43,792 bases of DNA from Bacilli bacterium (GTDB lineage: Bacteria > Bacillota_I > Bacilli_A > RF39 > UBA660), in the NCBI GenBank assembly GCA_017512495.1, contig JAFWGF010000006.1:1-43792 (forward strand). Reading direction: 5' to 3'. The notes beneath the pieces are model-generated. The model did not search any database, was not told the origin of the DNA, and saw only the letters and a program-made list of their open reading frames with translations. Below, piece after piece: positions 1 to 43,792 of the stretch. A program made the translations under genes and the position numbers. Positions within the stretch are counted from its first letter, which is position 1. Each line of letters starts with the position of its first letter.

Positions 1-1
1 A

Positions 2-1000
2 TTTACTGTTAATGAAGAAGTTGGTATGGAAGGAGCTATTAATTTAGATATCAATCTTTTATCAGGTAATAAATTAATTAATATAGATTCAGAAGATGAA
101 GGTATTTTAACTGCAGGTTGTGCCGGAGGAGTTCGTGTAGACGTTAATTATACTGGAGAATTAATATCTAAAGATGGTTATCTATATACTTTAAACATAA
201 GTAATTTGATTGGTGGTCATTCTGGAATTGATATTAATAAGAATAGGGTAAATGCAATTAAGTGTATTGGAGAATTCTTTTCTAAAATTAATAACTTTTA
301 TTTAAAAAGTATTAATGGTGGTAAAGTTGATAATGCTATATGTGATGATTGTACTATTGAATTTTTATTAGAAGATCAATTTGATACTAGTAATTTAGTA
401 TCTTTAATTACTGAATATTTGCATAATAGGGGAGAAAGTAATTCAATAATTACACTTGATGAATTAAAGACAACTGTAGATGTCTTTACTAGTAAAGATA
501 CTACTAACATTATGAATTATATATATAATTCTCGTAATGGTGTAACTTCTTATGAAGATGGATTGGATGATTTAGTAAAGACTTCATTAAATTTTGGTGT
601 TATTAGTACTAGTAATAATATAATTAATTTTAAACATTCTGTTCGCTCATCTGATGATAATGATAGAGATGAAATAGTGAATATGATTAAAGATAATGCT
701 TTAAGTATTAATGCTACCGTGCAATTAAAAAATCCATATTCAGGATGGAAATATAGTGATAATTCAGAATTAAGAAATTTATTAGAAAAGATATATAAAG
801 AAATGTTCGATAAGGAATTAATAATTAATGTAGTTCATGCAGGGTTAGAGTGTGGTATTTTTGTAGGTAAAAGAAGTACTTTAGATTGTGTTTCTATTGG
901 TCCTAATATTTATGGAGCACATACTCCAGAAGAGAAAGTAGAAATAGAAAGTGTTAATCGTACTTATAATTATTTAGTAAAAATACTAGAAGAATTATAA
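2..1000 (+). CDS. pepD: Aminoacyl-histidine / cytosol nonspecific dipeptidase (M20 family), 3' part
   Basis: Cytoplasmic zinc dipeptidase of the PepD type, truncated at its 5' end by the window edge. The reading frame is open from base 2 and starts inside the conserved FTVNEEVGMEGA block, where the paired glutamates supply the catalytic base and a metal ligand in M20 peptidases. Downstream are the GGHSG motif of the lid/dimerisation region (around residue 67 of the visible part) and the C-terminal GPNIYGAHTPEE block with its metal-binding histidine. PepD proteins are usually about 480 residues, so roughly the first 150 are missing. The ATG at 26 lies inside the motif and is not the start. The next gene begins 9 nt after the stop and is probably cotranscribed. 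Confidence 0.9.
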   Translation, partial: FTVNEEVGMEGAINLDINLLSGNKLINIDSEDEGILTAGCAGGVRVDVNYTGELISKDGYLYTLNISNLIGGHSGIDINKNRVNAIKCIGEFFSKINNFYLKSINGGKVDNAICDDCTIEFLLEDQFDTSNLVSLITEYLHNRGESNSIITLDELKTTVDVFTSKDTTNIMNYIYNSRNGVTSYEDGLDDLVKTSLNFGVISTSNNIINFKHSVRSSDDNDRDEIVNMIKDNALSINATVQLKNPYSGWKYSDNSELRNLLEKIYKEMFDKELIINVVHAGLECGIFVGKRSTLDCVSIGPNIYGAHTPEEKVEIESVNRTYNYLVKILEEL

Positions 1001-1009
1001 GGAGGTAAG

Positions 1010-2068
1010 ATGAAAAGATTTTTAGGTATACTATTGTTTTTAGTTGGACTTAGCGCAATATCTTATGGTGTTTTTTTGCAGACAAACTTAGTTCCAGAAA
1101 CTTCATCTGATTCGGATGATACTTCTATTTATAAAACAAATAATCAAAAAACAATAGTTAATACTGATAAGTATATTAAAATTGTTCATTTTTCTAATCA
1201 AAAAACATTATCTGGTATTTTGGAAAACGGAACAGTTAAATCTTTAAATGTTAAAGTTTTTACTCCTGAAGGTAAAGAGAGTAGAAGCTTTGATTATAGT
1301 GACAATGATATTTATTATATTGATGAGAATAAAACTTTAAATAAATACAGTATTAGATATGATAAGACAGAAAAATTAGTAGATGTAAATATTATTGATT
1401 TTGCTGATTTATATGTTATTAATAATGGTATTTTTATTTTTACTGCTCGTTGTGCATACATCTATCGATTTGCTGAACAAGATTTGATAGAGATAAGTAT
1501 TGATTCACCATGTTCATATACTGAAAGATATTATAATAAAAATTTAAAAACTATGTATTATCGTGATGGTCAAGATAAAATTGCTAGTTACAATATTGAA
1601 ACAAAACAAGAAGTTACTTTGTTTGATAATTATTCAATTGCAGGAGAGTTATCAAATGATACTTATTTAGTATTGAAGAAAGCTAATGTATATTACTTAA
1701 ATAATTATACAGATAGTGATTTGATGAACATTTTAGAGGTAAACAATTCTAATGGTGAAATGCTATATTTAAAAAATAGCTCAATTATTTATGCTCAAGA
1801 TAATAAAATTAGTGAAAGTTTTTTCAATGGTACTAAAAAAGATTTATATGAATTTGAATTAGATCAAACAAAACAAGAGAAGATTAGTAGTTTTCAATCT
1901 ATTTCGTCTTCTTCAAATGTCTTTATTCAAATTAATTCTAATAATTGTTCTGAAGATAATACTTGTAATTCTGAAATTAATAAAGTATATTTATTTGATT
2001 TTATTACTAATAAACCAATTGATATTACAAAATATTATAAAAATTATTTTAAAAAGATAAATAATTAA
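1010..2068 (+). CDS. Membrane-anchored extracytoplasmic protein of unknown function
   Basis: I do not recognise this family. A strong ribosome site (GGAGG, 5 nt spacing) precedes the ATG. The first about 25 residues form one hydrophobic segment with a short basic start (MKRF), a signal peptide or N-terminal anchor. The rest, about 325 residues, is hydrophilic, rich in Asn, Ser, Asp and Tyr, and strand-like throughout (repeated short stretches such as DNDIYYIDENKTL and SNDTYLVLKKA). This could be a beta-propeller-like fold, but no repeat is clean enough to prove it. Cysteines occur in pairs near the middle and C-terminus. It follows pepD by 9 nt. No lipobox cysteine is visible, so it is more likely anchored or secreted than a lipoprotein. 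Confidence 0.75.
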   Translation: MKRFLGILLFLVGLSAISYGVFLQTNLVPETSSDSDDTSIYKTNNQKTIVNTDKYIKIVHFSNQKTLSGILENGTVKSLNVKVFTPEGKESRSFDYSDNDIYYIDENKTLNKYSIRYDKTEKLVDVNIIDFADLYVINNGIFIFTARCAYIYRFAEQDLIEISIDSPCSYTERYYNKNLKTMYYRDGQDKIASYNIETKQEVTLFDNYSIAGELSNDTYLVLKKANVYYLNNYTDSDLMNILEVNNSNGEMLYLKNSSIIYAQDNKISESFFNGTKKDLYEFELDQTKQEKISSFQSISSSSNVFIQINSNNCSEDNTCNSEINKVYLFDFITNKPIDITKYYKNYFKKINN

Positions 2069-2094
2069 ATTGTTGTCTAAATTAGATTTTTATG

Positions 2095-2128
2095 CTAAAC
2101 TATTATTGTCTTATTTGACATAGTTTAG
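2095..2128. other. 9-bp inverted repeat just upstream of tRNA-Glu
   Basis: CTAAACTAT (2095-2103) is perfectly complementary to ATAGTTTAG (2120-2128) across a 16-nt loop and ends 5 nt before the mature tRNA. No T-tract follows it, so it is not an ordinary terminator. It could be a 5' processing structure, or overlap a weak promoter (TTGTCT at 2074, TAAACT at 2096). The role is unknown. Confidence 0.4.
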
Positions 2129-2133
2129 TATCT

Positions 2134-2210
2134 GGCCTGTTGGTGAAGTGGCTTAACACACTGCCCTCTCAAGGCAGCATTCACGGATTCGAATTCCGTA
2201 CAGGCTACCA
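2134..2210 (+). tRNA. tRNA-Glu (anticodon CUC)
   Basis: A complete cloverleaf. The acceptor stem GGCCTGT/ACAGGCT has a G-U first pair. The D-arm is GTG/CAC. The anticodon stem CTGCC/GGCAG encloses loop CTCTCAA with anticodon CTC at 2168-2170, reading GAG. The variable loop has 5 nt and the T-arm is ACGGA-TTCGAAT-TCCGT. The CCA end is encoded (2208-2210). The overall sequence resembles bacterial tRNA-Glu(UUC), differing in the wobble base. It has its own terminator directly downstream. An isolated CUC isoacceptor is mildly unexpected in such an AT-rich genome. Confidence 0.95.
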
Positions 2211-2219
2211 TTGTTAATT

Positions 2220-2250
2220 ACTTAACATCGTTGTATGTTAAGTTTTTATT
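2220..2250 (+). terminator. Rho-independent terminator of the tRNA-Glu gene
   Basis: Stem ACTTAACAT/ATGTTAAGT (2220-2228 and 2235-2243), 6-nt loop CGTTGT, followed by TTTTATTTG. It sits 9 nt after the encoded CCA. Confidence 0.85.
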
Positions 2251-2259
2251 TGTTATAAT
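2231..2259 (+). promoter_or_regulatory. Promoter of the CmpB-family gene, overlapping the tRNA terminator
   Basis: TTGTAT (2231-2236), 17-nt spacer, and an extended -10 TG-T-TATAAT (2251-2259). The -35 lies in the loop and 3' arm of the tRNA terminator. The -10 ends 15 nt before the ATG, leaving a very short leader that carries GGTGA as ribosome site. Confidence 0.6.
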
Positions 2260-2274
2260 GTTTATGGTGATTAT

Positions 2275-2817
2275 ATGAAACTATTTAATAAAGATAAGTT
2301 ATCTAAGAGAAACGTGTTTAATTTATTGGTTTTAATTATGATAATAGGTGGTATTACTGGTTTTATTTATGAAGAAATATTTTATTATTTTGACTTAGGT
2401 TATTTAGTAAAAAGAGGATCAACTTTTGGTCCATGGATACCAATTTATGCTTTTGGAAGTTTATTTATTATGTTACTAACATATAAGTATAGGAAAAAAC
2501 CTTTAGTTGTATTTATTTTTTCTTTAGTAATAACTGGTACTTTAGAATACTTAACTGGTATGTTTTTTGAAAAAGTACTACATACTAGATTGTGGGATTA
2601 TAATAATGAGATATTAAACTTTGGTAATATCAATGGCTATATTTGTTTAAGAAGTGTTTTATTATTTGGATTTGCTGGATTATTTCTTGTCTATGTAATT
2701 ATTCCAAAGTTAATATGTTTGATAAAGAAAGCTAACAACAAAGTATTAAATATTAGCTGTATTGTTTTACTATGTTTATTCTTAGGAGATATCTTATTAT
2801 TTATGTTATTGAAGTAG
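2275..2817 (+). CDS. CmpB-family (putative ABC transporter permease) membrane protein
   Basis: Polytopic membrane protein of the family often labelled putative ABC-transporter permease type CmpB; its real activity is not established. Visible family marks are GGITGFIYEEIFYYFDLG near residue 25 (Gly/Glu in TM1), KRGSTFGPWIPIYAFG around residue 47, LEYLTGMFFEKVL around residue 90, then RLWDYNNEILNFGNINGYICLR, matching the conserved W-D-Y...N...G-x-I-x-L pattern. About five hydrophobic segments are present and the length is normal for the family. No ATPase partner lies next to it, so a transport role cannot be argued from context. It is expressed from its own promoter directly behind the tRNA terminator. 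Confidence 0.8.
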   Translation: MKLFNKDKLSKRNVFNLLVLIMIIGGITGFIYEEIFYYFDLGYLVKRGSTFGPWIPIYAFGSLFIMLLTYKYRKKPLVVFIFSLVITGTLEYLTGMFFEKVLHTRLWDYNNEILNFGNINGYICLRSVLLFGFAGLFLVYVIIPKLICLIKKANNKVLNISCIVLLCLFLGDILLFMLLK

Positions 2818-2845
2818 TATAATTAATTCTTTTTTATCCATACTA
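2817..2845 (+). promoter_or_regulatory. Candidate sporulation sigma promoter for the coat-like pair
   Basis: GTATA (2817-2821), 17-nt spacer, CATACTA (2839-2845). It matches the sigma-F/sigma-G pattern as I recall it (GYATR, 17-18 nt, CATNMTA), and CATACTAT also fits the -10 of sigma-E. CATA begins exactly 23 nt before the ATG, as at spoIVB and spoIIM in this window. The implied leader is so short that the start of transcription falls in or next to the GGGAGG ribosome site, which is the main reason for caution. Confidence 0.5.
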
Positions 2846-2861
2846 TTCTTGGGAGGTTAAT

Positions 2862-3053
2862 ATGACACAAAAAGAATTATTATATGTAGAAGATGCTATT
2901 GAGCATGAAAAAACAATCATTGAAGTTCTTAAGTTTTCTGCAGAACAATTAGAAGATGAAGAATTATCTGAATATTTAAGTAATGAAATAACTACTCATG
3001 AAAAAATGAAGACTAATTTATGTGAATTATTAAAGGAGAACGCTAATGTCTGA
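2862..3053 (+). CDS. Small CotF-like / coat-associated helical protein
   Basis: A 63-residue, strongly charged, all-helical protein (EDAIEHEKTIIEVLKFSAEQLEDEELSEYLS). The spacing of Glu and His resembles one half of a ferritin-like or Coat-F two-helix bundle, and the downstream gene with a clearer Coat-F match supports that reading. The ribosome site GGGAGG is perfect. The stop overlaps the start of the next gene by 8 nt, so the two are translationally coupled and could form one coat component split in two chains. A sporulation-type promoter lies upstream. Family assignment is inference; a role in the spore is likely but not proven. Confidence 0.65.
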   Translation: MTQKELLYVEDAIEHEKTIIEVLKFSAEQLEDEELSEYLSNEITTHEKMKTNLCELLKENANV

Positions 3054-3294
3054 TCAAATATTAATGAATAGTTATTTATTATTACTAAAGAGTACTGTAG
3101 AAGTATATGTTCATGGTACTTTAGAGAGTTCTAATGATGATGTAAGAATATTATTAAATGATTGTTTGAATAGTACAATTGAAATGCAAGGAAATACTTA
3201 TTTAGAAATGGCAGATTATGGTTTTTATGAAATTAAAAATGTTTCAGATAAAGAAATTTCTAAAGTTATTGATAAAGTAGATTGTAAAAATTAG
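3046..3294 (+). CDS. CotF-family spore coat-like protein
   Basis: An 82-residue helical protein with the Coat-F signature: a first helix containing LLLLKSTVEVYVHGTLES, then DDVRILLNDCLNSTIEMQGNTYLEMADYGFYEI, matching the family pattern (LLxxKxxxxxYxxAxxE then RxxL...hxxLxxYMxxxGWY), with Phe replacing Trp in the GFY motif. CotF proteins are packed in or below the coat and are usually made in the mother cell. It overlaps the upstream partner by 8 nt, is served by AAAGGAG, and is followed at once by a terminator, so the two genes form a bicistron. Confidence 0.75.
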   Translation: MSDQILMNSYLLLLKSTVEVYVHGTLESSNDDVRILLNDCLNSTIEMQGNTYLEMADYGFYEIKNVSDKEISKVIDKVDCKN

Positions 3295-3322
3295 AACAAA
3301 TATTAAGTTATTTGTTCTTTTA
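3293..3322 (+). terminator. Terminator of the coat-like bicistron
   Basis: Stem AGAACAAAT/ATTTGTTCT (3293-3301, 3310-3318), 8-nt loop, then TTTAT. The 5' arm begins within the TAG stop codon. Confidence 0.85.
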
Positions 3323-3324
3323 TA

Positions 3325-3353
3325 TTGAAAAATATTTAAAAATATATTAAAAT
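3325..3353 (+). promoter_or_regulatory. Sigma-A promoter of the Pro/Gln-rich anchored protein and MBL hydrolase
   Basis: TTGAAA, 17-nt spacer, TAAAAT (3348-3353), 26 nt before the chosen ATG. Confidence 0.55.
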
Positions 3354-3379
3354 TTTATATAGTAGGATAGGTGAGAAGA

Positions 3380-4438
3380 ATGAATAATGGGGTTACAAAC
3401 AATAACAATCAAACACCAGCAAAAGAACCAACTGCTTTGGCTCCAATGGAAGGTGTTAAAATAGCTCCAGTTGCAGAAGGTCCAGTTGATGCCTCTAATA
3501 AAACAAGTGCTGCTAGTGCTGTATCTACTGTAACGCAACAAACAGCATCAATACCTGTTGTTTCTCAACCATCAACACAACAACCTGTTGCACAACAGCC
3601 AGTTACTCCACAACAAGCTTTTAAACCTGCTCCTGTTGTTCAACAAAAACCTACCACACCACCTGTTGAACCAGTTTTAAAAGGTGATCAGACAGTTAAG
3701 AAAAAGAAAAGTGCGGTTCCACTTTTACTTATAATTATTTTGGGATTAATTTTCTATGCAGTGTATTCTACAAAGACTTTTCAAGCTAGAATAGAAAACT
3801 TAACATATAATTGTACACCAGTAACTGCTGCTAAAGAGGATACTGAATTAGATTTAAATTCAACATTAGTAAAAGACTTATACAGTAGGGTAGTAACAAA
3901 CATAAGAGAAGATTTAGCTCAACCTGAATTTAATGATAATATGAAACTTTATTTAGCATATCGTCAAATATCTGATGAATATAAATATGATACTAATTGT
4001 AATTTGTTTAGTGATACGGCTATGGAACCTTATACATGCGAAGTATCTACTAAGTTTAAACCAAAAGCAATCGATGAAGATGTTGTTCGTTTAGCAATTA
4101 AGAAAATGTATGGTGAAAAAACAGAAGTTCCATTAGGAAATATTCGTTTAGGTGAACATTCTTGTATAGGAGGTTATCAATATATACCTCAAAGAGCTCA
4201 ATTTGTTCAAGGTTTATGTACTAATAATACTGCTACATCTTTTAAAGTAGAAAAGAAATTAACTAAAGCTACTAGTAATCGTAATACTATTATTTTAACT
4301 GAAGATGTTCAGTACAAAATAGCAGAAGGAGTAGAAGTACCTGAAATGCTAAAGAGTGGTATATATTATTATACTTTTAGATTAGATATGAATTATAATT
4401 ATGTATTTGTAAGTAAAACTTATAAAACAAAATACTAG
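3380..4438 (+). CDS. Single-pass membrane protein with Pro/Gln/Val-rich N-terminal region
   Basis: Not a family I can name. About 105 low-complexity N-terminal residues rich in Pro, Gln, Val, Ala and Thr (for example VAQQPVTPQQAFKP) lead to KKKKSA and one transmembrane helix (about residues 113-132, PLLLIIILGLIFYAVY). The roughly 220-residue remainder contains six cysteines (NCT, TNCN, YTCEV, HSCIGG, LCTNN) and is probably outside the cell. With the basic run before the helix, the flexible tail would be cytoplasmic. The ATG at 3380 is preferred over the GTG at 3371 because AGGTGAG lies 4 nt upstream of it and overlaps the GTG. The MBL hydrolase follows after 13 nt. Confidence 0.75.
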   Translation: MNNGVTNNNNQTPAKEPTALAPMEGVKIAPVAEGPVDASNKTSAASAVSTVTQQTASIPVVSQPSTQQPVAQQPVTPQQAFKPAPVVQQKPTTPPVEPVLKGDQTVKKKKSAVPLLLIIILGLIFYAVYSTKTFQARIENLTYNCTPVTAAKEDTELDLNSTLVKDLYSRVVTNIREDLAQPEFNDNMKLYLAYRQISDEYKYDTNCNLFSDTAMEPYTCEVSTKFKPKAIDEDVVRLAIKKMYGEKTEVPLGNIRLGEHSCIGGYQYIPQRAQFVQGLCTNNTATSFKVEKKLTKATSNRNTIILTEDVQYKIAEGVEVPEMLKSGIYYYTFRLDMNYNYVFVSKTYKTKY

Positions 4439-4451
4439 AAGGGGGATACAT

Positions 4452-4976
4452 ATGGACATCAAGACTGTAGTAACAGGATATTTAGATGAGAATTGCTATT
4501 TATTAATAAAGAATGGTACTTGTCTAGTTATAGATCCTGGAGATGATTATAATGATATTAAAAAAGAAATTGGTGATAATAAAGTACTTGGAGTTTTAAT
4601 AACTCATTCTCATTTTGATCATATTGGTGCTTTAAGAAACTTTTTAGTAAAGAGAAGTATTAAGATATTTAAGAAAAGTAATTTAGAAGAAAAGGAATAT
4701 ACTATCGGAGATTTTAAATTTAAATGTATTTATACTCCAGGACATTCTAAAGACTCTGTAACATTCTATTTTGAAGAAGAAAAAGTAATGTTCTGTGGTG
4801 ACTTTATATTTAATGATAGTATAGGTCGTTGTGATCTACCGGGAGGTAGTGAAAGTGAAATGCAAGAAAGCATAAAAAAAATATTAGAATATCCTGATGA
4901 TATAGCTTTATATCCAGGACATAATGCTAATACTACTTTAGGATATGAAAAAGAAAATAACCCTTATTTAAAGTAA
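4452..4976 (+). CDS. MBL-fold metallohydrolase (glyoxalase II-like, YcbL type)
   Basis: Cytoplasmic single-domain metallo-beta-lactamase-fold enzyme. Metal ligands are visible in order: HSHFDH (residues 53-58), TPGHSKDS (His near 99), FCGDFIFNDSIGRCDLPGG (Asp near 117) and YPGHNANTT (final His near 157). This is the short hydroxyacylglutathione-hydrolase-like subgroup common in Bacillota, about 175-210 residues and lacking the C-terminal helical domain of true GloB. The substrate is therefore open; thiol-ester or methylglyoxal-type detoxification is possible. GGGGGAT precedes the ATG. It shares a promoter with the upstream anchored protein. Confidence 0.88.
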   Translation: MDIKTVVTGYLDENCYLLIKNGTCLVIDPGDDYNDIKKEIGDNKVLGVLITHSHFDHIGALRNFLVKRSIKIFKKSNLEEKEYTIGDFKFKCIYTPGHSKDSVTFYFEEEKVMFCGDFIFNDSIGRCDLPGGSESEMQESIKKILEYPDDIALYPGHNANTTLGYEKENNPYLK

Positions 4977-5035
4977 TTATTTTCTTTTTTTTTATATTAT
5001 TTTGTGTTATTATATTAACCCATAGAGGTGATAAT

Positions 5036-5338
5036 ATGAAGATTTGGACTAAGGTACATATTAAGGATAAAAATAGAGATGTAGAACTAACTGCTAAGTC
5101 TCTAACTAATTATTTATATGGATATGGTCCAATCTTAGATATTACCCGTAAATATCAAATATCACAAGAAGATAGGGCATTACTAGATGGTTATACAGCT
5201 AATAGAATAGCTGGTATCTTAATGCTTTATTTATCAAAGGATTATAAACGTATTAATAATATCGTTAATAAATATAATATAGATGCTTCTAAATTAGATA
5301 ATATAGTACCTGAAATAGAAGGTTATATAGAAAAATAA
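5036..5338 (+). CDS. Conserved-looking small soluble protein, unknown function
   Basis: A 100-residue charged protein with no signal peptide or membrane segment. The first 15 residues (MKIWTKVHIKDKNRD) look like a beta hairpin and the rest is mostly helical (SQEDRALLDGYTANRIAGILMLYLSKDYKRINNI). I do not recognise a family. AGAGGTGATAAT gives a good ribosome site. It stands alone, with a terminator starting at its stop codon and the small membrane peptide arriving on the other strand. Confidence 0.7.
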   Translation: MKIWTKVHIKDKNRDVELTAKSLTNYLYGYGPILDITRKYQISQEDRALLDGYTANRIAGILMLYLSKDYKRINNIVNKYNIDASKLDNIVPEIEGYIEK

Positions 5339-5362
5339 AACATCGTTATCGATGTTTTTTTA
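5338..5362. terminator. Bidirectional terminator between the small soluble protein and the Prli42-like peptide
   Basis: Stem AAACATCG/CGATGTTT with loop TTAT (5338-5357), followed by a T run on the plus strand and flanked by an A run on its left that gives a T run in the other direction. It includes the stop of the minus-strand peptide gene at 5360-5362. Confidence 0.85.
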
Positions 5363-5446
5363 TATATAAATCAAGACACTGAAGAAACCAATTAACATGG
5401 CAATTAGCATAATTAATGCAACGATCTTTATTACTTTATCACTCAT
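5360..5446 (-). CDS. 28-residue membrane peptide, Prli42 / DUF4044-like
   Basis: A micro-gene of 28 codons: MSDKVIKIVALIM, then LIAMLIGFFSVLIYI. The short lysine-containing start, single hydrophobic helix and LMLIAML core resemble Prli42, the tiny Bacillota membrane protein reported to tether the Listeria stressosome, and the related DUF4044 peptides. AGGTGA lies 5-6 nt upstream of the ATG, a TTTACT-N17-TATAAT promoter lies just above, and a terminator follows immediately, so every signal of an independent gene is present. The Prli42 assignment is by sequence resemblance only; another small membrane regulator is possible. Confidence 0.7.
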   Translation of the reverse strand: MSDKVIKIVALIMLIAMLIGFFSVLIYI

Positions 5447-5468
5447 TAGGATTCACCTCACTACGTTA

Positions 5469-5497
5469 ATTATAAATTATTTGTAGTAAAAAGTAAA
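5469..5497 (-). promoter_or_regulatory. Sigma-A promoter of the 28-residue peptide gene
   Basis: On the minus strand TTTACT (5497-5492), 17-nt spacer, TATAAT (5474-5469), 22 nt before the ATG. Confidence 0.65.
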
Positions 5498-5527
5498 TTG
5501 TTTTTATTCAAATATCTACTTTATAAA

Positions 5528-5534
5528 CATAGTA
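5528..5534 (+). promoter_or_regulatory. Candidate sporulation -10 element of spoIIM
   Basis: CATAGTA begins exactly 23 nt before the chosen spoIIM ATG (5551), the same offset as the elements at the coat-like pair and spoIIIVB-type peptidase gene spoIVB. No convincing -35 is seen at 17 nt (ATTCA). In Bacillus spoIIM is read by sigma-E, whose -10 is CATACANT-like. Confidence 0.4.
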
Positions 5535-5550
5535 TTTAGTAGGTGAGATG

Positions 5551-6135
5551 ATGAAACTATTTAAACGTAACAAACTATTTACTCTAATTGTATTATTAAC
5601 TGTAATAACATTTATAATCGGATTATTAATTCCTAGTATGTTAGATATGAATATTAATAATGAAATTAGTAGTAATTTAAAATTGTTTATGAATACAATT
5701 ATGAATAATAAATTAAATAGTAGTTATTTAAAAGACTTAGTAATAAATAACAGTATTTTTATTACTATAATATCGTTATTAGGAATATCTATTATTGGTA
5801 TACCAGTTATTATATTTTTATACATAACTAAAGTAATGTTAATTTCATTAGAACTATGTTATTTAATTATGAATATTAGTAAGTATAATATATTAGTAAT
5901 ATTTATCTATATTATTCCTAAACTAATTAATTTATTATTAATTTTATTACTAGTATACTTTGCTATTAGTTTTTCAATAATTTTAATAAAAGTAATCTTT
6001 TTTAATAAAAAAAATAATCTTAGAACTTATTTAATCAGATATTTAAAAATAATAGTAGCAATACTTTTTATTGCTTTAGTTAATTCTTATTTAGAATATT
6101 ACTTGTTTTTAAGGATTATTAAGTATTTAATTTAA
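5551..6135 (+). CDS. spoIIM: Stage II sporulation protein M
   Basis: Integral membrane protein of the SpoIIM family, one of the DMP proteins (SpoIID, M, P) that drive septal peptidoglycan remodelling and engulfment. About 194 residues with five hydrophobic segments: residues 10-29, then after a short soluble loop about 70-95, 100-120, 125-150 and 165-185. This is the size and layout expected for SpoIIM. Identity is from topology plus pattern (N-terminal TM, outward loop with NNEISSNLKLFMNT, dense C-terminal TMs) and the nearby xerD and deoB, which sit beside spoIIM in Bacillus. Of two adjacent ATGs, 5551 is preferred because AGGTGA (5541-5546) is then 4 nt away. Confidence 0.75.
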   Translation: MKLFKRNKLFTLIVLLTVITFIIGLLIPSMLDMNINNEISSNLKLFMNTIMNNKLNSSYLKDLVINNSIFITIISLLGISIIGIPVIIFLYITKVMLISLELCYLIMNISKYNILVIFIYIIPKLINLLLILLLVYFAISFSIILIKVIFFNKKNNLRTYLIRYLKIIVAILFIALVNSYLEYYLFLRIIKYLI

Positions 6136-6146
6136 AAAACTGTCAA

Positions 6147-6182
6147 TTTACACTTGATATTTTACACTGAACGAAATATAAT
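6147..6182 (+). promoter_or_regulatory. Sigma-A promoter with overlapping TTTACACT direct repeats
   Basis: TTGATA (6154-6159), 17-nt spacer, TATAAT (6177-6182). TTTACACT occurs twice with a 14-nt period (6147-6154 and 6161-6168); the first copy abuts the -35 and the second lies in the spacer. The gene downstream encodes an HTH protein, so an autoregulatory operator is a reasonable guess. Confidence 0.65.
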
Positions 6183-6203
6183 TATATTAGGAGGGTAATA
6201 AAA

Positions 6204-6971
6204 ATGAAAGAATTAAATGTAATACTAACAGAATTAGGAATAAGTAAGGTAAGGTTAGCAAAGTATTTAGGTGTATCTAGACAGATGTTATATAACTATT
6301 TAGCAATTGAAAATATCAATGATTGGCCAAAAGAAAAAGCTGCTAAGTTATTGAGTTTATTAAATATAGAAAGTATTGATGAATTAAGTAATATCAAAGT
6401 TACTGGTGAATATATTATTGAAGTAGAAAATAGATTAAATGATGGTGTAAAAGATTCTTCAAGCAAAGAAGTATTAGCTGATTTAAAAGGATTTAATAAG
6501 AAAGAACAAGAATTATTATCCGATATAATTAACCTTTTAAAAGAAAAATTAGCTTCTGATAAGACTAAGGATACATATAATACATATTTATATTTATTTC
6601 ATTTCTTGCAATCAATGGAAACTACTGAAGAATTAAAATATATATTAGCTTATATGTCTAAATCTTTAGGTTTTGTTGATCCTATGGAGTTTGCATTTAA
6701 TAAAGATAAACAATTTATATTTGAAAGTATCTTATTTAGTGCAATGACTCTATATAATAATGGTGGTGCTTCTAAGAATAAATTAGGTGAGTCTCATAAG
6801 AGATTTGTACAAAATATTGAACAGAAGAAAGAAGAGAAGTTATCTCGTACTCAAGAGTTAAATACAGTTAAAATTCAAGCTTTAAAAGAATTAGGTTTTA
6901 GTGAAATTAATGAAGATAATGCTAAAGAAGTATTTGAAAAGATAGCTGAAATTCAATCTAGAAAAGTATAG
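6204..6971 (+). CDS. HTH DNA-binding protein with long helical C-terminal region
   Basis: Probable transcription regulator. Residues 8-55 contain an XRE/Cro-type helix-turn-helix: ISKVRLAKYLGVSRQMLYNYL is a clear helix-turn-recognition-helix, followed by KEKAAKLLSLLNI. The remaining about 200 residues are helical and charged, with no recognised ligand domain; the last 50 look coiled-coil-like (EQKKEEKLSRTQELN). AGGAGGG gives a strong ribosome site. It is monocistronic, with a strong promoter overlapped by direct repeats and a terminator that starts in its stop codon. Target genes are unknown; the anchored protein directly downstream is one candidate. Confidence 0.78.
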   Translation: MKELNVILTELGISKVRLAKYLGVSRQMLYNYLAIENINDWPKEKAAKLLSLLNIESIDELSNIKVTGEYIIEVENRLNDGVKDSSSKEVLADLKGFNKKEQELLSDIINLLKEKLASDKTKDTYNTYLYLFHFLQSMETTEELKYILAYMSKSLGFVDPMEFAFNKDKQFIFESILFSAMTLYNNGGASKNKLGESHKRFVQNIEQKKEEKLSRTQELNTVKIQALKELGFSEINEDNAKEVFEKIAEIQSRKV

Positions 6972-7000
6972 CATATTTGTTAATTCAAATATGCTTTTTT
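6970..7000 (+). terminator. Terminator of the HTH gene
   Basis: Stem AGCATATTTG/CAAATATGCT with loop TTAATT, then TTTTT. The 5' arm begins inside the TAG stop. Confidence 0.9.
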
Positions 7001-7018
7001 ATAGAGGAGAGTAGTGGT

Positions 7019-7495
7019 ATGAAGAAGTGGCAAAAGATTTTAATTATTGTAGTTGCAGTTATATTAGTTATTGCAATTTTGATTTTTGCAATGTCTAAAG
7101 TAAACAAAAACACTTTTGAAGAAAAAATGCTTAAAAATGATTTTAAAATTACTGATGTAACTTCATCTAAAAAATTTAATAAAGAAAAAACTATTATTAA
7201 AGCTATAGAAACTACTGAGAAAGATAAAAAATATAGTATATATCTATTAGAGTTTAGTTCAGAAAAAACAGCAACCGACTACTTTAATAAAGAAAGAAAG
7301 AATTACAATAGTAAGAAAGATGATGATTCTGCTATTAACTACACTGTTGTAAGTAATAAAGAAAGATATACTATTACGATGAATAATAATCGTTATATTA
7401 ATTTATATAGGGATAAAAATAAGATTGTATATTATGATATAGATATGCAATATAGTGAAGAAGTTATTGATTTATTAGAGAAATTAGGGTATTAA
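7019..7495 (+). CDS. N-terminally anchored extracytoplasmic protein, unknown function
   Basis: A 158-residue protein. MKKWQKIL plus about 18 hydrophobic residues (to about residue 24) form a signal anchor; there is no lipobox. The external part is small, lysine-rich and mixed alpha/beta (SIYLLEFSSEKTATDYFNKER, NNRYINLYRDKNKIVYYDI), recalling small DUF4358-like or sporulation-lipoprotein-like domains, though I cannot name the family. The ATG at 7019 is chosen because GAGGAGA lies about 9 nt upstream; an upstream in-frame ATG at 6977 falls inside the preceding terminator. It is flanked by terminators, with no separate promoter recognised. Confidence 0.7.
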   Translation: MKKWQKILIIVVAVILVIAILIFAMSKVNKNTFEEKMLKNDFKITDVTSSKKFNKEKTIIKAIETTEKDKKYSIYLLEFSSEKTATDYFNKERKNYNSKKDDDSAINYTVVSNKERYTITMNNNRYINLYRDKNKIVYYDIDMQYSEEVIDLLEKLGY

Positions 7496-7521
7496 AAAAG
7501 CCATATTACTGGCTTTTCTTT
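7495..7521 (+). terminator. Terminator of the anchored protein gene
   Basis: Stem AAAAGCCA/TGGCTTTT (7496-7503, 7510-7517), 6-nt loop, then CTTT. It begins within the stop codon. Confidence 0.85.
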
Positions 7522-7830
7522 AATAGTATCTACTTCCTATAATTGATATTATGTTAACTTCTATATATTTTTTTCTATTGTTTATATTACCCCACTATTA
7601 TCAATAAGATAAGTATATTATAGCATTTATCTCTATTTATAACAATATTATAGTAATTAAATCAATTTAAATAAATTTTAATAATTTTTAATTTTAAATT
7701 ATTTATATATTTTAATTATTACATTATATATTATTATATATATTATATTTCTATAGTATTAGTATTAACATAATATAGTAAAATGCTACTATTAACCACT
7801 CTTCCCCTCTTATAGTAGGTTATCTATAAT

Positions 7831-7859
7831 TTGACTAAAAATAGACGATGCATTCTAAG
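7831..7859 (+). promoter_or_regulatory. Candidate promoter of the AUA-start gene
   Basis: TTGACT, 17-nt spacer, TCTAAG (7854-7859). The -35 is good and the -10 is modest. It would give a leader of about 95 nt containing the two interleaved stems. A TATAAT directly upstream (7825-7830) lacks a good -35. Confidence 0.4.
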
Positions 7860-7865
7860 CAATTT

Positions 7866-7938
7866 ATTTATTCTTAAATGGATAATTATAAGGCTAAATT
7901 CATTAGAATAAATGTATATATTTTTGATAATTATCCAT
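7866..7938 (+). other. Interleaved inverted repeats (pseudoknot or alternative hairpins) in a 5' leader
   Basis: Arm A, ATTTATTCT (7866-7874), is complementary to AGAATAAAT (7905-7913). Arm B, ATGGATAATTAT (7878-7889), is perfectly complementary over 12 bp to ATAATTATCCAT (7927-7938). The order A-B-A'-B' means the stems either form a pseudoknot or exclude one another. B' ends 10 nt before the Shine-Dalgarno. AT-richness raises the chance of fortuitous pairing, but a perfect 12-bp stem this close is still notable. Confidence 0.45.
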
Positions 7939-7963
7939 ACTATTATATAAGGAGGTAATTACT

Positions 7964-8158
7964 ATAGAAATTGATAGGGATAATACAAAAGTAAAAATAT
8001 ATAATGAAGAGGGGGAGTATCATGATAATAAAACTGATGATGATGACGATACTCAGTTATCTTTTGAAGATGACTCAGGAGTCATAAGTGATGAAGTATA
8101 TGAAGTTACTTCCGAAACAGATTTAGAAATAATTCAAAAACAAAAAGAAGGGGAATAG
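7964..8158 (+). CDS. Small acidic protein with apparent AUA start codon
   Basis: A 64-codon frame with no ATG, GTG or TTG start. AAGGAGG (7949-7955) is followed after 8 nt by ATA GAA ATT GAT. The frame upstream contains only non-start codons back to a TAA at 7928, and no in-frame ATG, GTG or TTG lies downstream. The product (reading EIDRDNTKVKIYNEEGEYHD, later DDDDDTQLSFEDDSG) is very acidic, has no hydrophobic segment, and has a composition unlike random AT-rich frame. A terminator begins in its last codons. It could be a real gene using AUA, a gene disabled by a start-codon G-to-A change, or a base-calling error. I recognise no family. Confidence 0.55.
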   Translation: MEIDRDNTKVKIYNEEGEYHDNKTDDDDDTQLSFEDDSGVISDEVYEVTSETDLEIIQKQKEGE

Positions 8159-8172
8159 ACCTCTTCTTTTAA
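8143..8172 (+). terminator. Terminator of the AUA-start gene
   Basis: Stem AAAAGAAG/CTTCTTTT (8143-8150, 8163-8170) enclosing a 12-nt loop that includes the TAG stop; the T run forms the 3' arm. The A run on the left could also serve deoB arriving from the right. Confidence 0.7.
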
Positions 8173-8185
8173 TTACTCCCCTACT

Positions 8186-9352
8186 TTATTCTAATATTTC
8201 TAAAATACTTTCTCCTATTTCAGGTTTTGAAATATCAAAGTTATCTGCGATAGTTGCTCCTATATTAGCTATTGTTTCAAATGGAGCAAGCTTTTTTGGT
8301 TCTTTAAAATTTCTACTATATATTATTACAGGAACATTTTCTCTAGTATGGCCATTACCACTGAAAGTAGGGTCATTACCATGATCAGCAGTAATAATTA
8401 ATAAATCCTCTAATTCTAATTTATTAATTATAATAGAGATATCTACATCTAATTCTTCAATAGCTCTAGCATAACCTTCTACATCTCTAGTATGACCATA
8501 TAAAGAATCAAAATCACATAAATTAACCATACATAGTCCCATAAACTTTTTATCAATTATATCCATTAATTTATTAATTGCTTCTGAATTACTAGTAGCT
8601 TTTATATTCTTATTGATACCTTGTCCATCAAAAATATCATTTATCTTCCCTATTCCAATAACACTATAGTTATTTTCATCTAAACGATCTAATATAGTAC
8701 GTTTTGGAGGTTTCATAGAAAAGTCTTTACGACAGTTATTTATCAATTTATAATTTCCTGGAGTTCCTGTAAATGGTCTAGCTATAATACGAGCTATTCT
8801 CCAATTACGTCTAAGTGATTCACTTCTGATTTTTTCACAATATTCATGTAGTGTAGCTATAGGTATACAATCTTCATGAGCTGCTATTTGTAAGTCTGAA
8901 TCAGCTGAAGTATAAACTATTAAAGATCCATAATTATATTGTCTTTCTCCTAATTCTTGAATAACTGAATCATCGTTAGAACACACATTACCAATGACAG
9001 AACGGCCGGTAATATTTTCTATACTAGCTAGTATTTCATATGTAAAACCTTCATTATATGCTTTAAATGGTACTTCATTCTTTAGCCCTACTATTTCGTA
9101 ATGACCATTAACGGAGTCTTTTCCAGCATTAATTGGCTTAGCTATTGTGTAATAAGCATCTACATTATCGTTATCACTCATATTAAGTGTATCTAAGAAA
9201 CCAATTTTTTTTAAGTTAGGAACAAATAAATTTTCTGTCTCATTAATATGTCCTAAAGTATTAGCTCCAGTATCACCGTAATTAGCCGCATCAGCTGTCT
9301 CCCCTACTCCTAGAGAATCTAATACTAATAAAAATATTCTTTTAAATTTCAT
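8186..9352 (-). CDS. deoB: Phosphopentomutase
   Basis: Interconverts ribose (or deoxyribose) 1- and 5-phosphates in nucleoside salvage; an alkaline-phosphatase-superfamily enzyme with two Mn ions. Metal-site motifs are visible: LVLDSLGVGE at the N-terminus (Asp about residue 12), DFDSLYGHTRD and ITADHGNDPT near residues 285 and 325, then NGHTRENVPV. Length (388) is normal. The phospho-acceptor segment, usually GKDTxTGHWE, reads GKDSVNGHYE here, so the phosphorylated Thr is Ser and the following Thr is Asn. AAGGAGTG precedes the ATG. It is the last gene of the xerD run, the same xerD-deoB association as in Bacillus. Confidence 0.95.
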   Translation of the reverse strand: MKFKRIFLLVLDSLGVGETADAANYGDTGANTLGHINETENLFVPNLKKIGFLDTLNMSDNDNVDAYYTIAKPINAGKDSVNGHYEIVGLKNEVPFKAYNEGFTYEILASIENITGRSVIGNVCSNDDSVIQELGERQYNYGSLIVYTSADSDLQIAAHEDCIPIATLHEYCEKIRSESLRRNWRIARIIARPFTGTPGNYKLINNCRKDFSMKPPKRTILDRLDENNYSVIGIGKINDIFDGQGINKNIKATSNSEAINKLMDIIDKKFMGLCMVNLCDFDSLYGHTRDVEGYARAIEELDVDISIIINKLELEDLLIITADHGNDPTFSGNGHTRENVPVIIYSRNFKEPKKLAPFETIANIGATIADNFDISKPEIGESILEILE

Positions 9353-9364
9353 AAAGACACTCCT

Positions 9365-9613
9365 TTATTTTTTCTTCATATCTATAATAGTTTTAATCAA
9401 TAATATTAATAGTACTATAAAAATAATTATTAATATAATAGTTGTGATAGTTCCTATCATTGGTTTAGGTTCAACGCAAGGTCCATTCCATGAACAATAC
9501 CTTGTAGTTCTAAAAGCACCAGCTGGTAGAATCATTGGACTAATTAACCAAACAACTGCATCAACAATCATTAAAATTATATACATAATTATTTTTTTTG
9601 TTTCTTTTTTCAT
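9365..9613 (-). CDS. Small two-helix membrane protein
   Basis: An 82-residue protein with hydrophobic segments at about 8-30 and 53-75, separated by a loop with two cysteines and several prolines (GAFRTTRYCSWNGPCVEPKP) that probably lies outside the cell. Its ends are lysine-rich. GAGTAAAT is a usable ribosome site. It shares layout with its upstream neighbour (two helices, a middle loop, Lys-rich ends), so the pair may be distant paralogues. It lies between xerD and deoB, genes that touch each other in Bacillus. No family recognised. Confidence 0.65.
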   Translation of the reverse strand: MKKETKKIIMYIILMIVDAVVWLISPMILPAGAFRTTRYCSWNGPCVEPKPMIGTITTIILIIIFIVLLILLIKTIIDMKKK

Positions 9614-9621
9614 ATTTACTC

Positions 9622-9852
9622 CTATTTATTCGATTTAATTATTATTATTTTTTTAATTGTTAAAAAAGTAAAAATTAATGACCAAATAATACAAATAATT
9701 ATTAATATATGTTTTGGTAAAGGAATAATATCTTCTGCACCCCATCCTCTACTCATTGGCTTAGTTAATGGCAAAAAAGTATAATAAAAAACTAAAGATA
9801 ATGGAACACATATTATATATATAACTAATTTAATAATTTCTTTTTTAGCCAT
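9622..9852 (-). CDS. Small two-helix membrane protein
   Basis: A 76-residue protein with hydrophobic segments at about 7-28 and 49-68, the loop reading TKPMSRGWGAEDIIPLPKH, and a basic C-terminal end. The start overlaps the last 8 nt of xerD, and AAGGAG lies within the xerD tail, so translation is coupled. No family recognised; it may act with the next gene product as a small membrane pair. Confidence 0.65.
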   Translation of the reverse strand: MAKKEIIKLVIYIICVPLSLVFYYTFLPLTKPMSRGWGAEDIIPLPKHILIIICIIWSLIFTFLTIKKIIIIKSNK

Positions 9853-10738
9853 TTTTATTACTCCTTAAGTGATATTCATTATAATCATCAATTACTTTTT
9901 CATCACTAACTTTAGTATATATCTTAGTAGTAGATATATCAGAATGTCCTAACATTTCTTGGACACTTCTAAGATCTGCTCCTTTATTTACTAAATGAGT
10001 TGCAAAACTATGTCTCAAAGTATGAGGAGAAATATTAGGATTTAATCCTTTTTCTTCTAAGATAGATTTTAAGTTTTTAAAAAATCCTTGTCTAGTCATA
10101 CCTTGTCCATGATTATTTAGAAATAGCTTATTACAAGTTCTTTTCTTTAATAAAGAATCTCTTCTATCTAAATACTCTTGAAGATAATAGATAGAATATT
10201 CACCTAATGGAATATCTCTTTCCTTACTTCCTTTTCCTGATACTCTAATAATACAATTAATCATATCAATATCATTAATTTCTAAATTAACTAGTTCACT
10301 TACTCGTAAACCACATCCATACATTAATTCTAACATAGCTTTATTTCTATAGTCAAATGCCGTATCTAGTTTAATATCAAGTAAATTATCAATATCATCA
10401 ATACTAAGAGCTTTAGGAAGAGCTTTCTTTAATTTAGGTCTATCTATAAATTCAGATACATCTTCTTTAACCAGTTTTTCTTTTAATAGATATTTATGAA
10501 AGTTTTTAATTACTGTTAAATTATGAGCTACTGTAGTTGTTTCTTCTTCAGATCTATCTTTTAAGAAGTTTTTAATATCATTACTACTTATATTATTTAT
10601 ATTAGTAATATGTTTATTCTTTAAATAATCTCTATATACTTCTAAATCATTCTTGTAAGATGATTTAGTACGATCAGATAATCCTTTTTCAAATATACAG
10701 TAATTTAAGAAATCTTCTATAGCAGTTTCTATATCCAT
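9845..10738 (-). CDS. xerD: Tyrosine recombinase XerD
   Basis: Site-specific recombinase that resolves chromosome dimers at dif with XerC, or acts alone. The N-terminal SAM-like core-binding domain spans about residues 1-85 (IEDFLNYCIFEKGLSDRTKSSY) and the catalytic domain about 105-297. Active-site residues are visible: Arg in YGCGLRVSEL, Lys in SGKGSKER, HTLRH, LGHSDISTTKIYT with the second His and the nucleophilic Tyr. Length is typical. The ATG at 10738 is preferred over a GTG three codons upstream because AGGTGA lies 5 nt before it and overlaps that GTG. Followed by two small membrane proteins and deoB. Confidence 0.93.
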   Translation of the reverse strand: MDIETAIEDFLNYCIFEKGLSDRTKSSYKNDLEVYRDYLKNKHITNINNISSNDIKNFLKDRSEEETTTVAHNLTVIKNFHKYLLKEKLVKEDVSEFIDRPKLKKALPKALSIDDIDNLLDIKLDTAFDYRNKAMLELMYGCGLRVSELVNLEINDIDMINCIIRVSGKGSKERDIPLGEYSIYYLQEYLDRRDSLLKKRTCNKLFLNNHGQGMTRQGFFKNLKSILEEKGLNPNISPHTLRHSFATHLVNKGADLRSVQEMLGHSDISTTKIYTKVSDEKVIDDYNEYHLRSNKNG

Positions 10739-10755
10739 ACTAATCACCTATTATA

Positions 10756-10764
10756 ATTATAACA
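10756..10764 (-). promoter_or_regulatory. Extended -10 promoter of the xerD-deoB run
   Basis: TG-T-TATAAT on the minus strand, its -10 ending 17 nt before the xerD ATG. No strong -35 is seen, as expected for an extended -10. Confidence 0.5.
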
Positions 10765-10769
10765 TTATT

Positions 10770-10798
10770 TTTACAATAATTCTAATCTTTGATAAAAT
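10770..10798 (+). promoter_or_regulatory. Sigma-A promoter of rarA
   Basis: TTTACA, 17-nt spacer, TAAAAT preceded by TG at the extended position. It ends 16 nt before the ATG and diverges from the xerD promoter. Confidence 0.7.
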
Positions 10799-10814
10799 AT
10801 AAGTGGTGATTAAT

Positions 10815-12029
10815 ATGAATAAACCATTAGCTTTAAAATTAGCACCTGAATCATTAAAAGATGTATTAGGACAAGAACATTTAATTGGTAAAGGAAAAAT
10901 ACTTACTAATTTAGTTAAGAATAAGAAATTATTTTCTATGATACTATATGGTCCTCCAGGAATTGGTAAGACTAGTATTGCGAATGCATTAGTACATGAT
11001 TTAGATGTTAGATATAGAATGTTAAATGCTACTATTAATACTAAGAAAGATTTAGATATTGTTATAGAAGAAGCTAAGATGTATGGAGAAATAGTATTAA
11101 TAATGGATGAGATACATAGACTTAATAAAGATAAACAAGATATCTTATTACCTCAATTAGAAAGTGGTTTAATTACTTTAATAGGAATGACTACTAGTAA
11201 TCCATATCATTCTATTAATCCAGCTATTAGAAGTAGATGCCAATTATTTGAATTACATGAGTTAGAACAAGATGATATAATAAAGGGCCTTAAAAAGGCC
11301 ATAAAGCACCCTGATTTAGAGGGAATTAAGATAGATGATAAAAGTATTAAGTTAATAGCAAAACTCTCTGGAAATGACTTAAGATTTGCTTATAACTTAC
11401 TAGAAATATCTTACTACTCTACTGATGATAAAAAAGTAACTGAAGAAGTAGTAAAAAGTATAAATAGTAAACCAGTATTCTTCTCAGATAAAAATGGAGA
11501 TGGACATTATGATGTGTTAAGCGGATTACAAAAGTCTATTAGAGGTAGCGATGTAAATGCATCTCTTCACTATTTAGCAAGATTAGTAACTGAGGGAGAT
11601 TTAGAATCAATTTACAGAAGATTAAGTGTTATAGCTTATGAAGATATAGGATTAGCTAATCCAGCAATAGGACCTAGATTAGATGCAGCTATTAATGCAG
11701 CTGAAAGAACTGGTCTACCAGAAGCCAGAATACCACTGGGTACAATAGTAACAGAAATGGCACTATCTCCTAAATCTAATACTGCTCATATAGCTTTTGA
11801 TGAAGCTCTAGCAGACATAGAAAAAGGTAATACAGGTAATTTACCAAATCACTTAAAAAACATCCCAGATAGTGGCTACAAATACCCACACGACTATCCA
11901 GGAGCATTTGTAAAACAACAATATCTTCCAGATAAAATAAAGGATAAAAAATATTATCAACCAAAAGATATTGGTTATGAAAAAAATATAAAAGAAATCT
12001 ATGAAAGATTAGAAAAACTAAAAAAATGA
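10815..12029 (+). CDS. rarA: Replication-associated recombination protein A (clamp-loader-like AAA+ ATPase)
   Basis: RarA/MgsA acts at stalled replication forks. Visible motifs: LAPESLKDVLGQEHLIG at the N-terminus, Walker A GPPGIGKTS (about residue 46), Walker B LIMDEIHRL (about 97), sensor 1 TTSNPYHSINPAI and the SRCQLFEL arginine-finger region, then the C-terminal tetramerisation part with DVNASLHYLARLVTEGDLESI and YEDIGLANP, typical of RarA rather than RuvB or DnaX. Length 404 is normal. The ATG at 10815 is chosen over a GTG at 10803 because GGTGA lies between them at proper spacing. Single gene with its own promoter and terminator. Confidence 0.95.
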   Translation: MNKPLALKLAPESLKDVLGQEHLIGKGKILTNLVKNKKLFSMILYGPPGIGKTSIANALVHDLDVRYRMLNATINTKKDLDIVIEEAKMYGEIVLIMDEIHRLNKDKQDILLPQLESGLITLIGMTTSNPYHSINPAIRSRCQLFELHELEQDDIIKGLKKAIKHPDLEGIKIDDKSIKLIAKLSGNDLRFAYNLLEISYYSTDDKKVTEEVVKSINSKPVFFSDKNGDGHYDVLSGLQKSIRGSDVNASLHYLARLVTEGDLESIYRRLSVIAYEDIGLANPAIGPRLDAAINAAERTGLPEARIPLGTIVTEMALSPKSNTAHIAFDEALADIEKGNTGNLPNHLKNIPDSGYKYPHDYPGAFVKQQYLPDKIKDKKYYQPKDIGYEKNIKEIYERLEKLKK

Positions 12030-12053
12030 TATATTAATTTATATCATTTTTTT
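12021..12053. terminator. Bidirectional terminator between rarA and the surface protein gene
   Basis: A-rich stem around TGATATA/TATATCA with loop TTAATT, flanked by A and T runs (12021-12033, 12040-12052). It starts in the rarA stop and serves the converging minus-strand gene too. Confidence 0.85.
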
Positions 12054-14103
12054 ACTCCACAATATATGGATTTTCCATACTTCCATCGCCAGCCTTATAT
12101 TCAGTCCCTGGTTTCAGAGAAATCGTGGGACGAACTCCATAATCATGATCTGCATCGTTGGTACTATAACCGTAAGTGCCTACTGTAAGTACTAGAGCTC
12201 TGTCAAATGAGAAATCATAAGGTGAGTTGAGCCACCAGTCCTGTCCTGTTTTTAATACTTTATAAGCATTTACTAATTTAGCTTCTGAATAGTTTAACAA
12301 TCCTACTGGATATGTTAATTGTGCATTACTGTTTGCTAAACTGAATTTATCTGTTATATTACTGCAACTCATATTATTATTATAGCCGTTAAACTCTAAA
12401 GCTGATGTTACATTTCCTTCATCTGGATTCCATCCTCCTATGTTTCTTATACTTCGGTCATTACAAAATATTGTATCTTCTAGTGCACTCGTATACATCG
12501 TCATATATTTCTTGTACCAAGCATCTATTCCTATTTTTATTGTAGAATTTATTTGGTTTATATTATTATTCAATAGCATTTCATTTTGTGCGTCTTCTAC
12601 ACTTTTTCCCCCAGTTAGATTAATATAATACAATTTCCCAATACTTGCATGAAAAACATATGAAATAGTACTACATTCTCCGGAGACATTAAAACATGTA
12701 TAGTGATGTGTACTTATGCTATCTTCGCTATCAGTGGTATGAGTATCCCATAATGTTACATTATCGCTATCTAAAGTGTATTTCCCTGTTTCTGGATTAT
12801 ATACATACCCTTTAGCAAATTTATATATATCTGATGACTTAAAGTAATATAAATATCTAGGATTACTGTCAAAATTTTCAGTAGAATGCCATACATCACT
12901 ACAAGTATTATTAATAGCGTCTTTACAAATATATTTATTCATCATAATTTCATCGGTATAATCAATTTTATTTATTGTTGTTGGGTTATTGATTGTGTAT
13001 GTTCCATCCCCATTATCAGTGTAACTATCTCCATATGTATATGAAGAGTTATAATAAGCTAAATTGTTTCCATCTTCTAATTCTATAGAATACATCCAAT
13101 ACCACCCTACAGCCGCAATATAATAAATTGATGTGTTTGAATATGTACTTGATGTACTTCTTAGAGTATATTTTCCCACTAGTGATGCATAATCATCCGA
13201 TGAAGAAATTTGATATGGATTTGTTAATGTATATTCATTAGTATTAGTTTCATTATAATCATATGAGTCCGCATAATAATATGATGTGCTTATTTGGCTT
13301 TCATTTGAAATCATTGGCTCAATTAAAGAATTCATAAGATTAGATGGATAAACCGTGTTATACATATATCCTACATTAGCTGGTGAGTTAGAATTCACAT
13401 TATATTGCAGTCTCCCAAATTGGGAATAATGTGAATTAGCATTTAATTGTAGAACATAATAAGTTGTTCCACTTGATAATGTATCTACTAGGTAAAGTGT
13501 AGTACAAGTTCCAGTACTTGTGATTTGTTTGCATGTGTATTGTCCGGGTTGGATTGTTCCAGTTGTGATTGTTCCACTTAAACTAAATGTATTATGCGTT
13601 TTATCATAAGTATAATCTGTCCCATAATAGTATGCTGTAGACATTGATTGTGTATCTTTTCTGGCATACCCAACATGATTACCTCTTGTATTTAGACATT
13701 TACCATCTTCTGCTTCACCATTATAAACCATCTTTACTCCACCGGTATCTGTTGTTCTTATCATTTGCCAGCAATGATCTGCAAATATAACGTTATCCTT
13801 GCTTTGAATTGTTAGTGTATTAACACTGTTATCCAACCAATGATATATCTTTTGAGATGGTTCTTCAGTAAATGAATCATGATGTTCTCCCGTATATTCT
13901 TGAGCATATCCCTTACTAACTGCTTTTTCTAATACTCCATATAGAGTTTGATCATATTTAGATACATTAAGAGTTCCATTTATTCCTAGATTACTAGAGA
14001 ATGCTGAATAACCAATAGATAAGAACACTACTAAAAGAATGATAGTACTTTTAATCATTCTCTTTCTTCTACGTATATTAGATGAAAACTTTCTATTAAA
14101 CAT
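12052..14103 (-). CDS. Leader-bearing secreted/surface protein with Cys-pair repeat modules
   Basis: A 683-residue exported protein. Residues 1-15 are Arg/Lys-rich (MFNRKFSSNIRRRKR), 19-34 are hydrophobic, then YSAF and SNLGINGTLNVS, a leader seen in two more genes here. It resembles SipW/TasA-type signal peptides (inference). A domain at about 104-145 (DNVIFADHCWQMIRTTDTGG) and the end (WWLNSPYDF ... GVRPTISLKPGTEY ... GDGSMENPYIVE) resemble DUF6273-type proteins of Bacillota. Between lie four repeat modules of Tyr/Thr/Asn-rich sequence; three carry a close Cys pair (191/200, 393/401, 470/477) and the second has lost it. No LPXTG or C-terminal helix. Own extended -10 promoter just after the holA terminator. 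Confidence 0.8.
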   Translation of the reverse strand: MFNRKFSSNIRRRKRMIKSTIILLVVFLSIGYSAFSSNLGINGTLNVSKYDQTLYGVLEKAVSKGYAQEYTGEHHDSFTEEPSQKIYHWLDNSVNTLTIQSKDNVIFADHCWQMIRTTDTGGVKMVYNGEAEDGKCLNTRGNHVGYARKDTQSMSTAYYYGTDYTYDKTHNTFSLSGTITTGTIQPGQYTCKQITSTGTCTTLYLVDTLSSGTTYYVLQLNANSHYSQFGRLQYNVNSNSPANVGYMYNTVYPSNLMNSLIEPMISNESQISTSYYYADSYDYNETNTNEYTLTNPYQISSSDDYASLVGKYTLRSTSSTYSNTSIYYIAAVGWYWMYSIELEDGNNLAYYNSSYTYGDSYTDNGDGTYTINNPTTINKIDYTDEIMMNKYICKDAINNTCSDVWHSTENFDSNPRYLYYFKSSDIYKFAKGYVYNPETGKYTLDSDNVTLWDTHTTDSEDSISTHHYTCFNVSGECSTISYVFHASIGKLYYINLTGGKSVEDAQNEMLLNNNINQINSTIKIGIDAWYKKYMTMYTSALEDTIFCNDRSIRNIGGWNPDEGNVTSALEFNGYNNNMSCSNITDKFSLANSNAQLTYPVGLLNYSEAKLVNAYKVLKTGQDWWLNSPYDFSFDRALVLTVGTYGYSTNDADHDYGVRPTISLKPGTEYKAGDGSMENPYIVE

Positions 14104-14124
14104 ATCATCACCTATTATAAGAAA

Positions 14125-14133
14125 ATTATAACA
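14125..14133 (-). promoter_or_regulatory. Extended -10 promoter of the first surface protein gene
   Basis: TG-T-TATAAT on the minus strand, ending 21 nt before the ATG; AGGTGATG is the ribosome site. Its upstream side abuts the holA terminator. Confidence 0.55.
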
Positions 14134-14142
14134 TAATAGTAT

Positions 14143-14170
14143 TAAAAAAAGAATAGTTTTCCTATTCTTT
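14143..14170 (-). terminator. Terminator of the alaS-holA operon
   Basis: Stem AAAGAATAG/CTATTCTTT with loop TTTTC (14148-14156, 14162-14170), followed on the minus strand by TTTTTTTAAT. It starts in the holA stop. Confidence 0.88.
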
Positions 14171-15107
14171 ATAAATTAATAATAAACATTTCAAGTAAAG
14201 CATTTGCATCCAAATCAGTTGTTTTTATTTTATAATCTATATCACTTAATTCTTGAAGTAAGCTTAATAAACTTTCATCAGTATATAACTTAGTTAATTC
14301 TCTAGTTTTAGTAATACGATAATCAGATTTTTCTTCTAATATATTAGCTATTTCATGATCAGATAATCTTTCTTTCTCTAATAGTTTTACTTGATATATT
14401 ATTCTTATTTGACTTGATAATAAACCAATTATACTTATAGGTTCAAAGTTATAAGATAATAATTCTTTATATCTTTTTAAAGCTCCTTTTTTATCTCTTA
14501 AAGCTATACTTCTAGAGAATGAGAAAGTTAAGTCTTTGGAATCACCTAGTTTTTTATTAACTATTTCTTTTATATCATCTTCAGTAATAACTTTTTCTTC
14601 AAACTTATAATCTTTTAGTTTTAGACATTCATTATAAATTTTAGATATATCTCCTAAACAGTATTCATCTAATAAGTTAATTGCATTACTGTCAATTTCA
14701 TAATCTCTAAATTGTTGTCTAATATAATTTTTAGTATTCATTTCTACTTTAATATATTGACATTTATCTTTTAATACTTTACCTATTTTAGAATTACTAC
14801 TTAATTTATTAACTTCTATTAATAATAAATTATCTGGATTGGGATTATCTAAATACTTAAAAAAGTGTTCGAAGTCTCCTTTATAATCATCATACTTAAG
14901 TGATTCAATATTTTTTAATATGATTACTTTTTGACTAGTAAATAAACCATAAGTATCTAAATCTTCTAAAGCTTGAGATAATTCTGACTCTTCTAGATCA
15001 TATTTAACTATATTTGCTTTATTAAATTTATTATCTTTAATTATTTTAGTTTGTTCTTGTTCCATGGCAAGGGAATCAGTACATTCTAATAAATAATTAT
15101 TATTCAT
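14169..15107 (-). CDS. holA: DNA polymerase III delta subunit
   Basis: Delta subunit of the clamp loader, which opens the beta clamp. The N-terminal region shows the HolA pattern: residues 1-15 (MNNNYLLECTDSLAME), SQALEDLDTYGLFTSQKVIILKNIE around 45-70, DNLLLIEVNKLSSNSKIGK (about 90-110, the degenerate ATPase domain without Walker A), then helical DIKEIVNKKLGDSKDLTFSFS and the collar-domain EPISIIGLLSSQIRIIYQVKLL. Length 312 is a little short of the usual 330-345. The ATG overlaps the alaS stop by 8 nt, so expression follows the alanine T-box operon. Confidence 0.85.
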   Translation of the reverse strand: MNNNYLLECTDSLAMEQEQTKIIKDNKFNKANIVKYDLEESELSQALEDLDTYGLFTSQKVIILKNIESLKYDDYKGDFEHFFKYLDNPNPDNLLLIEVNKLSSNSKIGKVLKDKCQYIKVEMNTKNYIRQQFRDYEIDSNAINLLDEYCLGDISKIYNECLKLKDYKFEEKVITEDDIKEIVNKKLGDSKDLTFSFSRSIALRDKKGALKRYKELLSYNFEPISIIGLLSSQIRIIYQVKLLEKERLSDHEIANILEEKSDYRITKTRELTKLYTDESLLSLLQELSDIDYKIKTTDLDANALLEMFIINL

Positions 15108-17793
15108 GTTCTTTTATAACCTTTATAATATGTTCAACAATTTCTTTTGTTTTACTTGCAGTTTTTCCTCCACCTTGAGCAAACTTTGGATTACCTCCAC
15201 CATTTCCTTCAGATCTTAGTGAAGCATCTTTTACTATTTCCCCTGCATGAACGAATGAGTTACTTTTTGCGATGAAGTTAATACTTTTATCGTCTTTAAC
15301 ATTCATTAAGAAGATAAATCCATTTTTCATTTCATTCATAATAGTATCAGCTATACTTTTAAGAATATTAAGATCTTTATTCTTAACTTCCATGATTAAT
15401 GTTTCTACTCCATTTATTTCTTTTATTTGTTCACGATAGATATCTAAATTTTGTAGAGTTTCTTTTTCTTTTAAATCATAATATTTCTTTTCTAATTCTT
15501 TTACTTCTTGATGAACATATTGTAGTTCGTTTTTACTATAAATAATATCTTTATATGATTCTGGTTGTGAATCATTTATATCTACATCAAATTCTAATCT
15601 CATACCATCTTTTTTTGCTTCTTCTAGTATTTCACGAGCTTTCATTAGTAATTTGATTTTTTCATCGTTATATGGCTTTATTGTTTCTTCAATAATTGGT
15701 TCAATCTTTGGACCAGTAGCTGCTTCGATACGATAAACGTTACTTCCTTTTGATTCACATGAGTATACTGCTAAATTACCTATTTCTTTAGTATTAGAAG
15801 CATGTGTACCTCCACAAAGTTCAATTGATTTACCAATCTTAACAACTCTAACTTCATCACCATATTTTTCATTAAATAAGGCCATAGCACCAAGTTTTTT
15901 AGCCTTATCTATAGGCATTATTTCTGTAGATACTATTAAATCTTCATGAATCATGTCATTAGCAAATTCTTCTACTTCAAGAATTTTTTGATCAGTCATT
16001 TTACCAGAATAAGTAAAGTCAAATCTTAATCTTTCATCATCTACATAACTACCAGCTTGTTTAATAGTATTAGATACTACTTGTTGTAGAGAATATTGTA
16101 AGATATGAACACTTGAGTGATCTGATTCAATTCTCTTTCTTCTATCTTTATCAATTACTAATTCACATTCATCACCTACAGTAATTACTCCATCAAGTAA
16201 TTTAACTTTATGAATATGTTGACCATTAGGAGCCTTAAATACATCAATTACATGAGCTTTAAAGTTCTTACCAATAATCATTCCAGTATCACTAACTTGT
16301 CCACCTGATTCAGCATAGAAACATGTTCTTTCAACTGATATATATGTATCATGATCTATACTTTTAACCATCTCATCTTTAGAGAATATTGCTTGTACTT
16401 TACTTTTTAAACGATAAGTATTATATACAAATTCAGATGGTTCAGTAAAATCTAATAATACTTTCTTTTGACTAGCCATTGCAGAAGTGTTTTTAGCATT
16501 CTTTCTAGCTAATTCTTTTTGAGCATCCATATATTTATCAAATTCTTCTTTAGATACTCTATATCCTAAATCTTCTAGATATTCTTCAGTTAACTCAAAT
16601 GGGAATCCATATGTATCATATAATTTGAAAGCTTCTTCTCCACTTATATATCCATCATTAGATTCTTCTACTAATTCTTTTAATCTTCTTTCACCAGCTT
16701 CTAGTGTTTTTAAGAATAATTGTTCTTCCTCTAGAACAGTAGCTTCTACTTCTGCTCTTCTTTCTACTAAATAAGGATAAGCATCTTTCATTACATCTAC
16801 TACATCAGAAACTATTTTATACATAAATGGACTTTCCATTCCTATTGCTTTTCCAAATCTAACACTTCTTCTTAATAATCTTCTAAGAACATAACCTCTA
16901 CCTACATTTTCAAAACAAGCTCCATCTGCGATAGCAAAAGTAATTGCTCTTATATGATCAGCTATTATTTTAAATTCTTTTTGTCCTTCATATGGTACAG
17001 TAGCTAATTCTTCAATATGTTTAATTATTGGTTTAAACAAATCAGTTTCAAAGTTAGAATCTACTCCTTGGAAGATACAACACCATCTTTCTAACCCTGC
17101 ACCTGTATCAATATTCTTACTTGGTAATTCTTGATAATCTTTTCTATCTACTCCTTCTTTTGAATTAAATTGAGAGAAGACATTATTCCAAATTTCTACA
17201 TATCTTTCTTGATCTTCATCTTTGAAGAATTTTTCTAAAGCATCTCCATCTGGATCAAATTCAGGTCCTCTATCAAAGAATATTTCAGAATCTGGTCCAC
17301 AAGGGCCTTCTCCTATTTCCCAATAGTTTTCTTCAAGTCTTGCGATATGATCTTCAGCAATTCCTACTTCTACCCATTTATCAAAAGCTACATCATCATC
17401 AGGATATACTGATACATATAATAAATCTTTATCAATACCAAAATATTCTGGACTAGTTAACATTTCAAATGAAAATTCTATTGCTTCTTCTTTAAAATAA
17501 TCTCCTACACTAAAGTTACCCATCATTTCAAAGAAAGTTTGATGTCTCTTTGTAATACCAACGTTTTCAATATCATTAGTACGAATACATTTTTGAATAC
17601 TAACTAATCTTCTACTATCAGGAATTTCACTTCCATCAAAGTATTTTTTTAAAGGAGTAACACCTGCATTTACCCATAATAAACTATCATCATTAATTGG
17701 AACTAATGGTGCACTATCAAAAATTTTGTGGCCTTTATTTACAAAGTATTTAAACCACATTTCTCTTATATCGTTATGAGTCATATATTTCAT
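15100..17793 (-). CDS. alaS: Alanyl-tRNA synthetase
   Basis: Charges tRNA-Ala. The class II catalytic core is clear in the first 400 residues: VNAGVTPLKKYFDG, RTNDIENVGITKRHQTFFEMMGNFSVGDYFK, ENYWEIGEGPCGPDSEIFFD. The editing domain follows, with zinc ligands HSSVH (about residue 567) and CGGTHASNT (about 665), then the C-Ala/DHHA1 region ending in EGNGGGNPKFAQGGG. Length 897 is normal. AAGGA about 8 nt upstream supports the ATG at 17793. It begins 2 nt after the upstream kinase gene, and holA overlaps its end. The leader of this operon holds an alanine T-box. Confidence 0.97.
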   Translation of the reverse strand: MKYMTHNDIREMWFKYFVNKGHKIFDSAPLVPINDDSLLWVNAGVTPLKKYFDGSEIPDSRRLVSIQKCIRTNDIENVGITKRHQTFFEMMGNFSVGDYFKEEAIEFSFEMLTSPEYFGIDKDLLYVSVYPDDDVAFDKWVEVGIAEDHIARLEENYWEIGEGPCGPDSEIFFDRGPEFDPDGDALEKFFKDEDQERYVEIWNNVFSQFNSKEGVDRKDYQELPSKNIDTGAGLERWCCIFQGVDSNFETDLFKPIIKHIEELATVPYEGQKEFKIIADHIRAITFAIADGACFENVGRGYVLRRLLRRSVRFGKAIGMESPFMYKIVSDVVDVMKDAYPYLVERRAEVEATVLEEEQLFLKTLEAGERRLKELVEESNDGYISGEEAFKLYDTYGFPFELTEEYLEDLGYRVSKEEFDKYMDAQKELARKNAKNTSAMASQKKVLLDFTEPSEFVYNTYRLKSKVQAIFSKDEMVKSIDHDTYISVERTCFYAESGGQVSDTGMIIGKNFKAHVIDVFKAPNGQHIHKVKLLDGVITVGDECELVIDKDRRKRIESDHSSVHILQYSLQQVVSNTIKQAGSYVDDERLRFDFTYSGKMTDQKILEVEEFANDMIHEDLIVSTEIMPIDKAKKLGAMALFNEKYGDEVRVVKIGKSIELCGGTHASNTKEIGNLAVYSCESKGSNVYRIEAATGPKIEPIIEETIKPYNDEKIKLLMKAREILEEAKKDGMRLEFDVDINDSQPESYKDIIYSKNELQYVHQEVKELEKKYYDLKEKETLQNLDIYREQIKEINGVETLIMEVKNKDLNILKSIADTIMNEMKNGFIFLMNVKDDKSINFIAKSNSFVHAGEIVKDASLRSEGNGGGNPKFAQGGGKTASKTKEIVEHIIKVIKEHE

Positions 17794-17795
17794 AT

Positions 17796-18344
17796 TTACA
17801 CATCCTTTTCAAGTATTTCTTTTAATCTTTCAATTGCTTCTTCTTTCGTACCATTATTTAAGATATAGTAATCAGCAAAGGCAATTGGGCCTCCTTTATA
17901 TAGATTTTCTATTTCTGAAATATCTCTATATCTAATAGCTTCCGCATCAAATGGACGATCAGGACGTTCCGCGACACGACTATATCTAATATCTTTATCT
18001 GTTATGACACAGATTAATTTTAAATTTTCAAATTTCTCTATCAAATAAGTATATTCATACCAAGAATATAAACCATCTAAGACAACATTTTCTTTTTCTA
18101 TTGCTTCTCTTATTTCTGGTTCTAAGAATTTTGCATAACATTCTGGTCCATGTTCTTTTCTTAATTTTTCACGAAATTCTTTTTCACTTTTACCATCTTC
18201 TGTACGCTCAATTCCAGCCTCTTCCATTAATTTATAAGTAATACCACCAAAGTATAGTTTAGTCCAACCAATACTTTCTAAGTATTCAGTTATAACACCT
18301 TTTCCAGTACCACTCATACCAACTACTGCGATTAATTTATTCAT
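17796..18344 (-). CDS. P-loop kinase-like protein (dephospho-CoA kinase / UPF0200-like)
   Basis: A 182-residue cytoplasmic P-loop protein of the adenylate-kinase-like class: Walker A GMSGTGKGV at residues 9-17, then FGGITYKLMEEAGI, SEKEFREKLRKEHGPECYAKFLE, a NVVLDGLYSW segment in Walker-B position and the lid RVAERPDRPFDAEAIRYRD. The GDVIREEA/LRKEHG-type layout recalls UPF0200 and dephospho-CoA-kinase-like proteins; the substrate is not determined. The ATG at 18344 follows GGTGAG at 4 nt and lies one base after the stop of the previous gene; an upstream in-frame ATG inside that gene is less likely. Second gene of the T-box operon. Confidence 0.8.
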   Translation of the reverse strand: MNKLIAVVGMSGTGKGVITEYLESIGWTKLYFGGITYKLMEEAGIERTEDGKSEKEFREKLRKEHGPECYAKFLEPEIREAIEKENVVLDGLYSWYEYTYLIEKFENLKLICVITDKDIRYSRVAERPDRPFDAEAIRYRDISEIENLYKGGPIAFADYYILNNGTKEEAIERLKEILEKDV

Positions 18345-18345
18345 C

Positions 18346-18885
18346 CTACTCACCCGTTTCTTCATTTCTAATTAGCTCAACAGCTGCTTCTTTTAATCCT
18401 TTAAGACTCTTATTTTGAATTACATAATCAAAGTCTTTATAATACTCTATTTCTTTTTCTGTAATATGATTAGCTTCTTCTTCAGTTAATTGATCATCAT
18501 AGTTTTCTCTTTCTAATTTAATTAATACTACATCTAAGTATTTACTACTTATGGCATCGAATTCATCTACTAATCTTGCATCAGTAATAATAAAAGTATC
18601 AAAGAAATTAGATAATATTTCTATATCTTCAAATAACCTATCTATAAGGAATGTCTTTTTACCCATCTTTTCTTTTATTATTTCAATTCCCATTTTTTGT
18701 AAAAATTCTCTAGGTTTTTCTTCTCCTTCATCCCAATTAAAGTAATTTCTAGCATAACCATATAATGGTCCTGTAATATGCATTACACAAGGTTTATGAC
18801 CATAATCCTTTAATTCCTCTCTTAGATATTCTCCAAAGGTACTTTTACCACTTTTAGCCTTCCCACCAATTACAAATATTTTCAT
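18346..18885 (-). CDS. P-loop nucleotide kinase-like protein (dNMP-kinase-like)
   Basis: A 179-residue P-loop NTPase: Walker A GGKAKSGKST (residues 7-16), MHITGPLYGYARNYFNW, GEEKPREFLQKMGIEIIKE, a TFIITDARLVDEFDAI segment corresponding to the aspartate-bearing second strand, and KLERENYDDQLTEEEANH. The REFLQKMG...DARxxxE layout is that of phage-type deoxynucleoside monophosphate kinases and related proteins of Bacillota. Substrate unknown. AAGGAGAAT precedes the ATG. First gene after the T-box leader, so its expression should rise when charged tRNA-Ala is scarce, an unusual association. Confidence 0.78.
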   Translation of the reverse strand: MKIFVIGGKAKSGKSTFGEYLREELKDYGHKPCVMHITGPLYGYARNYFNWDEGEEKPREFLQKMGIEIIKEKMGKKTFLIDRLFEDIEILSNFFDTFIITDARLVDEFDAISSKYLDVVLIKLERENYDDQLTEEEANHITEKEIEYYKDFDYVIQNKSLKGLKEAAVELIRNEETGE

Positions 18886-18899
18886 TTTTATTCTCCTTT

Positions 18900-19048
18900 A
18901 CAAATAAAAGACCATAGCTAGGAGGACATTTTGCCCGGTACCATCCTATCTTGGTCTTAATTACTTTTAACGATTTTCACCGATAAAACTCCAAAAGTAG
19001 CTTCCAATAAGATTATTATTAACTTCCACCAACGTTAACTCTCTTTAA
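18900..19048 (-). promoter_or_regulatory. T-box riboswitch, alanine-specific (GCU specifier)
   Basis: Read on the minus strand, the leader starts with AAAGAGAG, carries GGTGGAAG and then GGAAGCTACTTTTGG, where GCT (19001-18999) is in specifier position for tRNA-Ala. The T-box core GATGGTACCGGGC follows (TGGTACC at 18943-18937); UGGU would pair with the ACCA end of tRNA-Ala. The terminator is formed by AAGACCA...TAGGA paired with TCCTA...TGGTCTT, followed by TTTATTTG. Stem I looks short compared with classic T-boxes. It lies directly upstream of the two kinase genes, alaS and holA. Confidence 0.85.
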
Positions 19049-19092
19049 ATAATTACTTATTGTACTCATCTTTTATCTTAGTTTTATATATA

Positions 19093-20241
19093 TTAACTTT
19101 CAGTTATCTTTTCTATCCATCCAAACTTCTCATTGAAGAATGTAGCAAATACTTTGATACAAGCAATTGCTGGTGTTGCGATAACCATTCCTAATATACC
19201 AAAGAAATGTCCAAAAATCAATAGTCCTGCCATAATTGTTACTGGATGTAACTTCATTGTATGACCCATAATTAATGGTTGATAGAAATTATTTTCTAAT
19301 AATTGTACTACTAATATTGAAATAATTACACATACTCCTGTAACTGGACTAATTGTAAATCCAACAATAATTGCGGGTATAGCTCCAATATATGGTCCAA
19401 AATATGGAATAATATCAGTAACAGCACAGAATAATGCGAATAGTATTGGAGCTTCTAATCCAGCTAGAGTTAATCCAATACTTTGTGTTAAGAATACTAA
19501 TAACATTACTAGTAATACTCCTTGAACATAACTTCTTAATGAAGTGTTAATTCTATGAGTTAATTCAATATATCCTTCTTGCCAATCTTTTGGTATAAAC
19601 TTAAATATATTAGCATTTACTTTATCAAAATCAAATAATAAGTAGAAACCAATCATTAAACCTAAGACAAAGTTTACTCCCCCACTAATAATAGATTTAC
19701 CAGCTGTTAAGATATATTTAGGTAAATCAGCTCCGATACTTAAACCTAAATTAGTAACATAATTAGTTATCTCTGATTTAACTTCAGCAGTTTTTACTAA
19801 ATTACCACTATCAAATGTTTTTACTAAATTTAAAGCAAAATCAGTTATTTCCTCAAAAATAGTTGGTGCTACTCTAACAAAATCTTTAACTTGTGTAATT
19901 AAAGATGGAATAAATAGATATGAAATTAAAAACATTACGCCGATAAGTAAAATATATACTATTATACATCCAACTACTCTAGGTAATTTCTTAGTCTGCA
20001 TCCAATCTACTAGTGGATCAAAGAACCAAGCTATTAAGAATCCAATAAATATTGGTGATATTACTACTAAGAATTCTCCTATATATTTTAGTAATTGCCA
20101 TTCTTTTATTAAATAAGTACCTAAAAGTACTAAACAAACAATGGCCATAAAATAACCGATATTAATTAATTTTTTACCAGTTTTTAAAATATGATTTAAA
20201 CTAACAAAATCTACTTCTTTATCTTTTATTTTTCGTATCAT
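19093..20241 (-). CDS. AI-2E family (PerM-like) membrane permease
   Basis: Polytopic membrane protein of the AI-2E transporter family; members have been linked to export of small molecules or to Na+/H+ exchange, so the substrate here is open. Hydrophobic helices at about 28-50, 55-80, 85-112, then a soluble stretch (residues about 120-180), then 180-205, 230-262, 266-300, 305-345 and 350-370. The family C-terminal motif is visible as CAVTDIIPYFGPYIGAIPA and QLLENNFYQPLIMG. Length 382 is normal. AGGAGG gives a strong start. It ends shortly before the T-box leader and is not part of that operon. Confidence 0.9.
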   Translation of the reverse strand: MIRKIKDKEVDFVSLNHILKTGKKLINIGYFMAIVCLVLLGTYLIKEWQLLKYIGEFLVVISPIFIGFLIAWFFDPLVDWMQTKKLPRVVGCIIVYILLIGVMFLISYLFIPSLITQVKDFVRVAPTIFEEITDFALNLVKTFDSGNLVKTAEVKSEITNYVTNLGLSIGADLPKYILTAGKSIISGGVNFVLGLMIGFYLLFDFDKVNANIFKFIPKDWQEGYIELTHRINTSLRSYVQGVLLVMLLVFLTQSIGLTLAGLEAPILFALFCAVTDIIPYFGPYIGAIPAIIVGFTISPVTGVCVIISILVVQLLENNFYQPLIMGHTMKLHPVTIMAGLLIFGHFFGILGMVIATPAIACIKVFATFFNEKFGWIEKITES

Positions 20242-20346
20242 ATATACCTCCTACTAATACATTATATCATGTAAATTAGTTTTTGAAATAATAATTAAAC
20301 ATTTTCTTAAAAATATTTATCTAGTATAATATTATTAGGTGATTTG

Positions 20347-20922
20347 ATGAAAACCATTAAAGAAAATATTATTAACGAGATAATTATTAAGAATTCTAGA
20401 TTTATTGCTTTAGTTTATAAATTAAACTCTAATGATATTAGTTCTATTCTTGAAGAAATAAAAGAATCATATCCTAAAGCTACTCATTATTGTTATGGAT
20501 ATATTTATAATGAATATAAGAAATCATCAGATGATGGAGAACCTACTGGTACTGCTGGAGCACCTATTTTAAATGTTTTAGAAAAAGAAAAATTGAATAA
20601 TATATTAATAGTTGTAGTAAGATACTTTGGAGGTATTAAACTAGGTGCTGGTGGTTTAATTAGAGCTTATACTAAAGCAGTTACAGAAGCTTTAAAATTA
20701 GCTAATTATACTGAATTAATAAAAGGTTATAAAGTATCAATCAATTTTAATTATAATGATGAAAAACAAATTAATTATCTTTTAACTAATTACGATATAA
20801 TTGATAAAAAGTATGATGAACAAATTACTTATACTACTTTAATAGATGATTCTATTATTGATAAGTTACATAATTATAATTATCAAGTATTAGAAGAATT
20901 ATACATAGAAAAGAAGAATTAA
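20347..20922 (+). CDS. YigZ/IMPACT family protein
   Basis: Cytoplasmic protein of the UPF0029 (IMPACT N-terminal-like) family, about 191 residues as usual. Visible motifs: KNSRFIALVYKL near residue 16, HYCYGYIYN, DDGEPTGTAGAPIL (residues 60-73, the family signature) and VVVRYFGGIKLGAGGLIRAYT; the C-terminal about 70 residues fit the DUF1949 ferredoxin-like domain. Function is not settled; a link to translation or ribosome factors is known for eukaryotic IMPACT. The ATG at 20347 is chosen over a TTG one codon upstream, AGGTGA being 4 nt away. A TATAAT at 20325-20330 is a likely -10. Confidence 0.9.
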   Translation: MKTIKENIINEIIIKNSRFIALVYKLNSNDISSILEEIKESYPKATHYCYGYIYNEYKKSSDDGEPTGTAGAPILNVLEKEKLNNILIVVVRYFGGIKLGAGGLIRAYTKAVTEALKLANYTELIKGYKVSINFNYNDEKQINYLLTNYDIIDKKYDEQITYTTLIDDSIIDKLHNYNYQVLEELYIEKKN

Positions 20923-20936
20923 ATTCTTCTTTTTTT
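20911..20936. terminator. Bidirectional terminator between yigZ-like gene and sigE
   Basis: Stem AAGAAGAA/TTCTTCTT with a 5-nt loop containing the stop (20911-20918, 20924-20931), followed by TTTTTT. The sigE stop at 20935 lies just beyond. Confidence 0.8.
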
Positions 20937-21624
20937 AATTATTAATTAATAATTGTAATTTCTTAATAACTTTCTTCTCAATTCTAGATATATAACTTTG
21001 AGAAATATTTAACTTATCTGCAACTTCTTTTTGAGTATACTCATTATTACCTAATAAACCATATCTAAGTATCATTATTTCTCTATCTCTAGCTTTTAAA
21101 GATAATATTTCTCTAATAATCAAATCTTTGTCATCGTTAATTTCTATTTCTTTAGCTATATCATCTTTATCTGTACCTATAATATCTTCTAATCTTAATT
21201 CATTACCATCTGTATCATAAGATAAAGTCTGATCTATACTTACCTCATTCTTTATCTTTTTATTCTTACGCAAATACATTAATATTTCATTATCAATACA
21301 TCTAGAGCAATAAGTAGCTAATTTAATATTTTTATTACTACTAAAAGTATTAATTCCTTTTATTAAGCCTATACTACCAATACTTACTAAATCTTCTAAG
21401 TCTACTCCTGTATTTTCATATTTTTTAGCTAAAAAGACAACTAGCCGTAAGTTATGTTCTATTAATTTATCTTTTGCTTTTAAATTTCCTTCATCTTTTA
21501 ACTTAACAAGATATTCTTCCTCTTCTCTAGTTAAAGGTTCAGGTAATATATCAGTTGCTCCTACATAGAAAACACTTCCTACTTTATAAAATATTTTTTT
21601 AAATAATTTAATTAATTTATACAT
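20935..21624 (-). CDS. sigE: Sporulation sigma factor sigma-E (pro-form)
   Basis: Mother-cell sigma factor made as an inactive membrane-bound precursor. The N-terminal about 30 residues (MYKLIKLFKKIFYKVGSVFYVGATDILPEPL) align with the pro-sequence and start of Bacillus sigma-E (FYVGATDILP against YYIGGSEALP), so processing probably occurs near residues 20-28. Region 2 is clear: EHNLRLVVFLAKKYENTG, LEDLVSIGSIGLIKGINTF, KLATYCSRCIDNEILMYLR. Region 4 HTH: YTQKEVADKLNISQSYISRIEKK. Length 229 is right. The start overlaps spoIIGA by 13 nt, which identifies it as sigma-E rather than sigma-K or sigma-G. Confidence 0.95.
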   Translation of the reverse strand: MYKLIKLFKKIFYKVGSVFYVGATDILPEPLTREEEEYLVKLKDEGNLKAKDKLIEHNLRLVVFLAKKYENTGVDLEDLVSIGSIGLIKGINTFSSNKNIKLATYCSRCIDNEILMYLRKNKKIKNEVSIDQTLSYDTDGNELRLEDIIGTDKDDIAKEIEINDDKDLIIREILSLKARDREIMILRYGLLGNNEYTQKEVADKLNISQSYISRIEKKVIKKLQLLINN

Positions 21625-22340
21625 AAATCCTCCTTTAATTTATTTGGTAATATACAATCTTCTCCATTAAGAGAAAATTTATCTTTAGCTATTCCTATTA
21701 AATAATTATCAAATTCTTGGTTATTAATATATAATCTATCAGGCTTAATACAAGGAATTAAACCAGTACTATTAAGTGCTTTATAGGGTATATAGATTAC
21801 TTCTTTTATTATTATATTTAAATTAACTAATATTATTCCCTTTTTACTAATTGGACTTATTAATCTATTACCAGTATCAATAAAACCTATTAAATTATAT
21901 TTCTTATTCTGGTAATAAATTGTTACTTGATATTTATCATGATAATTAATTCTTAAATTTATTAATTCCTTTACAATTAAATAGATAAATATAGGAGTTA
22001 AAATTATCAAATAATACAAATAATATTTATTTTTATTTAAATTAAGTAAATAGATACTTCCTCCTAGAATAATACTAAGTAAATAAAAGTAGCTAGTATT
22101 CTTTAATATCTTTTTTAATCCAAAACTAATTAGTATCATTAATAAACTAATTATTATTTTTATAATTATTAACTCTAAACTATTTACTTCTATATATAAA
22201 ATAAAAGTAGTTAAAGAACCAATAATACTACTTAGAGTTATTCTAAAAAGATTACTATTTAGTTTTAATAATCTCTTAGTACCATATAAAATAATAAAAT
22301 CTAATAAAAAATTAAGTGTAAATATAAATTCTATATACAT
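21612..22340 (-). CDS. spoIIGA: Sigma-E processing peptidase SpoIIGA
   Basis: Membrane-bound aspartic protease that cleaves pro-sigma-E after a signal from the forespore. N-terminal about 125 residues contain five hydrophobic helices (starting FIFTLNFLLDFIILYGTKRLL). The C-terminal cytoplasmic domain has the catalytic motif GFIDTGNRLISPI (Asp about residue 174) and ends LNGEDCILPNKL. At 242 residues it is shorter than the 309 of Bacillus SpoIIGA. It overlaps sigE by 13 nt, the classic spoIIG bicistron. A possible wide-spaced promoter lies directly upstream within the preceding terminator. Confidence 0.9.
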   Translation of the reverse strand: MYIEFIFTLNFLLDFIILYGTKRLLKLNSNLFRITLSSIIGSLTTFILYIEVNSLELIIIKIIISLLMILISFGLKKILKNTSYFYLLSIILGGSIYLLNLNKNKYYLYYLIILTPIFIYLIVKELINLRINYHDKYQVTIYYQNKKYNLIGFIDTGNRLISPISKKGIILVNLNIIIKEVIYIPYKALNSTGLIPCIKPDRLYINNQEFDNYLIGIAKDKFSLNGEDCILPNKLKEDLCIN

Positions 22341-22355
22341 ATAATCACCATAATA

Positions 22356-22388
22356 AGTATATAAATAAAAAAACGACTAAAATGTCGT
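22356..22388 (-). promoter_or_regulatory. Possible wide-spaced spoIIG promoter
   Basis: On the minus strand ACGACA (22388-22383), 21-nt spacer, TATACT (22361-22356), 15 nt before the spoIIGA ATG. The Bacillus spoIIG promoter is also known for abnormally wide spacing (22 bp) and Spo0A control. AACGACA also resembles a 0A box (TTCGACA) in 5 of 7 bases. All of this lies in the stem of the upstream terminator, so coincidence is quite possible. Confidence 0.3.
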
Positions 22389-22391
22389 TTC
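22365..22391 (-). terminator. Terminator of the 106-residue membrane protein gene
   Basis: Stem AAACGAC/GTCGTTT with 6-nt loop (22371-22377, 22384-22390), followed on the minus strand by a run of T. Confidence 0.85.
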
Positions 22392-22393
22392 TT

Positions 22394-22714
22394 CTAGATT
22401 CTTTTTTTCTTTATAAATATTTTAGTAACATAATATAGGAAGATAATCATTATACCTACAAAAGCCCAGCGTAAAATTAAATTCACTACTTCCCAATCAC
22501 TTGTATATTTATTAATAAGATCAATAATACTTCCAGGAAGGTAATCACTAATCATATTAGAAACATCTTTAATTGGAATATTATCTTTAATAAAAGCTAA
22601 TATTCTTAAAGCTATATCTACTATTCCTATAAATAAGACATATGAATGAAATTTATTAAAATAAAATACTACTAGAATTAATAGTATTAATAAAACTACT
22701 AAATCAATATACAT
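22394..22714 (-). CDS. Small membrane protein between spoIVB and spoIIGA
   Basis: A 106-residue protein with hydrophobic segments at about 4-18, 24-42 and 78-100, and an intervening amphipathic part (KDVSNMISDYLPGSIIDLINKYTSDWEVVN). No family recognised. Its start is weakly supported (AGGAAGTGG upstream). It has its own terminator and sits between spoIVB and spoIIGA, so a sporulation role is possible from context only. Confidence 0.65.
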   Translation of the reverse strand: MYIDLVVLLILLILVVFYFNKFHSYVLFIGIVDIALRILAFIKDNIPIKDVSNMISDYLPGSIIDLINKYTSDWEVVNLILRWAFVGIMIIFLYYVTKIFIKKKRI

Positions 22715-22763
22715 TTTACCACTTCCTATTCTCTTTAATTTTATAATAATAATTGTTTTTTTT

Positions 22764-22791
22764 CAATAAAAAAGAGTTAAGAATTACTCTT
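22764..22791 (-). terminator. Terminator of spoIVB
   Basis: Stem AAGAGT/ACTCTT (22772-22777, 22786-22791), 8-nt loop including the stop, then TTTTTATTG on the minus strand. Confidence 0.75.
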
Positions 22792-23745
22792 ATCTCCTTC
22801 TTCTAACATCGTAGTGATAAAAATACCGTACCCCTTATTTACATCATTTACTAGTACATAATTAACTACACCAACAATTTTATTATTTTGAATTATTGGA
22901 GAACCACTCATACCTTGAACAATTCCACCAGCTTTATTAAGTAGTTTTTCATCAATTATTTCAAATAAAATATTCTTAGTTAAATCGTCTTCAATAGTTA
23001 TAATATTTATTTTAAAATCCTCTACCTTATTATTTTCTAAGACAGTTCTAATATAAGCTTCTCCTTGTTTTATTTCTTCTTTAGTAGCAATTTCCATTGT
23101 ATTATAATTATCTAAATTATCTTTGTATTTACCATAGATTCCTGTAATACTATTATTACTTATATTACCAATTTCATTTTCTTTATCTATAATAGCATTC
23201 TTAGAACCAGCTAATCCATTATTACTTTTAGTTATTTCTTGTACTTCAGCTTTATATATATTACCATTTTCTATTTCAAATTTATTTTGACTTGCACTTT
23301 CTATAACTTCATGTCCTAAAGAACCAAAAATTCTTGTTCCCGGATCAATATAAGATAAAGTACCAATTCCATTTACTTGATCTTTTACGTATAATCCCGT
23401 TTTAATTAAATTATTTTCTTTTTCTAAATCAATATTAATTATTTTAGTTTGATTATTTCTTAATACTTTAAATTTATAATTACCTGGAGCATTAATAATT
23501 GTATTTAACTCATCTATATTATTTACTTTAGTATTATTAATTTCAGTAATAACGTCTCCTATTTTAAATCCAGCATCTTTTGAAATATATTTATTATTAA
23601 CTTTATAATATCCAACTACATATACACCTTTAGAATGAAGTTCCATTCCAATAGTTTCACCACTTACGATGATTCTATCAGAATAAGCATATATATTAAA
23701 AGGTAATAAAACTAGTATTAGAAGTATTATTAGTTTTTTCTTCAT
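22777..23745 (-). CDS. spoIVB: SpoIVB serine peptidase
   Basis: Forespore-secreted protease that triggers pro-sigma-K processing in Bacillus. N-terminal hydrophobic segment (residues 4-20), PDZ-like domain about 30-110 (GVYVVGYYKVNNKYISKDAG, IGDVITEINNTKV), then the S55 peptidase domain: GTLSYIDPGTRIFGSLGHE (His about residue 144) and the serine in GIVQGMSGSPIIQNNKIVG (about 281), ending VNDVNKGYGIFITTML, all family hallmarks. At 322 residues it is shorter than the 425 of Bacillus. GAGGTG precedes the ATG, and a sigma-F/G-type promoter lies immediately upstream. Confidence 0.93.
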   Translation of the reverse strand: MKKKLIILLILVLLPFNIYAYSDRIIVSGETIGMELHSKGVYVVGYYKVNNKYISKDAGFKIGDVITEINNTKVNNIDELNTIINAPGNYKFKVLRNNQTKIINIDLEKENNLIKTGLYVKDQVNGIGTLSYIDPGTRIFGSLGHEVIESASQNKFEIENGNIYKAEVQEITKSNNGLAGSKNAIIDKENEIGNISNNSITGIYGKYKDNLDNYNTMEIATKEEIKQGEAYIRTVLENNKVEDFKINIITIEDDLTKNILFEIIDEKLLNKAGGIVQGMSGSPIIQNNKIVGVVNYVLVNDVNKGYGIFITTMLEEGDKSNS

Positions 23746-23761
23746 ATTTACACCTCAATAC

Positions 23762-23790
23762 TATTATGACCAAATACGACATAATTATAC
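23762..23790 (-). promoter_or_regulatory. Candidate sigma-F/sigma-G promoter of spoIVB
   Basis: Minus strand GTATA (23790-23786), 17-nt spacer, CATAATA (23768-23762). It matches the forespore sigma pattern GYATR/CATNMTA, the class that reads spoIVB in Bacillus. CATA begins 23 nt before the ATG, as at the coat-like pair and spoIIM. Confidence 0.6.
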
Positions 23791-23799
23791 GTTGTTTAT

Positions 23800-23828
23800 T
23801 TGACTTATTTAGTATTTTTAAGTATATT
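23800..23828 (+). promoter_or_regulatory. Sigma-A promoter of the membrane protein / DUF1292 pair
   Basis: TTGACT, 17-nt spacer, TATATT, ending 18 nt before the ATG at 23847. Divergent from the spoIVB promoter. Confidence 0.7.
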
Positions 23829-23846
23829 TATTATAGAGGTGTGTAT

Positions 23847-24491
23847 ATGGATAAGTATGTTTATGAAAAACCAGCTGATGAAAGATTATACGAGGAAATG
23901 CGCCGTAAATCTTTACAAGGAGAACCGGTAAAAAGACAAAAGAAACGTGTAAAAATAGATAAAAAGAAATTTATTAGAAGTATGGCTGTATTAGTTACAG
24001 TTACTGTTGGAGTAACTTTAGCAGGTAATCAAGTTTATAATAATATGAGCCAAGCTATTCAAGAAAATGCTTTGTATGGTACTTTATTAGATCAATATAT
24101 GGAAGATGTTTTCTATCCTGCAACTCATCATGTAGATGGTACTACTAATGAGATATATCTTGATTATGAAGCATTAGGAGATTATATTGATAGTGAAGCT
24201 GATAAAAAATTAGCTGTATCCCTTACTAATAGTGCAATAGAAGCACAGAACTTTACTGATGATGAAGATCAAATGAATAGAGTTTTACAAGAAACAGAAT
24301 TGGGATATGATTCTTATGATCAATTTTTACAAAATCAGAAAGAAAAATATTCTGGTTATGAAGATCATTCTAAATTTTTGAAAAATACTAAAACTAGATT
24401 AATGAATAGTGCAAATAGTAATGAATTAGATGATATGCATGAAGAATTATCTGAAGAAAATGTTCTAGAAGATGGAGGTAAGAATTTATGA
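23847..24491 (+). CDS. Single-pass membrane protein, unknown function
   Basis: A 214-residue protein with about 45 charged N-terminal residues (KPADERLYEEMRRKSLQGEP, then KRQKKRVKIDKKK), one hydrophobic helix at about 48-66 (FIRSMAVLVTVTVGVTLAG) and an acidic outer part (EDVFYPATHHVDGTTNEIYL, ELDDMHEELSEEN). No family recognised. The ATG at 23847 is chosen because GAGGTG lies 5 nt upstream and a good promoter fits it; a longer frame from 23766 would start inside the promoter. It overlaps the DUF1292 gene by 4 nt (ATGA). Confidence 0.75.
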   Translation: MDKYVYEKPADERLYEEMRRKSLQGEPVKRQKKRVKIDKKKFIRSMAVLVTVTVGVTLAGNQVYNNMSQAIQENALYGTLLDQYMEDVFYPATHHVDGTTNEIYLDYEALGDYIDSEADKKLAVSLTNSAIEAQNFTDDEDQMNRVLQETELGYDSYDQFLQNQKEKYSGYEDHSKFLKNTKTRLMNSANSNELDDMHEELSEENVLEDGGKNL

Positions 24492-24703
24492 AAGATGTAG
24501 AAATTGTTGAGATAAATAACAATAATTATGTAATTCTTAAAGAAGTAAAACATAAAGATACCTCTTACTTATATTTATCTAATTTAGAAGATGAAGAAGA
24601 TACAATGATTAGAAAAATTAAAGGAGATAGTATTATACCTTTAGCTAGTGAAGAAGAATTTGAAATAGCATGTAATTTATTAATAAAAGAAGGATTAATT
24701 TAA
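24488..24703 (+). CDS. DUF1292 (YrzB-like) small protein
   Basis: A 71-residue acidic protein with the DUF1292 layout: a short strand EIVEINNNNYVILKEV, HKDTSYLYLSNLEDEED (the family YxxL...D motif) and the C-terminal LASEEEFEIACNLL. Function unknown. The ATGA overlap with the upstream gene and the GGAGG ribosome site within it make the two translationally coupled. In many Bacillota DUF1292 genes follow ruvX; here the partner is a membrane protein. Confidence 0.8.
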   Translation: MKDVEIVEINNNNYVILKEVKHKDTSYLYLSNLEDEEDTMIRKIKGDSIIPLASEEEFEIACNLLIKEGLI

Positions 24704-24715
24704 TCCTTCTTTTTT
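24685..24715. terminator. Bidirectional terminator between the DUF1292 gene and xseB
   Basis: Stem GAAGGATTA/TAATCCTTC with loop ATT, flanked by AAAA and TTTTTT. It contains the DUF1292 stop and lies next to the xseB stop. Confidence 0.88.
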
Positions 24716-24947
24716 ATTCTTCTACTTGGAAATCAACTACATCTCCATTATCTTTTACTAATTTAGTAATTGATTCTTCTGCTTTTTTTAATTTTTCATC
24801 ACATGATTTAGCTAATTTCATAGCTTTATTAAATTCATCAATAGCATCATCTAGAGGTACATCACCTACTTCTAATTTCTTTACTATTTCTTCTAATTTT
24901 TCGATACTTTCTTCAAAACTTAATTCTTTTTCTTTCTTTTCAGCCAT
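24714..24947 (-). CDS. xseB: Exodeoxyribonuclease VII small subunit
   Basis: Small helical subunit of the XseA-XseB single-strand exonuclease. The 77 residues show the family pattern: SFEESIEKLEEIVKKLEVGDVPLDDAIDEFNKAMKLA with the LExIVxxLExGxxxLdxaixxfexG-type helix pair, then CDEKLKKAEESI. GAGGAGTG precedes the ATG. Normally it overlaps or follows xseA directly; here an unrelated membrane protein gene separates the two. Confidence 0.93.
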   Translation of the reverse strand: MAEKKEKELSFEESIEKLEEIVKKLEVGDVPLDDAIDEFNKAMKLAKSCDEKLKKAEESITKLVKDNGDVVDFQVEE

Positions 24948-24982
24948 TTTATCACTCCTCTACTTGACTTAATAATCTAAAC

Positions 24983-25375
24983 TCATAGTTCTAAAAGTAT
25001 AAAAAAGATATTAAGAGCTATTGAAATACCAATTAATACCTTAGTATTTTTAATTTCTTTTTTTACAAAACTAGCTATGAAGGTAACAATTAAACCAATC
25101 AAACACATAATCCCAATTTTAGAACATATAGGTTTAGTTTCTTCAAGTTTTGCTTCAGCAAATGCAGCTCTTTTTTGACCTTCTTCATAAGCTATTTTTT
25201 TATCATACTTTTCTTTTTCAGTATCATCTGCCATCTCACAACAACCAGCACTACGCCCGGCAACAATAGTTATTTCATAATGCATTATATAAATGACATT
25301 AAAAAAACTAATTATTAGAATTATTATAGTTACTATTTTTATAATTGACTTTTTTTTATTGTTTTCACTATCCAT
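24983..25375 (-). CDS. Three-helix membrane protein between xseA and xseB
   Basis: A 130-residue protein with hydrophobic segments at about 11-33, 82-100 and 107-128, and a cytoplasmic or external loop with an acidic, Ala/Glu-rich helix (EKEKYDKKIAYEEGQKRAAF) preceded by a Cys-Cys pair in GRSAGCCEMADD. No family recognised. Its ATG follows the xseA TAA with no gap, and ribosome support is only that of the xseA tail, so it is probably coupled. It interrupts an otherwise near-universal gene pair. Confidence 0.65.
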   Translation of the reverse strand: MDSENNKKKSIIKIVTIIILIISFFNVIYIMHYEITIVAGRSAGCCEMADDTEKEKYDKKIAYEEGQKRAAFAEAKLEETKPICSKIGIMCLIGLIVTFIASFVKKEIKNTKVLIGISIALNIFFILLEL

Positions 25376-26629
25376 TTATACTACTTCAGCATCGATCTTT
25401 CCATCCTTAAAATTAACTTCGATGCTATCCCCTTTCTTAAGATTTTTACAATTACTAACAACTTTACCATCCTTCTTAGTCATTGTATATCCTCTTTGTA
25501 AAGTAAGCAATGGACTTAGTGTTTCTAATTTACTAACTAAGTTTAAATACTTATTAGCTTTGTTATCTAGTAATTTGTATGGACTTTTTAAAATATAAGA
25601 ACTTCTTATTTCAATTAGTTTTTTGCTTTTTAAATTAACTAAATTAATAGTACTATGCTTTAATCTTTCAAATAGATTATCAAAAATCATTTCTTTAGTC
25701 TGATATATAATCATTGGGTTTTTAAATATATTACTAGTCATTAAATCAGCTAGTTTTCTTTTGTTTTGCTTAATTTTATTACCAATAGTATTATTTAATC
25801 TAATATTTATTTGATTTAAATATTTATCTACATCACTTAATTGAGGAACAGCCATCTCTGCAGCTCCTGTAGGTGTAGGAGCTCTTAGATCAGCAACAAA
25901 ATCAGCTATTGTAAAGTCTATTTCATGTCCTACAGCACTAATTACTGGTGTTTTACAATCAAAGATAGCTCTAGCTACTATTTCTTCATTAAAGGCCCAT
26001 AAATCTTCTATGGAACCTCCTCCTCTACCAACAATTAATGTATCTAAACCAAACTGATCAGCTTTTTCAATTTGTTTTACGATATCTTCTTTTGCTTCTT
26101 CTCCTTGAACTAAAGCAGGAAACAAATATATTTCAGTAAGAGGCCATCTTCTTTTAATAGTAGAAATAATATCTTTAATAGCAGCTCCTGTAGGTGCAGT
26201 AACTACTCCTACTTTATTTGGTATTTTAGGAATAGGTTTTTTGTACTTTTCATCAAATAAACCTTCCTCTTGTAACTTTTTCTTTAACTGTTCGTAAGCA
26301 ATATATAAATTACCAATTCCATCTTCTAGCATTTCATTAACATATATTTGATATTGTCCTGTAGCTTCAAAAACACTTATTTTACCAGTTACTAATACTT
26401 TCATACCATCTTGTGGTACAAATTTTACACTTCTAGTAGCACTAGAAAACATAATGGCATTAATTCTACTACCTTCATCTTTTAAAGTAAAATAGAAATG
26501 TCCTCTACTATGAGCTTTAAAGTTAGATATTTCTCCCTTTAAAAATACTTCATTTAAATTAACATCATTATCAATCTTATACTTTATATATCTAGTAAGT
26601 TGAGTTACAGATATATATTTATCATTCAT
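25376..26629 (-). CDS. xseA: Exodeoxyribonuclease VII large subunit
   Basis: Catalytic subunit of ExoVII. N-terminal OB fold (residues about 5-105: LKGEISNFKAHSRGHFYFTLKDEGSRINAIMF), then the nuclease domain with PNKVGVVTAPTGAAIKDI, VGRGGGSIEDLWAFNEE (about 185-200), ISAVGHEIDFTIADFVADLRAPTPTGAAE (conserved His and Asp), a long helical region, and a C-terminal LQRGYTMTKKDGKVV. Length 417 is slightly under typical. AAGGAG supports the ATG. Part of the mutS-nusB-xseA-xseB run. Confidence 0.95.
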   Translation of the reverse strand: MNDKYISVTQLTRYIKYKIDNDVNLNEVFLKGEISNFKAHSRGHFYFTLKDEGSRINAIMFSSATRSVKFVPQDGMKVLVTGKISVFEATGQYQIYVNEMLEDGIGNLYIAYEQLKKKLQEEGLFDEKYKKPIPKIPNKVGVVTAPTGAAIKDIISTIKRRWPLTEIYLFPALVQGEEAKEDIVKQIEKADQFGLDTLIVGRGGGSIEDLWAFNEEIVARAIFDCKTPVISAVGHEIDFTIADFVADLRAPTPTGAAEMAVPQLSDVDKYLNQINIRLNNTIGNKIKQNKRKLADLMTSNIFKNPMIIYQTKEMIFDNLFERLKHSTINLVNLKSKKLIEIRSSYILKSPYKLLDNKANKYLNLVSKLETLSPLLTLQRGYTMTKKDGKVVSNCKNLKKGDSIEVNFKDGKIDAEVV

Positions 26630-26644
26630 AGACTCAACTCCTTA

Positions 26645-27049
26645 CTATTTTTCTTCATCATGATATATCTTATCTAATACTCCATTAATCATTTTAGTTA
26701 CTGATTCATCACTATATTTCTTACTAAGTTCAATAGCTTCATTTATTGCGACTACTGAAGGAGTATCAGTATATAGTAATTCATAGATACCTAATAAAAG
26801 AATAGCTTGATCTACTTTACTAAGTCTATCAATTGTCCAATCTTTTTTAAGATACTTATTAGCTTTATCGATAAGTTTATCTTTATTTTTATCTATACCA
26901 TTAACGCAAGCATCTACAAATTCATTTTCTACTTCTAATTGTTCTTTAATTAAATCAGTGTAATTATATTCAATATTAGCTTCTTCATATAAATTAGCTT
27001 GATATAAAACCTTTATAATTATATCTCTTAATTCACTACGATTTTTCAT
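26645..27049 (-). CDS. nusB: Transcription antitermination factor NusB
   Basis: All-helical RNA-binding factor for rRNA antitermination. Typical blocks: RSELRDIIIKVLYQANLY at the start, FVDACVNGIDKNKDKLI, then WTIDRLSKVDQAILLLGIYELLY and PSVVAINEAIELSKKYSDESVTKMINGVLDKI, the strongest NusB signature. Length 134. The ATG at 27049 is preferred to the GTG three codons upstream since AGGTGA is 5 nt away and overlaps the GTG. Follows mutS by about 30 nt. Confidence 0.93.
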   Translation of the reverse strand: MKNRSELRDIIIKVLYQANLYEEANIEYNYTDLIKEQLEVENEFVDACVNGIDKNKDKLIDKANKYLKKDWTIDRLSKVDQAILLLGIYELLYTDTPSVVAINEAIELSKKYSDESVTKMINGVLDKIYHDEEK

Positions 27050-27079
27050 TAGTATCACCTACCTAATTTTATCATATTT

Positions 27080-29632
27080 TTACTTTTTATTGTTTATTTC
27101 TTTCTTTAAATCATATAAATAATTTAATGCTTCCATAGGAGTCATTTCCAATGGATTAATACTATTTATTTTTTCTTCTATTTCATTTTTTTCTTCTACT
27201 ATTTCATCTTCCATTAATTCGAATAGACTAGTTTGAGTAAATGTTTCATTCTTTTTACTTTTCTTTTCATAAACATTTAAAATATCATTAGCTCTTTCTA
27301 TTAAACTATTAGGTAATTTAGCAAGACTAGCTACATGTATACCATAACTTTTATCTACTGCTCCTGATTTTACTTTATGTAAGAAAGTAATAGTACCATT
27401 TTCTTCTACTGCAGAGACATGAACATTCTTTAAATGTTTTAAATCTTTCTCTAGTGCAGTTAATTCATGATAATGAGTTGAGAATAATGTCTTAGCTCCA
27501 ATCTTATCATGAATATACTCTAAAATAGCTTGAGCTAAACTCATACCATCATATGTTGCAGTACCTCTACCTAGTTCATCAAATAATATTAAACTATTAG
27601 GAGTTGCTTCAGAAATAGCTGTATTTGCTTCTTTCATTTCAACCATAAAAGTAGATTCACCACTTACCAAGTCATCACTAGCTCCAATTCTTGTAAATAT
27701 CTTATCAAAAATAGGCATTTTAGCCTTCTTACAAGGGACAAAACATCCAATCTGAGCCATTATAACTGTAATACCTAATTGACGCATATAAGTAGATTTA
27801 CCAGCCATATTAGGACCTGTTATTAAAAGAATAGAAGTTTTCTTATCCATAATAATATCATTAGGAATATATTTATCTCTAATAACTTGTTCTACTACTG
27901 GATGACGACAATCAATAAGCTCAATCTCTTTATCGTTAACAAGTTCTGGTCTAACAAAACTATATTGATCACTTACAATAGAGAAAGCTTGTAACATATC
28001 AACTTCACTAATTACTTTAGCAACTCTTTGTAAATCACTAACATATCTTTTAACTACTTCTCTAATATCCATAAATAATTTATATTCAAGAGAAATAATT
28101 TTTTCTTCAGCACCTAAAATAATATTCTCTTTCTCTTTTAATACTGGAGTAATATATCTTTCAGCATTCGCAAGAGTTTGCTTTCTTTCATAACCCCATT
28201 CTTCTTTAACTAAATTAGTTTGTCCTTTACTAACTTCTATATAATAACCAAATACTTTGTTAAAACCTACTTTTAAATTCTTAATACCAGTTCGCATCTT
28301 TTCTTCTTGTTCCATAGCTAAAATAAAGTCTTTAGAACCACTACTAATACTTTTTAATTCATCTAACTCACTATTATAACCAGTTTTTATTAATCCTCCT
28401 TCATGTAATGTAAAAGGAGCATCTTCTCTAATAGTCTTCTCTAATAAACTATATACTTCATCAAAAGTATCTATAGTTTTATCATATTTTAATTCTTCTA
28501 AGATCTTTTTAATTGTAGGTAGTTCTTTTAAAGAACTTTTTAATTGTAATAAATCTTTAGCATTCAAATTACCATAACTTATTCTTCCTACTAATCTTTC
28601 TAAATCATATACTTCATTTAATGATTTAATTAAATCATCTCTAAGAATAAACTCAGTACGTAGTAACGATACTAAATCATAACGTCGCATCAATTCTTTT
28701 CTATCAGTTAAGGGATTTAAAATACTATGTTTTAAATATCTACTACCCATTGCAGTCTTACATTTGTCAAGTAACCATAATAAACTATATTGTCTATCTC
28801 TATTTCTAATAGTTTCAACTAATTCTAAATTATTCTTAGTATTAGTATCAAATTCTAAATATTCAGAAGATTTTACTATATTACATTCTTGTAAGTGATG
28901 TAAGTCACCTTTCTTAGTTTCAATAATGTAATATAGTAAATGCTTTAATGTAGTAATTAATCTAATATCTTCTATATTTTTATAAATATAATCATAGTCT
29001 TTATCATCTAACTCTTCTTTTTGAATAGATACTAAAATATCATAATTAGTTCTAAGAATATCTACTATTCTTCTATCAGTATTATCACTAACTATAACTT
29101 CTCTAAAACCATTTCTAACTATTTCTTTAATTACTTTATCAATATCTCCATCTACTAAAGTAGCATATACTTCTCCAGTAGAAATATCTGCATAACTAAT
29201 ACCAAAACAATAGTCAAATGAACAGATATTAGCTATATAATTATTACTTTTAGAATCTATATTAGTATCTAATCTAGTACCTTTAGTAACTACTTGTATA
29301 ACATCCCTTTTAACCATACCTTTAGTCTCTTTAGGATCTTCTAATTGTTCACAAATAGCTACTTTATATCCTTTATCAATTAATTCATCTAAATATGAAA
29401 TATAAGCATGATGAGGAATACCACACATAGGAACTCTCTCATCTAATCCTGCTTGTTTACCAGTAAGAGTAAGTTCTAAAACACGTGAAGCAGTAATTGC
29501 ATCATCAAAAAACATTTCATAGAAATCTCCAAGACGAAAGAAGATAATTGAGTCTTCATACTTATCTTTGATTTCCATATATTGTTGCATCATAGGACTA
29601 AGTTTAGTTCTATCTACTTCACTTCTCTTCAT
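27080..29632 (-). CDS. mutS: DNA mismatch repair protein MutS
   Basis: Mismatch sensor ATPase. The mismatch-binding F-x-E lies in FFRLGDFYEMFFDDA (Phe37-Tyr38-Glu39), the connector and lever domains follow (LLDKCKTAMGSRYLKHSILNPL), and the ATPase domain has Walker A TGPNMAGKSTYMRQLG (about residue 615), Walker B LILFDELGRGTATYDG and STHYHEL. The C-terminal tail has the GAVDKSYGIHVA motif and a short end helix. Length 850 is typical. The ATG at 29632 is preferred over a GTG four codons upstream, which is part of the GGTGAG ribosome site. mutL is not adjacent; nusB and xseA follow in the same direction. Confidence 0.97.
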   Translation of the reverse strand: MKRSEVDRTKLSPMMQQYMEIKDKYEDSIIFFRLGDFYEMFFDDAITASRVLELTLTGKQAGLDERVPMCGIPHHAYISYLDELIDKGYKVAICEQLEDPKETKGMVKRDVIQVVTKGTRLDTNIDSKSNNYIANICSFDYCFGISYADISTGEVYATLVDGDIDKVIKEIVRNGFREVIVSDNTDRRIVDILRTNYDILVSIQKEELDDKDYDYIYKNIEDIRLITTLKHLLYYIIETKKGDLHHLQECNIVKSSEYLEFDTNTKNNLELVETIRNRDRQYSLLWLLDKCKTAMGSRYLKHSILNPLTDRKELMRRYDLVSLLRTEFILRDDLIKSLNEVYDLERLVGRISYGNLNAKDLLQLKSSLKELPTIKKILEELKYDKTIDTFDEVYSLLEKTIREDAPFTLHEGGLIKTGYNSELDELKSISSGSKDFILAMEQEEKMRTGIKNLKVGFNKVFGYYIEVSKGQTNLVKEEWGYERKQTLANAERYITPVLKEKENIILGAEEKIISLEYKLFMDIREVVKRYVSDLQRVAKVISEVDMLQAFSIVSDQYSFVRPELVNDKEIELIDCRHPVVEQVIRDKYIPNDIIMDKKTSILLITGPNMAGKSTYMRQLGITVIMAQIGCFVPCKKAKMPIFDKIFTRIGASDDLVSGESTFMVEMKEANTAISEATPNSLILFDELGRGTATYDGMSLAQAILEYIHDKIGAKTLFSTHYHELTALEKDLKHLKNVHVSAVEENGTITFLHKVKSGAVDKSYGIHVASLAKLPNSLIERANDILNVYEKKSKKNETFTQTSLFELMEDEIVEEKNEIEEKINSINPLEMTPMEALNYLYDLKKEINNKK

Positions 29633-29648
29633 ACCTCTCACCAAATTT

Positions 29649-29657
29649 ATTATATCA
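29649..29657 (-). promoter_or_regulatory. Extended -10 promoter of the mutS operon
   Basis: TG-A-TATAAT on the minus strand, 16 nt before the mutS ATG. It lies at the end of a 61-bp repeat whose other copy provides the promoter of dagK. Confidence 0.55.
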
Positions 29658-29716
29658 AAATTAAGACAATAAAAAAAGAAGATTCAATTAATCTTAATTT
29701 ATTAAAGAATCTCCTT
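29656..29716 (-). repeat. 61-bp terminator-promoter repeat, copy 1
   Basis: 58 of 61 bases match the copy at 42709-42769. It contains the hairpin AAAAG-A-AGATTC with GAATCT-C-CTTTT (one mismatch in the stem), forming the terminator of the surface protein gene upstream on the minus strand, and runs into the extended -10 of mutS. Confidence 0.8.
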
Positions 29717-29757
29717 TTGTGGTTATAATATATCATATTTCATTGAAAAAATCAAGT

Positions 29758-32040
29758 CTATTCTACAATATACGGGTCAGCCATACTACCTGTGCCACTT
29801 ACATATTCAGTTCCTGGCTTTAGAGAGATTGCTGGACGTATTCCATTTGGATTTGTAGTTGATGCTGGTTCTTTTTCATCATCATATTGGAATACGATAT
29901 CTCCAGTATTTCTAGTAATATTTACTAATGAATCAACACCATTACCAAATAGTTCGGTAACATATGCCATAGGAGTCATTAACCAATAATTAGTGCCAGT
30001 GCGTCTTATTTGATTATTGTTAAGTAGATTCATTTCCTCATATGTAAATAATCCAATTTTATAATTAATTCTCGCTGATGGATTACTTGTACAAAATTTA
30101 TCAGTATTTTTTTGACATGATAAATCTTCAGGGACCTGGAAAGGCATAATGTCAGATGAAGGATAACTGGTATCAGTCCAATAGTTTTCAGGATTTCTAT
30201 TATTACAAAATATTGTATCTTCTAAATAATTATCATATGGTAACAAATATTTACTATACCATCTTTCAATACGATCTTTTATAAGTGAATCACTAGTGTT
30301 TAAACTAAATGCATTAGAAAAGGCATTAGAAATAGAGGCAGCACCATCATGTAGTTCTACATGGTAATCTATTTCATCTCTATGTTTATAATATATATAA
30401 TATGTTTTGGAACAGGTAGTAGTACCTATCGTATCACATTTATAGTGATAATTGGTACTGTTATATTCATCGAAATGTACTGGATTAACTAGTGTATAAT
30501 TGGTTCCATTCCATGTTGCACTAGAACCATAGTAATAATTAGCTAAATAATTATAACCATCGGAAGAAATACCATATAGTCTTCTTATAGTTTCTGCAGT
30601 ACAAATATTACTAGTTGTATTGCATGTATATTTATAAGAACTATAATTACTTCGATTTATAACTAATTCATCTTTTCTAACTAACAAAGTATCAGTTAGT
30701 GTTAAACCGCTTGCCGATTTGGCAATTAGGATTTTTTCATTTGGATCTATGCTTATATACTTAAAATTATCTGGGCCTAAAGATCCTATATATTTTGGAT
30801 TAGCACAAGTATTCAGTGCTAAACATGTATACTTTCCTGCCCAACTAGTAGAACGACCATTATACCAAGTTAGTAGACTTACAGGTGTAGTGTTATTAAC
30901 AGTATACGTTCCATTTCCATTATCTGTAATTGAATCACCTAGTAAAATAGGTTCATATGCTGAGAGCAAATTACCATTGTTTATTTCTACATAATATATT
31001 TTTGATGATGTTGCTCCAACTATATAATATGCACTAGTTGAAGTACCATTTTCACTAGATAATTTTAAAGTATATTTTCCAACTAATTGAGAGTATTGAC
31101 TTGTACTTGTTATTTTAAATGTATTAGTTAAGGAATAATTATTAGATGAATAAGTAATATCTTCTCCAAACCAATATGATGTAGAATATCCGCTATTATT
31201 GAATAACGTTTCAGTTTGAGAGAAATTTTCTTTATAATATTGAGACGTTCCACCAATTGAATATTTAGTTCCATTCATATAGCCTACGTTGCTCAGATTT
31301 TGCCAGTCGTTACTATATTTTGAAACTCCAATCTGATAATAAGATGTAGTGTTATTTAATGGTGTAACATTATAGTAGGATTCACCACTACGATATGAAT
31401 CAACTATATATAGAGTTGAACACGTACCTGTACTTGTAGTTTGTCTACATGTATATTGTCCTAGTTGTATTGTACCTGTTGTAATTGTTCCGGCTAATGA
31501 AAAAAGATTATTTGCTTTATCATACGTATAACTTGTTCCATAATAATATGTTGGATATATTAATGTACTATCTTCTGCTTTGTACCCTATATGATTACCT
31601 CTAGTATTAATACATTGATTGTTTTCTGCTTCTCCGTTATAAATCATCTTTACTCCACCAGTATCAGTAGTTCTTATCATTTGCCAACACTGATCTGCAA
31701 AAATAACATTGTTTTTATCTAGGATTTCGGTTGCTAATGCATTTCCTGCAGTAGTACTAGGCGCATACCAATGATATATTTTTTTAGTTGGTTCTACTGT
31801 ATAAGAATCACGATGTTGTCCAGTATATTCTTTTGCATATGTGCCTTGATTAGCCGCTTTTTTCAATACTCCATAAAGAGTATTTCCTTCATATTCAGAA
31901 ACATTTAAGGTTCCACTTATTCCTAGATTAGTAGTAAATGCTGAATAACCTAAACCTAAACACACTACTAAAAGAATGATAGTAGATCTAATCATTCTTC
32001 TTTTTAAACGTATATTAGATGAAAATTTTCTATTAAACAT
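29758..32040 (-). CDS. Leader-bearing secreted/surface protein with Cys-pair repeat modules (paralogue)
   Basis: A 760-residue paralogue of the 683-residue protein at 12 kb. Same leader (MFNRKFSSNIRLKRR, hydrophobic 19-31, YSAFTTNLGISGTLNVS), same DNVIFADQCWQMIRTTDTGG domain (about 111-145) and same end (GIRPAISLKPGTEYVSGTGS, then MADPYIVE). Five repeat modules lie between, four with a Cys pair (198/207, 406/412, 473/480, 535/543) and the second without. The conserved EDTIFCNNR stretch precedes the final domain. No LPXTG or C-terminal membrane helix, so its attachment is unclear. TTGTAT-N17-TAGAAT promoter and AGGTGATG upstream. The leader DNA is almost identical to that of the next gene, which has an unrelated ectodomain. 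Confidence 0.82.
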   Translation of the reverse strand: MFNRKFSSNIRLKRRMIRSTIILLVVCLGLGYSAFTTNLGISGTLNVSEYEGNTLYGVLKKAANQGTYAKEYTGQHRDSYTVEPTKKIYHWYAPSTTAGNALATEILDKNNVIFADQCWQMIRTTDTGGVKMIYNGEAENNQCINTRGNHIGYKAEDSTLIYPTYYYGTSYTYDKANNLFSLAGTITTGTIQLGQYTCRQTTSTGTCSTLYIVDSYRSGESYYNVTPLNNTTSYYQIGVSKYSNDWQNLSNVGYMNGTKYSIGGTSQYYKENFSQTETLFNNSGYSTSYWFGEDITYSSNNYSLTNTFKITSTSQYSQLVGKYTLKLSSENGTSTSAYYIVGATSSKIYYVEINNGNLLSAYEPILLGDSITDNGNGTYTVNNTTPVSLLTWYNGRSTSWAGKYTCLALNTCANPKYIGSLGPDNFKYISIDPNEKILIAKSASGLTLTDTLLVRKDELVINRSNYSSYKYTCNTTSNICTAETIRRLYGISSDGYNYLANYYYGSSATWNGTNYTLVNPVHFDEYNSTNYHYKCDTIGTTTCSKTYYIYYKHRDEIDYHVELHDGAASISNAFSNAFSLNTSDSLIKDRIERWYSKYLLPYDNYLEDTIFCNNRNPENYWTDTSYPSSDIMPFQVPEDLSCQKNTDKFCTSNPSARINYKIGLFTYEEMNLLNNNQIRRTGTNYWLMTPMAYVTELFGNGVDSLVNITRNTGDIVFQYDDEKEPASTTNPNGIRPAISLKPGTEYVSGTGSMADPYIVE

Positions 32041-32064
32041 ATCATCACCTATTATGCATTCTAA
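31910..32064 (-). repeat. 155-bp leader repeat, copy 1
   Basis: Covers the -10 region, ribosome site and first about 43 codons of the gene ending at 32040. It differs from the copy at 33561-33715 at five positions by my count. A more diverged third copy is at about 13970-14120. Confidence 0.85.
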
Positions 32065-32086
32065 CTTTATTTTATCATTTATACAA
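32058..32086 (-). promoter_or_regulatory. Promoter of the second Cys-module surface protein gene
   Basis: Minus strand TTGTAT (32086-32081), 17-nt spacer, TAGAAT (32063-32058), 17 nt before the ATG. Confidence 0.55.
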
Positions 32087-32111
32087 AAAGATTATAATAA
32101 ACTGGTTATGT

Positions 32112-32138
32112 ACAATAAAGAATGAGTAATCATTCTTT
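32112..32138 (-). terminator. Terminator of the BspA-repeat gene
   Basis: Stem AAAGAATGA/TCATTCTTT with a 4-nt loop (32117-32125, 32130-32138), followed on the minus strand by ATTGT. The T tract is weak. Confidence 0.6.
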
Positions 32139-32161
32139 TATCATATGACTATCAGTTAAAT

Positions 32162-33691
32162 TCATGATGAAGCAAGAGTAAATGTTCTACTACTAGGTGG
32201 ACTAGCATAAGTTGAAGTAGTTGATCCATACATATGTGTAGTATCATTATTAATACCATTACCATTAGTTTGTGGTATTGTAAGTGAGAAGTTTGTGATA
32301 TTATTTCCTACATAGTTAAACATAGAACTCATATTTGTTACTTGTGATGTATTCCATCCACTTAAATTCAAATTGAATGTTGTAGAATTTGATCCTGCTT
32401 GATAAAACATAGTATTCATATTTGTTACTTTGGATGTGTCCCATCCACTTAAATTCAAATCAAATGTTTGTGTCTTAAGACCTGCATAGCTAAACATAAA
32501 ACTCATATTTGTAACTTGGGATGTGTCCCATCCACTTAAATCACCTATGTTCCACATTATAGCATTATTTCCTGCACCTGAAAACATATAACTCATGTCA
32601 GTTACTTGAGATGTGGTCCATTCACTTAAATCACCTATACTCCATGATGTGGCATTAGCTGCTGCATAGTTAAACATATTATTCATATCTGTTACTTTTG
32701 AGGTGTCCCATTCACTTAAATCTAAATTAAATGTTGTGGCTCTACTTGCAACGTGACTAAACATATTACTCATATCAGTTACTTGAGATGTGGTCCACCC
32801 ACTTATGTCTCCAATATTCCATGTTATGGCATTAGATCCTGCATGGTTAAACATATTATTCATATCTGTTACTTTTGAGGTGTCCCATTCACTTAAATCT
32901 CCAATATCCCATGTTGTAGCACTACGTCCTGCATATTGAAATATTTTTTCCATACTTGTTACTTTTGATGTGTTCCAACCACTTAAATCTCCGACAGTCC
33001 ATGTTGTGGCATTATATCCTGCCCACTCAAACATATAACTCATACTTGTTACTTTTGATGTGTTCCAACCACTTAAATCTAAATTGAAAATTGTGGCCCT
33101 TACCCCTGCATTACTAAACATGTTATACATATCTGTTACTTGCGAAATATCCCATCCACTTAAATCTCCGACAGTCCATGTTGTGGCACTATATCCTGTA
33201 TAACTAAACATTGAATGCATATTTGTTAATTGGAAAGTATTAAGTTTTTCTAAATTTGCAATAAATGTTGATGCATTATATCCTACTGCGTAAAACCAAT
33301 AAGCTGTTGATATAGGGCTTATTTCTTTTTCTATATTTACTGTTGTTACATTATAGCTTTTATTACTAGTAGAAGAATAATTATATGTCGCTATCCACGG
33401 TACTTGGGAAATACTAATGAAATTAGTATTAGGTTCAAAATTTCCCTGCTCAACACCTGTTACTTCTTCACTTGATAAGACTAGTGTTTCATTTATACTG
33501 TTATTGTCATTATCTTGTAGAGCCCAATATATTTTTGGGTTATATTTAGATACATTAAGTGTTCCATTTATTCCTAGATTAGTAGTAAATGCAGAATAAC
33601 CTAATCCTAAACACACCACTAAAAGAATGATAGTAGATCTAATCATTCTTCTTTTTAAACGTATATTAGATGAGAATTTTCTATTAAACAT
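32162..33691 (-). CDS. BspA-type repeat surface protein with shared leader
   Basis: A 509-residue exported protein. The leader (residues 1-48) is the same as in the 760-residue neighbour. A unique region follows (about 50-140, including STAYWFYAVGYN). Residues about 140-470 are eleven BspA (DUF285) repeats of 29-30 residues of the form ATTWxIGDLSGW, then NTSKVTxMxxMF. A cap with TIPQTNGNGINNDTTHMYGS ends the protein without anchor or LPXTG. BspA proteins of oral and gut bacteria and of protists bind host surfaces; the role here is inferred. TTTACT-N17-TATAAT promoter upstream. Confidence 0.85.
   Translation of the reverse strand: MFNRKFSSNIRLKRRMIRSTIILLVVCLGLGYSAFTTNLGINGTLNVSKYNPKIYWALQDNDNNSINETLVLSSEEVTGVEQGNFEPNTNFISISQVPWIATYNYSSTSNKSYNVTTVNIEKEISPISTAYWFYAVGYNASTFIANLEKLNTFQLTNMHSMFSYTGYSATTWTVGDLSGWDISQVTDMYNMFSNAGVRATIFNLDLSGWNTSKVTSMSYMFEWAGYNATTWTVGDLSGWNTSKVTSMEKIFQYAGRSATTWDIGDLSEWDTSKVTDMNNMFNHAGSNAITWNIGDISGWTTSQVTDMSNMFSHVASRATTFNLDLSEWDTSKVTDMNNMFNYAAANATSWSIGDLSEWTTSQVTDMSYMFSGAGNNAIMWNIGDLSGWDTSQVTNMSFMFSYAGLKTQTFDLNLSGWDTSKVTNMNTMFYQAGSNSTTFNLNLSGWNTSQVTNMSSMFNYVGNNITNFSLTIPQTNGNGINNDTTHMYGSTTSTYASPPSSRTFTLASS
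32290..33274 (-). repeat. BspA tandem repeat array (87/90 bp units)
   Basis: Eleven imperfect units, mixing a 30-residue type (TWxIGDLSGW) and a 29-residue type (TFNLxLSGW). DNA similarity between units is high enough for slippage or recombination. Confidence 0.85.
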
Positions 33692-33715
33692 ATCATCACC
33701 TATTATGCATTCTAA
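33561..33715 (-). repeat. 155-bp leader repeat, copy 2
   Basis: Near-identical partner of 31910-32064, covering the ribosome site and first about 43 codons of the BspA-repeat gene. Confidence 0.85.
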
Positions 33716-33719
33716 TTTA

Positions 33720-33748
33720 ATTATACTATTGATTAGTTTTTTAGTAAA
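33720..33748 (-). promoter_or_regulatory. Sigma-A promoter of the BspA-repeat gene
   Basis: Minus strand TTTACT (33748-33743), 17-nt spacer, TATAAT (33725-33720), 28 nt before the ATG. Confidence 0.6.
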
Positions 33749-33773
33749 TGAAAAAGACTACCTAAGTAGTCTT
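33747..33773 (-). terminator. Terminator of the ABC exporter operon
   Basis: Stem AAGACTAC/GTAGTCTT with loop CTAA (33754-33761, 33766-33773), then TTTCATT on the minus strand. It begins in the stop codon. Confidence 0.8.
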
Positions 33774-35877
33774 ATTTTTGGAATTGTGAGTTATATAATT
33801 TAGCATAGAAACCATTCTTCTTTAATAGCTCTTCATGTTTTCCTTGCTCTACTATATTTCCTTCATCCATTACTAGAATTAAATCAGCATTTTTAATAGT
33901 ACTTAATCTATGCGCAATAATAAAACTTGTTTTACCTACTGTTAGTTTATCCATTGCTTTTTGTACTAATTCTTCTGTACGAGTATCAACATTACTTGTC
34001 GCTTCATCAAGTATTAAGAAAGGTGCATCTTCAATCATACCTCTGGCTATAGTTAATAACTGTTTTTGTCCAGAAGATATTGTATTACTATCTCCAACAC
34101 TTGCACCTAAACCTTTTGGTAATGTTTTTATGAAGTGATCTATTCCTACATTTTTGCATACTTTCCATAAATCATCATCAGTAATACCTTTATTATTAAA
34201 TACTAAGTTTTCACGTACGGATCCTTCAAATAACCAAGTATCTTGTAAAACCATATCAAACAATTCATGAATATTAGATCTAGTTAAATCTTTAATAGAT
34301 ACTCCATCTATTAAGATATCTCCCTCATCTATTTCATAGAATTTCATAAGCAAGTTAACCATTGTAGTTTTACCAGCTCCTGTTGGCCCTACAATAGCTA
34401 TTTTATCTCCTGATTTAACTGAAGCCGTAAAATTCTTAATAATAGTTTTATCTTTACTGTAACCAAATTTAATATTTTTAAATTCAATATTACCTTTAAC
34501 ATTGTCTCTATCTAATTTAGATTTAATATTACTTTCATCACTTAATTCAACTTCTTCTAAGAATTCAAATACTCTTTCTCCTGCTGCTCCTACAGATTGC
34601 ATTGTAGTTAAAGCTTGAGCAATACGTGATAATGGATTAGTAAATAGTCTTACATAAATCATAAAAGCTACTATAACACCAAAAGTAATATAATTATTCA
34701 TTACTAGTAGTGCTCCTACTACACAGACCATTACATAACCAAAGTTACCTATAAATGACATTATTGGTTGCATAATACCTGATAAGAATTGACTCTTACG
34801 ATTACATTCATATAATCTATCATTTATTTTATTAAATTCTTTTAAAGCCTCTTCTTCACCATTATATGATTTAACAACACTATGTCCTGAATATATTTCT
34901 TCAATATGTCCATTTAAATTACCTAGTTCTTTTTGTCTTTGAACAAAGTATTTTTGACTAATTCTTAATAACATGAATGATAAAGCAAAACCAATAATAC
35001 TAGAAGCAATAGCAGTTAAAGCCATTATCCAATTAGTTACAAACATCATAATAATAGATCCTAAGAATAATGTAACATTAGTAACTAAAGATGTAACTGC
35101 ATCACTTATATTAATACCTATAGTATCAACATCATTAGTAACCCGAGATAAAATATCTCCAGCTTCATGTGAATCAAAGTATCTTAATGGTAATTTATTA
35201 ATCTTATGACTAATATCACTTCTTAACTTTCTAGCATAACCTATTCCTACATAAGCCATTATTATACCTTCAGCATAACCAAATATTGAATTTAACAAAT
35301 AAATAATACCTAAAACAATTGCTTTTCTTTTTAATTCTTGAGTATTCATTTTAGGCTCTATTAAACCTTTTATTGAATCTGGCAAATCATCCATTTTTAC
35401 TAATAAATCATCTATAACAGTATCTTTATCAATTGTATTTATTATTTCTAAATACTTTAATTGATCTTCAGTAGAAATAATTACATTATCTACTTCTATT
35501 TCTGTAAATATTATTCTTTTTTCTTGTTCAGTTAATTTATTAAGATAATTAATTAGCTTTTCAGTATTATCAGTAGCAGAATTAGAATTATTATTCGTAT
35601 TATTATATTGAGGATTAATTACTGTGAAATAATTATCTAAAGCATTATGATACATTGTTTTTGATATTTTTTCTAATTTTTTTGTATTTGGTTTTATTCC
35701 TGCACTAATTACATCTGTAACACCAGCTAATCTATTAGGAGCTATTGTTGATAATATAGCAGCAGAGAAAGCAAATAATACTGCAATTATAAGTAAATAT
35801 CTCCAATGGTCTAAATTTTTAAATAATTTAATCATTGTTCCTACAAAGTCTTTTGATTTTTCTTGATTTCTATGCAT
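33772..35877 (-). CDS. ABC exporter half, consensus ATPase subunit of a heterodimer
   Basis: About 701 residues: a membrane domain with TM1 at about 27-48, a large inserted soluble segment (about 60-190), then five more helices, and an ATPase domain from about 450. Walker A GPTGAGKTT, signature TISSGQKQ (altered from LSGGQ), Walker B FLILDEATSNVD with the catalytic Glu present, and H-loop AHRLST. With its partner upstream this makes a BmrCD/LmrCD-like multidrug-exporter pair with one intact and one degenerate site. The ATG at 35877 follows GAGGAG at 7 nt and overlaps the partner gene by 8 nt. Substrate unknown. Confidence 0.92.
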   Translation of the reverse strand: MHRNQEKSKDFVGTMIKLFKNLDHWRYLLIIAVLFAFSAAILSTIAPNRLAGVTDVISAGIKPNTKKLEKISKTMYHNALDNYFTVINPQYNNTNNNSNSATDNTEKLINYLNKLTEQEKRIIFTEIEVDNVIISTEDQLKYLEIINTIDKDTVIDDLLVKMDDLPDSIKGLIEPKMNTQELKRKAIVLGIIYLLNSIFGYAEGIIMAYVGIGYARKLRSDISHKINKLPLRYFDSHEAGDILSRVTNDVDTIGINISDAVTSLVTNVTLFLGSIIMMFVTNWIMALTAIASSIIGFALSFMLLRISQKYFVQRQKELGNLNGHIEEIYSGHSVVKSYNGEEEALKEFNKINDRLYECNRKSQFLSGIMQPIMSFIGNFGYVMVCVVGALLVMNNYITFGVIVAFMIYVRLFTNPLSRIAQALTTMQSVGAAGERVFEFLEEVELSDESNIKSKLDRDNVKGNIEFKNIKFGYSKDKTIIKNFTASVKSGDKIAIVGPTGAGKTTMVNLLMKFYEIDEGDILIDGVSIKDLTRSNIHELFDMVLQDTWLFEGSVRENLVFNNKGITDDDLWKVCKNVGIDHFIKTLPKGLGASVGDSNTISSGQKQLLTIARGMIEDAPFLILDEATSNVDTRTEELVQKAMDKLTVGKTSFIIAHRLSTIKNADLILVMDEGNIVEQGKHEELLKKNGFYAKLYNSQFQK

Positions 35878-37630
35878 TTTGTAACTCCTCCTCACTAAGT
35901 TGTGAAAGAGCTATTTCTTTATAGATATCACAATTCTTTAATAGTTCTTGGTGAGTTCCAACTCCTACACATTCACCTTTATCTAAAACAATAATTTTAT
36001 CAGCATTCATTATAGTACCAATTCTTTGAGCAACTATTAAACTAGTAGCATCTTTCATATGTTTTTTTAATTCAGCACGTAGTTTAGCATCTGTTTGGTA
36101 GTCTAAAGCACTAAATGAATCATCAAATATATAAATCTCTGGGTCCCTTGCGATAGCTCTAGCAATACTTAATCTTTGTTTTTGACCACCGCTTACATTA
36201 GTACCACCACGAGCTATATGAGCTTTATAGTCTTTATCCATCTTTTCTACAAAGTCTTTTCCTTGAGCTATTTTAATAGCTTCTTTTACTTTATCTAGAG
36301 AAGGTTTTTCTTTACCATTATCTCCATAACTAACATTATCATATACAGAGCCTGTAAACATAAATGCAGTTTGGGCAATATAACCTATTCTATTATTTAA
36401 TTCGTGTAAATCATAATCTTTTACATTAACACCATCTACGAATACTTCTCCTAGAGTAGCATCATATAATCTAGGTACTAAATTAATTAATGTACTTTTA
36501 CCACTACCAGTAGATCCTATAAAAGCAACTGTTTCACCCTTCTCTGCTTTAAAACTAATATTCTTTAGTAAGTATTCATCTGCATCAGGATACTTAAAAC
36601 TAACATTTCTAAATTCAACTGTTCCTTTTTCATTAGTCTTTCCTTTAAAATCACCTGATTTAATAGATGGTTCTTCATCTAAAACTTCATTAATACGATT
36701 CGCTGATACTCTAGCTCTTGGTAATATCATAAATATCATTGTAAGCATTAAGAATGAAAATATTACTTGAATACCATAACTAGAGAAAACCACCATATTA
36801 CTAAACATTGTAATTTTATCCATCATATTACTTTTAATAATTAACATAGCTCCAATTATATAGATACCTAAGTGTTGAAAATGCATAACAAAGTTCATAA
36901 TTGGATCAAATAAAGCAAATGTCTTAGTAATAGTTAAATGTATATCAGATAATTCATCATTTACTTTACCAAATCTCTTCATCATAAATTTTTCAGCATT
37001 AAATGCAGATACTACTCTTACACCAAGTATATTTTCTCTAGCTACTCCATTTAATTTATCTGTTAAGCTTTGAATAATCTTAAATCTTGGAGAAACAATA
37101 CTAATAATAGTTAAGTTTGTAACTACAATTATAATTACTCCTACACCAGTAACTAAACTTAATTCTGTACTTTTACCAATTATCTTAGTTAAAGCCCATA
37201 TTGCCATTACTGGTGATTTTATTAATAATTGTAATCCCATAGCAAGTAACATTTCTATTTGTGTAACATCATTAGTAGTCCTAGTAATTAAACTACTAGT
37301 TTTAAATTTCTTTATTTCAGCAATTCCAAATGATTCTACTTTTTCAAATATCTTTCTTCTCATTGTTCTAGAGAATTTAGCAGCTAAAAGAGATGAAAAG
37401 AATCCTACTGTAATTGTACAAATTAAACTTAATACTGCACATAAAATCATATGTCCGCCGGAAGTTAATATTTCATTCATAGTACTATTTTCAGTTTGAA
37501 CTAATCTAGTTATTTCACTCATATACTCTGGTATTCTTAAATCTAAAAATACTGAAGTTATAACTAAAGTAGCAATTACTAATATAATCCAGAAATCTCT
37601 TTTTTCTAAATTTTTAAATATTCTAACCAT
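35870..37630 (-). CDS. ABC exporter half, degenerate ATPase subunit of a heterodimer
   Basis: A 586-residue half transporter: six helices in residues 15-300, then the ATPase domain with Walker A GSTGSGKST (about 370), signature NVSGGQKQRLS (intact), Walker B IYIFDDSFSALD where Asp replaces the catalytic Glu, and AQRIGTI where Gln replaces the switch His. This asymmetry mirrors the partner: the sites are completed across the dimer, so one is degenerate, as in heterodimeric exporters such as BmrCD. The ATG directly follows the tag stop (TAGATG) with AAGGA before it. Confidence 0.92.
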   Translation of the reverse strand: MVRIFKNLEKRDFWIILVIATLVITSVFLDLRIPEYMSEITRLVQTENSTMNEILTSGGHMILCAVLSLICTITVGFFSSLLAAKFSRTMRRKIFEKVESFGIAEIKKFKTSSLITRTTNDVTQIEMLLAMGLQLLIKSPVMAIWALTKIIGKSTELSLVTGVGVIIIVVTNLTIISIVSPRFKIIQSLTDKLNGVARENILGVRVVSAFNAEKFMMKRFGKVNDELSDIHLTITKTFALFDPIMNFVMHFQHLGIYIIGAMLIIKSNMMDKITMFSNMVVFSSYGIQVIFSFLMLTMIFMILPRARVSANRINEVLDEEPSIKSGDFKGKTNEKGTVEFRNVSFKYPDADEYLLKNISFKAEKGETVAFIGSTGSGKSTLINLVPRLYDATLGEVFVDGVNVKDYDLHELNNRIGYIAQTAFMFTGSVYDNVSYGDNGKEKPSLDKVKEAIKIAQGKDFVEKMDKDYKAHIARGGTNVSGGQKQRLSIARAIARDPEIYIFDDSFSALDYQTDAKLRAELKKHMKDATSLIVAQRIGTIMNADKIIVLDKGECVGVGTHQELLKNCDIYKEIALSQLSEEELQNA

Positions 37631-38182
37631 CTAATCCTTCTTTCTAAAATCACAAGTTAATTCGTGATCATTTATGATACCTATAGCTTGTAAGTAAGAA
37701 TATATTATTGTTGTACCTACAAAGCTCATTCCTCTACTCTTTAAATCTTTACTAATTTTATCAGATAATTCATTAGAAACAATTATTTTACCGGTCTTAT
37801 TAAATATTATTTTATTATTAGTAAATGACCAAATATAATTACTAAAAGATTTATATTCTTTTTGTATTTCCATAAATATTTTAGCATTATTAATAGTAGC
37901 TAGTATCTTTCTTTTATTTCTAACTATCTCTTTATTATTAATTAATTCATTAATCTTATTATCATTATATTTAGCTATTATTTCGTAATTAAAACTATCA
38001 AAAGCCTTATAAAAGGCTTTTCTCTTATTAAGTATACATTCCCATGATAAACCTGCTTGAAATGACTCTAAAACTAGCATTTCAAACAAGTATTTATCAT
38101 CATATGATGGAACTCCCCATTCTTCATCATGATATTTTATATATAAAGGATTATTTAAATTAACCCAATGACATCTATTCAC
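37631..38182 (-). CDS. tag: DNA-3-methyladenine glycosylase I
   Basis: Removes 3-methyladenine from alkylated DNA. The 183 residues carry all marks of Tag: zinc snap ligands MNRCHW (Cys4), YHDEEWGVPSYDDKYLFEML (His18), LESFQAGLSWECILNKR with the base-pocket residues, SRGMSFVGTTIIYSYLQAIG, and NDHELTCDF near the C-terminus (His and Cys of the zinc site). Overlaps the upstream ABC gene by 8 nt and is followed directly by the exporter pair, so a four-gene operon is likely. DNA repair beside exporters suggests a toxic-compound response, which is inference. Confidence 0.93.
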   Translation of the reverse strand: MNRCHWVNLNNPLYIKYHDEEWGVPSYDDKYLFEMLVLESFQAGLSWECILNKRKAFYKAFDSFNYEIIAKYNDNKINELINNKEIVRNKRKILATINNAKIFMEIQKEYKSFSNYIWSFTNNKIIFNKTGKIIVSNELSDKISKDLKSRGMSFVGTTIIYSYLQAIGIINDHELTCDFRKKD

Positions 38183-40720
38183 TTCTAAGTGCCTCTACTG
38201 GATCTTTCTTACTAGCTATCTTAGCTGGGATAAATCCAGCTATTACTGTAAGTAATACACTAATTATAATTAAAACAATTGCTCCATCAGTAGGTAATAC
38301 AGAAATATTACTAATATTAACAGCATGTTTAATGATAATATTAATTGGAATATTTAAAACTAATGTAACAATAATACCTAATACTCCTGCTCCTAATCCT
38401 TCTATTAAAGTTTCTGCATTAAATACTCTAGAAATATCTTTCTTACTAGCACCAATGGCACGTAAAATACCAATTTCTTTAGTTCTTTCAATTACAGAAA
38501 TATAAGTAATAATAGCAATCATAATACTTGAAACTACTAAACTAATTGCTACAAAGGCAATTAATACACTACTAATAACATTAACTATAGTAGAAACACT
38601 ACTCATCATTATTCCTACTACATCAGTATATTCAATCTGATCTTTTTTCTTTTTACCTTTGTTAAAATCATCTATTATTTTTACTATTTCTTCTTTTGAA
38701 TCAAAATCTTTAGGGAATATACTAATAGTATCGGGATTATCTAGTTCTGAAATACCTAATTTAGTTAAATTTTCTATATAAGAAGAAGTCATATTTTCAC
38801 TATAATTCTTCATATATAAAGCTAACTCATCTTGACTCATACTTTGTAATGCCATCATTTGTTCTGAAGTTAAATTATTAATATCAAAACTAGCTGTACT
38901 ACTAAATTTATTACCTGTAAAGACATTTATTTCTTCGTTAGCTTTTTGTTCTTTAACAATTTCTTGCTCATTAATTTTATTAACTAAGTGTTCCATTAAG
39001 TCTTTTTGATATCCTACCATACCATAACTATTAGAACCACCAACAGCTTCTTCATTTTGTTTGATAATACCAACTATTTTTAATTCTTCACTATTATTAA
39101 TTAGATTTTTCATGTATTCTTCATCATCTGATTTATTTATCCAAATACCTTTTTCTTTAACATAATAATCAGTGTTTAAGACTAATTTGAATTTTAAATT
39201 TAATAACTCATCATATGAATAACTCTTCTCTTCAAATTTAACTTTTTTCTTATTAGTCATATCAGTAAATTTTTCTTTTAACTCATCTTGATCAAGTACT
39301 CCAATACTATATAATGTATAATCACTTATAGTATTATCCTTACTAACCGTAAGAACTAATTCATTATAATTTTTAGGCCAACTACCAGCTACTAAATCAT
39401 ATTGTTGTTTATTTAATTTATCATTATCAATCATTTCAAAGAATACATCATTACTAGACATCATAGTACTATAAATACTTGAAACACTATCTGTACCCAT
39501 TCCTAGACTATCTAATACAGTCGTAGGATTTACTCTTACAATTTTTTCTGTATCAGCTTTATATAAGTTTAAAGTCGTATTATATCCATATGATATATCT
39601 GATACATAATTATTTATTTCTTTATGTTCATCTAAATATTTCTTTAGACTCTTCATATCATTATGTTTAGCTTCACTAGATATTGTTTCAAACATATCAC
39701 CTATAATATTAGATGAATGAATCTTATCATCATTGTATTCTTTATCTTTATTATTACCAGATATTGTTTGTAAGACAGTTGACATATCTACTGAATCTTT
39801 TTGAATCATCAACGGATAAGAACTTAAAGTTTCTTCTTCAGTCTTATCAATAAACTTATTTATACCGTGAGAAAGTGAAAGTATTAAAGCAATTCCAATA
39901 ATACCAATTGATCCAGCAAAAGCTGTTAAGAAAGTTCTACCTTTCTTAGTCATTAAATTATTTAATGACAAAGCTAAAGCTGTTTTAAAACTCATAGATG
40001 TTTTTTTAGAATATTTATCTATCTTTTCTTTACTTTCATCTCCATCAAATGGTTTAGAATCATTAGTAACTTTACCATCTTTTAATTTTATAATTCTAGT
40101 AGCATATTCATTAGCAATTTCAGAATTATGAGTAACCATAATAACTAATCTATCTTTAGCAATTTCTTTTAATAAATCCATTACTTGTTTAGAAGTAGCT
40201 GTATCTAATGCTCCTGTAGGTTCATCTGCAAGTACTATTTCAGGATCATTAACTAAAGCTCTTGCAATAGCAACTCTTTGCATTTGACCACCAGATAATT
40301 GGGCTGGTTTCTTATTTATATGATCTTTTAAACCTACTTTAACTAAAGCATTTTGGCTCTTTTTCTTCTTTCAGTCTTAGAAATTCCTGATAGAGTTAAA
40401 GCTAACTCCACGTTACTTAATACTGATTGATGAGGTATTAAATTATAACTTTGAAATACAAATCCAACGCTATGATTACGATAAGTATCCCAATCTCTAT
40501 CATTATACTTCTTAGTACTAATATTATTTATAATCAAATCACCTGAATCATAGTGATCTAATCCTCCTACAATATTTAATAAAGTGGTTTTTCCACTACC
40601 ACTAGGTCCTAGGATTGCTGCAAACTCATTTTTTCTGAAGTTAATACTTACTTTATTTAAAGCTTTTTGACTAAATCCTTCAGTTACATAAGTTTTAGTA
40701 ATATCTTTTAATCTTAACAT
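38175..40720 (-). pseudogene. MacB-like ABC transporter (ATPase-permease fusion), single frameshift
   Basis: Two adjacent frames form one gene of 848 codons if one base is added. The first (40720-40343) has Walker A GPSGSGKTT and the Q-loop FQSYNLIPH, and stops at TAG after AKML. Adding one A to the run at 40354-40351 (AAAA on the minus strand) restores GCC AAA AAT GCT TTA and continues through VKVGLKDHINKKPAQLSGGQ into the second frame, with Walker B IVLADEPTGALD and VTHN. The rest is a MacB/FtsX permease: TM1 around FAGSIGIIGIALILSL, a large extracytoplasmic domain and three C-terminal helices ending KKDPVEALRSE. A homopolymer error in the assembly is as likely as a real mutation. GGGAGG precedes the ATG. 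Confidence 0.85.
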
Positions 40721-40787
40721 AAAGACCTCCCTTATAATCTCATATTATATTTTACTATTATATTCTATAAAAAACAAATACTTTCTA

Positions 40788-40813
40788 TGAAAAAAAAGAG
40801 TATTTTACTCTTT
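40788..40813 (-). terminator. Terminator of the anchored protein gene
   Basis: Stem AAAGAGTA/TACTCTTT with loop TTT (40795-40802, 40806-40813), followed on the minus strand by a T run. It starts at the stop codon. Confidence 0.88.
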
Positions 40814-41746
40814 ATTTTCTTTCTTAAACTTCAATCCTTTTGCTTCTAATTCATCTATTGTTAATAAATTGTTGTTTAATACTTCTTTAAGTGTATATCT
40901 CTTTTCAGTTTGTCCTCTAACTTCAGGTACAGTTATAAATACTTTATCACTCTTATTATATTCAAATACATAATTATATTTATCATCTGAATAGAATACT
41001 TCTTTTGGTATTTCTTTTGGTTGACCATTTTCATCTAATTCTGGCTGAGGCTTCTCAGATTCATCTTCAATATTAAACAAGAATTTTAAATCATCATCTT
41101 TATAAGTACAAAAATCACTAATAAATGGAGTATCTTTAGGAGCAAAGTAAACATCATTAATATTCTCTTTATTACACCGATACATAGTTAATCCTTCATT
41201 GGTAAAATCATCGTTCTTTTCCTTAAACATTAATGTAGTATTATCTCTATATAAACCCATATAATCTAGTTTAGTATCAATATCATCAATAATACTAGTA
41301 TTCTTTTTTAAATATGTTTCAAAAGATTTAGTCTTTCCTCCATCATTTATATCAATACTTTCTAAACAATATAAATATACTTTTACATTTAAATCAGCAT
41401 AATATAATTTAGATGGTTCTTGACAATTACTAATAGATACAGTTTCAATAGTAAATTTTTCTTCTGATGCAAACTTTCTAGGAACATCCAAATCAAAAGT
41501 AAGTATCTTAAATTTCATATGACTAGAATCAACTAATGGTTCATTTATTGATGCTTTTACTTTTCTTTCAGCTACATAAAACATTCCACGGTATGTTTGT
41601 ATATTAGTTGTTTCATCATAACTGTTTATATTAAATATTGGTAATTCACCGGAAGTCATTCTTGTATAGTCTAGTCCTGCAGTTACAAAACCTATTAAAA
41701 TAATAATAATTAAAACGTTCTTAATTGCATTTAAAACTGCTCTCAT
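40805..41746 (-). CDS. Membrane-anchored protein of unknown function
   Basis: A 313-residue protein with one N-terminal helix (about residues 8-27, IKNVLIIIILIGFVTAG) and a large, probably external part with strand-like segments and four cysteines (SNCQ, YLYCLE, YRCNKE, DFCTYK). A short proline-rich acidic stretch (EKPQPELDENGQPKEIPKE) lies around residue 240, and the C-terminal 20 residues are basic. No family recognised. GAGGGA supports the ATG. It stands alone between the MacB-like gene and dagK, with its own terminator. Confidence 0.72.
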   Translation of the reverse strand: MRAVLNAIKNVLIIIILIGFVTAGLDYTRMTSGELPIFNINSYDETTNIQTYRGMFYVAERKVKASINEPLVDSSHMKFKILTFDLDVPRKFASEEKFTIETVSISNCQEPSKLYYADLNVKVYLYCLESIDINDGGKTKSFETYLKKNTSIIDDIDTKLDYMGLYRDNTTLMFKEKNDDFTNEGLTMYRCNKENINDVYFAPKDTPFISDFCTYKDDDLKFLFNIEDESEKPQPELDENGQPKEIPKEVFYSDDKYNYVFEYNKSDKVFITVPEVRGQTEKRYTLKEVLNNNLLTIDELEAKGLKFKKENKE

Positions 41747-41784
41747 ATAAATCCCTCTTTATCATAAAGTAATTATAACAAAAA

Positions 41785-41819
41785 TTATTTAATAATAAAA
41801 GAACTAATTAAAGTTCTTT
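41785..41819 (-). terminator. Terminator of the lipid kinase gene
   Basis: Stem AAAGAACT/AGTTCTTT (41798-41805, 41812-41819) with a 6-nt loop including the stop, followed on the minus strand by TTATTATT. Confidence 0.75.
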
Positions 41820-42686
41820 ATTTATTATTTGATTAATTAGGTCTTGGTCATAATATACTTCAACACCTTTTTCTATTATTTCAATTTCAAATTTTTTAGA
41901 TCTTAATTCTTCTCCATCTACATTTGCTGATACTATTGTTGGAGATTTTAATACTAGTTTTTTTGTTTGAACAATACTTATTTCTGGATAATATAAGTGC
42001 ATTGCAGTCTTCATACTAGTAATCATTTTAGCCATATTATATTTATTTGTTTTAGTAGCTAAAACCACTTCTAATAAACCATCTGTTAGAGAACTATTAG
42101 GAGATACTTTATAACCTCCTCCATAATATCTAGCATTACATACTACTACTGTAGTAAAGTGTTTTTTTATTGTCTTATTATTAATGTCAATTTCAAATAA
42201 TTTTGGTTTATACTTGATAAAACTTGAAATTACTCCTATTTTATAACGATACCTTCTAGGTATAAATTTATTATGAATAATCCTTTCATTATTACCAATA
42301 TCCGCATCTATTCCAAAACAAGCTATATTTATGAAATATTTATTATTTATCTTTACTAAATCTATCTTATTAATCCCTTTATTTAATAATTCTTTATTAG
42401 TTCTATAAAAATCATTACCAGTACCATAAGGTATATAACCTAAAATATTATTAGTATTAACTATTCCGTTTAATACTCTATTAATAGTACCATCTCCACC
42501 TATCGCAATAATAATATTGCGAGTATTTTTATACTTTTCTAATATATCTTCAGTACTAATAACTGGACTGTTTACTTCAATTTTATAATTAAGTTTTTTC
42601 TTTTTACAGACCCTTTTTATTTTTTCATACATTTCATTCGTTTTGTATTTTAAACTAAATTGATTTAGTAAAAATATATACTTCAT
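41808..42686 (-). CDS. Diacylglycerol kinase-family lipid kinase
   Basis: Soluble or membrane-associated lipid kinase of the DagK/YegS family, phosphorylating diacylglycerol or a related lipid. The nucleotide site reads IIAIGGDGTINRVLNG (GGDGT about residue 63), then YIPYGTGNDFYR and a C-terminal domain with CFGIDADIGN, VVVCNARYYGGGYKVSPNSSLTDGLLEVV and SANVDGEE, all family motifs. The N-terminal NP-x-SG motif is replaced by LNQFS. Length 292 is typical. GGTGG lies 5 nt before the ATG. The true substrate cannot be read from sequence. Confidence 0.9.
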   Translation of the reverse strand: MKYIFLLNQFSLKYKTNEMYEKIKRVCKKKKLNYKIEVNSPVISTEDILEKYKNTRNIIIAIGGDGTINRVLNGIVNTNNILGYIPYGTGNDFYRTNKELLNKGINKIDLVKINNKYFINIACFGIDADIGNNERIIHNKFIPRRYRYKIGVISSFIKYKPKLFEIDINNKTIKKHFTTVVVCNARYYGGGYKVSPNSSLTDGLLEVVLATKTNKYNMAKMITSMKTAMHLYYPEISIVQTKKLVLKSPTIVSANVDGEELRSKKFEIEIIEKGVEVYYDQDLINQIINKEL

Positions 42687-42701
42687 ATTACCACCAACTA
42701 A

Positions 42702-42710
42702 ATTATACCA
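42702..42710 (-). promoter_or_regulatory. Extended -10 promoter of the lipid kinase gene
   Basis: TG-G-TATAAT on the minus strand, its -10 ending 15 nt before the ATG and joined to the 61-bp repeat, as at mutS. Confidence 0.6.
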
Positions 42711-42769
42711 AAATTAAGATAATAAAAAAAGAAGATTCAATTAATCTTAATTTAATAAAGAATCTTCTT
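42709..42769 (-). repeat. 61-bp terminator-promoter repeat, copy 2
   Basis: Matches 29656-29716 at 58 of 61 bases. Its hairpin AAGAAGATTC/GAATCTTCTT is perfect and lies 4 nt past the stop of the BspA gene, so it acts as that gene's terminator and leads into the dagK promoter. Confidence 0.8.
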
Positions 42770-42772
42770 AAT

Positions 42773-43792
42773 TTATGATGTTGCAAGTGTAAACGTTCTA
42801 CTACTAGGTGGATCCGCATAAGTTGATGTAGTTGATCCATACATATGTGTAGTATCATTATTAATACCATTACCATTAGTTCTAGGTATTGTGATAGTGA
42901 ATGTTGTTGCATTTCTACCTGCATAGAAAAACATAGAATCCATATTTGTTACCTTTGATGTGTCCCATCCGCTTAAATTTAAATTAACTATTGCAGCTGT
43001 ATGTCCTGCGCAATAAAACATATAACTCATATTTGTTACCTTTGATGTGTCCCATCCACTTAAATCTCCTATATCCCATGTAGTGGCACTATATCCTGCA
43101 TAGGAAAACATATCAGTCATATTTGTTACTTGAGAGGTATTCCATCCACTTAAATCTCCTATATCCCATGTTGCTGCTATTTCTCCTGCATTTTGAAACA
43201 TAGAACTCATATTTGTTACCTTTGATGTGTCCCATCCGCTCAAATCTCCTATATCCCATGTGGTGGCACTATATCCTGTATAGCCAAACATATAACTCAT
43301 ATATGCTACTTGGGAGGTGTCCCATCCACTTAAATCTCCGATATACCATGTTGTGGCATCACGTCCTGCACAATAAAACATATAACTCATATCAGTTACT
43401 TTTGAAGTATTCCATCCACTTAAATCTCCGATATTCCATGTTGTGGCACTATATCCTGCATTGAAAAACATATAAGACGTATCTGTTACTTGAGATATAT
43501 TCCATTCACTTAAATCTCCTATATTCCATGTTGTGGAACTATATCCTGCTTGATCAAACATACTACTCATATTTGTTACTTGAGAGGTGTTCCATTCACT
43601 TAAATTCAAATTGAAACTTGGAGAGTAATATCCTGCACAATCAAACATAGTACTCATGTTTGTCACCTGAGAAGTATTCCATCCACTTAAACCTCCTATA
43701 TTCCATGTTGTGGCACTATTTCCTGCATTGTTAAACATAGAGTTCATATTTGTTACCTTTGACGTATCCCAACCACTTAAATTCAAATCGAA
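42773..43792 (-). CDS. BspA-type repeat surface protein, 3' part (runs off the window)
   Basis: C-terminal part of another BspA-repeat protein; the frame is still open at the right edge, so leader and start are missing. About ten repeats of 29-30 residues (ATTWDIGDLSGW, then DTSKVTNMSYMF) are followed by the cap TIPRTNGNGINNDTTHMYGS and an end differing from the 32-kb protein mainly in DPPS for SPPS and TS for SS. There is no anchor motif. The gene ends at the second copy of the 61-bp repeat. A leader like that of the 32-kb gene is expected but not visible. Confidence 0.85.
   Translation of the reverse strand, partial: FDLNLSGWDTSKVTNMNSMFNNAGNSATTWNIGGLSGWNTSQVTNMSTMFDCAGYYSPSFNLNLSEWNTSQVTNMSSMFDQAGYSSTTWNIGDLSEWNISQVTDTSYMFFNAGYSATTWNIGDLSGWNTSKVTDMSYMFYCAGRDATTWYIGDLSGWDTSQVAYMSYMFGYTGYSATTWDIGDLSGWDTSKVTNMSSMFQNAGEIAATWDIGDLSGWNTSQVTNMTDMFSYAGYSATTWDIGDLSGWDTSKVTNMSYMFYCAGHTAAIVNLNLSGWDTSKVTNMDSMFFYAGRNATTFTITIPRTNGNGINNDTTHMYGSTTSTYADPPSSRTFTLATS
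42900..43792 (-). repeat. BspA tandem repeat array at right edge
   Basis: About ten units of 87 or 90 bp, several nearly identical in DNA (for example the units around 43010-43090 and 43190-43270), extending past the window. Confidence 0.85.

Follow-up and report, generated by a model that had tools for sequence, protein, structure and literature searches.

The 64-codon open reading frame that begins with ATA in the window, as we call the whole 43,792-nucleotide stretch of DNA analysed here, is, judged by homology and gene order, a real gene. It belongs to a family of small proteins derived from DUF1540, as the orthologue on the deoB side. We put at roughly 0.57 the probability that its ancestral ATG was converted to ATA on the branch of this species and that AUA, most likely still the start codon, gives a low protein output. 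We envision a scenario whereby the strong Shine-Dalgarno (SD) sequence 8 nt upstream would let AUA still serve as a start, decoded by the initiator tRNA with a third-position mismatch, and whereby the small protein would be made at a small fraction of its former rate. Two circumstances might have made such a change tolerable: initiation at AUA, AUU or AUC (collectively AUH) is already in use in the clade, in infC and comEA, and most species of the genus appear able to do without the protein. The open frame, its homology, the ATG of its relatives and the AUH starts elsewhere in the genus are direct observations.

The window is contig C4 of a draft genome that totals 1.37 Mb in 51 contigs and is 86% complete; the G+C content is 26.6%. 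A first-pass annotation, made from the letters alone, had described AAGGAGG followed at 8 nt by ATA, a frame of 64 codons and its stop, with no ATG, GTG or TTG back to an upstream in-frame stop at 7928. All of this holds (Table 1). The frame is bounded by TAA at 7928-7930 and by TAG at 8156-8158, the spacer between AAGGAGG and ATA occupies 7956-7963, and CTG, too, is absent from all 75 codons between the two stops. Thus, the frame combines the lack of any in-frame ATG, GTG or TTG with a strong SD (TAAGGAGGT) at 8 nt, and its 64 codons are open, with no internal stop or frameshift. Two other near-cognate codons lie nearby in the same frame, ATT 7958 (2 nt past AAGGAGG) and ATT 7970 (14 nt); both were rejected as starts on spacing, although a scan with loose spacing chose ATT 7958 instead of ATA 7964. 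The terminator claimed for the end of the gene fared less clearly: an 11-bp stem was seen there by eye, but a consensus scan of 7400-8300 returned no terminator-like sites. No Rfam family matched in the window, and an AlphaFold2 model of the small protein on alignment A1 was of low confidence (mean pLDDT 61.6, pTM 0.16).

Table 1. Features around the ATA-initiated frame, in positions of the window.
Feature	Position	Strand	Basis or remark
dif-like site ACTTCCTATAATTGATATTATGTTAACTT, at the GC-skew switch	7532..7560	+	pattern search
Conserved dif-linked element of ~67 bp, upstream of the small gene	7847..7913	+	sequence model; ~290 bp after dif
Shine-Dalgarno AAGGAGG	7949..7955	+	9-nt match TAAGGAGGT to anti-SD complement; 8 nt before ATA
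ATA codon, where homologues have ATG	7964..7966	+	comparison with homologues
64-codon ORF, deoB-adjacent DUF1540-plus-tail orthologue, cysteine-free, N-terminal domain lost	7964..8158	+	homology
Conserved tail SFEDDSGVISDEVYEVTSE, family form SFxxxxGIITDNEYEVTSE	8060..8116	+	alignment columns
11-bp hairpin spanning the stop codon, stem AAAAGAAGGGG/CCTCTTCTTTT (8143-8153/8160-8170), possible terminator shared with convergent deoB	8143..8170	+	by eye
deoB, phosphopentomutase, convergent neighbour	8186..9352	-	14/14 genus copies on same contig; 23/30 best family loci
xerD, tyrosine recombinase	9845..10747	-	TIGR02225, 330.1 bits vs cut-off 329.6

A first search of 59 genomes with the 64 residues returned weak matches to short ORFs of this genus, the best at E=1.9e-4. 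By profile search, the small gene is found in 14 of the 39 genus genomes (that of the window included), always on the contig that carries deoB; deoB itself is present in 32 of the 39, and the small gene is convergent with it at the corresponding place, the end of deoB lying 27 bp past the small gene's stop in the window. When the window row is left out and the profile rests on the 12 rows that remain, it recovers the window ORF at E=1.8e-9, the next best of 5672 peptides from 390 kb scoring 0.81. Together with the shared tail and the position beside convergent deoB, this bears out the earlier suggestion of a complete small gene. In two genus genomes (G007 and G022) and in relatives from other genera the tail is preceded by a DUF1540 four-cysteine domain (Pfam E 7.7e-10 to 7.4e-7), four conserved cysteines being given as the DUF1540 signature (PMC7677010). 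A DUF1540-plus-tail profile matches 127 of 386 family genomes, and among the best 30 of these 127 loci deoB lies within the fetched locus in 23. In nine of the 14 copies from the genus there is one cysteine or none (G004 being counted up to its frameshift), so that the genus seems largely to have shed the DUF1540 domain and retained the tail. A viral relative was rejected as well; of 23 pattern matches none was confirmed.

Could the frame nevertheless be open by chance? We sampled 389,743 bases, namely the window and 20 other stretches from this genome. Of the 798 stop-to-stop frames in the sample that reach 64 codons, 123 lack ATG, GTG and TTG, but 114 of these share all or part of their length with a larger ORF. 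A start-less frame by itself is therefore not rare in this A+T-rich genome; it is the combination of an SD with a near-cognate codon that is rare. Among 418 non-overlapping frames of at least 55 codons, a near-cognate codon stands behind an SD of at least 6 nt and ahead of every canonical start in only two, the window ORF and comEA, while a looser scan over the same frames added four further candidates. Of the 127 AGGAGG sites in the sample, 77 precede a canonical start and 36 fall within ORFs; among the 14 others, only those of the window ORF and comEA open a near-cognate frame of at least 50 codons. The idea that AAGGAGG and ATA coincide by accident and that no gene exists thus draws on the abundance of start-less frames, but it is contradicted by the match to a profile built without the window row, by the synteny beside deoB and by the conserved placement of the SD; we rejected it on homology and regard its probability as negligible.

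Three signs place the small gene at the replication terminus: the dif-like site, a GC-skew switch near 8 kb of the window, and genes that face each other there with xerD nearby, only 2.3 kb from the dif-like site. The dif pattern, for which the B. subtilis dif sequence served as background, has a single match in each of 55 genomes out of 145 from the family, and the reversed control gave 0 matches. The ~67-bp element is present in one to several tandem copies of the form ATGCATTTTAAGCGATTTA...TAGATGGATAATT...CATCTAAATTT. Its model matches 31 of the 39 genus genomes, with strong matches at this locus, and in the 17 genus genomes in which both were located dif and the element are 242-370 bp apart, start to start. 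In the family sample it occurs in 12 of 145 genomes (that of the window included), in 10 of the 12 within about 350 bp of a dif match. The element matches nothing in Rfam and yields no consensus RNA structure; folded as DNA, 5 of 8 copies reach z below -1.9, and a hairpin is not established because the other 3 do not. In genomes without the small gene, its place on the left flank of deoB is often taken by a protein that looks secreted and contains repeats, for example CETVDGAYYGKDGKEVDKVQYEKEC (G002, G003, G008, G012, G013, G014, G019, G020 and G024). Elsewhere in the window, a MacB-like ABC transporter gene (38175-40744, minus strand) is broken into two reading frames around 40343-40370, either as a pseudogene or through an assembly error.

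The start codon differs sharply between the window and its relatives. In the genus, each of the 13 other copies carries ATG here, behind SD-like sequence, and in 29 further family loci, read from the best 30 of the 127 DUF1540 matches after omission of one that is G022 again (L126), ATG occurs 28 times, TTG once (L148) and ATA never. Pooled, ATG is found in 41/42 homologues, TTG in 1/42 and ATA, or any other near-cognate codon, in 0/42, which implies that ATA arose on the species' own branch. The first-pass annotation had counted ATG in homologues, combined with reads supporting G, as evidence against its claim of AUA initiation, and the homologue half of that is what we find; its further remark was that AUA usually marks tightly limited translation, as AUU does in infC, and a reading of AUA as a conserved, selected limiter of this gene is not supported by these counts. 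We also considered whether AUA is reassigned to methionine, and rejected this, given that the ATA codons of deoB align with isoleucine: opposite its 24 ATA codons, relatives that use another codon carry isoleucine in 184 of 275 residues. Among the genus copies, that of G004 (L030:1-470) opens with ATG and then meets a stop within a run of A, the tail continuing in another frame; the G028 copy is intact where that of G004 is frameshifted.

Is the gene, then, an early pseudogene that lost its start codon by mutation, now yields too little protein to matter and is still open because the loss is recent? The small gene is absent from 25 of the 39 genus genomes, among them the two nearest by deoB, G034 (90%) and G001 (87%), which are 71% and 96% complete, respectively; by this distribution most species of the genus can do without the protein, and in the species of the window the gene may be decaying and on its way out of the lineage. 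The near-uniform ATG of the homologues, the frameshifted copy of G004 and the split ABC transporter gene on the same contig point in the same direction, as does the divergence of the 19-codon tail: mean identity is 0.547 for the window against 0.663 among other pairs, and pN is raised (0.32 vs 0.21) at a similar pS (0.55 vs 0.54), values that rest on 19 codons only. Raised divergence does not settle relaxed selection, because G018, with an ATG start, is lower still in tail identity (0.526), and the N to E exchange in DNxYE, seemingly specific to the window within the genus, recurs in two relatives with ATG (L136 and L137). Moreover, the 64 codons carry no other lesion, the SD is perfect, and the clade lives with AUA, AUU and AUC starts in an intact and conserved comEA. 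We therefore regard loss of function as somewhat unlikely, and favour a gene that is still translated weakly from AUA.

How might AUA be used at all? In Staphylococcus aureus, another member of the Bacilli, infC, ccpN and citZ are reported to initiate at AUA, reporters with non-canonical starts reach about 10% of AUG, with up to 30% for ccpN, and extended SD motifs are thought to aid such starts (PMC13009471). By analogy, initiation at the AUA of the window ORF is probably weak, about 10-30% of AUG if the S. aureus values apply (PMC13009471), and these AUA starts, together with the 9-nt SD at 8 nt, make weak initiation the most likely state. Use of AUA as the start, the extent of its weakness and a protein that still works are what we infer here.

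AUH starts in comEA and infC of the same genus make AUA initiation plausible at the window ORF. The comEA gene of this genome (L087:3021-3689, minus strand, contig C15 of G000) is a 222-codon ORF opened by ATT behind AGGAGGTG; it matches TIGR01259 at E=6.5e-31 with 106.8 bits, below the cut-off of 152, and TIGR00426 with 81.2 bits, above the cut-off of 53. comEA was matched in 37 of the 39 genus genomes, and the 30 of these that were read have the following codons at the conserved N-terminus: ATG in 11, ATT in 9, ATA in 7, TTG in 2 and ATC in 1. From 128 matching family genomes, 28 further loci were taken, of which the 20 with an alignable N-terminus, from other genera, start with ATG (12), ATA (3), ATT (3), TTG (1) and GTG (1). 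AUH thus opens 17/30 copies in the genus, 6/20 in other genera and 23/50 overall (loci L154-L203), alternating with ATG at one codon position behind long SDs. In 15 of the 23 AUH copies no ATG, GTG or TTG lies in frame between codons -8 and +10, and for the remaining 8 a case can be made for a GTG within the SD, or for some other codon close by, as the start. An open frame of about 220 codons that encodes a conserved protein makes loss of function a poor explanation of the 23 AUH copies. A literature search for comEA with an AUU start returned no title on bacterial comEA.

In infC, the codon that follows GGAGGTG is ATC in 28 and ATA in 2 of 30 genus copies (L094-L123, from 33 genus genomes with infC), the codon having been chosen by its distance from GGAGGTG. 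Because most copies also have an ATG or TTG in frame that overlaps this SD, the count also rests on the AUA of S. aureus infC and on the AUU start of other Bacilli, such as that of B. subtilis infC. Counting against the preferred reading, the SDs of infC and comEA are mostly GGAGGTG(AT), whereas that of the window ORF is TAAGGAGGT. The earlier view of AUA as a start of limited translation is upheld in part: weak near-cognate initiation has precedent in the genus, in infC and, unexpectedly, in comEA, while a conserved and selected limiter finds no support.

A base error in the metagenome assembly, the true codon being ATG, would account for the ATG of the homologues, and both the draft state of the assembly (51 contigs, 86% complete) and the split ABC gene of the same contig, if that too is an assembly error, are in keeping with it. 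A random error exactly at a start codon is improbable, however; by reasoning, a substitution is not a homopolymer error, and ATA recurs as the comEA start in other assemblies (7/30 in the genus). We consider such an error quite improbable.

Might AUA instead have been selected? A narrower form of the preferred reading, which takes up a share of its probability and which we regard as unlikely, holds that in this species AUA has been selected to limit translation, keeping protein levels low or tied to growth, as has been suggested for ccpN. The strong SD would suit this, as would the output of the S. aureus ccpN AUA, which varies with the medium (PMC13009471). In comEA, moreover, AUH goes with a longer SD match than other starts (8.65 vs 7.85 nt, permutation p 0.022, relatedness ignored). 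Against it stands the small gene itself, for which AUA is found in no other species. As the gene is absent from 25 of the 39 genus genomes, a start-codon mutation in a weakly constrained gene may fit about as well as regulation. More broadly, we tentatively raise the possibility, which we would not yet favour, that this clade, made up of uncultured Bacilli of the gut, uses AUA, AUU and AUC starts in several genes as an evolvable low-expression device, with comEA flipping between AUG and AUH among species under compensating long SDs, infC fixed on AUC or AUA, and the small gene having reached AUA only recently and in the same way.

AUA, AUU and AUC starts are usually seen as isolated curiosities of bacteria. 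The 50 copies of the competence gene comEA examined, nearly half of them with AUH, offer a natural AUG-to-AUH series for gauging the effects of weak starts. A corollary concerns annotation, because gene finders limited to ATG, GTG and TTG truncate or miss genes in this clade: they would place the start of this genome's comEA at codon 109, its first in-frame canonical start, and leave the window ORF uncalled altogether.

How does the window ORF compare with known systems? Its relation to the small cysteine-rich proteins of DUF1540 (PF07561) is one of descent by position and tail: family orthologues beside deoB score as DUF1540, whereas the window protein matches no Pfam family, has no cysteine and appears to keep only the C-terminal tail. 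Like infC, which encodes IF3, it is a Firmicute gene in which a strong SD precedes a near-cognate AUH codon; AUA itself is found in S. aureus infC (PMC13009471) and in two of the 30 genus copies. It differs in that AUH is kept in all 30 genus infC copies read and AUA at the window ORF is unique to one species, and the autoregulation of infC by IF3 has no known counterpart at the window ORF. S. aureus cvfC1 (61 aa, AUU) likewise combines a small protein, a strong SD and a near-cognate start, and it is a possible zinc finger, while the ancestors of the window protein were cysteine-rich; its AUU is conserved among staphylococci, whereas the start codon of the window copy is not conserved and its cysteines are lost. 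Finally, citZ of S. aureus encodes a central enzyme in a cultured strain and its translation has been measured, whereas the window gene is small, apparently dispensable and known from the sequence of an uncultured species; yet citZ, too, has a lineage-specific AUA, confined to NCTC 8325, from which it is expressed at ~10% of the AUG level (PMC13009471).

Follow-up and report, generated by a model that had tools for sequence, protein, structure and literature searches.

A conserved SipW-type leader joined to differing ectodomains, with probable recombination within and between species of uncultured Bacilli

The shuffling of surface proteins is best known from pathogens evading immunity. In emm switching of group A streptococci, recombination between lineages replaces a surface-protein gene region at a single locus. 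The genes described here resemble this in the replacement of such a region by recombination at a given locus, but emm switching involves one locus and alleles of one family, whereas here the exchange appears to cross species and to involve unrelated ectodomains of several types at many chromosomal gaps.

In the Vpma, Vsp and Vsa systems of Mycoplasma, as here, a conserved 5′ region and signal-peptide segment are recombined onto differing surface ectodomains, and in Vpma xer1 switching makes use of the conserved 5′ UTR and signal-peptide region (PMC2268961). Those genes are clustered and rely on a single active promoter and a dedicated recombinase (PMC2268961), whereas the copies described here are dispersed, have promoter-like sequences of their own, appear to exchange between species and break downstream of a palindrome. 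The MBA N-terminal paralogues and the UU172 element of Ureaplasma also share a signal-peptide/anchor 5′ region behind which chimeras form; there the mechanism is DNA inversion at inverted repeats in one element (PMC3047005), whereas here no inversion was seen and the positions are spread along the chromosome. PARCEL (DUF285) repeat proteins have been proposed to be exchanged horizontally and to recombine with other expressed ORFs (PMC2996958). The DUF285 ectodomains of the present family are members of that group, but the subject of that work was the repeat (PMC2996958), whereas here it is the leader that is shared and the better-documented exchange concerns a Cys-type ectodomain. Leader-bound exchange would be a variant of these conserved-leader, recombining-ectodomain systems; with recombining modular surface-antigen families it has in common differing ectodomains behind orthologous leaders (gaps A and C below) and, in one event, a breakpoint in the leader.

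Leader genes in the window and in sister species

The window, that is the whole stretch of 43,792 nucleotides analysed, carries the following genes.

12052 to 14103, minus strand: gene B, leader and Cys-type ectodomain, 683 aa, 41% identical to the A2 protein
27080 to 29644, minus strand: mutS, downstream border of gap A (profile match; genus-wide search)
29758 to 32040, minus strand: gene A2, leader and Cys-type ectodomain, 760 aa, no Pfam or NCBIfam match
32162 to 33691, minus strand: gene A1, leader and DUF285/PARCEL-repeat ectodomain, 509 aa (PF03382, E 7e-100; TIGR02167, E 1e-45)
33772 to 35895, minus strand: ABC transporter gene bordering gap A on its upstream side, conserved in sister species
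42773 to 43792, minus strand: second DUF285 gene, C-terminal part only, truncated at the window end; an overlap of exactly 141 nt between contigs C4 and C1 places its leader at C1:682-831

The neighbouring genes A1 and A2, which share their orientation, begin with a near-identical block. An earlier note on this DNA had described a 155-nt segment with five differences, and the DNA alignment of these two adjacent genes reproduces it exactly (5 mismatches, 96.8% identity, -23 to +131 relative to the ATG), including the ribosome site and 43 codons.

31910 to 32063, minus strand: leader block copy A2 (ribosome site and codons 1-43, Cys-type gene), 5 mismatches against copy A1
33561 to 33714, minus strand: leader block copy A1 (DUF285 gene), 5 mismatches against copy A2
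13952 to 14118, minus strand: third leader copy (gap B), more diverged, 86% DNA identity, at the start of gene 12052-14103
33720 to 33748, minus strand: promoter-like site of gene A1, TTTACT-17-TATAAT, a consensus match only, outside the shared block

Behind these leaders the mature parts of A1 and A2 are indeed unrelated, with a best BLASTP E of 0.06. Other details of the earlier description needed correction. The -10 region had been placed inside the segment, but the clear TATAAT of A1 falls outside the near-identical block; across the other leader copies the shared 5′ edge lies only about 13-20 nt before the ATG, and each copy has its own -10-like sequence upstream, as judged by eye. The A1 protein had been labelled a BspA-repeat protein, but its PF03382 and TIGR02167 matches, like those of the gap G gene, exceed the curated cut-off, and the Pfam and NCBIfam results contain DUF285 and chance matches and no leucine-rich-repeat model. 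The third copy does start gene B as had been said, but its ectodomain is not an unrelated one, the identity to the A2 protein extending across the full length.

The Cys family gave no Pfam or NCBIfam match, and only chance matches in a PDB sequence search. In the predicted structure of the A2 protein a single long N-terminal helix (residues 9-39) and a low-confidence stretch (38-48) precede an ordered beta-rich ectodomain, which begins at about residue 53. Foldseek returned no match below E 0.001 for the Cys ectodomain; VIA-align returned the Lcl C-terminal domain (Z 5.8) and other C-type-lectin-like chains, scores too low to claim a shared fold.

The leader comprises an AGGTGA ribosome site, a basic N-region, one hydrophobic helix, a SipW/TasA-type cleavage region and a short flexible linker. 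Residues Y32 and F35, the aromatic P2 and phenylalanine P2′ when positions are assigned by analogy with TasA, are present in 21 of 21 leaders, giving GY[SA]-AF where TasA has TWA-AF (PMC10269814); the predicted cut would fall between residues 33 and 34. As the earlier note had suggested, SipW-like peptidases were sought elsewhere in the genome, and seven SipW-type (ER-type) signal peptidase matches lie above the TIGR02228 cut-off. Processing of the leaders by SipW is predicted, and the ectodomains would be displayed at the surface, with whatever benefit that may bring. In contrast to the SipW-processed TasA-type leaders, no SipW gene adjoins the MFNRKF genes retrieved here, and the ectodomains are not TasA. 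NCBIfam SipW-substrate models gave no match for proteins P0001-P0004, and TIGR04090 scored the G026 gap C protein below its cut-off.

The search for all genome copies and their ectodomains that the note had proposed yielded eight leaders in the window genome, on six contigs (C4 and C1 adjoin), rather than the single Vpma/Vsp-like locus with one active promoter and otherwise promoterless genes; the leader is also present in four sister species. The attached ectodomains comprise 14 Cys-type, five DUF285, one DUF7507-type and one untyped, four types over the family. The genes are dispersed in chromosomal gaps, and two gaps that were checked are empty in outgroup congeners, gap C containing no leader gene in ten of them. 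Each species is represented by a single genome, in every case an incomplete MAG; the group is uncultured and mostly known from ruminant guts. Gap M was left unscored in G000 and G004 because the murE search yielded only a 41% paralogue there; dnaJ was not found in G004 or G019.

Probable ectodomain exchange at shared chromosomal positions

Gap A, between the ABC transporter gene and mutS, was aligned in five species. Promoter and leader are homologous in four, and the gap is empty in G004. The ectodomain is of DUF285 type in G000 and G026, of Cys type in G019 and untyped in RGIG3504; in G000 the DUF285 gene is followed by a Cys gene. At gap C three species have a Cys-type ectodomain and G026 a DUF7507/DUF11-type protein, in which the leader match stops at about codon 17. 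Less probably, whole genes were replaced or inserted independently at gaps A and C. The ectodomain topology conflicts with chromosomal position, since grouping same-gap ectodomains as one clade is rejected by the AU test at gaps B (5e-8), C (2.7e-7) and H (7.6e-7). A 78-nt repeat downstream of two of the genes was rejected as a candidate 3′ cassette boundary, since gap A of G004, though empty, has it too.

Only one exchange, between G004 and G026 at gap B, is recent enough to reveal both breakpoints. The upstream flank is 81.3% identical between the two species, the leader (nt 0-88, codons 1-29) 83.0% and the downstream flank 87.7%, whereas the 1.87-kb ectodomain (nt 88-1960) is 98.8% identical, with 23 differences in 1869 positions, and gives way beyond to an unrelated tail. 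The 5′ breakpoint falls between nt 89 and 131 (codons 30-44), about where the predicted helix and low-confidence linker end, and the 3′ breakpoint near 1958-1963. In this event it was the ectodomain that moved between species, while the leader stayed.

Leader similarity also follows the genome, in part, rather than the ectodomain type. The signatures KVDKY (G019) and SSLILLVVFLT (G026) are each found on Cys as well as DUF285 proteins of their species. Between genes with differing ectodomain types the leader distance is 28.2 within genomes versus 36.2 between them (p = 0.0008, in a permutation treating related genes as exchangeable), and DUF285 leaders as one clade gave an AU p of 0.03 on a weakly resolved leader tree (164 columns, one starred branch). 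Two pairs are near-identical, A1/A2 differing at 10 of 164 nt and H and I of G019, which lie on separate contigs, at 4, compared with about 15-45 for most other pairs.

We consider it probable that SipW-type leader modules are resident and that homologous recombination swaps the ectodomains behind them, within and between species. Each copy is a single gene lying between housekeeping genes, and the leader, at gap A together with the promoter, would stay in place at its gap. Recombination through the conserved leader, at about codons 30-44, would substitute the ectodomain of a paralogue, or one from another species, for the resident one, so that sister species come to differ in the outer domain at the same chromosomal position; in the clear case the exchanged tract stops within a C-terminal motif that the Cys family conserves. 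Further tracts, separate from these and covering codons 1-28, could render leaders within one genome near-identical, which would account for the A1/A2 pair. The outcome would be several ectodomain types displayed by a single export and anchoring module. We infer that recombination would be of the RecA type and may follow DNA uptake by competence; comEC is present in 4/4 genomes.

An ordinary gene family, arising by one tandem duplication and divergence with leader-ectodomain pairs inherited intact, would fit the adjacency and shared orientation of A1 and A2 and the single ectodomain family common to most Cys proteins. We nevertheless think this improbable: a tandem duplication would have copied the ectodomain too, yet the mature parts of A1 and A2 are unrelated; the G019 pair is on two different contigs; same-gap ectodomains do not form clades; and the passage of the gap B ectodomain between species without its leader contradicts intact inheritance. 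Fixed, syntenic pairs explained by one tandem duplication, which the earlier note had named as the outcome that would speak against its view, are thus not what the species comparison gave. Its proposal of a mobile or recombining cassette holds for the recombining joint, which is supported by the interspecies break in the leader, the differing gap A ectodomains, the rejected same-gap clades and the leader distances. A mobile expression cassette is unsupported because the promoter is not shared, no relatives were found in plasmids, phages or IMG/VR, and the clearest event moved the ectodomain and not the leader.

It is reasonable to suppose that resident leaders with exchanged ectodomains generate surface variation. 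The mapped case is one of an uncultured lineage, without known disease link, in which a surface protein's outer portion is exchanged across species but the lineage's own export leader is retained; the positions concerned are spread along the chromosome. Exchange of this kind could have a role in attachment, in avoiding phages or in competition within the rumen and gut.

The palindrome and synonymous conservation within the leader

The leaders contain a 26-bp palindrome, AGAATGAT-N10-ATCATTCT, within codons 15-23. None of the dinucleotide shuffles of the window yields it.

14036 to 14061, plus strand: palindrome with a different spacer, in leader B, 0 expected in shuffles
31973 to 31998, plus strand: palindrome in leader A2, 0 expected in shuffles
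33624 to 33649, plus strand: palindrome in leader A1, 0 expected in shuffles

Exact or near copies occur in 20/21 leaders with constant spacing, and in 19 of the 21 a hairpin is predicted at the same place, with a mean z of -1.9 relative to synonymous shuffles. Where Cys genes have the same residue, codon identity is 0.76 for the leader, compared with 0.62-0.65 for the ectodomain. Synonymous conservation is 0.85 over codons 2-28 versus 0.64 in the ectodomain (MWU 1e-4) and 0.66 over codons 29-50, and rare synonymous codons are kept over codons 2-28 between loci and species. Ectodomain exchange alone leaves these kept codons unexplained. There is a small chance that the palindrome, with its fixed spacing and rare fixed codons, makes codons 1-28 a dedicated element at the DNA or RNA level, which directs exchange or co-regulates all copies in a dispersed multi-locus display system; if so, unrelated ectodomains from several species would be exchanged behind a palindrome-marked leader.

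As a site-specific target of the Vpma/Vsp type, the palindrome would be acted on by a tyrosine recombinase that swaps ectodomains, a role for which its constant spacing and fixed rare codons speak, as does the precedent of the conserved Vpma 5′ UTR and signal-peptide region serving xer1 switching (PMC2268961). This is quite improbable, since the gap B break (nt 89-131) was mapped beyond the palindrome (nt 43-68), on its downstream side, and the leaders still differ in the interval between the two, the copies are dispersed, each with its own upstream -10-like sequence (by eye), and the only recombinase noticed in the window, a XerD-like gene at 9845-10747 (by eye), lies near gap B in a gene order conserved in G004 and G026.

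Constraint without exchange, through a 5′ coding hairpin, attenuator or operator that conserves codons 1-28, would agree with the synonymous conservation being confined to codons 2-28 and absent from codons 29-50, and with the common position of the hairpin. We give this very little credence, as it fails to explain either the two close leader pairs or the swap; moreover, the gap B leaders of G004 and G026, at 83%, are no more conserved than their flanks (81-88%), the hairpin has no convincing compensatory base pairs, and the absence of any Rfam match in the window leaves a known RNA element unsupported.

Repeat-driven assembly errors are possible in MAGs such as these, one contig breaking inside DUF285 repeats and the RGIG3504 copy ending at a contig edge, but chimeric assembly or binning around conserved leaders and repeats is highly improbable as an account of the exchange, for the swapped copies are 1.2% apart and are embedded in long contigs, of 81 and 180 kb, that belong to different public assemblies (JAFRIS01, contig JAFRIS010000015.1; CAMNCL01, contig CAMNCL010000002.1). 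On either side each copy runs into leader and flanking sequence of its own species, and differing gap A ectodomains are seen in four species.

Three further leader families occur in the same genome, with a conserved N-terminal 180 residues and divergent C-termini, so that the principle may apply to a large share of the surface proteins in these Bacilli, whose genomes are small.

Leader copies and their ectodomains

Two neighbouring genes in the window share a leader, and a third copy lies at a distance:

31910-32063, minus strand: leader block of gene A2 (29758-32040, Cys-type ectodomain)
33561-33714, minus strand: leader block of gene A1 (32162-33691, DUF285 ectodomain)
12052-14103, minus strand: gene B, with the third leader copy

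Alignment bears out the near-identical block of the earlier note, with the same limits: 155 nt (-23 to +131) with five mismatches, of which codons 1-28 hold two and codons 29-43 the other three; past codon 43, A1 and A2 diverge rapidly. Sequence comparison likewise found the mature parts unrelated. The clear -10 of gene A1, which had been counted within the block, falls outside its upstream limit, and the supposed BspA-repeat protein ending at 33691 is by profile matches a DUF285/PARCEL repeat protein. The third copy is indeed present, but it belongs to the Cys family, as does the gene ending at 32040. A terminator-like 78-nt repeat (29639-29716 and 42692-42769, 91% identical) lies 3' of two leader genes and also at gap A of G004, which is empty.

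The window corresponds to contig C4 of a MAG of 1.37 Mb in 51 contigs (G000, 86% complete), in which a DNA search found eight leader copies, six on Cys-type and two on DUF285 proteins; one DUF285 gene can be followed across the C4/C1 join because the contigs overlap exactly by 141 nt. Related leaders were found at 36 places by protein search. Among 39 genomes of the genus searched, clear copies beyond G000 occur in three sister species, G004 (RGIG2506, goat jejunum), G019 (RUG13858) and G026 (SRR1222429_bin.142). With an additional sister, RGIG3504 (goat rumen), included, 21 leaders were analysed, carrying 14 Cys, five DUF285 and one DUF7507/DUF11-type ectodomain and one untyped fragment. The related records are MAGs labelled uncultured Bacilli, Erysipelotrichaceae, Bacillales or similar, many of rumen or gut origin.

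Three other leader families in G000 (MRIDKDN, MRRRKF and MAFKRR; L022-L042) are conserved over their N-terminal 180 residues (71-98%) and diverge at their C-termini (14-70%, in most cases <50%). The N-terminus of one Cys-type relative (L218:3596-5965) carries, in place of a SipW-like leader, a motif for type IV prepilin methylation (PF07963, E 2e-8).

Probable ectodomain exchange at chromosomal gaps

The leader copies are placed in gaps between housekeeping genes.

Occupants of the gaps. Border gene names were read by eye from translations unless a Pfam match is given.
Gap A (ABC transporter/mutS): a DUF285 and a Cys gene in G000, a DUF285 gene in G026 and a Cys gene in G019, whose mutS side is missing from the assembly; RGIG3504 has an untyped ectodomain, the gap is empty in G004, and none of the outgroup congeners read carries a leader gene
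Gap B: Cys in G000, G004 and G026
Gap C (tsaD/alcohol dehydrogenase): Cys in G000, G019 and G004; DUF7507-type in G026; empty in the 10 outgroup congeners examined
Gap D (dnaJ): a Cys gene in G000 and an empty gap in G026
Gap F (near ruvA): Cys in G000; gene with the leader class studied here (MFNRKF) absent in G004, G019 and G026, a different leader class lying nearby in G004 and G026
Gap H (trmD operon): occupied by Cys in G019 and G004 and empty in G026; G000 has two genes of a different leader class there

At gap B, G004 and G026 share 81.3% and 87.7% identity in the flanks and 83.0% in leader nt 0-88, and 98.8% over nt 88-1960, with differing tails; the break falls at nt 89-131, and the G000 copy is distant from both. 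At gap A, the promoter region and leader are alignable in four species and the ectodomain switches after about codon 48. The gap-C leader of G026 matches others closely over only its first ~17 codons. Tree tests rejected the ectodomains of gap B, of gap C or of gap H as a clade, and the closest ectodomain match often sits at another gap. Leaders on differing ectodomain types lie closer to each other within a genome than across genomes (p 0.0008), and forcing the DUF285 leaders into one group lowers the log-likelihood by 32 units (AU p 0.03).

Conserved 5' regions joined to recombined ectodomains are likewise known from Vpma/Vsp/Vsa (PMC2268961) and the Ureaplasma MBA paralogues (PMC3047005), and PARCEL repeats undergo horizontal exchange (PMC2996958). 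Compared with the precedents from a limited literature search, this system differs in its dispersed gaps, in having several ectodomains unrelated to each other and in an interspecies swap that left the resident leader in place; it is therefore a variation on a known principle, not a separate one.

Near gap B, a gene read by eye as a XerD-like recombinase (9845-10747) keeps its gene order in G004 and G026. At gap C of G019, an additional gene, YhcG/DUF1016-like by eye, stands beside the Cys gene (L067:2938-3705).

Leader structure and SipW-type peptidases

Within codons 2-28, synonymous codons are retained above expectation; codon 26 is GTG in 20/20 Val copies against a 5% background. A 26-bp palindrome lies in this segment, with fixed spacing and fixed rare codons:

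31973-31998: palindrome in the gene A2 leader
33624-33649: palindrome in the gene A1 leader
14036-14061: palindrome in the gene B leader

A nucleotide-level function of codons 2-28 is possible; the mapped gap-B break falls outside this segment.

The model of the gene A2 protein (P0001, mean pLDDT 86) has one helix (residues 9-39), a stretch of low confidence (38-48) and, from ~53, an ordered ectodomain, a predicted arrangement by which breaks at codons 30-44 would fall at a module joint. We infer roles of the leader in export, anchoring or cleavage. Y32 and F35 are present in 21/21 leaders, residue 34 is A or V, and the site, GY[SA]-AF or near variants, resembles the TasA cleavage site TWA-AFND, which requires SipW (PMC10269814). 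The SipW-like peptidase sought by the earlier note is represented in G000 by seven SipW/archaeal-type signal peptidases above the TIGR02228 cut-off, on contigs C31, C45, C46, C16, C38 and C37 (L083-L088 and one without a locus). Several of these genes adjoin runs of small TasA-like proteins (L263, L264, L265). Residues 49-740 of the P0001 model weakly resemble C-type-lectin-like domains, most closely the Lcl C-terminal domain (Z 5.8), which is below a claimable level.
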